Source: Deltaproteobacteria bacterium
GTDB taxonomy: Bacteria; Myxococcota; XYA12-FULL-58-9; JABJBS01
DNA: 36,102 bases
Reading direction: 5' to 3'
NCBI GenBank assembly: GCA_018668695.1
Contig: JABJBS010000059.1
Coordinates: 1 to 36,102, forward strand
In this document: positions 1-36,102 of the stretch, piece by piece
Numbering within the stretch: the first letter of the stretch is position 1
Layout: each line of letters opens with the position of its first letter
The notes under the pieces: generated by a model
The model's database searches: none
What the model was told of the DNA's origin: nothing
Seen by the model: only the letters and a program-made list of their open reading frames with translations
Position numbers and translations under genes: made by a program

Positions 1-1
1 A

Positions 2-151
2 CTCTTTGACCGGGCAGCGACGTTTCCCATTGAGATGATGGTCACCCGGCGGCTTTACGCAGTCGAGGCTTGGTTAGCGATTGTTGGTCTCTCCATTTAC
101 CTCGCAATCACCGAGATCAGACCGCGGATGCATCGGCAGCCCGATGTCTAA
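2..151 (+). CDS. C-terminal end of a membrane protein (5' partial)
   Basis: The frame beginning at base 2 is open from the window edge to a TAA at 149-151 and encodes about 49 residues. It contains one hydrophobic stretch (AWLAIVGLSIYLAITEI) flanked by arginines, as expected for a last transmembrane helix with a short basic cytoplasmic tail. The family cannot be named from this fragment. The gene runs in the same direction as the following lipoprotein gene, 64 bases away. A reading-frame accident is possible because so little is visible. Confidence 0.5.
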   Translation, partial: LFDRAATFPIEMMVTRRLYAVEAWLAIVGLSIYLAITEIRPRMHRQPDV

Positions 152-192
152 TTAGCTCTGTATTTAACGACTAGAAGCATGGTCTAATTAGC
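146..192. repeat. Pair of GTCTAATTAGC direct repeats
   Basis: The 11-base sequence GTCTAATTAGC occurs at 146-156 and again at 182-192, 36 bases apart. Each copy contains the perfect palindrome CTAATTAG. The first copy overlaps the stop codon of the upstream partial gene. The second lies 24 bases before the start codon of the lipoprotein gene, just upstream of its ribosome binding site. Two identical palindromic sites in a short leader could be an operator, but nothing identifies a binding protein. Confidence 0.4.
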
Positions 193-215
193 GTCAATGA
201 CACAGGAGTCGTTGT

Positions 216-1343
216 ATGAGCTCATTAATTCGCATGCTATCCTTCGCATTGATACTACCGATTTTCATCGGTTGCTCACCATCGTTAACACCTCAAGAGG
301 TGTTCGAAAATCACCAAGATATGTTTGAGGCGGTTGAAAATTATATCAACGACCCAGCTCTCTTTGTAGATGGAGACTGGCAAGCCCACTGGGGTGACGG
401 CCAACTCTTTGGACCGTCTTATGATTTAGCCAATTATCGACACACAGGCAGTCAGGCGTCCCTAGACCGTGCTCTTCTAGCGCTTGAGGCCAACCGCGCT
501 CGCGTGGCTGAAGCAGCTCCAGCATTACTCGATTATTCAGACAATCTTGAAACCATCTCGATGTCGCTTTTGAGTCTCTTAGAAGCTGGTAATTATTTGG
601 AGGACACCGCGGCTTACCTTGAGGCCAGTGACCAGATGATTGTGAGCCTCGAGAGCCTAACCACCCTGAGTAACGATTATCTCGATATTGCCGGTGGAGA
701 GTTTGCGGCCGATACCTATGGGCCCACCGCGATGACTGCTTTTGTTACAAGCGTTCACCTAGAACGCGTTGATGGCTATCCAGACGACACCAGAGAACAT
801 CACCTAGAGCGCGCTGATGCGATATTGAACCGTCTTCAAGATAAAGTGTGGGACGCCGAACGTGAAATCTATCTCTTTGCTCCAGGAGATGAGCGCGTAA
901 TGCTTTATCCAAACGTAACCGTGATGGGAGCACTCTCGAGAGCCTATCAGCTCACGGGTAACCCCACATACAAAGAACGTTTTGAGGCGACTTACCGTGG
1001 TATCCAGGCCCTTAAAGATGAAGATGGAGACCATTACCACTCGCCTTATAGCAAGGAGTCGATGGGCGCGACCGATGATGATTACACCACTCACTCGAGC
1101 CAAAACTACTTAATGATTGCCTTGATAGGGATGTACCAAGCCACCGGCGAAACGAAATATCTTGAAGAGGTCAACACGCTCTTAGGCTTCTTAAAAGACC
1201 GGCTGCTGGTGGACGGACAGATTCTGCACCACTGGATTGATGGAAGAGCTGCCGGCGAGCCGGACCCTTACATCTACTGCTTAGGGTGTAACGTGCAGAC
1301 GCTTTACCTGCTCTTGGTTCTTCAACTGACTCTCGATGCTTAG
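216..1343 (+). CDS. Lipoprotein with a predicted alpha/alpha-toroid (six-hairpin-like) body
   Basis: This 375-residue protein begins with a short basic start and a hydrophobic signal segment ending at Cys20 (FIGC, a slightly imperfect lipobox), so it is probably an acylated envelope lipoprotein. The body is helical and Trp/Tyr/His-rich. It has several repeats of the type YxATGxxxYLEEV (around 240-330), typical of alpha/alpha-toroid proteins such as six-hairpin glycosidases and N-acylglucosamine 2-epimerase-like folds. Acidic and histidine clusters (EDGDHYHSPY, DDDYTTHSS) could line a cavity, but no catalytic signature can be named. AGGAG at 204-208 lies seven bases before the ATG and supports the start. 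The gene is convergent with the acyltransferase gene and their stop codons overlap by four bases. The molecular function is unknown. Confidence 0.75.
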   Translation: MSSLIRMLSFALILPIFIGCSPSLTPQEVFENHQDMFEAVENYINDPALFVDGDWQAHWGDGQLFGPSYDLANYRHTGSQASLDRALLALEANRARVAEAAPALLDYSDNLETISMSLLSLLEAGNYLEDTAAYLEASDQMIVSLESLTTLSNDYLDIAGGEFAADTYGPTAMTAFVTSVHLERVDGYPDDTREHHLERADAILNRLQDKVWDAEREIYLFAPGDERVMLYPNVTVMGALSRAYQLTGNPTYKERFEATYRGIQALKDEDGDHYHSPYSKESMGATDDDYTTHSSQNYLMIALIGMYQATGETKYLEEVNTLLGFLKDRLLVDGQILHHWIDGRAAGEPDPYIYCLGCNVQTLYLLLVLQLTLDA

Positions 1344-2248
1344 TTGAAAATAGACCGGATCGCGGCTTGGCGTTCAGCGGCAAGTTGCTTCAAGCTATCT
1401 TCCATCGCCTCTTCAACCTGAGCTGCACACTCACGAACATAGTCATCGTCGCTTGCAGCTTCTTCACCGCTGCGGTCGAAATAAAACGGCTTGATGACTT
1501 CCATGTGAATTGGGCTTGGAACAGGAATATGCGGCGGCGTGACACCGAAGGTCAGTCCCCAAGGGAAACTTAAAACCAATGGCCACACCTTCAGACGCAT
1601 CCACTTATCGCTGCGAATAAGCTTCGCAAACCATTTCATATCTTCAAGGACCATGAAGGTCTCATGGGCACCAGCGGTAACGACGGGAATCACTGGAACG
1701 TTCTCACGCAAAGCCAATCGAATGTATCCAGTTCGCCCACCGAAGACGATTTCATTTCGCTTACGATAGGGACGAAAGACATCTTCATCTCCGCCTGGGT
1801 AAACCAGAACTTTCTTGTCTGCTCCGAAAACCTTCGCTGCGTTTTCGTGGCATGCACGCATTCCACCAATCTTAGAAAAAAGTTGATGAAATCCAGGCAT
1901 TTGCATCACAGCTTGGTGAGCCAACGCATAAGGTACATCATCAACACTCTTCTCCTTGATAATCTCACTGGAGAACAAAAGCGTATCAGGCGTGAGCGCT
2001 CCACCATTGTGGTTCGCCACATAGAGCCCAGCTCCCTCTGGAATTCTCTCAAAGCCCTTAGGCTGAAAGCTAAAATAGGTCCGAAATAAATGTGCCAGGC
2101 GCCGGCTGACTTCGGCGATAAACGCCTCATCACGGTTCTCTAAGCTATCGATATCATAGGGAAGAAACTGTTCACTGAAGCGGCTCCACGCGACTTTATT
2201 AAAGCGGGGATCGTTCGTTGCGGATTCGTTTGCGGCGTGATCGGTCAT
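1340..2248 (-). CDS. PlsC/DGAT-like acyltransferase
   Basis: This 302-residue protein resembles lysophospholipid/diacylglycerol acyltransferase-like proteins, which move an acyl chain from acyl-CoA or acyl-ACP to a lipid hydroxyl at the inner membrane. The acyl-acceptor motif is ANHNGGALTPD (about residues 79-89). The spacing from His to Asp is slightly longer than the HX4D of classical PlsC but similar to the DGAT-like branch. A second block, YPGGDEDVFRPYRKRN, corresponds to the conserved PGG motif of that branch, and VPVIPVVTAGAHETF follows as the usual hydrophobic block. There is no signal peptide. AAAGGACG precedes the ATG at good spacing. It lies downstream of the Gre-like gene on the same strand with a 106-base gap, so it may be co-transcribed. 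The substrate cannot be read from the sequence. Confidence 0.85.
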   Translation of the reverse strand: MTDHAANESATNDPRFNKVAWSRFSEQFLPYDIDSLENRDEAFIAEVSRRLAHLFRTYFSFQPKGFERIPEGAGLYVANHNGGALTPDTLLFSSEIIKEKSVDDVPYALAHQAVMQMPGFHQLFSKIGGMRACHENAAKVFGADKKVLVYPGGDEDVFRPYRKRNEIVFGGRTGYIRLALRENVPVIPVVTAGAHETFMVLEDMKWFAKLIRSDKWMRLKVWPLVLSFPWGLTFGVTPPHIPVPSPIHMEVIKPFYFDRSGEEAASDDDYVRECAAQVEEAMEDSLKQLAAERQAAIRSIFN

Positions 2249-2306
2249 TGGGCGTCCTTTGCTTGGATATAGCCCTCCTCACCGATTCAGGTGCACATCG
2301 TCAACA

Positions 2307-2324
2307 GTGCAAAACGTTGCGCAC
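2307..2324. repeat. Imperfect 18-bp palindrome in the gre-acyltransferase gap
   Basis: The sequence GTGCAAAACGTTGCGCAC is an imperfect palindrome centred on AACGTT. Fourteen of 18 positions are symmetric and it has GTGC/GCAC ends. It lies about 60 bases upstream of the acyltransferase start, where an operator or promoter element could sit. No T-run follows, so it does not look like a terminator. Confidence 0.3.
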
Positions 2325-2354
2325 AAATAAACTCAACACTTTCTCAACAATTGG

Positions 2355-2870
2355 TCAGCAGCCCACTTCGAGAATTTCCCATTCCCAAGGTTCACGCTTA
2401 ATCGTGACCTCTGCGACTTCACCGACACGTTTTCCAAACATGGCTTTTCCAACTGGTGACTGCGGCGTTAAAACCGTAATGATTCCATCACCATCGGGCC
2501 CTGTAAGCTCCTCGCCGGCACCAACTGGCAGCATCACAAACGTGCGCCCAATGTAGCCGTCTTCGGTCTCGCATTGAACATCGACTACGGCGCCTAAGCC
2601 GACCTTGGAGCGCATGTGATAAGTTGTAAACCCTCGCTCATCGAAGGTCTCTAGAGCCTGTAAATACTCAAGAGCAAGACGTGCCCGCTTGGACTGAGCG
2701 TAAGCCATGTTGCCTTGTTCGATCATAGCTCGGCTGTCTTGGCGCTTTTCCATGGCGGTCACAGAGTTTTGAGCAGCATCTTTGGCCGCATTACCTGCTC
2801 GCACAGCAATGGAAGCGTCCTGGCGAAGCCGGGACTTTAACTGGTGGATTAAAGTGGATGTAAGATTCAT
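2355..2870 (-). CDS. GreA/GreB-family transcription elongation factor-like protein
   Basis: The C-terminal half (about residues 95-170) carries the FKBP-like GreA/GreB domain hallmark LTPQSPVGKAMFGKRVGEVA, ending in a short beta strand that closes the fold. This domain docks Gre factors on RNA polymerase. The N-terminal half is a long helical region with EKRQDSRAMIEQGNMAYAQS, resembling the shortened Gre-like proteins of deltaproteobacteria rather than full GreA. The acidic coiled-coil tip needed for transcript cleavage is not obvious, so its activity may differ. I chose the second ATG (171 residues) because the first, at 2883-2885, sits inside a perfect 11-bp hairpin. Neither start has a strong ribosome binding site. 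It is 50 bases downstream of boxB on the same strand and may share its transcript. Confidence 0.75.
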   Translation of the reverse strand: MNLTSTLIHQLKSRLRQDASIAVRAGNAAKDAAQNSVTAMEKRQDSRAMIEQGNMAYAQSKRARLALEYLQALETFDERGFTTYHMRSKVGLGAVVDVQCETEDGYIGRTFVMLPVGAGEELTGPDGDGIITVLTPQSPVGKAMFGKRVGEVAEVTIKREPWEWEILEVGC

Positions 2871-2875
2871 AGACC

Positions 2876-2900
2876 CAATCTGCATCCAAGATGCAGATTG
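2876..2900. repeat. Perfect 11-bp inverted repeat between boxB and the gre-like gene
   Basis: Arms CAATCTGCATC and GATGCAGATTG are perfectly complementary around a three-base loop (CAA). On the minus-strand transcript the hairpin lies after boxB and directly before the Gre-like start. No U-run follows on that strand; the T-run lies before it. It is therefore not a canonical terminator. It could slow or protect the boxB message, control translation of the downstream gene, or be a protein site: its core is TGCA-N7-TGCA, close to but not the same spacing as the BoxR boxes upstream of boxB. Confidence 0.6.
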
Positions 2901-2920
2901 AGCAAAAAATTGGCTGGGAA

Positions 2921-4342
2921 TTAAACGAAGCGGACGTATTCGTGATCAACCGGCTGGCGGTTGATTCCTGTTTTCGGCGCAGCGATCCAGTTTGCGAACT
3001 TACCTGGCTCACGAACCTGCTGCATAATTGACTTCAAGTATTCGCGGTCATCGTCTGTTGGCGAATAACGGTCAGCCAACTCTTCGCGAGAAAGACCTGT
3101 TACAAATTCGCCATTGGTTTTGTAAGTGAGTCCTGCGAAGGGCCCCATCTCTCGGTTAAAGCGGGGCGACGGGAGCGTGAGTTCATAGTCAATGCCCGCT
3201 TTTCTAATGATATTGTTCCACTTTCGAAGTGCGCGGTAGCAATCGTCTACATACTTATCTTGGAGCAACCGGTTCATCGCTCGCCGGGTTGGAACTTCTT
3301 CCGTACCAATACCACCGCCCTCAATCGGTACCTCAAGGTCATAACAACCTTCAAGCGCTACGTGGTCGGTGTAGTCTTTCGAGGTGCTCTCTTTAAAACG
3401 CCCTTTGAGCCCCGTAGCAAAGTACTGGGCAGCGTTCGACGAGTTGTCACCGCCGAATAGATCGAGACATACAGAGAACCAACGGTTGAAATAGCGCTGG
3501 ATCATATCCAACGGGATGCCGCCCAATTCTTTCACATCTTCGGTGGTGCTTTCCTTCATCAACTCACAGGTTCGTTGAATGACTCGCGCAAGACCCGCCT
3601 CACCGACAAAGAGGTGGTGCGCTTCTTCAGTAAGCATGAACTGAGTAGAGCGTGCGAGCGGCGAAAATGCGCTCTCCGCCAATGATGCCAGTTGGTATTT
3701 ACCATCTCGGTCGGCAAACATTGCAAAGCAGAAAAAGTCGAGGAAGTTTTCGATAGGCTGATTGAAAGCACCGAGAATACGCGGTGAATCTTCATGACCA
3801 GAGCGGCGAATCAAAAGCTCTTCCGCTTCATCCCGGCCATCTCGGCCGAAGTGCTTGTGAAGCAAGTATGCCATCGCCCAAAGATGGCGACCTTCTTCGA
3901 CGTTTACCTGAAACAGATTTCTCATGTCGTAGAGGCTCGGCGCCATTTCAGCGAGCAAGCGCTGCTGCTCAACGGAGGCAGGCTCGGTGTCCGCCTGGGT
4001 TACGATGATACGTCGGAGGTCTTTACGGTGCTCACCTGGGCATTGCTCCCACACGTCTTTGCCCATGTTGTCGCCAAACCCAATGGTCTCAGCCGAACTT
4101 GGAGCTAGAAAAATACCCCATCGATATTCAGGCATCTTGACGTATTCGTAGTTGGCCCAACCACCAGCCTCGACGCTTACCGCGGTGCGAAGGTAGATGT
4201 CGTCGTGCTGATATCCAGCCGGACCCATCTCCATCCACCAATCTACGAACTGGGGTTGCCACGCTTCCAGGGCACGTTGCAATTTACGGTCATCACTAAG
4301 ATTAACGTTGTTCGGGATTTTTTCGTCGAGTGAAATAGACAT
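2921..4342 (-). CDS. boxB: BoxB, benzoyl-CoA 2,3-epoxidase oxygenase subunit
   Basis: BoxB is the diiron oxygenase of the aerobic benzoyl-CoA (box) pathway. With the reductase BoxA it inserts oxygen into benzoyl-CoA to give the 2,3-epoxide, which BoxC then opens. At 473 residues the length equals that of the Azoarcus enzyme. All six metal ligands that I recall for the Azoarcus structure are present at the same numbers: Glu120, Glu150, His153, Asp211, Glu240 and His243, in NVEEGRH and LTEEAHH. The start at 4342 is preferred over an ATG five codons upstream because GAGGTGG precedes it at proper spacing and the protein then begins MSISLDEKIPNN, like known BoxB. It is divergent from boxR. BoxA and BoxC are not in the window. 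Confidence 0.95.
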   Translation of the reverse strand: MSISLDEKIPNNVNLSDDRKLQRALEAWQPQFVDWWMEMGPAGYQHDDIYLRTAVSVEAGGWANYEYVKMPEYRWGIFLAPSSAETIGFGDNMGKDVWEQCPGEHRKDLRRIIVTQADTEPASVEQQRLLAEMAPSLYDMRNLFQVNVEEGRHLWAMAYLLHKHFGRDGRDEAEELLIRRSGHEDSPRILGAFNQPIENFLDFFCFAMFADRDGKYQLASLAESAFSPLARSTQFMLTEEAHHLFVGEAGLARVIQRTCELMKESTTEDVKELGGIPLDMIQRYFNRWFSVCLDLFGGDNSSNAAQYFATGLKGRFKESTSKDYTDHVALEGCYDLEVPIEGGGIGTEEVPTRRAMNRLLQDKYVDDCYRALRKWNNIIRKAGIDYELTLPSPRFNREMGPFAGLTYKTNGEFVTGLSREELADRYSPTDDDREYLKSIMQQVREPGKFANWIAAPKTGINRQPVDHEYVRFV

Positions 4343-4428
4343 GTCGAGCCACCTCATGTTGCATGGTCACTCTCGAAAGAGCCCCCACTGGTTCCCACTC
4401 GACCCTTGTACTCATTTTTTCCATATCT

Positions 4429-4442
4429 TGCAATATAATGCT
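4429..4442. promoter_or_regulatory. Putative BoxR operator 1
   Basis: TGCAATATAATGCT fits a TGCA-N6-TGCA pattern with one mismatch at the last base. It contains TATAAT (4434-4439), and on the opposite strand TATATT, so a repressor here could cover a -10 element in either direction. It lies 87 bases upstream of boxB. TGCA repeats are known from operators of the related BzdR/BoxR repressors (from memory). No convincing -35 box is visible. Confidence 0.6.
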
Positions 4443-4481
4443 TACTTCTGCCGAATTTTGTGGATCTTTTGCCTGCTTTTA

Positions 4482-4495
4482 TGCACTATAATGCA
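4482..4495. promoter_or_regulatory. Putative BoxR operator 2 overlapping the boxR -10 element
   Basis: TGCACTATAATGCA is an exact TGCA-N6-TGCA site. It starts 53 bases after the start of operator 1, close to five helical turns, so the two would face the same side of the DNA. Its core TATAAT (4487-4492) ends six bases before the ATG of boxR. A transcript from it would start at or next to that ATG. Binding of BoxR here would give autoregulation. Confidence 0.65.
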
Positions 4496-4498
4496 CAT

Positions 4499-5245
4499 AT
4501 GTCCGCAAATCAGATACTTCAAGGCATCGCCGACGTTGTCAGGCAGCGCCGAAAACAACTTGGCGCCACTGCGCGAACGATTGCCGAGCAAGCTAATTTG
4601 AGCCCTCGCTTTTATGCGCAAATTGAAAAAGGTGAAGCCAACATCTCCATTGTTCGGCTGGAGGCCGTCGCCAACGCCTTGAGTATCGGCCTTCCTGATT
4701 TAATCAGCCGGGCTCAGCGGGGACGCTCCAGCATTGCACTGCTCGGTATCCGCGGCGCAGGTAAAAGCAGTGTTGGCCCTCTTCTCGCCTCGGCTCGAGG
4801 TCTCGAGTTTGTAGAACTCGATGCCTCCATTGAATCCAAAACCGGCTTGGACCTTCGGGAAATTTTCTCGCTGCATGGAGAAGACTACTATCGCCGTATG
4901 GAAATCGCATGCCTCGAAGAGCTTCTTGAGAAAGACCAACCGGTGGTCATTGCGCTCTCAGGTGGTGTCGTCCAAAATATTCCCGCTTTTGAGCGCGTCC
5001 TTGAGGCCTTCACCACGGTTTGGCTCAAGGCCGAGCCCGAAGATTATATGCAACGTGTTCTCGACCAAGGTGATCACCGACCCATCGCCAACCGCCATGA
5101 TGCAATGAGCGAGCTCCATGCGCTTGTCCAAATCCGCGCCCCTCAATACATGCGCGCAAGCCTCACGGTAGACACCTCAGGACTCACTGCCCAAAGCGTT
5201 AGCCAATATATCGAAAACAATCTTCCTCAGAGAGACTCCCTCTAG
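4499..5245 (+). CDS. boxR: BoxR-type benzoyl-CoA-responsive repressor (XRE HTH + shikimate kinase-like domain)
   Basis: Residues 5-70 form an XRE-type helix-turn-helix (TARTIAEQANLSPRFYAQIE). Residues 79-245 form a shikimate-kinase-like domain with Walker A GIRGAGKS at 83-90, Asp108 and an SGGVV loop at 154-158. This fusion is the BzdR/BoxR family, in which benzoyl-CoA bound to the kinase-like domain relieves repression of benzoate genes. Placement back-to-back with boxB fits. The ATG at 4499 is preferred to a GTG at 4460 because the family HTH begins near there and a TATAAT lies six bases upstream. No Shine-Dalgarno is visible, so a leaderless mRNA is likely if that promoter is used. The protein is 248 residues. 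Confidence 0.9.
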   Translation: MSANQILQGIADVVRQRRKQLGATARTIAEQANLSPRFYAQIEKGEANISIVRLEAVANALSIGLPDLISRAQRGRSSIALLGIRGAGKSSVGPLLASARGLEFVELDASIESKTGLDLREIFSLHGEDYYRRMEIACLEELLEKDQPVVIALSGGVVQNIPAFERVLEAFTTVWLKAEPEDYMQRVLDQGDHRPIANRHDAMSELHALVQIRAPQYMRASLTVDTSGLTAQSVSQYIENNLPQRDSL

Positions 5246-5261
5246 CTTGCCACTGCAAGCT
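5244..5261 (+). terminator. Weak hairpin at the end of boxR
   Basis: AGCTTGC-CACT-GCAAGCT forms a perfect 7-bp stem with a four-base loop that overlaps the boxR stop codon. Only a poor T-rich tail (TTCT) follows, so intrinsic termination would be weak. It is the only candidate boundary between boxR and the VgrG-like gene. Confidence 0.4.
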
Positions 5262-5325
5262 TCTAAACATAGTCTCTGCCAAGGCATCCAGGTGCCCGAA
5301 TCATTCGAGTCAAAGGGAACAAGCG

Positions 5326-7248
5326 GTGTTTTTAGAGAATATAGCCCTGACGCTAAAGCTCACAATCAACAACAAGATCACTGAAATCCCTGGTGCCAAT
5401 ATCAAGACTTGGTCTCTCAAGCTTAGGAGCTGGGGCTTCTCCGGTAAGCTCAGCTTCTGGGTTGATGCAAAAAAAAATCGAGACATCTTATTCCAAGATT
5501 TCATTAAAGATGAGCCCATCGACGTCACCCTAAAAGTCGCTAAAAGCTTCTACGAAACGAAGTCGCCTCCCAAGCCCCTTGAGCTTAACGCCATGGTCAC
5601 CACGAGAGCATTATGGGAGCAGGATGCCCCCGGTATTTCAGGTGAACCCATTCTCTTTCGCAAGTATACGATTGAATTTAAAGACATTGCCTCCGTGCTC
5701 TGGACTCAACATCGCCCCACTGAAGTCTTGGCGGACACCACTCTTGAAAAGCTCATTAAAGCCAACTTACCCGCGGGTTTGAAACTCAAGATGAATTGGG
5801 ATGCCTTAAAGGCAGAGCACAATGTTTGCGCTCTTGGGCTCGGTGATACCGATGCCAGCTTCTACGACTTTGTCCACTGGCTCAGCGAAACCCACGCAGG
5901 TCATTTCTATTATGACTATCTCGACAAGAGCTATTACCTAGCCTCCAAGAAAAACAAGATATCTTCAAAAGAAGAAATCGGCTCTGCAAATCTCGAATCC
6001 ATGCTCATGCAATATCCGCCACGTAAGCGCTACAACAGCGCTATCCTCAACTCCCACGTCAAGCAAACCGCTACGACGAAGGTAGATCAGGAACTTGGTC
6101 TCAATGCCATTCGGCATGATTTTGTGATGCACACCCCGCTCTCTGCCAACATCAAGAACCGAAAAATTCTCGAAACCAAACGGCTTGAGAGCAGCGACTA
6201 TCGCCTTAATCTCGTGTTTGCAGATTTCCCGGAGATTGTCCTGGTACCCAATGAAGGTGCTCTGCTTAGTAAAGATGACTTCAGTTCAAACCTTAAAGCA
6301 TATGGGAAAACTTTTCGGAGCATCGAGTATGACATCGATGCGGTCGCAACTCGTACTGAGGCCGAGGATGACATCGACCTCGAAAGTACCACCTATGAAA
6401 TCAATCATAATGCGGTGTACGAACGAGAGCGCGACAACACACCCAATCTACCGGAATTTAAAATACCCCAGTGGCCCATTTATATTGAGGGGAAAATCAT
6501 CTCCACCATCGGTAAAGATAAGGACCGAACCTTCATGGTGTTTCAAGACAAGAAAACGTCACAAGATTACTACAAAGTAAAAATCCCATTATGGAATGTT
6601 ACTGTACAAGCTCCTTTTGAGCCTCAATTTTCGCCAGGGCACTTTTACTTCCCCGCTTACCGCGATTCACGTGTCTTGCTCGAAGTTGGTTTTCATCATG
6701 CTACCATTGTGCGTTTTCTCGACTGGGGCGAAGGCGTCAAGCTGCCCACCGACAGCCAGGGCAACCACATTCTTTTTGGTAAAAATAAAACCAGTGAAAC
6801 GTCCATGCGGCATATGTACGTCGACAATAAACCCGAGTTTCAAATTTACCGAGTCGAAGATGGTGATACCGAAATCATGCTTCTAAAAGACGGAACGATT
6901 CTTCTCGAAACCAAAGAAGATTCCTCTAAAGAATCCTCATCAAGCGGTGTCGATCTCAAACCTCAGGTAGAAGCCAACAAAGCCAAGCTCGAATCCTCGA
7001 CAAAGTCCTCTGTGGGAGAAGTCAGCGGCGCACTCAGCGGGGCAACCGGTCAGCTCAACGCTGAAGTGGAAGGTGCGGTCAGTGGAACAACAGACAGCCT
7101 TGAATCAATGGATGAAGATCTTAACGCTAAAGCAAATGAGATTAACTCCAAAGTAGAAGAGGCTGTCCAAGGGCTCACGGAACAAGGCGATGCTGTTAAG
7201 AGCGCTTTGGAAGAAGCCAAATCTCGCCTGAAGTCTCTAACGGAATAA
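5326..7248 (+). CDS. vgrG: Divergent VgrG-like T6SS spike protein with a coiled-coil tail
   Basis: This 640-residue protein looks like a remote VgrG/gp27-gp5 protein, the trimeric spike base at the tip of the T6SS tube. Residues 1-300 match the beta-rich gp27-like layout, including SETHAGHFYYDYLDKSYYLA (187-206), where VgrGs have the conserved FYFF-type motif. Residues 385-465 resemble the OB-fold, and 478-530 form a short beta segment with GNHILFGKN and GDTEIMLLKDG. There the usual long beta-helix stops. Residues 531-640 are a Ser/Glu/Lys-rich, low-aromatic helical tail that may form a trimeric coiled coil. The GTG start has AAAGGG at eight-base spacing. Two coiled-coil genes follow 10 bases or less apart, so the three likely form one operon. 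The identification is by layout, so a phage-tail-like spike is an alternative. Confidence 0.75.
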   Translation: MFLENIALTLKLTINNKITEIPGANIKTWSLKLRSWGFSGKLSFWVDAKKNRDILFQDFIKDEPIDVTLKVAKSFYETKSPPKPLELNAMVTTRALWEQDAPGISGEPILFRKYTIEFKDIASVLWTQHRPTEVLADTTLEKLIKANLPAGLKLKMNWDALKAEHNVCALGLGDTDASFYDFVHWLSETHAGHFYYDYLDKSYYLASKKNKISSKEEIGSANLESMLMQYPPRKRYNSAILNSHVKQTATTKVDQELGLNAIRHDFVMHTPLSANIKNRKILETKRLESSDYRLNLVFADFPEIVLVPNEGALLSKDDFSSNLKAYGKTFRSIEYDIDAVATRTEAEDDIDLESTTYEINHNAVYERERDNTPNLPEFKIPQWPIYIEGKIISTIGKDKDRTFMVFQDKKTSQDYYKVKIPLWNVTVQAPFEPQFSPGHFYFPAYRDSRVLLEVGFHHATIVRFLDWGEGVKLPTDSQGNHILFGKNKTSETSMRHMYVDNKPEFQIYRVEDGDTEIMLLKDGTILLETKEDSSKESSSSGVDLKPQVEANKAKLESSTKSSVGEVSGALSGATGQLNAEVEGAVSGTTDSLESMDEDLNAKANEINSKVEEAVQGLTEQGDAVKSALEEAKSRLKSLTE

Positions 7249-7258
7249 ATCGTTTGTA

Positions 7259-7483
7259 ATGCAAGAACTCAAACAATCTCTGGCCTCTATTCAATCTGAT
7301 ATTGAATCCTTGTTTAGCTCTATCTCTCAGGAGCTTAAAAGCACCGGTAGCTTTTTGAAGAGCCAATCTCAGGGATTTACCAAACCATTGGAAACTCTCG
7401 AGAAGAATCTCAACCAAATGAAGGTCCAAACAAAATCGGACACCGATAAAATTCTCGCAGAACTTGAAAAACTCGTATCCTAA
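7259..7483 (+). CDS. Small coiled-coil protein next to VgrG
   Basis: This 74-residue protein is almost entirely amphipathic helix: hydrophobic residues recur every three to four positions through SLASIQSDIESLFSSISQEL and again in the C-terminal half. A Gly/Pro-containing break lies around residues 30-42. It has no Cys or Trp, no signal peptide and no transmembrane segment. It lies 10 bases after the VgrG stop and 9 bases before the next coiled-coil gene. The ribosome binding site is weak, which suggests translational coupling. Its composition resembles the VgrG tail, so it may pair with it. No family is recognised. A chaperone or adaptor role for spike loading is only a guess from position. 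Confidence 0.65.
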   Translation: MQELKQSLASIQSDIESLFSSISQELKSTGSFLKSQSQGFTKPLETLEKNLNQMKVQTKSDTDKILAELEKLVS

Positions 7484-7492
7484 AGAGCGTAT

Positions 7493-9121
7493 ATGTCTAT
7501 GTTGGAAAATTTCGACACACTCGAATCCGATATTAAAGGTGAGAAGGACCACTTCAGCGCCGAGGCGAAAAAGACTGGCGAATCCATTCTCGAATTGAAA
7601 AATTCAGCGGTCGATGAATATCAAACTGCTACAAAAAATCTCGAAGACCAGGAGCGAAGCGATGCTTCCGATCCCGGCAAACTTGAGAGCATCGCGAACC
7701 AAAAAACACAGCTTACCGCTCTGCAACAAAAGATAGCGCTAAACTTTGAAACAATCAGCCAGGAGCAGTTAAGTCATCAAAATACCACCGAGGCTGCCTT
7801 CGATGCGCTGCTGGCAAACCATGCACAAACACGTACTCAACTTCTCGCCGATATCGAAACCGAGGTTGCGAGTTTACGAGAGACTATTTTATTGAGGCAA
7901 AAGGCGAACGACGAATATGTCGAATCTGGCTTATCGACCATTCAAAACACGAGAGAAACGCTGGAACAAATCCTTGAGCACACATTGGTGCCGCTTCAAG
8001 CCCAAATCAGCAGCCTCCAAAAAGAAATCGACTCAAAACAAAAAACTCTAAGTCAAACCATCACGCACATGCGTACCAATGTTGACGGGGTCATCGACCA
8101 GGTTCAATCTCTTGTTGACGGTATAGATAAGAATTTAACAGCTGTCGCCGATCAGGCCTCTGACGCTATTGAACTCACTCGTAAATCTATCGAGGGCCCG
8201 ATTGAGAGTATGCAGGCCATCATACAGAGCGTTCAGGAACAGGTTACTGATTTCAAAGATACAGTCTTAACACTGTTTACGACCATTCAAACCGAGCTTG
8301 AGAGCCTTCAACAAAAAGGTGAAACCTTTGTAGACACGCTGCAGTCTGTTCTCGGTGGAGGATTATCTGCACTGGATAAAATTCCGGCCACTGGAATCCC
8401 CGAAGCACTGGCAAAACCAGCTATCCAAACAATCTCCAAGGCAGCTTCAGCGGTATTGCCACAACTTAGCAAGGCAGCTCAGGCTGGTAGCAAACAGGTC
8501 GGTACACTATCACAACAAGTGAGCAAACAGATTGGAACCATCAGTGGCCAGGCTACAGACCAAATTGATACTTTCAAAACTCAGCTTCTGACCCAGATGG
8601 ACGGAGCACAAGATACGGTCTTTAGCCAGGTCGATACCATCAATAATCAGATTGCATCAGTGGTTTCTCAAGCAACATCTCAAATTGATAATATGGTGAC
8701 CCAAGCGGTAACTCAGGTCGAGTCGATGAAAGATGCCATCCGAACTCAAGTTCAGACGCTGGAGCAAACAACGAGTTCCACACTGGATGAGATAAAAACC
8801 GCCACCTCGGGCTCAGTAGCAACCATTCGGGAGCAAGCGGAGACGGCTTTACAAACTCAAAAAGGCCAGCTTGACACATTTACCAAAAGCACTCAGCAAG
8901 GATTGGATGAGCGCAAGAAGCAGAACGCTTCAGAGCGGGCTGAGCAAAGCGCAAGCGTTACTGAATTGAAAGACTCTCTGAGTGCCCGTATTGACGAAAG
9001 CCAGGCCAGCTTTGAGGCTGAATTGGAAACCCTCAAAAAAGAGTCCGAAAAACAAACCGCAAGCGCAGCGAAAGCAAAATCCAATGCCGATGAATACTCT
9101 GGTTCACTGAGCCCAAGTTAG
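7493..9121 (+). CDS. Long coiled-coil protein of the VgrG cassette
   Basis: This 542-residue protein has two extended helical regions, about 1-285 and 335-535. They are separated by a Gly/Ala/Pro-rich stretch at about 287-335 containing VLGGGLSALDKIPATGIPEA. The second region has Gln/Thr/Ser-rich repeats of about 18-22 residues, for example SQVDTINNQIASVVSQATSQ. There is no Cys or Trp, no signal peptide, no obvious transmembrane segment and no recognisable enzymatic domain. Parts resemble methyl-accepting chemotaxis or phage tape-measure-like coiled coils, but neither the MCP hairpin signature nor a tape-measure domain is clear. The Gly/Ala-rich break could be a membrane-active or hinge segment. 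Its place as third gene after vgrG makes it a candidate structural partner or effector of the spike. The function is unknown. Confidence 0.75.
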   Translation: MSMLENFDTLESDIKGEKDHFSAEAKKTGESILELKNSAVDEYQTATKNLEDQERSDASDPGKLESIANQKTQLTALQQKIALNFETISQEQLSHQNTTEAAFDALLANHAQTRTQLLADIETEVASLRETILLRQKANDEYVESGLSTIQNTRETLEQILEHTLVPLQAQISSLQKEIDSKQKTLSQTITHMRTNVDGVIDQVQSLVDGIDKNLTAVADQASDAIELTRKSIEGPIESMQAIIQSVQEQVTDFKDTVLTLFTTIQTELESLQQKGETFVDTLQSVLGGGLSALDKIPATGIPEALAKPAIQTISKAASAVLPQLSKAAQAGSKQVGTLSQQVSKQIGTISGQATDQIDTFKTQLLTQMDGAQDTVFSQVDTINNQIASVVSQATSQIDNMVTQAVTQVESMKDAIRTQVQTLEQTTSSTLDEIKTATSGSVATIREQAETALQTQKGQLDTFTKSTQQGLDERKKQNASERAEQSASVTELKDSLSARIDESQASFEAELETLKKESEKQTASAAKAKSNADEYSGSLSPS

Positions 9122-9215
9122 TCTCAACTTGAATCTAAGCTATCTATTTGCAGTTTCATTTAATTGTAAAATATATGGATCGCTCTTGCCGGCTTGGACG
9201 CGGCTGAGGAGAGCT

Positions 9216-10475
9216 TTAGTTTTCTTCGCGCCAATACAGGTAGGAGCGGCAGCTCTGCAGCTGAGTGCGGTCGAAATAAGCGACGGTTCCGTCGCGCAAC
9301 GCGTGGTCCCACTCTTCACCGGGTAACAATTGATAGAACTCTATCTCTGACCCAAAATCGTGATGAAATGGCGGCTTTTCGATTCGTTCAACTGGAATAC
9401 CGCCCAGTGATAATCGATGCACGACCTCAACCCGTGACCTACTGGCGAGCTTGACGCCCTCTAAGTCAACTTGCTCACCGACGCTTTCCTTTTGCAAAAG
9501 AAGATAGACTTCTCGTGCTTTGCGAACAGCATCTGGCACTTCGCAAACCACCATTCCGTCTTGCGCCTGGAAGGGAACGTAGGCCGTTTCCGAAGTGGAG
9601 CTAGAGAGTAATCCCTCGAGTTCTTCGATGAGCCCGTTGAAGCTATCAGCGGGTGCGTCGTGTGCGTAAAGCAAATTGAGCTTTCTAGGTTCGAGGTCTT
9701 TATAAACGCAGACATCGAAGTAGAACTCCTGAAACACTTGAAAAAATTGAGCTGGGTGACAATCGACGCCAGCCTCCAAGTGATTCAGCGCCGCTCGTAG
9801 CTTGAATAGGCCCTTCATGCAGGCTTTCGCCGCTTGAACTGCCTGACCCGCGAGGTAGTTCTGCTGAATATCCTCAACCAGCTGCTGATGATAGCGTCCG
9901 GCAATGGCCGTGATTCGCTCCAACAGAGCCGCGGTAAGAGGAGTAGACACCATGCGAATCAGTGCCGGTAAATAGTCGGCCTGCAGGTGCCAATGCCCTT
10001 CAGCCCCTTTAGCAAAATCACAGAGTCGAAATGAATGAACCGCGGTGTCACGGTGTGGTTTCGTGGAAACAGAGACCTTCTGAACCACACGCTCAACGCT
10101 TTCATCCGGCAAGTCGCTGCCCGAGCCTGTGCGTACAACTTCAAAATCACTCTCAAGGTGCAGATACACCGAGCATTCCGAAAGGCCTGTGGCGTTAAGG
10201 TTGAAGGATACTGGACGTGTATTACCCGGAATATCAACGAGGTGCCCCGTGCTTAGAATCAGGGTCAACTCTTTAATACTCACGATACCGTCGGCCAGCT
10301 GAAAATGGTCCCAATCAAGCGTTCCCAAACCCGACATTGGCCACGGGCTCATTTGCCAGTGCAAGCTCATTTCCTCGCGGAGTGAGTGCTCTTGGGCATA
10401 AAAATGCTCTGGCAAGAGAGCCTGCCCTAAACGCCAATGAACGCGTGATGTTTGGTACTTTGTCTTTTTTACCAC
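9216..10475 (-). CDS. tssK: TssK, T6SS baseplate-to-membrane-complex adaptor
   Basis: TssK trimers link the cytoplasmic baseplate wedges (TssF/G) to the TssJ-L-M envelope complex. The family's N-terminal signature is clear: VHWRLGQALLPEHFYAQEH at about residues 13-31, followed by beta-rich shoulder regions and a helical middle (VQAAKACMKGLFKLRAALNH). At 419 residues the length is near the usual 440-450. It starts with GTG, with GAAGG eight bases before it. It is the last gene of the tssB-tssC-hcp1-tssK block and is separated from hcp1 by an intrinsic terminator, so it should be made at lower levels than Hcp. It is convergent with the coiled-coil gene upstream in the window. Confidence 0.93.
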   Translation of the reverse strand: MVKKTKYQTSRVHWRLGQALLPEHFYAQEHSLREEMSLHWQMSPWPMSGLGTLDWDHFQLADGIVSIKELTLILSTGHLVDIPGNTRPVSFNLNATGLSECSVYLHLESDFEVVRTGSGSDLPDESVERVVQKVSVSTKPHRDTAVHSFRLCDFAKGAEGHWHLQADYLPALIRMVSTPLTAALLERITAIAGRYHQQLVEDIQQNYLAGQAVQAAKACMKGLFKLRAALNHLEAGVDCHPAQFFQVFQEFYFDVCVYKDLEPRKLNLLYAHDAPADSFNGLIEELEGLLSSSTSETAYVPFQAQDGMVVCEVPDAVRKAREVYLLLQKESVGEQVDLEGVKLASRSRVEVVHRLSLGGIPVERIEKPPFHHDFGSEIEFYQLLPGEEWDHALRDGTVAYFDRTQLQSCRSYLYWREEN

Positions 10476-10488
10476 TTATCTAGCCTTC

Positions 10489-10541
10489 AAAAAAAAACCT
10501 GGGCATCCGATCCCAAATTCGATTTAGGTCGGATACCCAGG
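10489..10541 (-). terminator. Intrinsic terminator between hcp1 and tssK
   Basis: Read on the minus strand, a 13-bp stem (arms at 10529-10541 and 10498-10510, containing one G-U pair, loop 18 nt) is followed at once by nine Ts. It lies after the hcp1 stop and just before the tssK ribosome binding site. It should stop most transcripts after hcp1 and let a fraction read through into tssK. Confidence 0.85.
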
Positions 10542-10597
10542 GTTCACATTGCATCATCTTTTCGGCAGGGGCAACCCCGCCTAGCAAACTATGAGGA

Positions 10598-11293
10598 TTA
10601 GCCTCCCAGTTTTGCTTTTGCTACATCACCAACCTGGAGTCCCCAGCCCTTAACAAATGGCTTGCTCTTAGACTGCGCAAAGTTGAGTGTGTAAGTTGAA
10701 TCTGAAGCAGGAATGACTTCGAAGTAGATGTTGTAAACAACAATATCGAGTGTTGGGCTTACTTTGGTGCCCTCGTTCGCTACTGAAAGGCGCACATCAG
10801 CACCACCAGGTGCATTCAGCTGACCTTTAACCAGACCTTCGTCGCCGCCCAAAGTTCCTTTTGGATAGGCTTCTTCGTACCAGCCTTTTTCTTCGTCATC
10901 GTGGTTGATAATCCACCAACCAAGTTCATTGATGGTTGTTGTAGACAAAGATGCCTTCTGCTTGGCCGCCAATTGATTGGCGAATTCGCTGGAGACATAT
11001 GCGCTGATACAAATTGGGTCACCAACTCCACCAGCAAATGACAGGCTGTCGATGACACCAATACAATCAAGAGTTTTTACTCCGTCTGTATCCGTCACAC
11101 CGGCCTTCGAGTAAGCAGGGTCTCCCGCCGCGTTGAAAGGCGTAAATACGTTGATTTTGTATTTATCGTCGGTTGCCGTTGGCGCCTCATTCAAATCCAG
11201 GCCGTTAAAAGCCATGAGGTAACCGCAACGTTGTTTATTTGTAGGATTCATCGTGAATCCAGCTTGCCAATCACAAGGGAAGCTTAAGCTCAT
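10598..11293 (-). CDS. hcp: Hcp-like T6SS tube protein 1
   Basis: This 231-residue protein sits directly after tssB-tssC, the standard place of hcp, the hexameric tube subunit expelled by sheath contraction. It is predicted to be all-beta with one helical stretch (SSEFANQLAAKQKASLS), in keeping with the Hcp fold, but it is longer than the usual 160-170 residues and diverges in sequence. It is clearly related to the second Hcp-like protein: CDWQAGFTMNP matches CDWRYGFNVNP, and the GxIDxxxxxGGxxDPIxISxY blocks also align. The start at 11293 is supported by GGAGAG at six to seven bases; the longer frame upstream has no ribosome binding site. It is flanked by two hairpins with T-runs, fitting separate, high-level dosage control. 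The family call rests on position and fold-like features. Confidence 0.7.
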   Translation of the reverse strand: MSLSFPCDWQAGFTMNPTNKQRCGYLMAFNGLDLNEAPTATDDKYKINVFTPFNAAGDPAYSKAGVTDTDGVKTLDCIGVIDSLSFAGGVGDPICISAYVSSEFANQLAAKQKASLSTTTINELGWWIINHDDEEKGWYEEAYPKGTLGGDEGLVKGQLNAPGGADVRLSVANEGTKVSPTLDIVVYNIYFEVIPASDSTYTLNFAQSKSKPFVKGWGLQVGDVAKAKLGG

Positions 11294-11319
11294 TGTGTCT
11301 CTCCAAAATTGTACAATCG

Positions 11320-11352
11320 AAAAATAAAAGCCGCCCACACAAGGTGGGCGAC
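11320..11352 (-). terminator. Hairpin with T-run between tssC and hcp1
   Basis: On the minus strand, GTCGCCCAC pairs with GTGGGCGGC across a five-base loop (nine pairs including one G-U) and is followed by TTTTATTTTT. It lies between the tssC stop and the hcp1 ribosome binding site. Only 26 bases remain before the hcp1 start, too few for a promoter plus leader. The hairpin therefore probably attenuates, or marks a processing site that stabilises the hcp1 message. Confidence 0.75.
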
Positions 11353-11368
11353 ACTATAGTTATGCTGA

Positions 11369-12856
11369 TTAGCCCAGACGCGCATCAACCCGGAGGTCGA
11401 CGTCCATGCCTTCAAACTGAATGTGCGGTAGAACTGATAGATTACAGTGATACCAGCCAACTTTTCCTTCTACCTTGTCCACATCGAGGCTGTAAGCCTT
11501 GAAGGGGTAGTAACGCAAAGTCAGATCATCTGGGTTAACGATGGTCGTTACATACTTGGAAATCCAAGCATCAATTTGGTTCTGGATATAAACCGCATCA
11601 GCCGATGAACCGATGTTGTCTCGCATGATGCACTTCAAGTAGTGCGCGATACGCGTAATCGAGTACGTGTATGACAGGTTCGTTACCAATGTTGAGTTTT
11701 CAGAATCTTTAGGATCCTTAAACTTATGAGCTTTCTTCACTGACTGTGCACTGAAGAAAACAGCATCTGCTGCACCCTTTTTGTGAATCAGTGGGATAAA
11801 ACCGGCATTTGCCAACTCTAGCTCACGGTAATCAGGCATCGATACTTCAACCGGTGCCTTCAACTCGTCTTCACCAGTAAGGTTGTAAGTATGGCTTGCA
11901 AGCCCCTTGAGTAATCCGCCGCCCTTTGGACCGCGAATATACTGGCACCAACCCGAACCTTCGAAAGACTTCACGAGGTTTCGTGCAAACAAGATTGAGC
12001 TATTTCCCCAGAGGAAATCGTCATCATTGTCGCCCTGAACCGTTTCTTCGTAATTGATGTCTTCTGCAGGGTTGGTTTCATCATTGTAGGGTTCACGCAG
12101 GATGAACCGAGGCACAGTGAGGCCAACATATGCAGCTTCTTCAGTGTCACGGAACGCGTTCCATGCTGAATACTTCGGTGTATCCATCATTCCGCCAATA
12201 TCACGCAGTGTGTTAAGTTCCTTGGCCGTCTCACAGCCGAAGAACTTAGGACTTACCGCCCCAACAAATGGTGCGTGGCTGGCCGTGGCCACTTTACCCA
12301 TGCTCTTGAGCCAAAGAATATCTTTGCGAGTATTCGCAAAGTCATAAAGCCCGATGATACCACCGAAAGGATGACCGCCGTACTGGTCGTACTCGGAAAC
12401 ATAAACCTTCTTGAATAATTCAGAACCAGCGATATCCGCAGCGTTCAATTCAAGGTCTTCATATGCTTCATCTTTAGATACATCCAAAAGACTCAAACCG
12501 ATGTTTGCGCGAAAGTTTGTTTCGCCAACGAGGTCAGCAACGCTTGTCCAACCGGCTTCGATTTCTTGAAATTTTTCGTTATGCAAAACTTCGTCAATTT
12601 GATCAGCAATCAATCCGTCAATTTTACCAACCAACGTTTGGATCGAGGCTTTGTCGAAACGTCCGCCCTCTTCCATATTGAAAACAACCGCCGCTAAAGA
12701 AGAAAGAAAGCGTTCTTCTTCACTTACGTCTTCATTAACGGTCGTAAGCTTATCCTGGAGCATCGGAGTGGGCTCCGAGACTTCCGTTTGTAAACGAACA
12801 CTGGAGAGAAAACTCGCCAGGTCCAACTTTTGCTCTTCTACTGTTTCATCAGCCAT
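11369..12856 (-). CDS. tssC: TssC, large T6SS sheath subunit
   Basis: TssC pairs with TssB to build the contractile sheath around the Hcp tube. The 495-residue length is typical. Family landmarks are visible: the N-terminal region with FLSSLAAVVFNMEEGGRFDK, the central VSEYDQYGGHPFGGIIGLYDF block (about 153-173), LTVPRFILREPY, and the GSGWCQYIRGPKGGG block. The C-terminal segment is VDLRVDARLG, close to the usual sheath ending. AGAGAG precedes the ATG at good spacing. It follows tssB by 81 bases and precedes hcp1, the classical sheath-sheath-tube order. No truncation or missing block was seen. Confidence 0.96.
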   Translation of the reverse strand: MADETVEEQKLDLASFLSSVRLQTEVSEPTPMLQDKLTTVNEDVSEEERFLSSLAAVVFNMEEGGRFDKASIQTLVGKIDGLIADQIDEVLHNEKFQEIEAGWTSVADLVGETNFRANIGLSLLDVSKDEAYEDLELNAADIAGSELFKKVYVSEYDQYGGHPFGGIIGLYDFANTRKDILWLKSMGKVATASHAPFVGAVSPKFFGCETAKELNTLRDIGGMMDTPKYSAWNAFRDTEEAAYVGLTVPRFILREPYNDETNPAEDINYEETVQGDNDDDFLWGNSSILFARNLVKSFEGSGWCQYIRGPKGGGLLKGLASHTYNLTGEDELKAPVEVSMPDYRELELANAGFIPLIHKKGAADAVFFSAQSVKKAHKFKDPKDSENSTLVTNLSYTYSITRIAHYLKCIMRDNIGSSADAVYIQNQIDAWISKYVTTIVNPDDLTLRYYPFKAYSLDVDKVEGKVGWYHCNLSVLPHIQFEGMDVDLRVDARLG

Positions 12857-12937
12857 TTTTTAACTCTCTATCATTTTAAAAATTAATCGTTTTATTTATT
12901 TGCTCAGATGGTGGCCTAAACCCCATCACAATACCTT

Positions 12938-13459
12938 TTAGCTAGCTTCGCCGGATGGTACTGCATATGAGTCAAACGCAGAAAGCTCTTCTTTAAGTGC
13001 CGTCACCGCTTCAGGGTTGTCACTCAAAGCTTGAATCAATTGACGAAACTCTTTGCGGTTGTCCAAGTTACCTTGAACTTCCAATAGAAGCTTTCGCAAC
13101 AACGCCAAGGCTTTGACCTTCGGCATGCTCGCGGCAACTTCAGACGGACTGAAAGAGTTCATCGAATTAATCGGCAAGTCCACTTCAACTTGTTCCGCTT
13201 CTGATGGGTCGATTTTGTTATCAACAGTGAAGCTGACGTTCATGTCCATGTCGCTCATGATGGAATTTAAGTTCTTCCCATCCAAATTGCGAACGCGGCG
13301 TTGGTCGAGATCTTCTTTGCTATCTTTAGAAGTACCGCCAGACAAATCCCCCATCACCAACAAGCGAAAGGGTAACGCAACATCCTCTTTCTCGCCGTGG
13401 ACATCTGTTCGGTAAGTTAAGGTTAAACGCGACTTTGGAATCTCGTCGTTTACAGCCAT
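12938..13459 (-). CDS. tssB: TssB, small T6SS sheath subunit
   Basis: This 173-residue protein has the TssB N-terminus SRLTLTYRTDVHGEKEDVALPFRLLVMGDLSG, the well-conserved strand set that interlocks with TssC. The FSPSEVAASMPKVKAL helix follows, and then RKLLLEVQGNLDNRKEFRQL. Its length is standard. GGAG lies eight bases before the ATG. It is the first gene of the tssB-tssC-hcp1-tssK block. The 229 bases between it and tssG hold no gene, and I see no clear sigma-70 or sigma-54 promoter or strong terminator there, though a promoter for this block is expected in that stretch. Confidence 0.95.
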   Translation of the reverse strand: MAVNDEIPKSRLTLTYRTDVHGEKEDVALPFRLLVMGDLSGGTSKDSKEDLDQRRVRNLDGKNLNSIMSDMDMNVSFTVDNKIDPSEAEQVEVDLPINSMNSFSPSEVAASMPKVKALALLRKLLLEVQGNLDNRKEFRQLIQALSDNPEAVTALKEELSAFDSYAVPSGEAS

Positions 13460-13688
13460 CTGGTTTCTCCGTCTCCACAGGAATATCCTGCCTTATGATT
13501 ATCGCTTGGCTCGACACGATTTCTTAAGATTTCGTCAGTCGCATCGTAGAAAATAACAAGCGCAGTTGAAGTTTATTTAGCCTTGGTTGGGAGTCAAGAA
13601 ATGAGCCCCAAATTTAAAGCATCCACACACGCTAACTGAATAGAAAGATCGTCTCTTTGGTAGCGGCATCACGTTTTGAACCAACCAC

Positions 13689-14573
13689 TTACGAGGCACG
13701 CGCATCGTGGAGTATAACTTCATGGCCCGCAGCAGTGCGCTCCTGGATTCTCTCAAAGCCGAGAAACCCCTGGCGATTGAGTGTTGCCCAACTTTCGTGG
13801 TTCTCAATCCACAAACTCAGGGTCACCTCCACATTGTAAACATCAAACAACGGCTTTAAGTGCTGCTCATACCTATCTGTGACTACTTTGGCCCAAGAAA
13901 ATCCTCGAGAATCTTTTTCGAGTTCGGCGTGTAATCTTACCTGAAAGCCATGAGATTCAGCTTGGTAACCTCGTCCAACAATACCTGTGCCGTCTAAACG
14001 GGTCACGCCGGTTCTTGCAACGTGGTGGTCTGAAGTCTTACGAAATCTTGCCCTGCTCACATGTACCGGCAATTCAGGAATATATTGAGAAACAACCCAG
14101 TGAACCCGGTCGACGGAGGTCATGCCGCAAATACCAAGGTAGGACTTCCGCATACCTTCCCAGCTGTCATAATATCTCGAATAGAAATCAGGATAGAGAG
14201 AGGCGAATAAATTTTTCAAACTAAGATGGTCGAAAAAACCAATCATTAAGTCGAATGGTTCTCTATCTGGAAGATTCTCGGCAAATTGCTGGAAATAGCT
14301 TGGAAGAGGTCCATTCGGGCCCATCATTCCCATATTCACACCAACCACGACACGGTGAATAGGCCTGTCTTCGAAACGCACAAACCGAACCAGGCTTCTT
14401 GTCGCGGCCTCATCAACAGCATTCTCAAAAAAGATATCGTCGGGCTCGTAGCCAATTAAACGAAGCGCTTTAAGTAAAGCAAGCAAATCGAAGCTACTGG
14501 CTTTCGCGAGTAGTCTCTTACGTAATCGTTCTTCAGCCTGGTCGCTCAGGGTGATGTCGGTTTGTAGGTTCAT
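13689..14573 (-). CDS. tssG: TssG, T6SS baseplate wedge protein
   Basis: TssG forms the baseplate wedge with TssF and TssK. The N-terminal motif ASSFDLLALLKALRLIGYEP (about 25-44) and MGMMGPNGPLPSYFQQFAEN (about 85-104) are the standard TssG/ImpH landmarks. LMIGFFDHLSLKNLFASLY then stands where the FxDxFHHR block usually lies. The C-terminus ends after an LGFERI segment. At 294 residues it is slightly shorter than common TssGs (about 330). The gene starts five bases after the tssA stop, so coupling is likely, and it is the last gene of the tssM-tssJ-ANL-PAAR-tssA-tssG run. TssF, its partner, is encoded about 13 kb away in another block. Confidence 0.9.
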   Translation of the reverse strand: MNLQTDITLSDQAEERLRKRLLAKASSFDLLALLKALRLIGYEPDDIFFENAVDEAATRSLVRFVRFEDRPIHRVVVGVNMGMMGPNGPLPSYFQQFAENLPDREPFDLMIGFFDHLSLKNLFASLYPDFYSRYYDSWEGMRKSYLGICGMTSVDRVHWVVSQYIPELPVHVSRARFRKTSDHHVARTGVTRLDGTGIVGRGYQAESHGFQVRLHAELEKDSRGFSWAKVVTDRYEQHLKPLFDVYNVEVTLSLWIENHESWATLNRQGFLGFERIQERTAAGHEVILHDARAS

Positions 14574-14578
14574 TCCAA

Positions 14579-15529
14579 TCAGTCCTGAACAAACCCGTCG
14601 AGATCAACCTGGTAGAACTGCTCAAGTGTATCCCACGTGAGTGGGTCACGGTTTTCAAGGTGGGGCCGAACTTGCTGAATGGACTTATTGAGTTCACCAA
14701 AAAACCCCGCGAAGAGCTCAGGGAAATACTGTCGTGGATCGAAATTCTTAATCAACTCCATCAAGTCGTTGCTCACAACTGCTGCTTTTTCAAACTGACC
14801 CTTTTGTACAAGAATCTCAAAAGCAGCCAGTTTATTTTGAAGCTGAAAAAATTGTGGGGATGCTTTTAAGGTCACCGCACTTTCACTGGTCTGATTAAGT
14901 TCCGGTGTAACTGGCGATTCAATAACTTCTGCCTGAGTCACGCTAACCTCCGCGTCTTCCTCCGCTTGCACTTGAGCAACCGGTTCATCAAGGAAACTAA
15001 ATTCCGTTTCGAGTGTCTTCTGAAAAATAGCAATGAGTCCACCGCATGTTCCCCACACGGGAGCTGTCAGCTGGTTATTGAGTTTGAGAAATTCTTCTCG
15101 CAAGGCATCGAGTAGTTCTTCATCTCGGCTTTCAAAAAGCTTCCACTTAGAATCAGTAGACTCTAAGTGATAATTCACGAGGTCTGTCACATTTTGCCAC
15201 AGCCACGTCAGGCTCTTGACCAAAACTTTTTCGCGATTTGTCACGGGCCCCCATGCCTCGAGATTCTCCGAGAGCATCGCATTTAGCACTCTAATAACCC
15301 CGAGGGCGCCCTGCGCTTGCTGGGTATCGATACAATGGTAGAAATAGAAGACAGACAAGCGGGCATCGTAAATCTCAGCGTCGACCAATTCCTCAAAAAT
15401 GTCTGCTGCCTGCCCAAATCGCCTGGCTTGAGCATGATCGCCAATCGCTCCAAACCTTTCATCAAAGGCTTCCAACCCAGGCTCGTCACTGACTTTTAGT
15501 TGAGTTACTAATTTTTCGAGACTTCTCAC
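14579..15529 (-). CDS. tssA: TssA-like (ImpA-related) T6SS assembly protein
   Basis: TssA proteins cap or prime the growing tail. This 316-residue helical protein has DARLSVFYFYHCIDTQQAQG followed by a VIRVLNAMLSENLEAWGPV block (about 60-95). These match the ImpA N-terminal region with its DLRVAxYLxxALLR...GL..LL...LE.YW pattern. An acidic, low-complexity linker (QAEEDAEVSVTQAEVIESP) at about 195-230 separates it from a C-terminal helical domain with FEKAAVVSNDLMELIKNFDP. The first LxxPxxG-like segment of classical TssA is not clear, so this is a divergent member. I chose the GTG at 15527-15529 because TAGGAG lies just before it; an upstream GTG at 15562 would overlap the PAAR-like gene. Its place between PAAR and tssG supports the call. 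Confidence 0.65.
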   Translation of the reverse strand: MRSLEKLVTQLKVSDEPGLEAFDERFGAIGDHAQARRFGQAADIFEELVDAEIYDARLSVFYFYHCIDTQQAQGALGVIRVLNAMLSENLEAWGPVTNREKVLVKSLTWLWQNVTDLVNYHLESTDSKWKLFESRDEELLDALREEFLKLNNQLTAPVWGTCGGLIAIFQKTLETEFSFLDEPVAQVQAEEDAEVSVTQAEVIESPVTPELNQTSESAVTLKASPQFFQLQNKLAAFEILVQKGQFEKAAVVSNDLMELIKNFDPRQYFPELFAGFFGELNKSIQQVRPHLENRDPLTWDTLEQFYQVDLDGFVQD

Positions 15530-15555
15530 GGGCTCTCCTACGACGACTCTCGTCC

Positions 15556-15939
15556 TTAACACTGAACTTTAACTTGTCCGGGGCTTAAAATATTAATTAC
15601 GCCGCCCCAGTTACACATAAGCTTCGATGAGTTGTTCAAGGTTGGCATATTGCCCAACAGTACTTTCGGGTTACCTGGCATCCAAGGAGCCATGGTCATC
15701 GGTATACAAGGCATCGGCGTCAAAACACCGAGCGCAGCTGCTGTCGCGGCTGCAACCATTGGATTGGCTGGGCTCATACACATCCCAAAGGGCAAGATAT
15801 TCATAAACGGCTTATTGTCCATAATATTGGCCGCCGGCATGGTTGCCATCACCCGATTCACAGGCAAAACCACAAGACTCGAAGGCGCTGCACCAAAAGA
15901 ACACTTTAGGCTGGCACCCATACAAACCTGACAGCCCAT
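15556..15939 (-). CDS. DUF4280 PAAR-like spike-tip protein
   Basis: This 127-residue protein fits the PAAR-like DUF4280 family: CMGASLKCSFGAAPSSLVVL at 6-25, a NILPFGMCMSPANP block, VAAATAAALGVLTPMPCIP, and a terminal KLMCNWGGVINILSPGQ. PAAR proteins sharpen the VgrG tip and carry effectors. It is remarkable for seven Cys and about 15 Met but no His, whereas classical PAAR proteins bind zinc mainly through His. Its ATG lies only three bases after the stop of the ANL-like gene, with AAGGG as ribosome binding site inside that gene's end, so the two are tightly coupled. It is a single domain without any fused toxin. Confidence 0.85.
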   Translation of the reverse strand: MGCQVCMGASLKCSFGAAPSSLVVLPVNRVMATMPAANIMDNKPFMNILPFGMCMSPANPMVAAATAAALGVLTPMPCIPMTMAPWMPGNPKVLLGNMPTLNNSSKLMCNWGGVINILSPGQVKVQC

Positions 15940-15942
15940 AGC

Positions 15943-17664
15943 TTACCCTTCTTGCTCTTGGAGCAGTGATTTCACCGCATAACGCAGCTTTGAAAGATGC
16001 CGAAATGCTGGAACCTGTTCCTTGCGATGTAGCATTCCCGTTAGATACTGACTTTCACACCACACCTGCGAAACAACTTCGTCCTCGCTGTGTGGAACCA
16101 AACCAAACACCTCGATTTTGTCAGGGACCGCTCGGCCCCCAAGCTCAACCTTACACAATGTTGCGAGCTTTTGTTCCAGCTTTGAACGCTCCGCCAACAC
16201 GGGCGAATCTGGCGGTACAAACACAACGAGAATGGCCTGCCAACCGCCCGTTGACTTGCCCGCGGGTGCATAAACAATACTGGTCGACTCAATTCCCCCA
16301 ATCTCTGCCGTTAGCCCAACGACGGAGTCTCGAGGGTAGCTTTGCCCGCTGCGATGCGGCTTAATCGGCCCAATCAGAATGTATTCATCTTTATCTTGGC
16401 TCAGCAATTGCTGACCCAATACCGTTTCAGAGGAATCGAGTTGCTTCCATTCGAGAATCCCATGCTCAGCAACCGAGGGCATGCCGCTCAGATTGGTATC
16501 TGCCATAGAATACTCAGAGCCTGCGACAGGCAGCACATGCAAGTATTGAGGCTGAAGCCTACTCACCCCGTGCAATACCGCGCCACCTGCGGCGGCGTTC
16601 GCGAAATACGACATACCACGAGCATTTAGGGATTTAGCTTTTGCTGAAAACAAATCCCAGCGCCCCCACTCAAGGGAGCCATGAGCATTTCTAAACCACC
16701 GCTTCAGACCCCCAACGCCCTTGAATTGGTCACGTATGAGCGACTCTCGAACACGCGGCGTCACCAGTAAATGCGTAAGTTCAAACCGCGAAAGGTCCGG
16801 TCCAATTTGTTCTAACTGAGTTTCGTTCATTTCAACGTAGGTTGCCCCTACGCTTAAACAAGACAACAAGAGACACGGCTGGAACTGAAGTGGGCAAAAA
16901 CCCGGGGCCGCGAGCACATCCCCGGCATCCAGGCTCAATACCAACGCCGCATCTCTAACGACTCCGAGAAATAGGCTCTGGGCACTGACTTCAATAGGCG
17001 CACTCTGCAAGTCTTGTACTGGCGAAAAAACTTGGAGCGCGGTCTCATCGGCCGCGTAAAAATAAGACCTGTTAGCCGCAGCAGCTGGTGCAGCAGTTCC
17101 CTGAAGGGCCAATCGCTGCGCAGGGTATTCAATCCCGTAGGTATAACGGTCTTCGGTCACCCACCATGTAGCCCCACTTTGTTCTAGGTAATCAATCGCA
17201 AACTGACGACCAAACATGGGAATCGAAACAACCACTGCACCCATTTTCAGCGCGGTTAAACAGGCCACCACATAGGCCGGGCTCATAGGCAAGACCACGG
17301 CGATGGTGTCTCCCGCAACCACTCCCGATGCTTCCCAAACAGCCTCTAACGCTCGGCAACGCTGATTCAGCGCGGCATAGCTCAGCCTTAATTCACCGCG
17401 GTCTCCGGCCCAATGAATAAATGCAGGTGCTGCTTGTTCGAGGTTACGGGTTACAAGGTCGTGATAAAAATCATACCCCTCTTGGTACCGTGCCCTACTG
17501 GGAAGACCCGCATAGCCGGTAAAGAGCTCGAGGTAACGGGTCCAAAAGTCGTTTGGGTTTTTGTAGCTATCGCGTAGCCATTTTGGCAATCGAAAAGTTG
17601 CCGTTCTCTCAGAGCTGAGAGAATTTCTCATTTTAAGTATGGGTAACTTGTCATCAACCGCCAT
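15943..17664 (-). CDS. ANL-superfamily (AMP-binding) pseudoenzyme in the T6SS locus
   Basis: This 573-residue protein resembles acyl-CoA/acetyl-CoA synthetases at its N-terminus: NPNDFWTRYLELF, LSYAALNQRCRALEAVWEASG (94-114), then VAGDTIAVVLPMSPAYVVAC and MGAVVVSIPMFG (141-152). The catalytic motifs are missing or eroded. The Thr/Ser/Gly-rich P-loop (YTSGTTGxPK) is absent from the 205-250 region, the Asp/Arg hinge motif (GRxDD) is replaced by HRSGQSYPRD, and the C-terminal PRTxSGK lysine region reads VPHSEDEVVSQ. It is therefore probably inactive as an adenylating enzyme. It lies between tssJ (8-base gap) and the PAAR-like gene (3-base gap), inside a structural T6SS operon. An adaptor or chaperone for the PAAR-like tip, a ligand-binding cargo, or a regulator are possible roles; none is shown by the sequence. 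Confidence 0.75.
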   Translation of the reverse strand: MAVDDKLPILKMRNSLSSERTATFRLPKWLRDSYKNPNDFWTRYLELFTGYAGLPSRARYQEGYDFYHDLVTRNLEQAAPAFIHWAGDRGELRLSYAALNQRCRALEAVWEASGVVAGDTIAVVLPMSPAYVVACLTALKMGAVVVSIPMFGRQFAIDYLEQSGATWWVTEDRYTYGIEYPAQRLALQGTAAPAAAANRSYFYAADETALQVFSPVQDLQSAPIEVSAQSLFLGVVRDAALVLSLDAGDVLAAPGFCPLQFQPCLLLSCLSVGATYVEMNETQLEQIGPDLSRFELTHLLVTPRVRESLIRDQFKGVGGLKRWFRNAHGSLEWGRWDLFSAKAKSLNARGMSYFANAAAGGAVLHGVSRLQPQYLHVLPVAGSEYSMADTNLSGMPSVAEHGILEWKQLDSSETVLGQQLLSQDKDEYILIGPIKPHRSGQSYPRDSVVGLTAEIGGIESTSIVYAPAGKSTGGWQAILVVFVPPDSPVLAERSKLEQKLATLCKVELGGRAVPDKIEVFGLVPHSEDEVVSQVWCESQYLTGMLHRKEQVPAFRHLSKLRYAVKSLLQEQEG

Positions 17665-17672
17665 AGAGATCT

Positions 17673-18122
17673 CTAACGTCGGATCTGAACGCGGCGGATT
17701 TGGTTCTTGCCCAGGGAAATAAGTACTTCTTCTGGAAAAGGCGCTTGAAGGGGTATCCTCCAGTTTTCGCCCGGTTCAGAAAATAAAATGTACACACCGA
17801 GATTACCTTCCGCAGGAGTCTCAATTTGAATCGTTTCGCTTTGTCCTGGAAAAATAATCTTCCGCTCTAAAATAGATTTATCGGGGACGCCCTGAAAAAC
17901 CTTTTCTGCAACAGCATTGTAGTGCTCTGCCAAGAAAGCTTGACCATCCACACTGCGTACGACCAAGTACACTGGGGCATTTTTATTGGTGTCTGCTTCC
18001 GCCGTCACAGAGAATCGAAGGGTCGTTGCACAGCCCGAAGACAGTGCCGCGGTAACGAGTATAACAGCCAAGACAATCGCATTGCATATGCGATGATATC
18101 CTTTGTTGGTGCGCTCGTTCAT
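17673..18122 (-). CDS. tssJ: TssJ, outer-membrane lipoprotein of the T6SS envelope complex
   Basis: TssJ anchors the TssM periplasmic domain to the outer membrane. This 149-residue protein has a signal peptide with hydrophobic core AIVLAVILVTAAL and a lipobox-like LSSGC with the acylated Cys at 31; Ala follows, consistent with outer-membrane sorting. The mature part is a beta-sandwich-type domain with NAPVYLVVRSVD and the final KNQIRRVQIRR strand usual for the family. The ATG at 18122 directly follows the tssM stop (TGA, one base, ATG), so translation is coupled. A longer frame starting within tssM is less likely because the chosen start gives a normal signal peptide. Confidence 0.88.
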   Translation of the reverse strand: MNERTNKGYHRICNAIVLAVILVTAALSSGCATTLRFSVTAEADTNKNAPVYLVVRSVDGQAFLAEHYNAVAEKVFQGVPDKSILERKIIFPGQSETIQIETPAEGNLGVYILFSEPGENWRIPLQAPFPEEVLISLGKNQIRRVQIRR

Positions 18123-18123
18123 C

Positions 18124-21100
18124 TCATAACCCCGATAACCGTGTTGCATTTGGGATCGTAAACAATTCCCAAGGGTCTTCTTTCAATTCGAATGTCACAG
18201 GTATCTTAACTTCTCTACCCTGTTCCGTATCGCCAAATGACCAACTCCAGCTTAAATCTTTCGAACTTCCCTTAGTCAAGAGTCTAAAGAAGCTCCAATG
18301 GGAATCCTGAGCAATCACAGCACCCGGGTAACGATGCTCGCCTGTGGTACGGTTTGTAAGCTGGATGCCCACTTGTGCAGTGGTTTGGTGGGTCCAGTCG
18401 AGCTTCAGCCCTTTAAGCGCAGGCTTTTGGTTGAAGTTGAAAAGTGATGTTTTTCCAGAGCTTAAATAAACCAACGTCAAAGCTTGTTTATCTTTAACCA
18501 TACTTCCAAATAATTTAGGCGTCACGATAACTTCAAGCGGCCTGGGTGTACCGTCTTTATCCCAGAGTCGTCGGCTCATCCGTGCCACACGGTTGATAGA
18601 CCTCAAAGTGTCTTCATGAATTCTAGGCTTACCTAAGTTTGAGCGCCGAACCCGGTACACACCGCGGTCCTTCACCAATACCGGATTAAAGATACGCGTA
18701 AACTGCTGATTGAATAGACCTCGTACGGGATGAAAGAATGCAGTCAGCTCTTCGGCGTTAATCTCAGCCTTGGCCTCGCGGTTGAATGGGAACTTCGCCA
18801 ATAACGTTTCCATTGGCAATGCTATTTTACGAGCCCACTGGTTTCGTACGTTCTTTTCTATATCGCGCAAACCAACTTGATAGAGCAAAAGAATGGGCTC
18901 TCGAAAGGGCTTGGCAAGCTCAGGGCTCAGCTCCACGCTCGCCACCCAGTCGTCAACCAATTTCAAATAATTCCCTACAGAACCTTGAAGAATGTCGAGA
19001 CTGATCTTGCCTGCAGGGCTTAGGAGCTCGCGTAAGCCTTGCTCAGCCCCACCCGTTTGCTCTTCAGCTTCTGGTTCTGCCGGTTCACCCGTAGAAGCTG
19101 CGTTGAGGCCCTGGCGCAGTTGCGCAAGGATAGCCTTATAGCGCTTGAGATCGCCGCCATCCTCTGTCTTCGCCAAAATACCAATCAGAGGCTTATAATC
19201 CTCATTCAGGTTAATCATCGGCGCTAACATTTCGTTCATATTCTCAGGAAATGTAAATGAGGCATTTCCCTCTATAGCTGTTAGAAAATCTTGAAATGGA
19301 CTTACGGTATCGAGCATTTGAGCAATGACAATCTGAATAGCCTCTGTAGAACGAGCTTGAATCGAGAAATCAGAGTAGAAATCAGATAACTGTTGCGAGT
19401 AGTCTTCCGTATAATCGTAAACTTTTCGCTGTACAAACATCTTGAGCTTCGCTGAGAGCTCTGGATCAAAATCGAGCATCACGAGCAAATCGGAAACCTG
19501 CTGAACACTTGGAATAACTTCCGTATTAAACGCAGAGCGCGTGAAAATACCGTCCAAGATTGCGTCCCCGGTGAACTCTGCAACCGGCTTACCGTATGGA
19601 TTCATCAAAACTGGATTATAAGCCGTTGAAGTACTTTCCGGAAAGAACGCATCATGCCGACCCAATCGGTCGCAATGTAAAAAGGCCGAGACCATGCTTC
19701 GTAACCGAGTCTTTTGAACAACAGCTTGCCATTCAGCGAGCTTAATCACCCAAGTCTGGCCCGTTCCAAAATCAAATCCCAGCACACGTTTTTCTTGCTC
19801 CTGCGTCTCAATGGCGATGCCAAGAGCACTCGCAAGCTCACTTAAGGAAACGATTGATTCCTGATTCTCCGCCAAATCCGTATTTTGCACAGTTAGGATG
19901 AGTTCTTTTAGAGCACCTGACATTTTATCAATAGAACGTGTCACTTCGAGATGCTGAGCGTATACGCCAAGAGATTTGGTGGCGCTGCTGCCAACACTTT
20001 GTACCAACAAATTGTATATTACTAATGCGGCACTCTGATGTTGTACCTGCGTCAGATAGCCCTGCAGCTCTTTAGAGCTTTTTTGAAGCTGCTCAAGCCC
20101 TACCGCATCCATAGGCATGCGCTGCATCAGGACCTCGGTAGAACGAATAAACGCAATCCAGGGAGCCAGTTCGTAAACAGGAGAAAAGCTTAGATTCTCG
20201 GGTATCTGAACCTCAAGAGGACCAGAGTAGAGTTCGGTATTTCTACCCACGTAGCTTTCGATAACATCCCCGGGGATACCTGTAACCTGCTCCCAATCAG
20301 TAATTCTCGAGCCTATAACCGGACCAAAATCGTTGTACTTGGTGCTATACAGAATGCCTAAGAGGTAAATGGAGCGACCCAGCGGAGATAGCCCACTGCC
20401 GGCTTTGGCGATCTCGGGTAGTAATAAATCATCCTGGATCGTCTTTATAAACTGCTGACGAATCTGCTCTCGACCATCGTCGTAAAACCCAAAACCGATT
20501 AATGAAGCCAGGCGTTTCTTATCAGGATCGGTATAACTGATAATTTTCTCGCGGAGTTCTTTCTCGGTAGCTCTGTGAGCCGTCGGCACATATTGATCTG
20601 CCGCGTCTTTCGCCAGTTCCCACTCGGTACGTTCGTGCTGGTAAATCCCTAAAGTACCCAGGGCCAACGTGAGACCAATCGCGGCGGCTGTAAGTTTGTG
20701 GACGCGAAGTGGACTGAAGGTTGAATCAAGACGCTGCGCGCAAACGAGGGGGTTACCTCCCGGTAGCTTATGATTCATTGCACAGAAGTAGATACTATCT
20801 CCCCGCGGAGGCTCACTCATCGGGTTGCTTGCGAATAATGACTCAAGAAAGTCGCCAAGCTGGGAAAGTTCCTTCGGTAGATGCTGCGTGAATGAAATAA
20901 AATCGAGATAGTCCTGAGCCGATAACGAGGTCAACGCCAAAGGCGAATAGTCTTCGATGGCGCTTATGCGTGCTAAGGTAGCATTGAGTTCACCTGCATC
21001 AAGGTCAACGTTGCTCGCAATCTGTGAGGAGTTACTTAAACGTGACCACGCTTCAAACCCTTCAACTTCATCCGTCGAGGTGATTGCGAGTCGAATGGTT

Positions 21101-21771
21101 AAAGCCTGCTTTCGTACCGAACTCAGCACATCCAACTTACCGCGAATCGATTCCGCCAGCTCACGTAAATAGTCAGGACTTTGCTCTCGCAGAGTATTCA
21201 CAGACAGTGAAATGACCACCACCGGATCTGCCCGATTTAAGATAGGCGTGAAAGCCCGTAGCAACGCCTTGCGAACCATTTGGGTTGGCATGGACAAGAG
21301 CCTACCGGGTAACTCAATCGTAAGTGTTTGCGTTCCTAGATAAACATCGAGATTCTCGCCATTGAAGACTGCACCTGGATATTGACGTGCCTGGCGTTTC
21401 CAATCGGAGAAGGTGTCTGCCAACGCGGATTTTCCCGAGCCTGTATCACCTAAGACGATAATGGGAGTGAATTGATAGACTGAGCGCCGTAGGACTCTAG
21501 GTAATCCAGCGAGGAAACCTTTCCAATCCTTCAAGATGGCTGAGGCCTTTAAATGAACGACAGGTGGAGCCTTGGCAATTGGCGCGGGGCTTTCATCCCA
21601 AGCCATATCTTCTTGAGCTGCCGCCGCTTTCTTATCGCGCCGCTTCTTCCACACAATGAGCGCAAAGCCGCCCACGAGAATAGCAAGACCGATTAATCCA
21701 AGAATTAACTTGGTATCGACTTCTATGCCCATCTGCTTCAGATATTTTAAAACAGTTTTAACCGTTTTCAT
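18124..21771 (-). CDS. tssM: TssM (IcmF), inner-membrane ATPase-like T6SS scaffold
   Basis: TssM spans the inner membrane and reaches TssJ through its periplasmic domain. This 1,215-residue protein has a TM segment at 22-40, a cytoplasmic NTPase domain with Walker A GDTGSGKS (108-115), and a second hydrophobic segment at about 360-376 (AAAIGLTLALGTLG). A long periplasmic region follows, ending in the beta-rich C-terminus that contacts TssJ (RPLEVIVTPKLFG onwards). A third TM close to the first, common in family members, is not clear. The ATG at 21771 is preferred over a GTG eight codons earlier because GGAAG precedes it. It lies 94 bases after hcp2 and its stop is coupled to tssJ. Confidence 0.95.
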   Translation of the reverse strand: MKTVKTVLKYLKQMGIEVDTKLILGLIGLAILVGGFALIVWKKRRDKKAAAAQEDMAWDESPAPIAKAPPVVHLKASAILKDWKGFLAGLPRVLRRSVYQFTPIIVLGDTGSGKSALADTFSDWKRQARQYPGAVFNGENLDVYLGTQTLTIELPGRLLSMPTQMVRKALLRAFTPILNRADPVVVISLSVNTLREQSPDYLRELAESIRGKLDVLSSVRKQALTIRLAITSTDEVEGFEAWSRLSNSSQIASNVDLDAGELNATLARISAIEDYSPLALTSLSAQDYLDFISFTQHLPKELSQLGDFLESLFASNPMSEPPRGDSIYFCAMNHKLPGGNPLVCAQRLDSTFSPLRVHKLTAAAIGLTLALGTLGIYQHERTEWELAKDAADQYVPTAHRATEKELREKIISYTDPDKKRLASLIGFGFYDDGREQIRQQFIKTIQDDLLLPEIAKAGSGLSPLGRSIYLLGILYSTKYNDFGPVIGSRITDWEQVTGIPGDVIESYVGRNTELYSGPLEVQIPENLSFSPVYELAPWIAFIRSTEVLMQRMPMDAVGLEQLQKSSKELQGYLTQVQHQSAALVIYNLLVQSVGSSATKSLGVYAQHLEVTRSIDKMSGALKELILTVQNTDLAENQESIVSLSELASALGIAIETQEQEKRVLGFDFGTGQTWVIKLAEWQAVVQKTRLRSMVSAFLHCDRLGRHDAFFPESTSTAYNPVLMNPYGKPVAEFTGDAILDGIFTRSAFNTEVIPSVQQVSDLLVMLDFDPELSAKLKMFVQRKVYDYTEDYSQQLSDFYSDFSIQARSTEAIQIVIAQMLDTVSPFQDFLTAIEGNASFTFPENMNEMLAPMINLNEDYKPLIGILAKTEDGGDLKRYKAILAQLRQGLNAASTGEPAEPEAEEQTGGAEQGLRELLSPAGKISLDILQGSVGNYLKLVDDWVASVELSPELAKPFREPILLLYQVGLRDIEKNVRNQWARKIALPMETLLAKFPFNREAKAEINAEELTAFFHPVRGLFNQQFTRIFNPVLVKDRGVYRVRRSNLGKPRIHEDTLRSINRVARMSRRLWDKDGTPRPLEVIVTPKLFGSMVKDKQALTLVYLSSGKTSLFNFNQKPALKGLKLDWTHQTTAQVGIQLTNRTTGEHRYPGAVIAQDSHWSFFRLLTKGSSKDLSWSWSFGDTEQGREVKIPVTFELKEDPWELFTIPNATRLSGL

Positions 21772-21865
21772 CAGCGACACTTCCGCGTTTAGCACCTGGT
21801 ATGCTTGTCACACTCCGAGTTTGTAGAGACCATAACCCGTGATACCCGACTCCACAAAAAACCTG

Positions 21866-22474
21866 TTATTCGCCCCATTGCCGAACGACTCTTTTCGTCG
21901 GCCCCGTGGCATATTGGACCCGAACTTTCTTCTTTTCCTGAGGAATCAGCTCAAATTCGAAGCGATAAACGTTGATATCGAGGGTTTCACTCAGTTTTTC
22001 AGGATCTTTATCCATAAAAATCTGCATTTCTCCCTCCGCGCTGTTCACATTGGTCTGCGCGACTTTCGGACTGACAAGTTTGACGGCCTCGTACCATTGC
22101 TTCGCCGATTCATCGTAGCTCACAATATACCAAGCCATTTTGACTTTCGTATTGGTTAAAGGCTTGGCCAGCTTGGCCCGGATATTCGATTGGTTGCCTT
22201 TGCTTATGTAGCAAGAAATTCGAATCGGGTCGGTATCACCACCTTGATACTTAAAATCATCGATCAACCCGATGCAACGAACCGTTTCACCACGGATCAC
22301 GGTCTGGCCTGCTCCGGTAAAGGGGTTCCAGACCTCGATGTCTTTCGACAAATTCAATCCACCGCACCCGCTCCAACTCAGCAAATAGCCGACGGTCCCT
22401 TTTTCACTCGGATTTACATTAAACCCGTAGCGCCAATCACATTTAAAATCGAGACTGTTCGCGTCTGAACCCAT
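21866..22474 (-). CDS. hcp: Hcp-like T6SS tube protein 2
   Basis: This 202-residue protein is a paralogue of the tube protein next to tssC. It shares CDWRYGFNVNP near the N-terminus, GLIDDFKYQGGDTDPIRISCY, KVKMAWYIVSYDESAKQWYEA, and LDINVYRFEFELIPQ. The order of these blocks is the same in both proteins, so they share one fold. It ends RVVRQWGE where paralogue 1 has a longer C-terminal tail. The start at 22474 is supported by GGGAGAG about six bases upstream; a longer frame reaching 22555 has no ribosome binding site. It heads the tssM-tssJ-ANL-PAAR-tssA-tssG run. It could be an alternative tube subunit, a tip-proximal tube ring or an evolved cargo tube. Confidence 0.65.
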   Translation of the reverse strand: MGSDANSLDFKCDWRYGFNVNPSEKGTVGYLLSWSGCGGLNLSKDIEVWNPFTGAGQTVIRGETVRCIGLIDDFKYQGGDTDPIRISCYISKGNQSNIRAKLAKPLTNTKVKMAWYIVSYDESAKQWYEAVKLVSPKVAQTNVNSAEGEMQIFMDKDPEKLSETLDINVYRFEFELIPQEKKKVRVQYATGPTKRVVRQWGE

Positions 22475-22815
22475 TGCACTCTCCCTCGCTACCTGAGGAT
22501 TTAAGCTAAAAAAGGTAAGATTCCCAAAATTTTGCTCGAGAGATTCGTCCATCAAGCCACATTTTCGGTGGATCGTATTAAAAAAGAGATCTGATCAAAG
22601 CGAAATAAAAGCGAGGTGGGGATCAAAATGGTACAATTTAGTTTGAGGGCAATGACCGTCTAAAAACCCCGGAGGAGTTCTTAAATCAAGGGTTTGCCGT
22701 TTTACGAGTTATTTTAAGTCGGGTTTCACCACCGTTGGAGCGTCTCGCCGAAAACTGGACGTCCCACATATTTGGATCGAATATGAAAGAGATCCACACA
22801 CGGAGGTAACCGGTT
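22475..22815. other. 341-bp intergenic region between hcp2 and the lone HTH gene
   Basis: No convincing gene lies here on either strand. The region is the divergent control region for the hcp2-tssM operon (leftward) and the HTH gene (rightward). It contains the strong hcp2 ribosome binding site at the left edge and GGAGG at 22802-22806 at the right edge. Short inverted arms occur (AAACCC/GGGTTT near 22665-22700; TGGATC/GATCCA near 22770-22795). Neither is followed by a T-run, so they are not terminators. I cannot place a promoter with confidence. Confidence 0.5.
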
Positions 22816-23172
22816 ATGGCACATTGGCTTTCAGCTGAAGATATTTGCTCACAGTATACTGTCAAACTCAGTACGTTGATGACTTACAGCAGCCGCGGCA
22901 ATTTAGGCCGCCAAGTAACCCCACGTGGCAAGACGCTTTTTAACGCGCGACAAGTTGCAAACCTGTTTCCACCGCGTTCTCAAAATGCGAATAACCCTAA
23001 GCCGATGAGCCTGGGGACACTGGGTCAAGCTATGCTTGGTAAATCGAGAGCACGCACCATCATCGAAGATGGCCGCGTTCAGGTATCGCGTATAGGTAAG
23101 CGCAATCGAAGTGTGAACCAGCCTCAGGTCACCACACATCACGGCTCACAAAGCGTTAAAAAGACGGCTTAA
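22816..23172 (+). CDS. Small MerR/excisionase-like HTH protein inside the T6SS locus
   Basis: This 118-residue protein starts HWLSAEDICSQYTVKLSTLM, then GNLGRQVTPRGKTLFNARQV. This is the pattern of a MerR-type or excisionase-type winged helix (helix, helix, beta-turn wing, then a helix of the XArxVxxLF kind). The remaining 65 residues are basic, Asn/Gln-rich and probably unstructured (KSRARTIIEDGRVQVSRIGK). GGAGG lies nine bases before the ATG, so the gene is real. It is the only plus-strand gene between hcp2 and the spike-like gene. It is divergent from hcp2-tssM and its stop overlaps that of clpV by four bases. A local T6SS regulator is the simplest idea. Its basic tail could also bind nucleic acid without specificity. 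Confidence 0.7.
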   Translation: MAHWLSAEDICSQYTVKLSTLMTYSSRGNLGRQVTPRGKTLFNARQVANLFPPRSQNANNPKPMSLGTLGQAMLGKSRARTIIEDGRVQVSRIGKRNRSVNQPQVTTHHGSQSVKKTA

Positions 23173-25748
23173 TCTTCATCCTGCGGCGCTTCGCGCACAC
23201 GAATTGTAAGTTCTTCGTCTTCGACATCCACAACAACTGCTTCAGATGCTTTAAGTTTGCCCTCGATGACAAGCTCCGCGATGGGATCTTGGAGACTGGT
23301 CTGAATTTGTCTCTTCAAAGGTCTTGCCCCGTATTCAGGATCAAAACCGGCTTCAGCAAGCGCCTTTAGACCAGCATCAGAAACTTCCAGATCCATCTCT
23401 TGTTCCCTTAAGAGCTCTCCAAGACGATCCAACTGAATCTTCACGATTGGAATCATGCTCTCCAGCGCCAGCGCCCGAAAGACCACCACATCATCTAATC
23501 TGTTGATGAACTCAGGACGGAAATGTTCCTTCACCGCGCCCATGATACTTGCACGAAGCGTATCGTAATCAATGCCTGGTTTCGCGGCATCTCGCGCACC
23601 AAGGTTCGAGGTGAGAATGATAATCGTATTCTTAAAGTTTACTTCCGTTCCCTGACTGTCCGTAAGGTGTCCGTCGTCGAGAACTTGAAGCAGTAAATTG
23701 AAAACATCCTGATGTGCTTTTTCGACCTCATCGAGTAATACGACGCTGTATGGCTTGCGCTTCACCTGGTTGGTGAGAACCCCGCCCTCTTCGTAGCCCA
23801 CATAGCCAGGAGGAGCCCCGACAAGACGCGCAACCGAGTGCTTCTCCATATACTCGCTCATATCAATTCGAATCAGCGCTCGCTCATCGCCAAACATAAA
23901 GTCTGCTAAAGCCTTGCAGAGCTCCGTTTTTCCCACACCCGTCGGCCCGACCATCAAGAACGAAGCAATCGGGCGGCGGGGGTCTTGTAAGCCTGCTCGT
24001 GAGCGCCGTACAGCCCGTGCCACTTTCTGCACTGCCTCTGCTTGACCAACCACTCGGCCTTCAAGCAGGCCCTCCATCGCCATCAGCCGCTCGCTCTCCT
24101 CGTCTTGTAACTTCGTAACCGGAATGCCTGTCATCCGTGCGACCATTTCCTGAACATCAGCCTCGGTAACGGCTTGGCGAAGAAATCTAACTTCCTCAAC
24201 TTCTTCTGGATTGAGATCATCGAGTGCTTTCTCTAAATCCGGAATCGTTTTGTATTGAAGCTCAGCTACCCGTGCGAAATCTTGCTCACGAATTTTCACA
24301 TCCATTTCGCGCCGAGCATCCTCGAGAGATTTCTTGGTTTCCTGAACCACCAAGACGCTTCCCTTTTCACGCTCCCACACCGCGTTGAGTTCAGCTGCTG
24401 TCGCTTTCAACTCGTCCAGCTCACTGCGTAGCTCCTCAATTTTTTTCGTGCTTGGTGCTTCGATATCTTGCTCAAGTGCTCGAATCTCAATTTCACGTTG
24501 AACAATGTTATCACTGAGCGTTTCAATCTCTTCCGGGCGCGAGGCCAACTCGGTTCGTAGGTTGGCCGCAGTTTGGTCGATGACGTCGAGCGCTTTATCG
24601 GGTAAAAACCGATTCGCGATATAGCGGTGACTCAAGCGAACTGCCGCGTGAATTGCGCCGTCCGTGATGCGTACACCGTGGTGAGCTTCGTAAGTTTCTT
24701 TAAGGCCTCTTAGAATAGTCGTAGACTGCTCTGTAGACGGCTCTTCCACCATGACCTGCTGAAACCGGCGTGTAAGCGCTGGATCTTTTTCGATGTGCTT
24801 GCGGTACTCATCAAGTGTGGTAGCACCCACGCAGCGAAAATCTCCCCGGCTTAGGGCAGGCTTTAAAAGCCCTACGGCATCGGTGCCGCCCTCCTTACCG
24901 CCTGCGCCCACGAGCGTGTGCAATTCATCGATAAAGAGAATGACATTACCCGCATCAGAAACTTCTTGCAAAACGGTCTTGAGCCGCTCCTCAAATTCTC
25001 CTCGGTAACGTGCCCCAGCTAACAAAAGTCCGATATCGAGACATAGGACCACTTGACCTGCAATATTGTCGGGAACAGAACCGGATTCGATACGCTGAGC
25101 CAAGCCTTCAATGACAGCCGTTTTACCCACACCCGGTTCACCAATCACGACTGGATTATTTTTAAGGCGTCGGCTTAGAACTTGAATAACCTGACGAATC
25201 TCTGCATCGCGGCCAATGACAGGATCAAGCTCACCCTCACGTGCGGCATCGCTTAAATTCACCGTATAACGAGCCAGGAATTCACCTTCTCCAACCACGG
25301 ACTCCCCCGAAGCCTTCAACTGAGCGGCCGAAAGCGCTTGTTTGAGCTTTGGAAGTTTTGCGCCGCTTTCTTCAAGCAGCTGCCCAACCGATTCAAAATC
25401 CAGCATCGCCCCAAAAATATGAGGTACTTCGATATTTGCTCCATCTGCTTGAGGGACCAGCTCTTCAGCCGCCATCAAGATGGACTCTAATTGACGATTG
25501 ATCGGTGTATTACCCGCTCCAGCTTCAGCTTTCTCAACGGATTCAATCGCCACTTGGCTGGCCTGCTCAAGCTTCGTGAGATCTACTCCCGCAGTGGTCA
25601 GCCAATTGGCGCAGCTTTCAACCTTGCCGTCCACCATATGAGCCAGAAGATGATAGGGAGTCACATGACGATGGTTGTGCTTAACGGCCAAGCGACAGCC
25701 AGCCTCAATCCAATTTCTCGCAGCAGAACCAAAACGCTCAATCAACAT
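23169..25748 (-). CDS. clpV: ClpV/TssH, T6SS sheath-disassembly AAA+ ATPase
   Basis: ClpV hexamers unfold contracted TssB/C sheath for reuse. This 859-residue protein has a Clp N-domain (1-150), a first AAA+ module with Walker A GEPGVGKT at 203-210 and Walker [12 protein letters not shown], and a coiled-coil middle region. The second AAA+ module has Walker [10 protein letters not shown] near residue 610, the pore motif [13 protein letters not shown], and a C-terminal ClpB D2-small domain. The sequence is quite ClpB-like, so a housekeeping ClpB cannot be excluded from sequence alone, but its place between T6SS genes and its divergent N-domain favour ClpV. GGGAG lies nine bases before the ATG. 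Confidence 0.88.
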
Positions 25749-25832
25749 AATACAGTCTCCCAGCTCCCGCCCTTTGAAGGCGTAGATGGGATAACATACG
25801 GAGAAAATTAGAGAGGTTCAATCAAAAGAAAA

Positions 25833-26324
25833 TCAAGACATAAGACGCCAAAAATCACCGTCAACAAATATCGCTTCCAAGAAGTTTTCGAGGTCCATCA
25901 AGGCTTTACTAAGAGCTTTTCCCGCTTCCCCCTGAGGCAAAACGGGCTCTATGTCCTCAAACTCATCTAAATCCAGGTCACCGGGCTCAGACTCTAGCTC
26001 TTGCATTGGCTCGGCTTCATCATCTTCGGGGCTTTGCTCAGAGGGAACCGGCGAGATACCCAGCCAGCTATTCATGTCTTCTTCGATAGACTGAAAGAGG
26101 ACGTTGAAGGTCTCAGCGTAGTCTGGAAATGACTTGAAAAGTGATTCACGCAGGGTTTCAAACCGCGCCAAGACTTCGGGCTCCCACTGAATTTTCGTCT
26201 GTATGATGTTTTTAGGCTGATCCAATACCGGTGTTTCAACCGGTACCGCTTCAGACCAGCCGTCCCGAACCTCATCAAGATTGAAGAAGTCGTTCGAGTC
26301 TTCATCTTCGGATGAAAAAAACAT
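25833..26324 (-). CDS. Acidic protein of unknown function between tssL and clpV
   Basis: This 163-residue protein is strongly acidic, with a low-complexity centre (SPEDDEAEPMQELESEPGDL, then further acidic residues, about 100-130). It is flanked by two short helical parts: ARFETLRESLFKSFPDYAETFNVLFQSIEEDMNSW before, and EAGKALSKALMDLENFLEAIF after. It starts with an acidic segment and has no signal peptide or TM. It begins 15 bases after the tssL stop and 84 bases before clpV, so it is part of the tssF-tssL operon. It matches no T6SS core protein I know. It is not TssE: the lysozyme-like gp25 motifs are absent. A chaperone, regulator or ClpV/sheath partner is possible by position only. Confidence 0.6.
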   Translation of the reverse strand: MFFSSEDEDSNDFFNLDEVRDGWSEAVPVETPVLDQPKNIIQTKIQWEPEVLARFETLRESLFKSFPDYAETFNVLFQSIEEDMNSWLGISPVPSEQSPEDDEAEPMQELESEPGDLDLDEFEDIEPVLPQGEAGKALSKALMDLENFLEAIFVDGDFWRLMS

Positions 26325-26339
26325 AGTCAGAGACCGGCC

Positions 26340-27071
26340 TTAGAGATGCAATTCAAGATAACTAAAGAGATAACCACAGCAAACTGCGAAAGCTCCAGCA
26401 CTGAGAGCACCTGCGTATAGCCTACGGGGAAATGAGACCAAGGATATCCGCGCAACCGGCAGCTTCTTATCAGGATCTCCGCTCACCAAATGGCGTGTTG
26501 GGATCCGCTGGCGCAGCATGGAGCCGTAGAGCTTAATCTTCTCAGCATCGCTGACATAACGTCCTCGAAAGCCGTGCGAGAGACAGAAATAGAAAACTTC
26601 AAAAATCACCGAAGGCGTGTCCGACTTACTAAGCAAGTTGTCGATTCCTTCGTAGAAGCGTTCACCACCGTTATCGATTTTATAGAGCTCGCGCTGAAGC
26701 GGCTGCCAAGGGCGCGCTAGAGTCGTGAGCTTTAGCTGTACCACCTCATCAATATAGATAACCAGAGGGAAGAGGCAAAAGTAGACTTCCCTTTCAGATA
26801 ATTCATGCGTGAGATTTTTCTTTAAACTGTCGAGAGTTTTGCGAAGGGATGCGCGTAAGGCCACCATGTCGGCGCCGCCTACATCTGCTTCAGCATGAAA
26901 AGACTGACCTGCTCCAACTGCCCCCGTAAGAGGGTCAAGTTCTTCTTGTTTGGCTTCGAAGAGTTCTTGTTTAACCTGTGCCTCTTCGCAAAGATTCATC
27001 GCAGCTATGAAAGCCGCCCGAATATTTGTCCACAAAGGTTGGGACTCTTGGTTCACCATCAATTCGGTCAT
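26340..27071 (-). CDS. tssL: TssL (DotU-like), T6SS inner-membrane protein
   Basis: TssL is the DotU-related component that joins TssM in the inner membrane and contacts the baseplate through TssK. This 243-residue protein has a helical cytoplasmic domain with CLFPLVIYIDEVVQLKL and the KIDNGGERFYEGIDNLLS block, then IFEVFYFCLSHGFRGRY, all DotU landmarks. One transmembrane segment lies close to the C-terminus (LYAGALSAGAFAVCCGYLF). There is no OmpA-like peptidoglycan-binding extension. The ATG at 27071 is preferred over one 21 codons upstream inside tssF because GAGGTAG precedes it and the family usually starts near there. It lies seven bases after the tssF stop. Confidence 0.92.
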   Translation of the reverse strand: MTELMVNQESQPLWTNIRAAFIAAMNLCEEAQVKQELFEAKQEELDPLTGAVGAGQSFHAEADVGGADMVALRASLRKTLDSLKKNLTHELSEREVYFCLFPLVIYIDEVVQLKLTTLARPWQPLQRELYKIDNGGERFYEGIDNLLSKSDTPSVIFEVFYFCLSHGFRGRYVSDAEKIKLYGSMLRQRIPTRHLVSGDPDKKLPVARISLVSFPRRLYAGALSAGAFAVCCGYLFSYLELHL

Positions 27072-27078
27072 CTCTACC

Positions 27079-28749
27079 TCAGATTTGCGTCTGAAATGTG
27101 AAGTGTTCCTCGAGATTTGGAATATCGACCTCAAGTTCCACTACTTCTTCGATACTCCATGCCTGTAAAAGTTTCAAAACTTCCGCGAAAAACAGGTCTA
27201 CAGCTGGCAGAAGGTTTGTATCCATATTCTCTAAGACTAAATAATAGACGAACTTCATACCGCTTGCCTGGCGGCCCGACGGAACTTGCTTCACATCAAC
27301 ACTGGCAACCGATTGCAGTAGGCGCTGAAAGTATTGATGCTTACCTGCCCCAAGTGCTTCCAATAGAAAAAGTAAATCTTCACGGCCGAGAAAACGCTGG
27401 GTTTTAAGAGCCACCATGCGCAGTAAATCATCCACACGTTCGCTCAGCCCACTGTCTCGGGAGGGTTCAACAACACCTACGCGTTCCCATTCAACGCCCT
27501 CGAGAAAGCGGTCTGGTAGAGATACTTCGGACTCTAAAACGGTTGAACGTCCCGCTCCGGGCTGAATCCACAAAGCCTCGGTGGCAACCGTCACGGGTTC
27601 AATCAATGCGTCGGGAAGCTGAAGACTCAAAAACGCGCGCCTCTTGGCCCCCACGCCTTCGATATTGGGCTGGTAAGACTCACCCCTGCCGCCCACAACC
27701 TCAGGTAAAATCGGTTCGGAACCCTGATCTCCAAGCTTATAAACACCTTGAATCGAGTGCATCCTATAGCCCTCGTCAAACTCAGGGTGCTTAATGCGGT
27801 ACCTGTCCTTGGTACCATCAACCACCAACGGGTTGGCCATATCTCGGCGCAGGTTAATGATAGCAGTTGTGCCGAGCTGCAATGTCTCGTTGGTCACCCG
27901 CAGGTCCAGAGGCCAGCTTCGATCAAGTTCTAGAGAAATTTCAAAAGATGACCAATTTCGAGGTGTTTGATTCACTTGGACCGAGACAAACAATTCTTGG
28001 TGCGGGTAATGAAAAGCGAGACGCGACCGTTCTACCGGGCTTAAAGACAACTGGCGAGCAGTTTGCGGCGCCCCCGTGACGCGTCCAAAGGAAACCCTGC
28101 ATACACTTGGCTCTGGGTTATCGCTTCCCTCATCAAAACAAATCGAAGCGCTCACGATGCTTTGTTTAAGCTTGGAGTACACGAGCAAAGAGGAGACAAA
28201 ATCACCTAAATGATTCACAAAAAGTTCAAGCTTCCCGACTGCATCATTACGAGAAAACTGGCTCTTAAATCCCAGACGCATGGTGCTGCCCTCGTTGCCA
28301 CGTCGCTCCATTCGGATGGACTTAAGCTCGATTGGCACGATGTGCATGGGATGCAGCGTTCGAAACGAATACCTATCTTCGCCTGGGTCTTTAGCCCCAT
28401 CTGATTGGCGTGGGACCTCGATCACCACCTCAGTGTCAGCGGGTAAATCCGTCGCGTCTACAAAACGAGGTCCGGGTAAGGCGCGAAGCATCGTCATCGC
28501 CGGGACCGGGCTTAGTAGATAAGGAAAATGCTGCTCGAACATACGCAGACTGTGGCGCTCAACACTTCGCTCCCCAGCCAGACGTGACCGAGCGCTGAAG
28601 ACCGCCAGGGCCTCAACCATACGCTGAACATCCTGATCATCACGTTCCACCGGAGCAAACGGATGAATACCACTGTAAGTGATCCTGAACTTTTCGAGCA
28701 GTTCCAGCTCACTCAAAAATTCGTCGTAGAGTTCGCTATCGAGTTTCAT
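27079..28749 (-). CDS. tssF: TssF, T6SS baseplate wedge protein
   Basis: TssF with TssG builds the baseplate wedge that carries the VgrG hub. At 556 residues it is slightly short of the usual 580-600. The N-terminal ELYDEFLSELELLEKF and the VERDDQDVQRMVEALAVFSA block match the family start. The HFPYLLSPVPAMTMLRALP block, conserved in TssF, is also present. Further along, RRDMANPLVVDGTKDRYRIK resembles the Pfam VasA region. AGGA lies eight bases before the ATG. It follows the spike-like gene by 14 bases and precedes tssL by seven, so the three share a transcript. TssG is in a separate block, unlike the common tssE-F-G order. Confidence 0.92.
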   Translation of the reverse strand: MKLDSELYDEFLSELELLEKFRITYSGIHPFAPVERDDQDVQRMVEALAVFSARSRLAGERSVERHSLRMFEQHFPYLLSPVPAMTMLRALPGPRFVDATDLPADTEVVIEVPRQSDGAKDPGEDRYSFRTLHPMHIVPIELKSIRMERRGNEGSTMRLGFKSQFSRNDAVGKLELFVNHLGDFVSSLLVYSKLKQSIVSASICFDEGSDNPEPSVCRVSFGRVTGAPQTARQLSLSPVERSRLAFHYPHQELFVSVQVNQTPRNWSSFEISLELDRSWPLDLRVTNETLQLGTTAIINLRRDMANPLVVDGTKDRYRIKHPEFDEGYRMHSIQGVYKLGDQGSEPILPEVVGGRGESYQPNIEGVGAKRRAFLSLQLPDALIEPVTVATEALWIQPGAGRSTVLESEVSLPDRFLEGVEWERVGVVEPSRDSGLSERVDDLLRMVALKTQRFLGREDLLFLLEALGAGKHQYFQRLLQSVASVDVKQVPSGRQASGMKFVYYLVLENMDTNLLPAVDLFFAEVLKLLQAWSIEEVVELEVDIPNLEEHFTFQTQI

Positions 28750-28763
28750 TTCGTTTGTCCTAC

Positions 28764-29420
28764 CTAGCCCAGCTTCACCATGGCACCGCTAACCTGTACC
28801 ATCTGCCCTTTGATTGTCGTTAGATTCTGTCCCACTTGAGTGGTGGGAGCTTTCAACTCAGCCATGGCCTTGCCTTTAACTGATACCTTGGCCGCGCCAA
28901 GCTCTGCTTGACCTTTGGAGTTGATGGCTACCTTGGTTTTACCAGTGACCGCCACACTCAGACCTTCGGCCGTGAAAGCTGCTTTCGCGCTGGCCTTGAA
29001 CGAGTTCTTCGAGGCAAGGGTCATCGCGCTGGTGCTTTTCACATTCATCGCATTTTTAGATTCAAGGGTCATCGCCTTCGTACTTTTCACGGAGAGAGTA
29101 TCTTTGGACTCGTGGGCTGTCGTTTTGGACGACTTCATCGTGATTGTTTCTGCGTCCACCTTAAAGTCTTTGACCTTTACAGTGACCTCTTCTTCGTTTT
29201 GGGTAATGGTGCTGGTGCCTTTATCGCCGGTGACTTTAATCACCACACTCAAATCTTTTTGAGTAATCGTGCTGGTTTTTTTCTTACCCTTGAACGTAGT
29301 CGTGATGCTTTTACCGTCCATCACGATGGACTGAGTGACCTTGCCCTTATCGTCGGTGAGCTTGACCGTAATTCCATCTGTCTTGCTGAGTTCGACGCGA
29401 CACACAAACGCATTAGCCAT
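28764..29420 (-). CDS. Stand-alone beta-helical spike-like protein
   Basis: This 218-residue protein resembles the gp5-type C-terminal beta-helix of VgrG as a separate gene. It is built from short Thr/Ser/Lys-rich beta strands: ITVKLTDDKGKVTQSI, then TSTITQKDLSVVIKVTGDKG. Residues 106-154 hold about three copies of a 16-residue unit of the type SVKSTKAMTLESKNAM. It ends GQMVQVSGAMVKLG, a typical tip-like ending. The upstream VgrG lacks a long beta-helix, so a two-piece spike is plausible. It heads the tssF-tssL-clpV run and is divergent from the receptor gene. Its start has only a weak ribosome binding site. It could also be a small fibre-like secreted protein. Confidence 0.7.
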   Translation of the reverse strand: MANAFVCRVELSKTDGITVKLTDDKGKVTQSIVMDGKSITTTFKGKKKTSTITQKDLSVVIKVTGDKGTSTITQNEEEVTVKVKDFKVDAETITMKSSKTTAHESKDTLSVKSTKAMTLESKNAMNVKSTSAMTLASKNSFKASAKAAFTAEGLSVAVTGKTKVAINSKGQAELGAAKVSVKGKAMAELKAPTTQVGQNLTTIKGQMVQVSGAMVKLG

Positions 29421-29580
29421 AGTCTTGGAATCCCGATGGAAGTTAAAAACCGATTACTGATACTGATTCGTAGCAAAAGAGTGGCTAAGGGTCCATTTAA
29501 CGGCCTTAAAGAAAAATTCAGCATTAAATGGCGCAAATTTTTAAGATCAATAAACCTTGGACTATAAACAAGTACTGATT

Positions 29581-31986
29581 ATGACTGAAGAGAGCTTTTT
29601 TTATAAAACCAGGCTAACTGCCGTGGCGTTTTGCACAATATCAGTGCTTTGCGGTTCTGCGTCGGCAAGCAATAGTCCTGACTTGATTCAGCAAATACTG
29701 AACCCCAAGGAATCTGAGCTCAAAATCGAAACAGCGGAAGACAAAGGTCCGCTGAGTATCGAAGAAATCATCAATCCGCCCATTTTCTCGGCATCCAACA
29801 CCCGAGAGAATGCGCTCACTGCACCAGCCTGGGTTATCATCATTACCGGCGAAGAGATGCGAGAGCGCGGTTATATTGAGCTTTCTCAAATCTTCGATGA
29901 CTTACCTGGAATTGATGTCTCGCGGCCATTCGGAGCCACTTGGTTTCGCCCCTATTGGCGAGGGCGACGCAGCGGCTCCTGGGGCGATAACTTTTTATTC
30001 ATGATCGACAACATCCCGTGGCACGACCATATTTACGACAATGCACGGATGATGGTTCCCATATCCTATATTGACCGAGTCGAAATTGTTTACGGGCCAG
30101 GGTCCTTGATTCACGGTAGCAATGCCATGATGGGCTCGATCAACGTGGTCACCAAGGGTGAGAGCAAGCAGCTTGGAACACAATTCGCGGTTGTCAGCGG
30201 TATTCATGCCCCGCAGTCTATGATCGACCAGGCCAATAAAATCCGTTACCTCACCGACTTTAGCATTCTTCATAAAAGTGATGATTTTAGGTTGAGCGTC
30301 ACGGGACGACTCGAGCAAGGACACGTCGATGAAGTCATTGGAGACTTCAGCGAGTACGAATACGGTTCCACTCGGTCTGAGCACTATGGTGACAAGGACC
30401 TCTGGGGACCTACTCTAATCGAGAAGTACCCAAACCTTAGCGGTGAGTTTCGCTCTCCCTTTCGAGATATGAGCCTTGATATTCGGCTGATGACAGATGA
30501 GGCCGAAGTTGGTTTCCAATACTTTGACTTCAAGCGAGGCACCGGTTCGCAGTATGCGGCCGACCGCTTCCAAAACCAGTCTATTTGGCACGATACCTTC
30601 TATGGGGCACATGTACGCTACACCAAAACCTTCGACCGACTTCAGTCACAATTCCTCGCACGGTTTCGAGCAAGCGTTTGGCCGGAAGATAATACACTGC
30701 TGCTCTTGAGTGGAAATCCAGTCACAAACACCAGCCCCGGCACCGTCAAGCTCAACCATTATGAGGCCTCCAATCACGGCATCGAAATCAATGAGTTTCT
30801 AAAGTACCAGATTCCAAAAGTCTTCGGGAATGACGAGCTGACTCTCATTGGCGGAGTCAATTACGCTTACAACGAAGTGGTGCAAGGCTGGACATCGTAT
30901 ACCGGTATTTTTCAAGACACTGACGCTGGAACCAATAACCCAGAGGCTGGAACCCTGGAAACCGAGAGTGGACAAGTTGGTGTGGATGAACTCCCTCCTG
31001 CCAACAAGCTGGGTCTACACCGTATTGCGGGCTACCTGATGGCCAAATACACTTTCTTAGATGACCATCATCTCGACCTCGGAATCAGAGAGACCTTTAC
31101 CCGGAACAATTTCTATACGTCTTTTAGAACTGCTTATGTACTCTCATTTTGGGATCGCTTCACCTTTAAAGCAATGCTCGGCCGCGCCTTTAAAATACCA
31201 TCGCAGCGACAAACTTATGGCTTTAATACGGCGTCTCTCAATCAAGAGGATACCGAAATACGGGTTGAAACATCGACCACTTATGAGCTGAGCTTGAACT
31301 ACAATTCGGACAATATAAATATTCAGCTAAGCCCCTACTTTGTAGAAAACAAGAACATTTACTCCATAGATTTTGCGAACAAATCTACTGATTTTTACGC
31401 CGCTGAAATCCTAGGGGTGGATCTGGCTGCGATTGCATCCATACCGGTTCCCCAAATGAAGCAATTGAAACTCTGGACCTATGTGACTTGGTACCCTCTA
31501 ACCCGCCGAGCACCTTACTCCAGCGCATGCAATGAGAAGAGCCGAGCCGATTACATCTCAAACGGCGTGATGGGTCACAACTTAACGAATCGTGAATGCT
31601 GGATTGGTGATATCGCGAACCTACAAATCAAAGGCGGAATTACCGCCAAACCCATCAATCGTCTCGTGGTCACAGCCCTTGCTCGCTACGTCAACAAACG
31701 CGTCACTGTAAGTTCAAATTCAATTGCAAAAATAGACCCTTACGTCACATTGGACGCCAGCGTGATGGTCAAAAACATTGGTCTTCACGGCCTGAATATG
31801 AGCTTAACCGTAACCAACCTCACGGATGCCCGTTATTTTCACCCAGGTATCGGTGCGGCAAACTCTGGAGACATTGAAGGTCTCTTCGAAGCCGGTGCCG
31901 ACAAAGGCAGCGCCGGCGGTCTAAACTCGCTTTTACCGCAACCAGGACGCGCCTTTCAGTTGCTCATCTCCACAGAATTAGACTAA
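29581..31986 (+). CDS. TonB-dependent outer-membrane receptor
   Basis: This 801-residue protein has a signal peptide with an AxA-type cleavage site after Ala29 (GSASA), so the ATG at 29581 is preferred to a TTG eight codons upstream. The plug domain follows: PAWVIIITGEEMRERGYIEL, FDDLPGIDVSRP, VEIVYGPGSLIHGSNAMMGS and INVVTKG, which are the standard TonB-receptor plug motifs. The remainder is a beta-barrel with alternating strands. It ends LLISTELD rather than the usual terminal aromatic residue, which is a mild oddity. A loop with two Cys (near CNEKSRADYISN and NRECW) is present. The substrate cannot be told. No TonB/ExbB is nearby. It is 26 bases upstream of the transporter fusion gene and likely co-transcribed. 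Confidence 0.9.
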   Translation: MTEESFFYKTRLTAVAFCTISVLCGSASASNSPDLIQQILNPKESELKIETAEDKGPLSIEEIINPPIFSASNTRENALTAPAWVIIITGEEMRERGYIELSQIFDDLPGIDVSRPFGATWFRPYWRGRRSGSWGDNFLFMIDNIPWHDHIYDNARMMVPISYIDRVEIVYGPGSLIHGSNAMMGSINVVTKGESKQLGTQFAVVSGIHAPQSMIDQANKIRYLTDFSILHKSDDFRLSVTGRLEQGHVDEVIGDFSEYEYGSTRSEHYGDKDLWGPTLIEKYPNLSGEFRSPFRDMSLDIRLMTDEAEVGFQYFDFKRGTGSQYAADRFQNQSIWHDTFYGAHVRYTKTFDRLQSQFLARFRASVWPEDNTLLLLSGNPVTNTSPGTVKLNHYEASNHGIEINEFLKYQIPKVFGNDELTLIGGVNYAYNEVVQGWTSYTGIFQDTDAGTNNPEAGTLETESGQVGVDELPPANKLGLHRIAGYLMAKYTFLDDHHLDLGIRETFTRNNFYTSFRTAYVLSFWDRFTFKAMLGRAFKIPSQRQTYGFNTASLNQEDTEIRVETSTTYELSLNYNSDNINIQLSPYFVENKNIYSIDFANKSTDFYAAEILGVDLAAIASIPVPQMKQLKLWTYVTWYPLTRRAPYSSACNEKSRADYISNGVMGHNLTNRECWIGDIANLQIKGGITAKPINRLVVTALARYVNKRVTVSSNSIAKIDPYVTLDASVMVKNIGLHGLNMSLTVTNLTDARYFHPGIGAANSGDIEGLFEAGADKGSAGGLNSLLPQPGRAFQLLISTELD

Positions 31987-32012
31987 ACGGTTGATTCAAC
32001 CCGCCAAAGCTT

Positions 32013-35000
32013 ATGGCTTCGGCTGAGAAGATGGCCGATACGATGTTGCCAGATACCACCGAAAAATTAAGTCAGCTGCTCGGTGTTGAATCGAACGAAC
32101 GCAAACTTGTTAGCCGAGTCTTTATTCAAGCCTTACTCATCGGTCTTCAAAACTTATTCACGCGAACTGCTGTGTTTGCGATATTTCTAGAAACTCTCTC
32201 CGCATCAGAGCTGCCAACTATCTACATCGTCGCAGGCTTGATTCTTCCTATCTTCGGAACAACCTTTTCACGTTACGCCAAAACACACAGCTCCCTCAAA
32301 GCTTACCGGCTCTCACTTGCCCTCACGATTTGTATGCTGGTGGGCATGCGTTTTTCTTTAGACGTTTTAGAAAGCAGCTATCTAAGCATCGTAGCGCTCC
32401 CCATTTTTTACCTCATTACATTCAGACTGCTCTCCATGTCTCTTTGGGGTACCGCCAACGCTGTCTTTACGTTAAGGCAGAGTAAACGACTTTATGGCTT
32501 GATCACGGCCGGCGATAAATTCACGACTCTCATTGCAGGCCTTTTGGTTCCAAGCCTACTGCCCATCATCGGTACCGAAAACTTACTTTTTCTATCCATC
32601 GTCACGATGATTTCAGCCTTCTTCAATCAGTCTCAAATTTTGAAGGCGGGGAGCATTCAAGAAGAAGAAGAGGAAGAAAAAAGAGCGGAACAAGCCGCCG
32701 TCTCGGCTGGGTTATCTGAAGACGAAGAGTCTACCTATAAACGCTACATGAAGCTTGTTCTCGCACTTCAAGCCGCCATATCTGCTCTCTACTTTTCAAT
32801 CGACAATGCTTTTCTAACTGAAGTTCACAGCAACTTTCTCACGGCCGAGGCATTGGCAAGCTTTCTAAGCTATACATCCGCCGCCACCGCTCTTGGCTCC
32901 ATTATTCTGGGCGCAATCAGTGCTCGAACCATTGTTGAGCGGTTCGGAACCATTAGCATGCTCCAGATCACACCCATCGTGGTCGTGGTACTGGCAATCC
33001 TAGGCGCAAGCACCGCAGCTTTGCTCCCAGCTACCATTTGGATTTTGGCCATTTTGACTGTGATGCGAGTTGCCGAACGGTGCCTTACGCCCACTGTATT
33101 CAATCCAAGCTTTCATTCCCTCTTTCACCCGTTGCCTAAAGAGCTGGGATCAAAAGCCCACAACTATTCCATCACCATTGCCGGGCCGCTTGCTGGAGCC
33201 GGAGTGGGTCTTTTGCTGCTTGCGCTCAAGAGCATCACCACTCCAACCACCGCACTCTTTTGTACGTTGATTTTTGTCTCCGGCATCACAATGATTGTCA
33301 TCTGCCGCCAAACCGGTCTTCTCTACCCCAAGGTTCTTACCTTCGCGGTCGGCTCACGGCGGATGCACAATATTGAATTGGGTTTAAATGATAAGCACAG
33401 CCTGCAATTGCTCGAGGCAGGGCTTTCATCACAGCGGGCTGAAGAGGTTATCTACAGTTTAGATTTACTCCTCAAACTCAGGCCTGAACGCTTAAGACCT
33501 CTTTACCCAGAATTGCTCCAACACCCACAATCACTTGTTAGGCGTCATGCCATCGAGAGCATTGCCCAAGACCTTAAAGAAGAGTCCACGGACCAGCTCG
33601 TCGAAGTTCTCGCCAATGAGGTCTCCCCTGCAGTGAAGGCCACGGTCTTAAAAGCCATTGCCGAATCTAACCCAGAGCGCAGCCACGATATCCTGACTCC
33701 TTTTTTGCAGGTCAGCCATTCCCGTCTTCTCTTAACGGCCCTGACCTCGCTCATCAAACACGGGGGGCTTCGCTCTATTATTGCAGCTGGTACTCGGCTC
33801 CAAGCTCTCGAACGCTCCGAGACACCTTCTGAACGTGCACTCGCGGCTCAAGCTATTGGAGAGATTGAGAACCCTTCATTTTATCATGGCCTGGAAGATT
33901 TACTAAACGACGAACACCTCCTTGTCCGCCAAACAGCACTCGAAGCCGCCGGTCAGCTCGCAGCACCTCAGTTGCTAGGAGCCACCCTCAACGCACTCTC
34001 AGAACCTCAACTTGAAGCGATTGCCCTTCAATCGTTAAGTGAATCTGGTGAATCCTCCATCGATGCTCTCTGGGAAGCCTACGGCGACGACGACCAGTCT
34101 TTTCGAATTCGCCGCCATATCCTGGTTTTGCTGGGTAAGATGAAGAGTGAGATAAGTTCAAACCTACTCTTTGAACATCTTGAAAACAGTGACCCAGAGC
34201 TTGAAGAAGAGCTGCTTTACGCTCTCCATGACGCGGACTTCAAGGCCAACTCTGTTCATTTCAATCAAATCGAAGCACGCATCAACCTTGAAGGAAAGCG
34301 CGCCATCACTTTGCTTCAAGCACTCACCGCCTACGCGGATGCAACAATGCAGGGTGCTATCCACCTGCGGGAAACACTTCAGCACGAATTTGAAAAGGTC
34401 ATTCAGCGGATGCTTTTGCTGGCATGCTTCTTTGCCCCCAACCTACCTTTTCGGCGCATGTACGCCAGTATTTACCTGGGCCAAACCAAAGACATCGCAT
34501 TCTACTGCGAGCTGGTTGAGCAAAGCTTACCGGGGCATATCGCAAAACGCCTTGTTCCACTGATTGAACCTCTTGACCAAGCGACCCGAGTTCAGAAGCT
34601 TGCAAACATCTACAACGAGGAGCTCTCGGAACCCCTTAACGACCTCATGTTGATGGCAAACGGGCAATTTGCCAGTCGCTCAGCTTGGCTTGCGGTATGT
34701 GCAGGATGGTTTTTCGACGAACTCACGCGCTCTGGCAGTGTCGATACGGGAACCCACTCACTCAAGAACATCTACCTTGAGCGTAAGGTACAACGGCTTC
34801 AAAACATCGATATATTCTCCCGTTGCTCTAAAGCGATGCTGGCAGAAGCACTCAACTGCTTCGAGATTAGAGAAGTTAAGGAGGGTGATGTCGTTGTTAC
34901 CAAAGGACTCCCACAAAACTCCCTCTACGTTGTCGAAACCGGTGCTTTAAAAAGTACGGAAGAACACTTTCGCGAAGGTCAGTGTTTTGGAGACGAAGCG

Positions 35001-35663
35001 CTCGTTGGCGCAGAACTCGTGCACGAGACCACTCACGCCGAAACCGACAGTCACATCATGGTATTGAGCCGAGAAGATTTTAGTCTGCTTCTGCAATACA
35101 ACTTACCCCTCTATTTATCGGTCCTTGAAGGCCTTTTGCTGCAAATAATCAGTGCCCTGACCAAGCGCGAAGAAAAAATCTCTCCCACCCCTTCTGCCAA
35201 TAAGCAAAATGATTCACGGGATCTCAACAGTCTTATCGAACAAGAACTCTTGGTGAAAAGCTGTGCGCTTTTCGAAAAATTAGACCGCACAGCCCTTCAG
35301 CAGCTTTTGATAAGCGCTCAGATTATCACACTCGAACCCGGAGAATCTTTGTACCAACAAGGTGAACCAAGCCAGCATCTTTATATCGTAGGTTCTGGGG
35401 ACATCACTCTTCATAGCGACGAGACAGTTCGGCTCTACCTTGAACGCGGCGCAAGCTTTGGCAAATATTCGTACCTTAGCGCTGGCGGTGCATTGCCTAC
35501 CAACGCTCGCACGGAGCAAGGTGCAGTCGTTTTGCAAATTGACGGGGGTTCCATCGACTCCATGATTTGGGCCAGTCGCGAACAAATTGAAATGACGATT
35601 GGATATCTTTCAAGCGCTCAAAGAGCCCTGAGCCCGAAACTTCAGGAATTTACCTGGTTTTAA
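32013..35663 (+). CDS. 12-TM transporter (MFS / nucleotide-carrier-like) fused to HEAT repeats and two cyclic-nucleotide-binding-like domains
   Basis: This 1,216-residue protein has three parts. Residues 33-440 hold about 12 hydrophobic helices with a charged central loop (QEEEEEEKRAEQ, 216-227), the layout of an MFS or ATP/ADP-translocase-like carrier. Residues 460-800 are alpha-helical HEAT-like repeats (VRRHAIESIAQDLKEESTDQ, VRQTALEAAGQLAAPQLLG). Residues about 935-1055 and 1085-1195 are two cNMP-binding-like domains: EGDVVVTKGLPQNSLYVVETG with FREGQCFGDEAL, then PGESLYQQGEPSQHLYIVGSG with ERGASFGKYS. The phosphate-binding-cassette arginine is not clear in either copy, so ligand binding may be lost. 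Similar transporter-HEAT-cNMP fusions are known as poorly characterised bacterial proteins. The short gap suggests an operon with the receptor. The substrate is unknown. Confidence 0.8.
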   Translation: MASAEKMADTMLPDTTEKLSQLLGVESNERKLVSRVFIQALLIGLQNLFTRTAVFAIFLETLSASELPTIYIVAGLILPIFGTTFSRYAKTHSSLKAYRLSLALTICMLVGMRFSLDVLESSYLSIVALPIFYLITFRLLSMSLWGTANAVFTLRQSKRLYGLITAGDKFTTLIAGLLVPSLLPIIGTENLLFLSIVTMISAFFNQSQILKAGSIQEEEEEEKRAEQAAVSAGLSEDEESTYKRYMKLVLALQAAISALYFSIDNAFLTEVHSNFLTAEALASFLSYTSAATALGSIILGAISARTIVERFGTISMLQITPIVVVVLAILGASTAALLPATIWILAILTVMRVAERCLTPTVFNPSFHSLFHPLPKELGSKAHNYSITIAGPLAGAGVGLLLLALKSITTPTTALFCTLIFVSGITMIVICRQTGLLYPKVLTFAVGSRRMHNIELGLNDKHSLQLLEAGLSSQRAEEVIYSLDLLLKLRPERLRPLYPELLQHPQSLVRRHAIESIAQDLKEESTDQLVEVLANEVSPAVKATVLKAIAESNPERSHDILTPFLQVSHSRLLLTALTSLIKHGGLRSIIAAGTRLQALERSETPSERALAAQAIGEIENPSFYHGLEDLLNDEHLLVRQTALEAAGQLAAPQLLGATLNALSEPQLEAIALQSLSESGESSIDALWEAYGDDDQSFRIRRHILVLLGKMKSEISSNLLFEHLENSDPELEEELLYALHDADFKANSVHFNQIEARINLEGKRAITLLQALTAYADATMQGAIHLRETLQHEFEKVIQRMLLLACFFAPNLPFRRMYASIYLGQTKDIAFYCELVEQSLPGHIAKRLVPLIEPLDQATRVQKLANIYNEELSEPLNDLMLMANGQFASRSAWLAVCAGWFFDELTRSGSVDTGTHSLKNIYLERKVQRLQNIDIFSRCSKAMLAEALNCFEIREVKEGDVVVTKGLPQNSLYVVETGALKSTEEHFREGQCFGDEALVGAELVHETTHAETDSHIMVLSREDFSLLLQYNLPLYLSVLEGLLLQIISALTKREEKISPTPSANKQNDSRDLNSLIEQELLVKSCALFEKLDRTALQQLLISAQIITLEPGESLYQQGEPSQHLYIVGSGDITLHSDETVRLYLERGASFGKYSYLSAGGALPTNARTEQGAVVLQIDGGSIDSMIWASREQIEMTIGYLSSAQRALSPKLQEFTWF

Positions 35664-35672
35664 GAGACTTCC

Positions 35673-36101
35673 CTAAGATTGGCCAGACGCAAGACCTTGC
35701 GCAATCGCTTCAAGGTGACGTTTATGACGCACCTTTGCGATGGTTAGAGCCAAGTCTTCATTACTCGAGGTACAGGCCCTGCAAATACTAAAGCCCGAAA
35801 GTATTTCGAAACAGTGGCGTACCAGAGGGCGCATACAGGCATCACACTTTTCCCCCGCACCCGGCGTTTGGGTGAGCGGTTCGATTGGCTCAGCCGCCGC
35901 TAATGTAGGCTCTATCTGAGGAGCCATGGGCTCAGCCGCTTTAGCTTGGGCCTTATTTGCATAGAAGCAATCCGGGCAATAATAGGCTCCATCAACCTCG
36001 TGAAAGCTACCCGGCCCCGGCATCCCTCGCTGGCACCCAGAACATTCGTATGAGGCAGATCCAGGTGTGTACATGGGCCCGGGATCGACCTCTTGAGCTT
36101 G
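35673..36101 (-). CDS. Small protein with two zinc-finger-like cysteine clusters (probably 5' partial)
   Basis: From an ATG at 36074 this encodes 133 residues, but the frame stays open with no stop to the window edge, and there is no clear ribosome binding site at that ATG, so the real start may lie outside. The first cluster (CSGC ... YYCPDC) and the second (CDACMRP ... SICRACT) look like LIM-like or treble-clef zinc sites, each with two CxxC pairs. A Pro/Ala/Glu-rich linker of about 45 residues (AEPMAPQIEPTLAAAEPIEP) separates them. It ends in a basic helix (TIAKVRHKRHLEAIAQGLA). It is convergent with the transporter gene, nine bases away. A role in protein or nucleic-acid binding is likely but unspecified. 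Confidence 0.65.
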   Translation of the reverse strand, partial: QAQEVDPGPMYTPGSASYECSGCQRGMPGPGSFHEVDGAYYCPDCFYANKAQAKAAEPMAPQIEPTLAAAEPIEPLTQTPGAGEKCDACMRPLVRHCFEILSGFSICRACTSSNEDLALTIAKVRHKRHLEAIAQGLASGQS

Positions 36102-36102
36102 C

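Follow-up and report, generated by a model that had tools for sequence, protein, structure and literature searches.

In 2017, Major, Embley and Williams (PMC5381601) described fusions of an NTT membrane domain with HEAT repeats and a cyclic-nucleotide-binding domain (cNBD), some of them carrying two cNBDs. According to that paper, NTT-HEAT fusions are widespread in bacteria, with the Deltaproteobacteria among the fused lineages, and the duplicated cNBD is reported for oomycetes and Bacilli. The authors state the function of the fusion proteins as unknown and treat them for the most part as carriers of ATP or other nucleotides. A count on the text of PMC5381601 found no occurrence of 'tonb', and literature searches with terms on TonB, HEAT, cNBD and NTT showed, among the papers listed, nothing joining TonB receptors with NTT-HEAT proteins; the name NTT-HEAT itself came up in two papers. 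In the ATP/ADP translocase AtNTT1, four charged residues, K155, E245, E385 and K527, are identified as essential for ATP/ADP transport (PMC3306366, PMC10654386); chain numbers were converted to native ones here by matching the four residue letters.

The window analyzed here, the whole 36,102-nucleotide stretch of contig JABJBS010000059.1 (assembly GCA_018668695.1, Deltaproteobacteria bacterium; Myxococcota in the GTDB lineage), contains one such fusion gene, referred to as the carrier, directly downstream of a TonB-dependent receptor gene:

29557..31986, plus strand: TonB-dependent receptor gene, 809 aa (Plug, E 5.5e-13)
31987..32012, plus strand: 26-base gap from the receptor end to the carrier ATG, same strand
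32013..35663, plus strand: NTT-HEAT-cNBD-cNBD fusion protein, 1216 aa, ATG start (ORF and domain searches)
32091..33350, plus strand: NTT/TLC (MFS-like) membrane domain, about residues 27-446 (Pfam, alignment, hydropathy)
33390..34727, plus strand: HEAT solenoid, about residues 460-905 (Pfam and model)

These coordinates agree with the first-pass annotation, in which the carrier started 26 bases past the receptor gene. A later ATG at 29584, followed by what reads like a signal peptide, seems the more probable true start of the receptor. Beyond the Plug domain, the receptor aligns with its paralog in the same genome (L040, 41%) and with a Runella receptor described below, which gives it a barrel region as well; the Pfam barrel model did not match it up to E 1. 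A small palindrome at 31989-32001 inside the gap is without a plus-strand T-run, and the terminator scan listed no plus-strand terminator-like site in 31987..32012. The GC content over both genes (0.485-0.499, blocks from 30001 on) is like that of the remainder of the window and, therefore, there is no sign of recent import of the two genes. A T6SS neighbors the pair on the opposite strand, without evidence of a functional tie to it.

The proposal that one chain combines a carrier, HEAT repeats and two cNMP-like domains was borne out by the profile searches. In Pfam-A, TLC (PF03219) matched residues 139-330 marginally (22.4 bits, cut-off 21), HEAT_2 matched three stretches (77.2 bits) and cNMP_binding (PF00027) matched two (74.9 bits), the last identifying a cNBD fold by sequence profile. 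The NCBIfam model for NTP/NDP exchange transporters, TIGR00769, matched residues 139-397 weakly (20.3 bits versus a cut-off of 387.2). With TLC, HEAT and a C-terminal cNBD in one chain, the carrier belongs to the fusion family, and its domain order is the one given in PMC5381601; since such fusions were described in 2017, the architecture is not new. Compared with the family as presented there, the window carrier stands apart in having both cNBD cassettes degenerate and a receptor gene directly upstream. Two cNBDs in one chain were found in one of the 86 NTT proteins scanned, and the identity of the carrier to its relatives was at most 28% among the matches listed. Identity as a defense system was considered and rejected, the PADLOC matches being weak and confined to the HEAT and cNBD parts.

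By hydropathy, the carrier is hydrophobic almost without a break between residues 31 and 446 or so, and four isolated segments follow further on, inside the HEAT or cNBD regions. AlphaFold2 modeled the first zone as about 12 long helices at a pLDDT of only 25-43, and because of these values the 12 helices suggested at first are consistent with the model but go no further than that. Block means of pLDDT over the HEAT solenoid were 64-85 for residues 631-870 and lower elsewhere. When residues 1-912 were modeled with four Runella relatives, the mean pLDDT was 46 and only about 631-870 were consistently above 60, while residues 905-1216 modeled as a single sequence reached 35. The structure models of the carrier are too poor for use.

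A profile of five family members from the same phylum matched both AtNTT1 (9j3j) and ADP,ATP carrier protein 1 (9j3n), the E values being 4.6e-18 and 8e-25, and the window carrier can be aligned with NTT-HEAT proteins throughout the membrane domain, as expected of a homologous TLC domain. The likeness to ATP/ADP translocases raised by the first-pass annotation thus holds at the level of homology by profile, but it fails at three of the four essential charges:

32223..32225, plus strand: Tyr71, position of AtNTT1 Lys155 (ADP site; profile alignment)
32412..32414, plus strand: Leu134, position of AtNTT1 Glu245 (alignment)
32802..32804, plus strand: Asp264, position of AtNTT1 Glu385, conservative (alignment)
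33195..33197, plus strand: Gly395, position of AtNTT1 Lys527 (ATP site; alignment)

The window carrier also differs from the translocases in the addition of a cytosolic HEAT and cNBD arm. A lysine at position 155 or 527 was found in none of the 84 NTT-HEAT sequences in the alignment (one has a gap at 155). Because both lysines are absent from these sequences and only Asp264 remains of the four charges, classical ATP/ADP exchange by the carrier appears unlikely.

Glutamate and arginine are the key residues of the phosphate-binding cassette of cNBDs. The two domains of the carrier are as follows:

34773..35105, plus strand: degenerate cNBD 1, residues 921-1031, cassette FGDEALVGAELVHETT
35205..35603, plus strand: degenerate cNBD 2, residues 1065-1197, cassette FGKYSYLSAGGALPTNAR

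In cNBD 1 the glutamate is replaced by aspartate, a conservative change also present in four relatives that retain the arginine, and the arginine by valine. In cNBD 2 the replacements are lysine and leucine (threonine under another gap placement, the exact column being uncertain). The early remark that neither domain shows an evident phosphate-binding arginine was borne out. Both residues are kept in neither window domain versus 45 of the 56 cNBDs detected in relatives (arginine alone in 51), and two cNBDs elsewhere in the same genome, taken as a control, have the canonical cassette. The search model used for the domain boundaries included the two window domains themselves. Judged by its residues, neither window cNBD possesses a phosphate-binding cassette with glutamate and arginine. 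The first reading had envisaged an uptake route across both membranes gated by an internal regulator; such a regulator is plausible as a scaffold, but less so as a cyclic-nucleotide sensor because both cassettes are degenerate.

An operon of the Cytophagales, exemplified by the Runella rosea plasmid NZ_CP030852.1, likewise has a TonB receptor gene upstream of an NTT-HEAT gene and in the same orientation; its gene order is nSTAND1-WD40, TonB receptor, GNAT, NTT-HEAT, Y_Y_Y histidine kinase. When 72,556 plasmids were queried with each protein separately, this Runella plasmid was the sole match of the carrier and the top of 59 matches of the receptor; receptor, GNAT and carrier form one same-strand gene run in it. 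In 15 of 15 Cytophagales genomes, the best genome-wide match of the window receptor was the receptor located about 3 to 4 kb upstream of the carrier on the same strand (E 9e-22 to 3e-26; runner-up in any genome no better than 2e-7). These genomes had been chosen for having an operon-type carrier, six of them by carrier size alone with the neighborhood then unseen, and one (G364) has the same coordinates as the Runella plasmid locus already found. In five genomes picked for other carriers, the best E value of the window receptor was 2e-8 to 9e-15. Two of 14 operon-type receptors (L179 and L181) are without an NTT beside them, and a named-genome scan with the Runella carrier as query yielded five loci, all Runella-like. 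As a group, the C-termini of the operon carriers match a cNBD profile in hhalign with 92% probability (E 5.5e-7), a worn cNBD-like region that they have in common with the window carrier; taken singly, two of nine match the cNBD model (best E 0.0048), and the ORF of L141 stops before this region. The Runella and window receptors belong to different clades and share 25% identity across 800 aligned columns; for the carriers it is 24% across 446. In contrast to the operon, the window is without a GNAT-like gene between receptor and carrier and none of the surrounding regulators was seen in it. The idea of a receptor-carrier pair survives because the co-occurrence exists in the Cytophagales, but it is weakened by the results below for the Myxococcota regions, for the closest kin of the receptor and for the receptor tree.

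The co-occurrence did not extend to the regions surveyed in the phylum of the window. A receptor adjoined the carrier in none of the 40 Myxococcota NTT-HEAT regions fetched, whose flanks were often about 6 kb and some shorter; L060 had one weak receptor match (E 1e-4) about 4.4 kb from the carrier. No receptor was seen by inspection and ORF scan beside L041, the paralog of the carrier in the same genome. The searches covered the same phylum, the Bacteroidota, the plasmid collection and two named-genome scans. With the receptor as query, only its own genome matched at E <= 1e-20 among 195 genomes of its phylum, and 17 matched at E <= 1e-15 in a Bacteroidota sample of 395 genomes. The P0001 query matched 17 of 395 Bacteroidota genomes at E <= 1e-20, with a top score of 126 bits and no relative closer than the ones found before, and nothing in the named-genome scan; in the same connection, an alignment built from 14 relatives proved too divergent. 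Among the phyla searched, the nearest kin of the receptor outside its own genome are in the Bacteroidota. No NTT adjoins its closest kin, L040, L177 and L178 (L040 and L178 being near contig ends), or the relative L043 in the stretch examined. The top scores of the carrier among the matches listed were with an NTT-HEAT protein of its own phylum (222 bits) and one of the Cytophagales (210 bits); neither is an operon carrier, and the latter is without a receptor in the stretch examined.

In the receptor tree, the window receptor groups with L040, L177, L178 and L043, and the operon receptors form a separate sister clade; a single clade of window and operon receptors was rejected (p 2e-45; p 1.5e-5 with L040 added). 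The first carrier tree had 84 rows, L076 being excluded because its start lies within a different reading frame and L086 as a duplicate; for the later tree, 23 rows were dropped (near-duplicates and long branches) and L180 and L182 added. The carriers of L046, L055, L068, L075 and L078, missed in picking ORFs for the trees, are in neither tree; the 40-region survey, with a different ORF list, included them. The window carrier has a very long branch (2.9 and 3.3 in the two trees) and lies apart from the other rows of its phylum (99) and also from those of the Bacteroidota (81 in one analysis, with no resolution in the later tree). Its grouping with the operon carriers was neither supported nor rejected (p 0.26; later tree, p 0.078). 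The pair may have been inherited, rebuilt or be coincidental. A chance succession of an unrelated receptor gene and a stand-alone NTT-HEAT-cNBD gene, with a separate origin of the gene order in the Cytophagales, would fit the separation of the receptor and its NTT-free kin from the operon receptors and the receptor-free carriers of the phylum. We nevertheless consider it rather unlikely, since the same gene order exists in another phylum and the chance expectation is low: the draft genome (5.87 Mb) has 10 Plug loci and two NTT genes, which, assuming about 5,000 genes, gives by our own estimate a probability of roughly 0.2% for a receptor directly upstream of either NTT on the same strand.

A similar pairing in a distant phylum, together with the missing nucleotide-contacting residues, suggests that a ligand other than ATP is taken up or sensed along a route spanning both membranes. 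Our main reading, to which we tentatively give a probability of about 0.45, is that receptor and carrier form one functional unit that moves or senses the same ligand across both membranes, with a protein-binding HEAT-cNBD arm. The two genes would be co-transcribed. A small ligand would be brought in through the outer membrane by the TonB-dependent receptor and moved or sensed at the inner membrane by the NTT-fold domain, probably not as an exchange of ATP for ADP. In the cytosol, an arm made up of the HEAT solenoid and two cNBD folds, both probably blind to ligand, would dock or control the carrier by protein contacts.

A variant in which nothing is transported, the NTT fold being a transceptor supplied with ligand by the receptor and the arm relaying the signal, is in our view doubtful. 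The Runella pair is surrounded by a Y_Y_Y/Reg_prop histidine kinase, another kinase, SpoIIE, STAS, an anti-sigma-like ATPase and an nSTAND1-WD40 protein, and other operon copies again contain proteins of the nSTAND1-WD40 and Y_Y_Y types; the replaced NTT residues and the long branch of the window carrier point the same way. However, no kinase or similar regulator was seen among the immediate neighbors of the window pair, where the contig ends just downstream. Import of ATP or other nucleotides adjusted by cAMP on the cNBDs, a suggestion made by the fusion-family authors (PMC5381601) and compatible with the homology to NTTs, the retained Asp264 and the conservative aspartate of cNBD 1, is improbable given the absence of arginine from both cassettes, of both lysines from the 84 NTT-HEAT proteins (one gap) and of the E245 charge from the window carrier.

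The reading of one functional unit can be widened to a conserved two-membrane module that would occur in the Bacteroidota and, a single time, in the Myxococcota-type genome of the window. In it, a TonB-dependent receptor would cooperate with an NTT-fold protein no longer engaged in nucleotide exchange, whose HEAT-cNBD arm, freed from cyclic nucleotides, would serve as a protein-docking transducer coupling outer-membrane uptake to cytoplasmic signaling; this is speculative and rather unlikely. The additions made here to what was known of the family are the loss of the cNBD cassettes, the absence of the NTT1 lysines and the Cytophagales receptor-carrier operon. The lack of lysine at both nucleotide-contacting sites in 84 sequences is an argument for rethinking the substrate of the NTT-HEAT family. 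As the operon offers partners (receptor, GNAT and histidine kinase), the question of the substrate and function of NTT-HEAT proteins becomes testable, including on the Runella plasmid.

The window is an entire contig of a 5.87 Mb draft genome in 424 contigs. The first-pass annotation had described a carrier, a HEAT solenoid and two cyclic-nucleotide-binding-like domains in one chain starting 26 bases past a TonB-dependent receptor gene. The domain order was recovered, and the measured gap, with the receptor gene first, was 26 bases:

32013-35663, + strand: NTT/TLC membrane domain, HEAT solenoid and two cyclic-nucleotide-binding domains (cNBDs), 1216 residues

The gap holds a perfect palindrome, GGTTG-ATT-CAACC (31989-32001). 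Upstream of the receptor, the opposite strand carries a type VI secretion cluster (9216-29420, -) with VipA/VipB, VasE (TssK), TssF, DotU, IcmF and ClpV-like genes; within it are an IglE-like lipoprotein, a DUF4280 protein and an AMP-binding enzyme. On the 3′ side of the carrier, a small opposite-strand gene with sub-threshold LIM/C1 matches precedes the contig end.

Passages in Major et al. 2017 (PMC5381601) describe bacterial NTT-HEAT and NTT-HEAT-cNBD proteins, some NTT-HEAT genes with a stand-alone cNBD gene just downstream, as well as cNBD duplication in oomycetes and Bacilli. The pattern of stand-alone genes in those passages is repeated in Myxococcota, the phylum of the window, where a cNBD ORF of 137-173 residues follows the carrier gene on the same strand in 11 of 40 fetched regions, at distances ranging from overlap to about 2 kb. 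Hence the fusion architecture itself is already known. The carrier was matched at E <= 1e-10 in 147 of 195 Myxococcota genomes, its own counted. It is divergent (identity to relatives at most 28% among the matches listed), and it alone among 86 NTT proteins scanned had two cNBDs, a result biased in its favor by a search model that held its own two domains. The same genome encodes an ordinary NTT-HEAT protein (L041, 965 residues, no cNBD), flanked by RNase- and ruvB/lpxC-like genes labeled by eye. One Myxococcota family carries tandem NTT-HEAT genes (L064, L065, L070), with a stand-alone canonical cNBD gene about 2 kb downstream in L065 and L070.

An arrangement like the proposed receptor-carrier pair was found in Cytophagales but not in the regions fetched from the phylum itself: a receptor adjoined the carrier in 0 of 40 Myxococcota regions, chosen among carrier matches at E <= 1e-10, and the one weak receptor match (L060) lay about 4.4 kb from the carrier. 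Separate plasmid searches with both window proteins reached the Runella rosea plasmid NZ_CP030852.1, where receptor, GNAT and NTT-HEAT genes stand in that order within a same-strand run whose other products include an nSTAND1-WD40 protein, STAS and anti-sigma-like proteins, a Y_Y_Y histidine kinase and SpoIIE. In the Runella order, assigned as Cytophagales through record taxonomy, the window carrier was matched at E <= 1e-8 in 117 of 291 genomes. The receptor stood beside the NTT-HEAT carrier in 5 of 40 regions fetched from that order, chosen rather than random, and in Runella loci L084, L085, L087, L088 and L089; L086 starts just before the carrier and is uninformative. The arrangement is represented by:

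L084 3559-17617: operon of nSTAND1-WD40, TonB receptor, GNAT-like, NTT-HEAT and Y_Y_Y histidine kinase genes

It occurs likewise in L136, L137, L141, L143, L144, L180 and L182, with domains verified for L084, L136 and L180 only. By coordinates, in all 15 genomes with a carrier of this kind the best match to the window receptor was a receptor on the same strand, roughly 3 to 4 kb upstream of the carrier; for nine of them its presence was known or strongly anticipated at selection, six (G355, G335, G471, G323, G441, G456) were selected on carrier size alone, and the coordinates in G364 are those of the R. rosea plasmid over again. In Runella the GNAT scores below threshold against the N-acyl amino acid synthase FeeM model, hinting at a possible signal molecule. 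L085, titled an Alphaproteobacteria MAG, carries the Runella operon in almost identical form and is probably a mislabeled or contaminated bin.

Other results speak against a common ancestry for the pair. The window receptor has better relatives in other Bacteroidota loci, L177 (304 bits) and L178 (201 bits), and no NTT was found adjoining either. The receptor tree grouped it with these, L043 and its own-genome paralog L040 (96/92), with 14 operon-type receptors as the sister clade (100/100); a joint clade of the window and operon-type receptors was rejected by a tree test. An NTT adjoins 12 of the 14, being absent beside L179, whose genome has an NTT match on a different contig, and L181. The paralog (L040, 4675-7698) is 41% identical, has an N-terminal acidic-repeat extension cut by the contig end, and lies near ATP-grasp, ABC1-like kinase and sensor kinase genes (labels by eye).

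Unrooted trees placed the carrier outside the Myxococcota rows (38 or 32; SH-aLRT 99). The first put it equally outside 45 Bacteroidota rows (81), and the second gave no resolution against Bacteroidota. The nearest rows by path are Bacteroidota, and the motif NPSFHSLFHPLP resembles their form; the highest identity (23-24%) is to Myxococcota, as is the top score for the whole protein (222 bits, to L012, which is the gene also present in L064). A clade of window and operon carriers was not rejected in either tree (p 0.26, p 0.078). Because long branches mislead, we do not claim shared descent of the pair. Chance adjacency of the two genes, compatible with their absence as neighbors in the 40 Myxococcota regions and less so with the Cytophagales operons, is the likeliest of the alternatives and still improbable.

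The comparison with ATP/ADP translocases was run with a profile built from the membrane domains of five NTT-HEAT proteins, which found the solved carriers 9j3n and 9j3j. Passages in PMC3306366 and PMC10654386 state that transport by plant AtNTT1 depends on K155, E245, E385 and K527, and that mutating K155 or K527 abolishes ADP or ATP binding. These sites were mapped by profile alignment to 9j3n/9j3j with a numbering shift of 84, deduced from the agreement of all four letters under it. The window protein has Tyr/Leu/Asp/Gly. Lysine at 155 and at 527 is missing from all 84 NTT-HEAT sequences, counting that of the window (position 155 is Tyr in 78 and a gap in one), and 83 are acidic at 385; position 245 is Glu or Asp in 38/38 Myxococcota rows versus 0/46 others (one gap). 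Misalignment is possible at about 20% identity, and these sites are variable in some nucleotide carriers (PMC10654386), so the replacements only lower the likelihood of a nucleotide carrier.

The phosphate-binding arginines, earlier reported as not evident, indeed appear to be replaced. The control was the two canonical-cassette cNBDs of L042 (6458-8533), a 691-residue membrane-type protein of the same genome about 24 kb from the L041 gene. Among 56 cNBDs detected in relatives, cassette Glu and Arg are both present in 8/8 stand-alone and 37/48 fused domains, Arg in 51, and five domains from a single clade lack both (Gly or Ser, and His, instead). The window cassettes read Asp/Val in cNBD 1, where pairwise alignment with MlotiK1 also gives Val, and Lys/Leu in cNBD 2. 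The latter column is uncertain: it was placed by allowing an insertion of one residue, Thr would occupy it if the gap were set differently, an Arg follows a few residues further, and the alignments shown to solved structures end short of the cassette.

A sensor role for the carrier is, like chance adjacency, doubtful. A cAMP-gated nucleotide importer, which the NTT homology and the cNBDs would suggest, is the least credible reading, as the cassette replacements in both cNBDs make gating unlikely and the lysines at 155 and 527 are absent throughout the 84 sequences. We tentatively favor, at a probability of roughly 0.45, a putative receptor-carrier unit in which both proteins would act on one shared non-ATP ligand and the cytosolic arm of the carrier may dock proteins.
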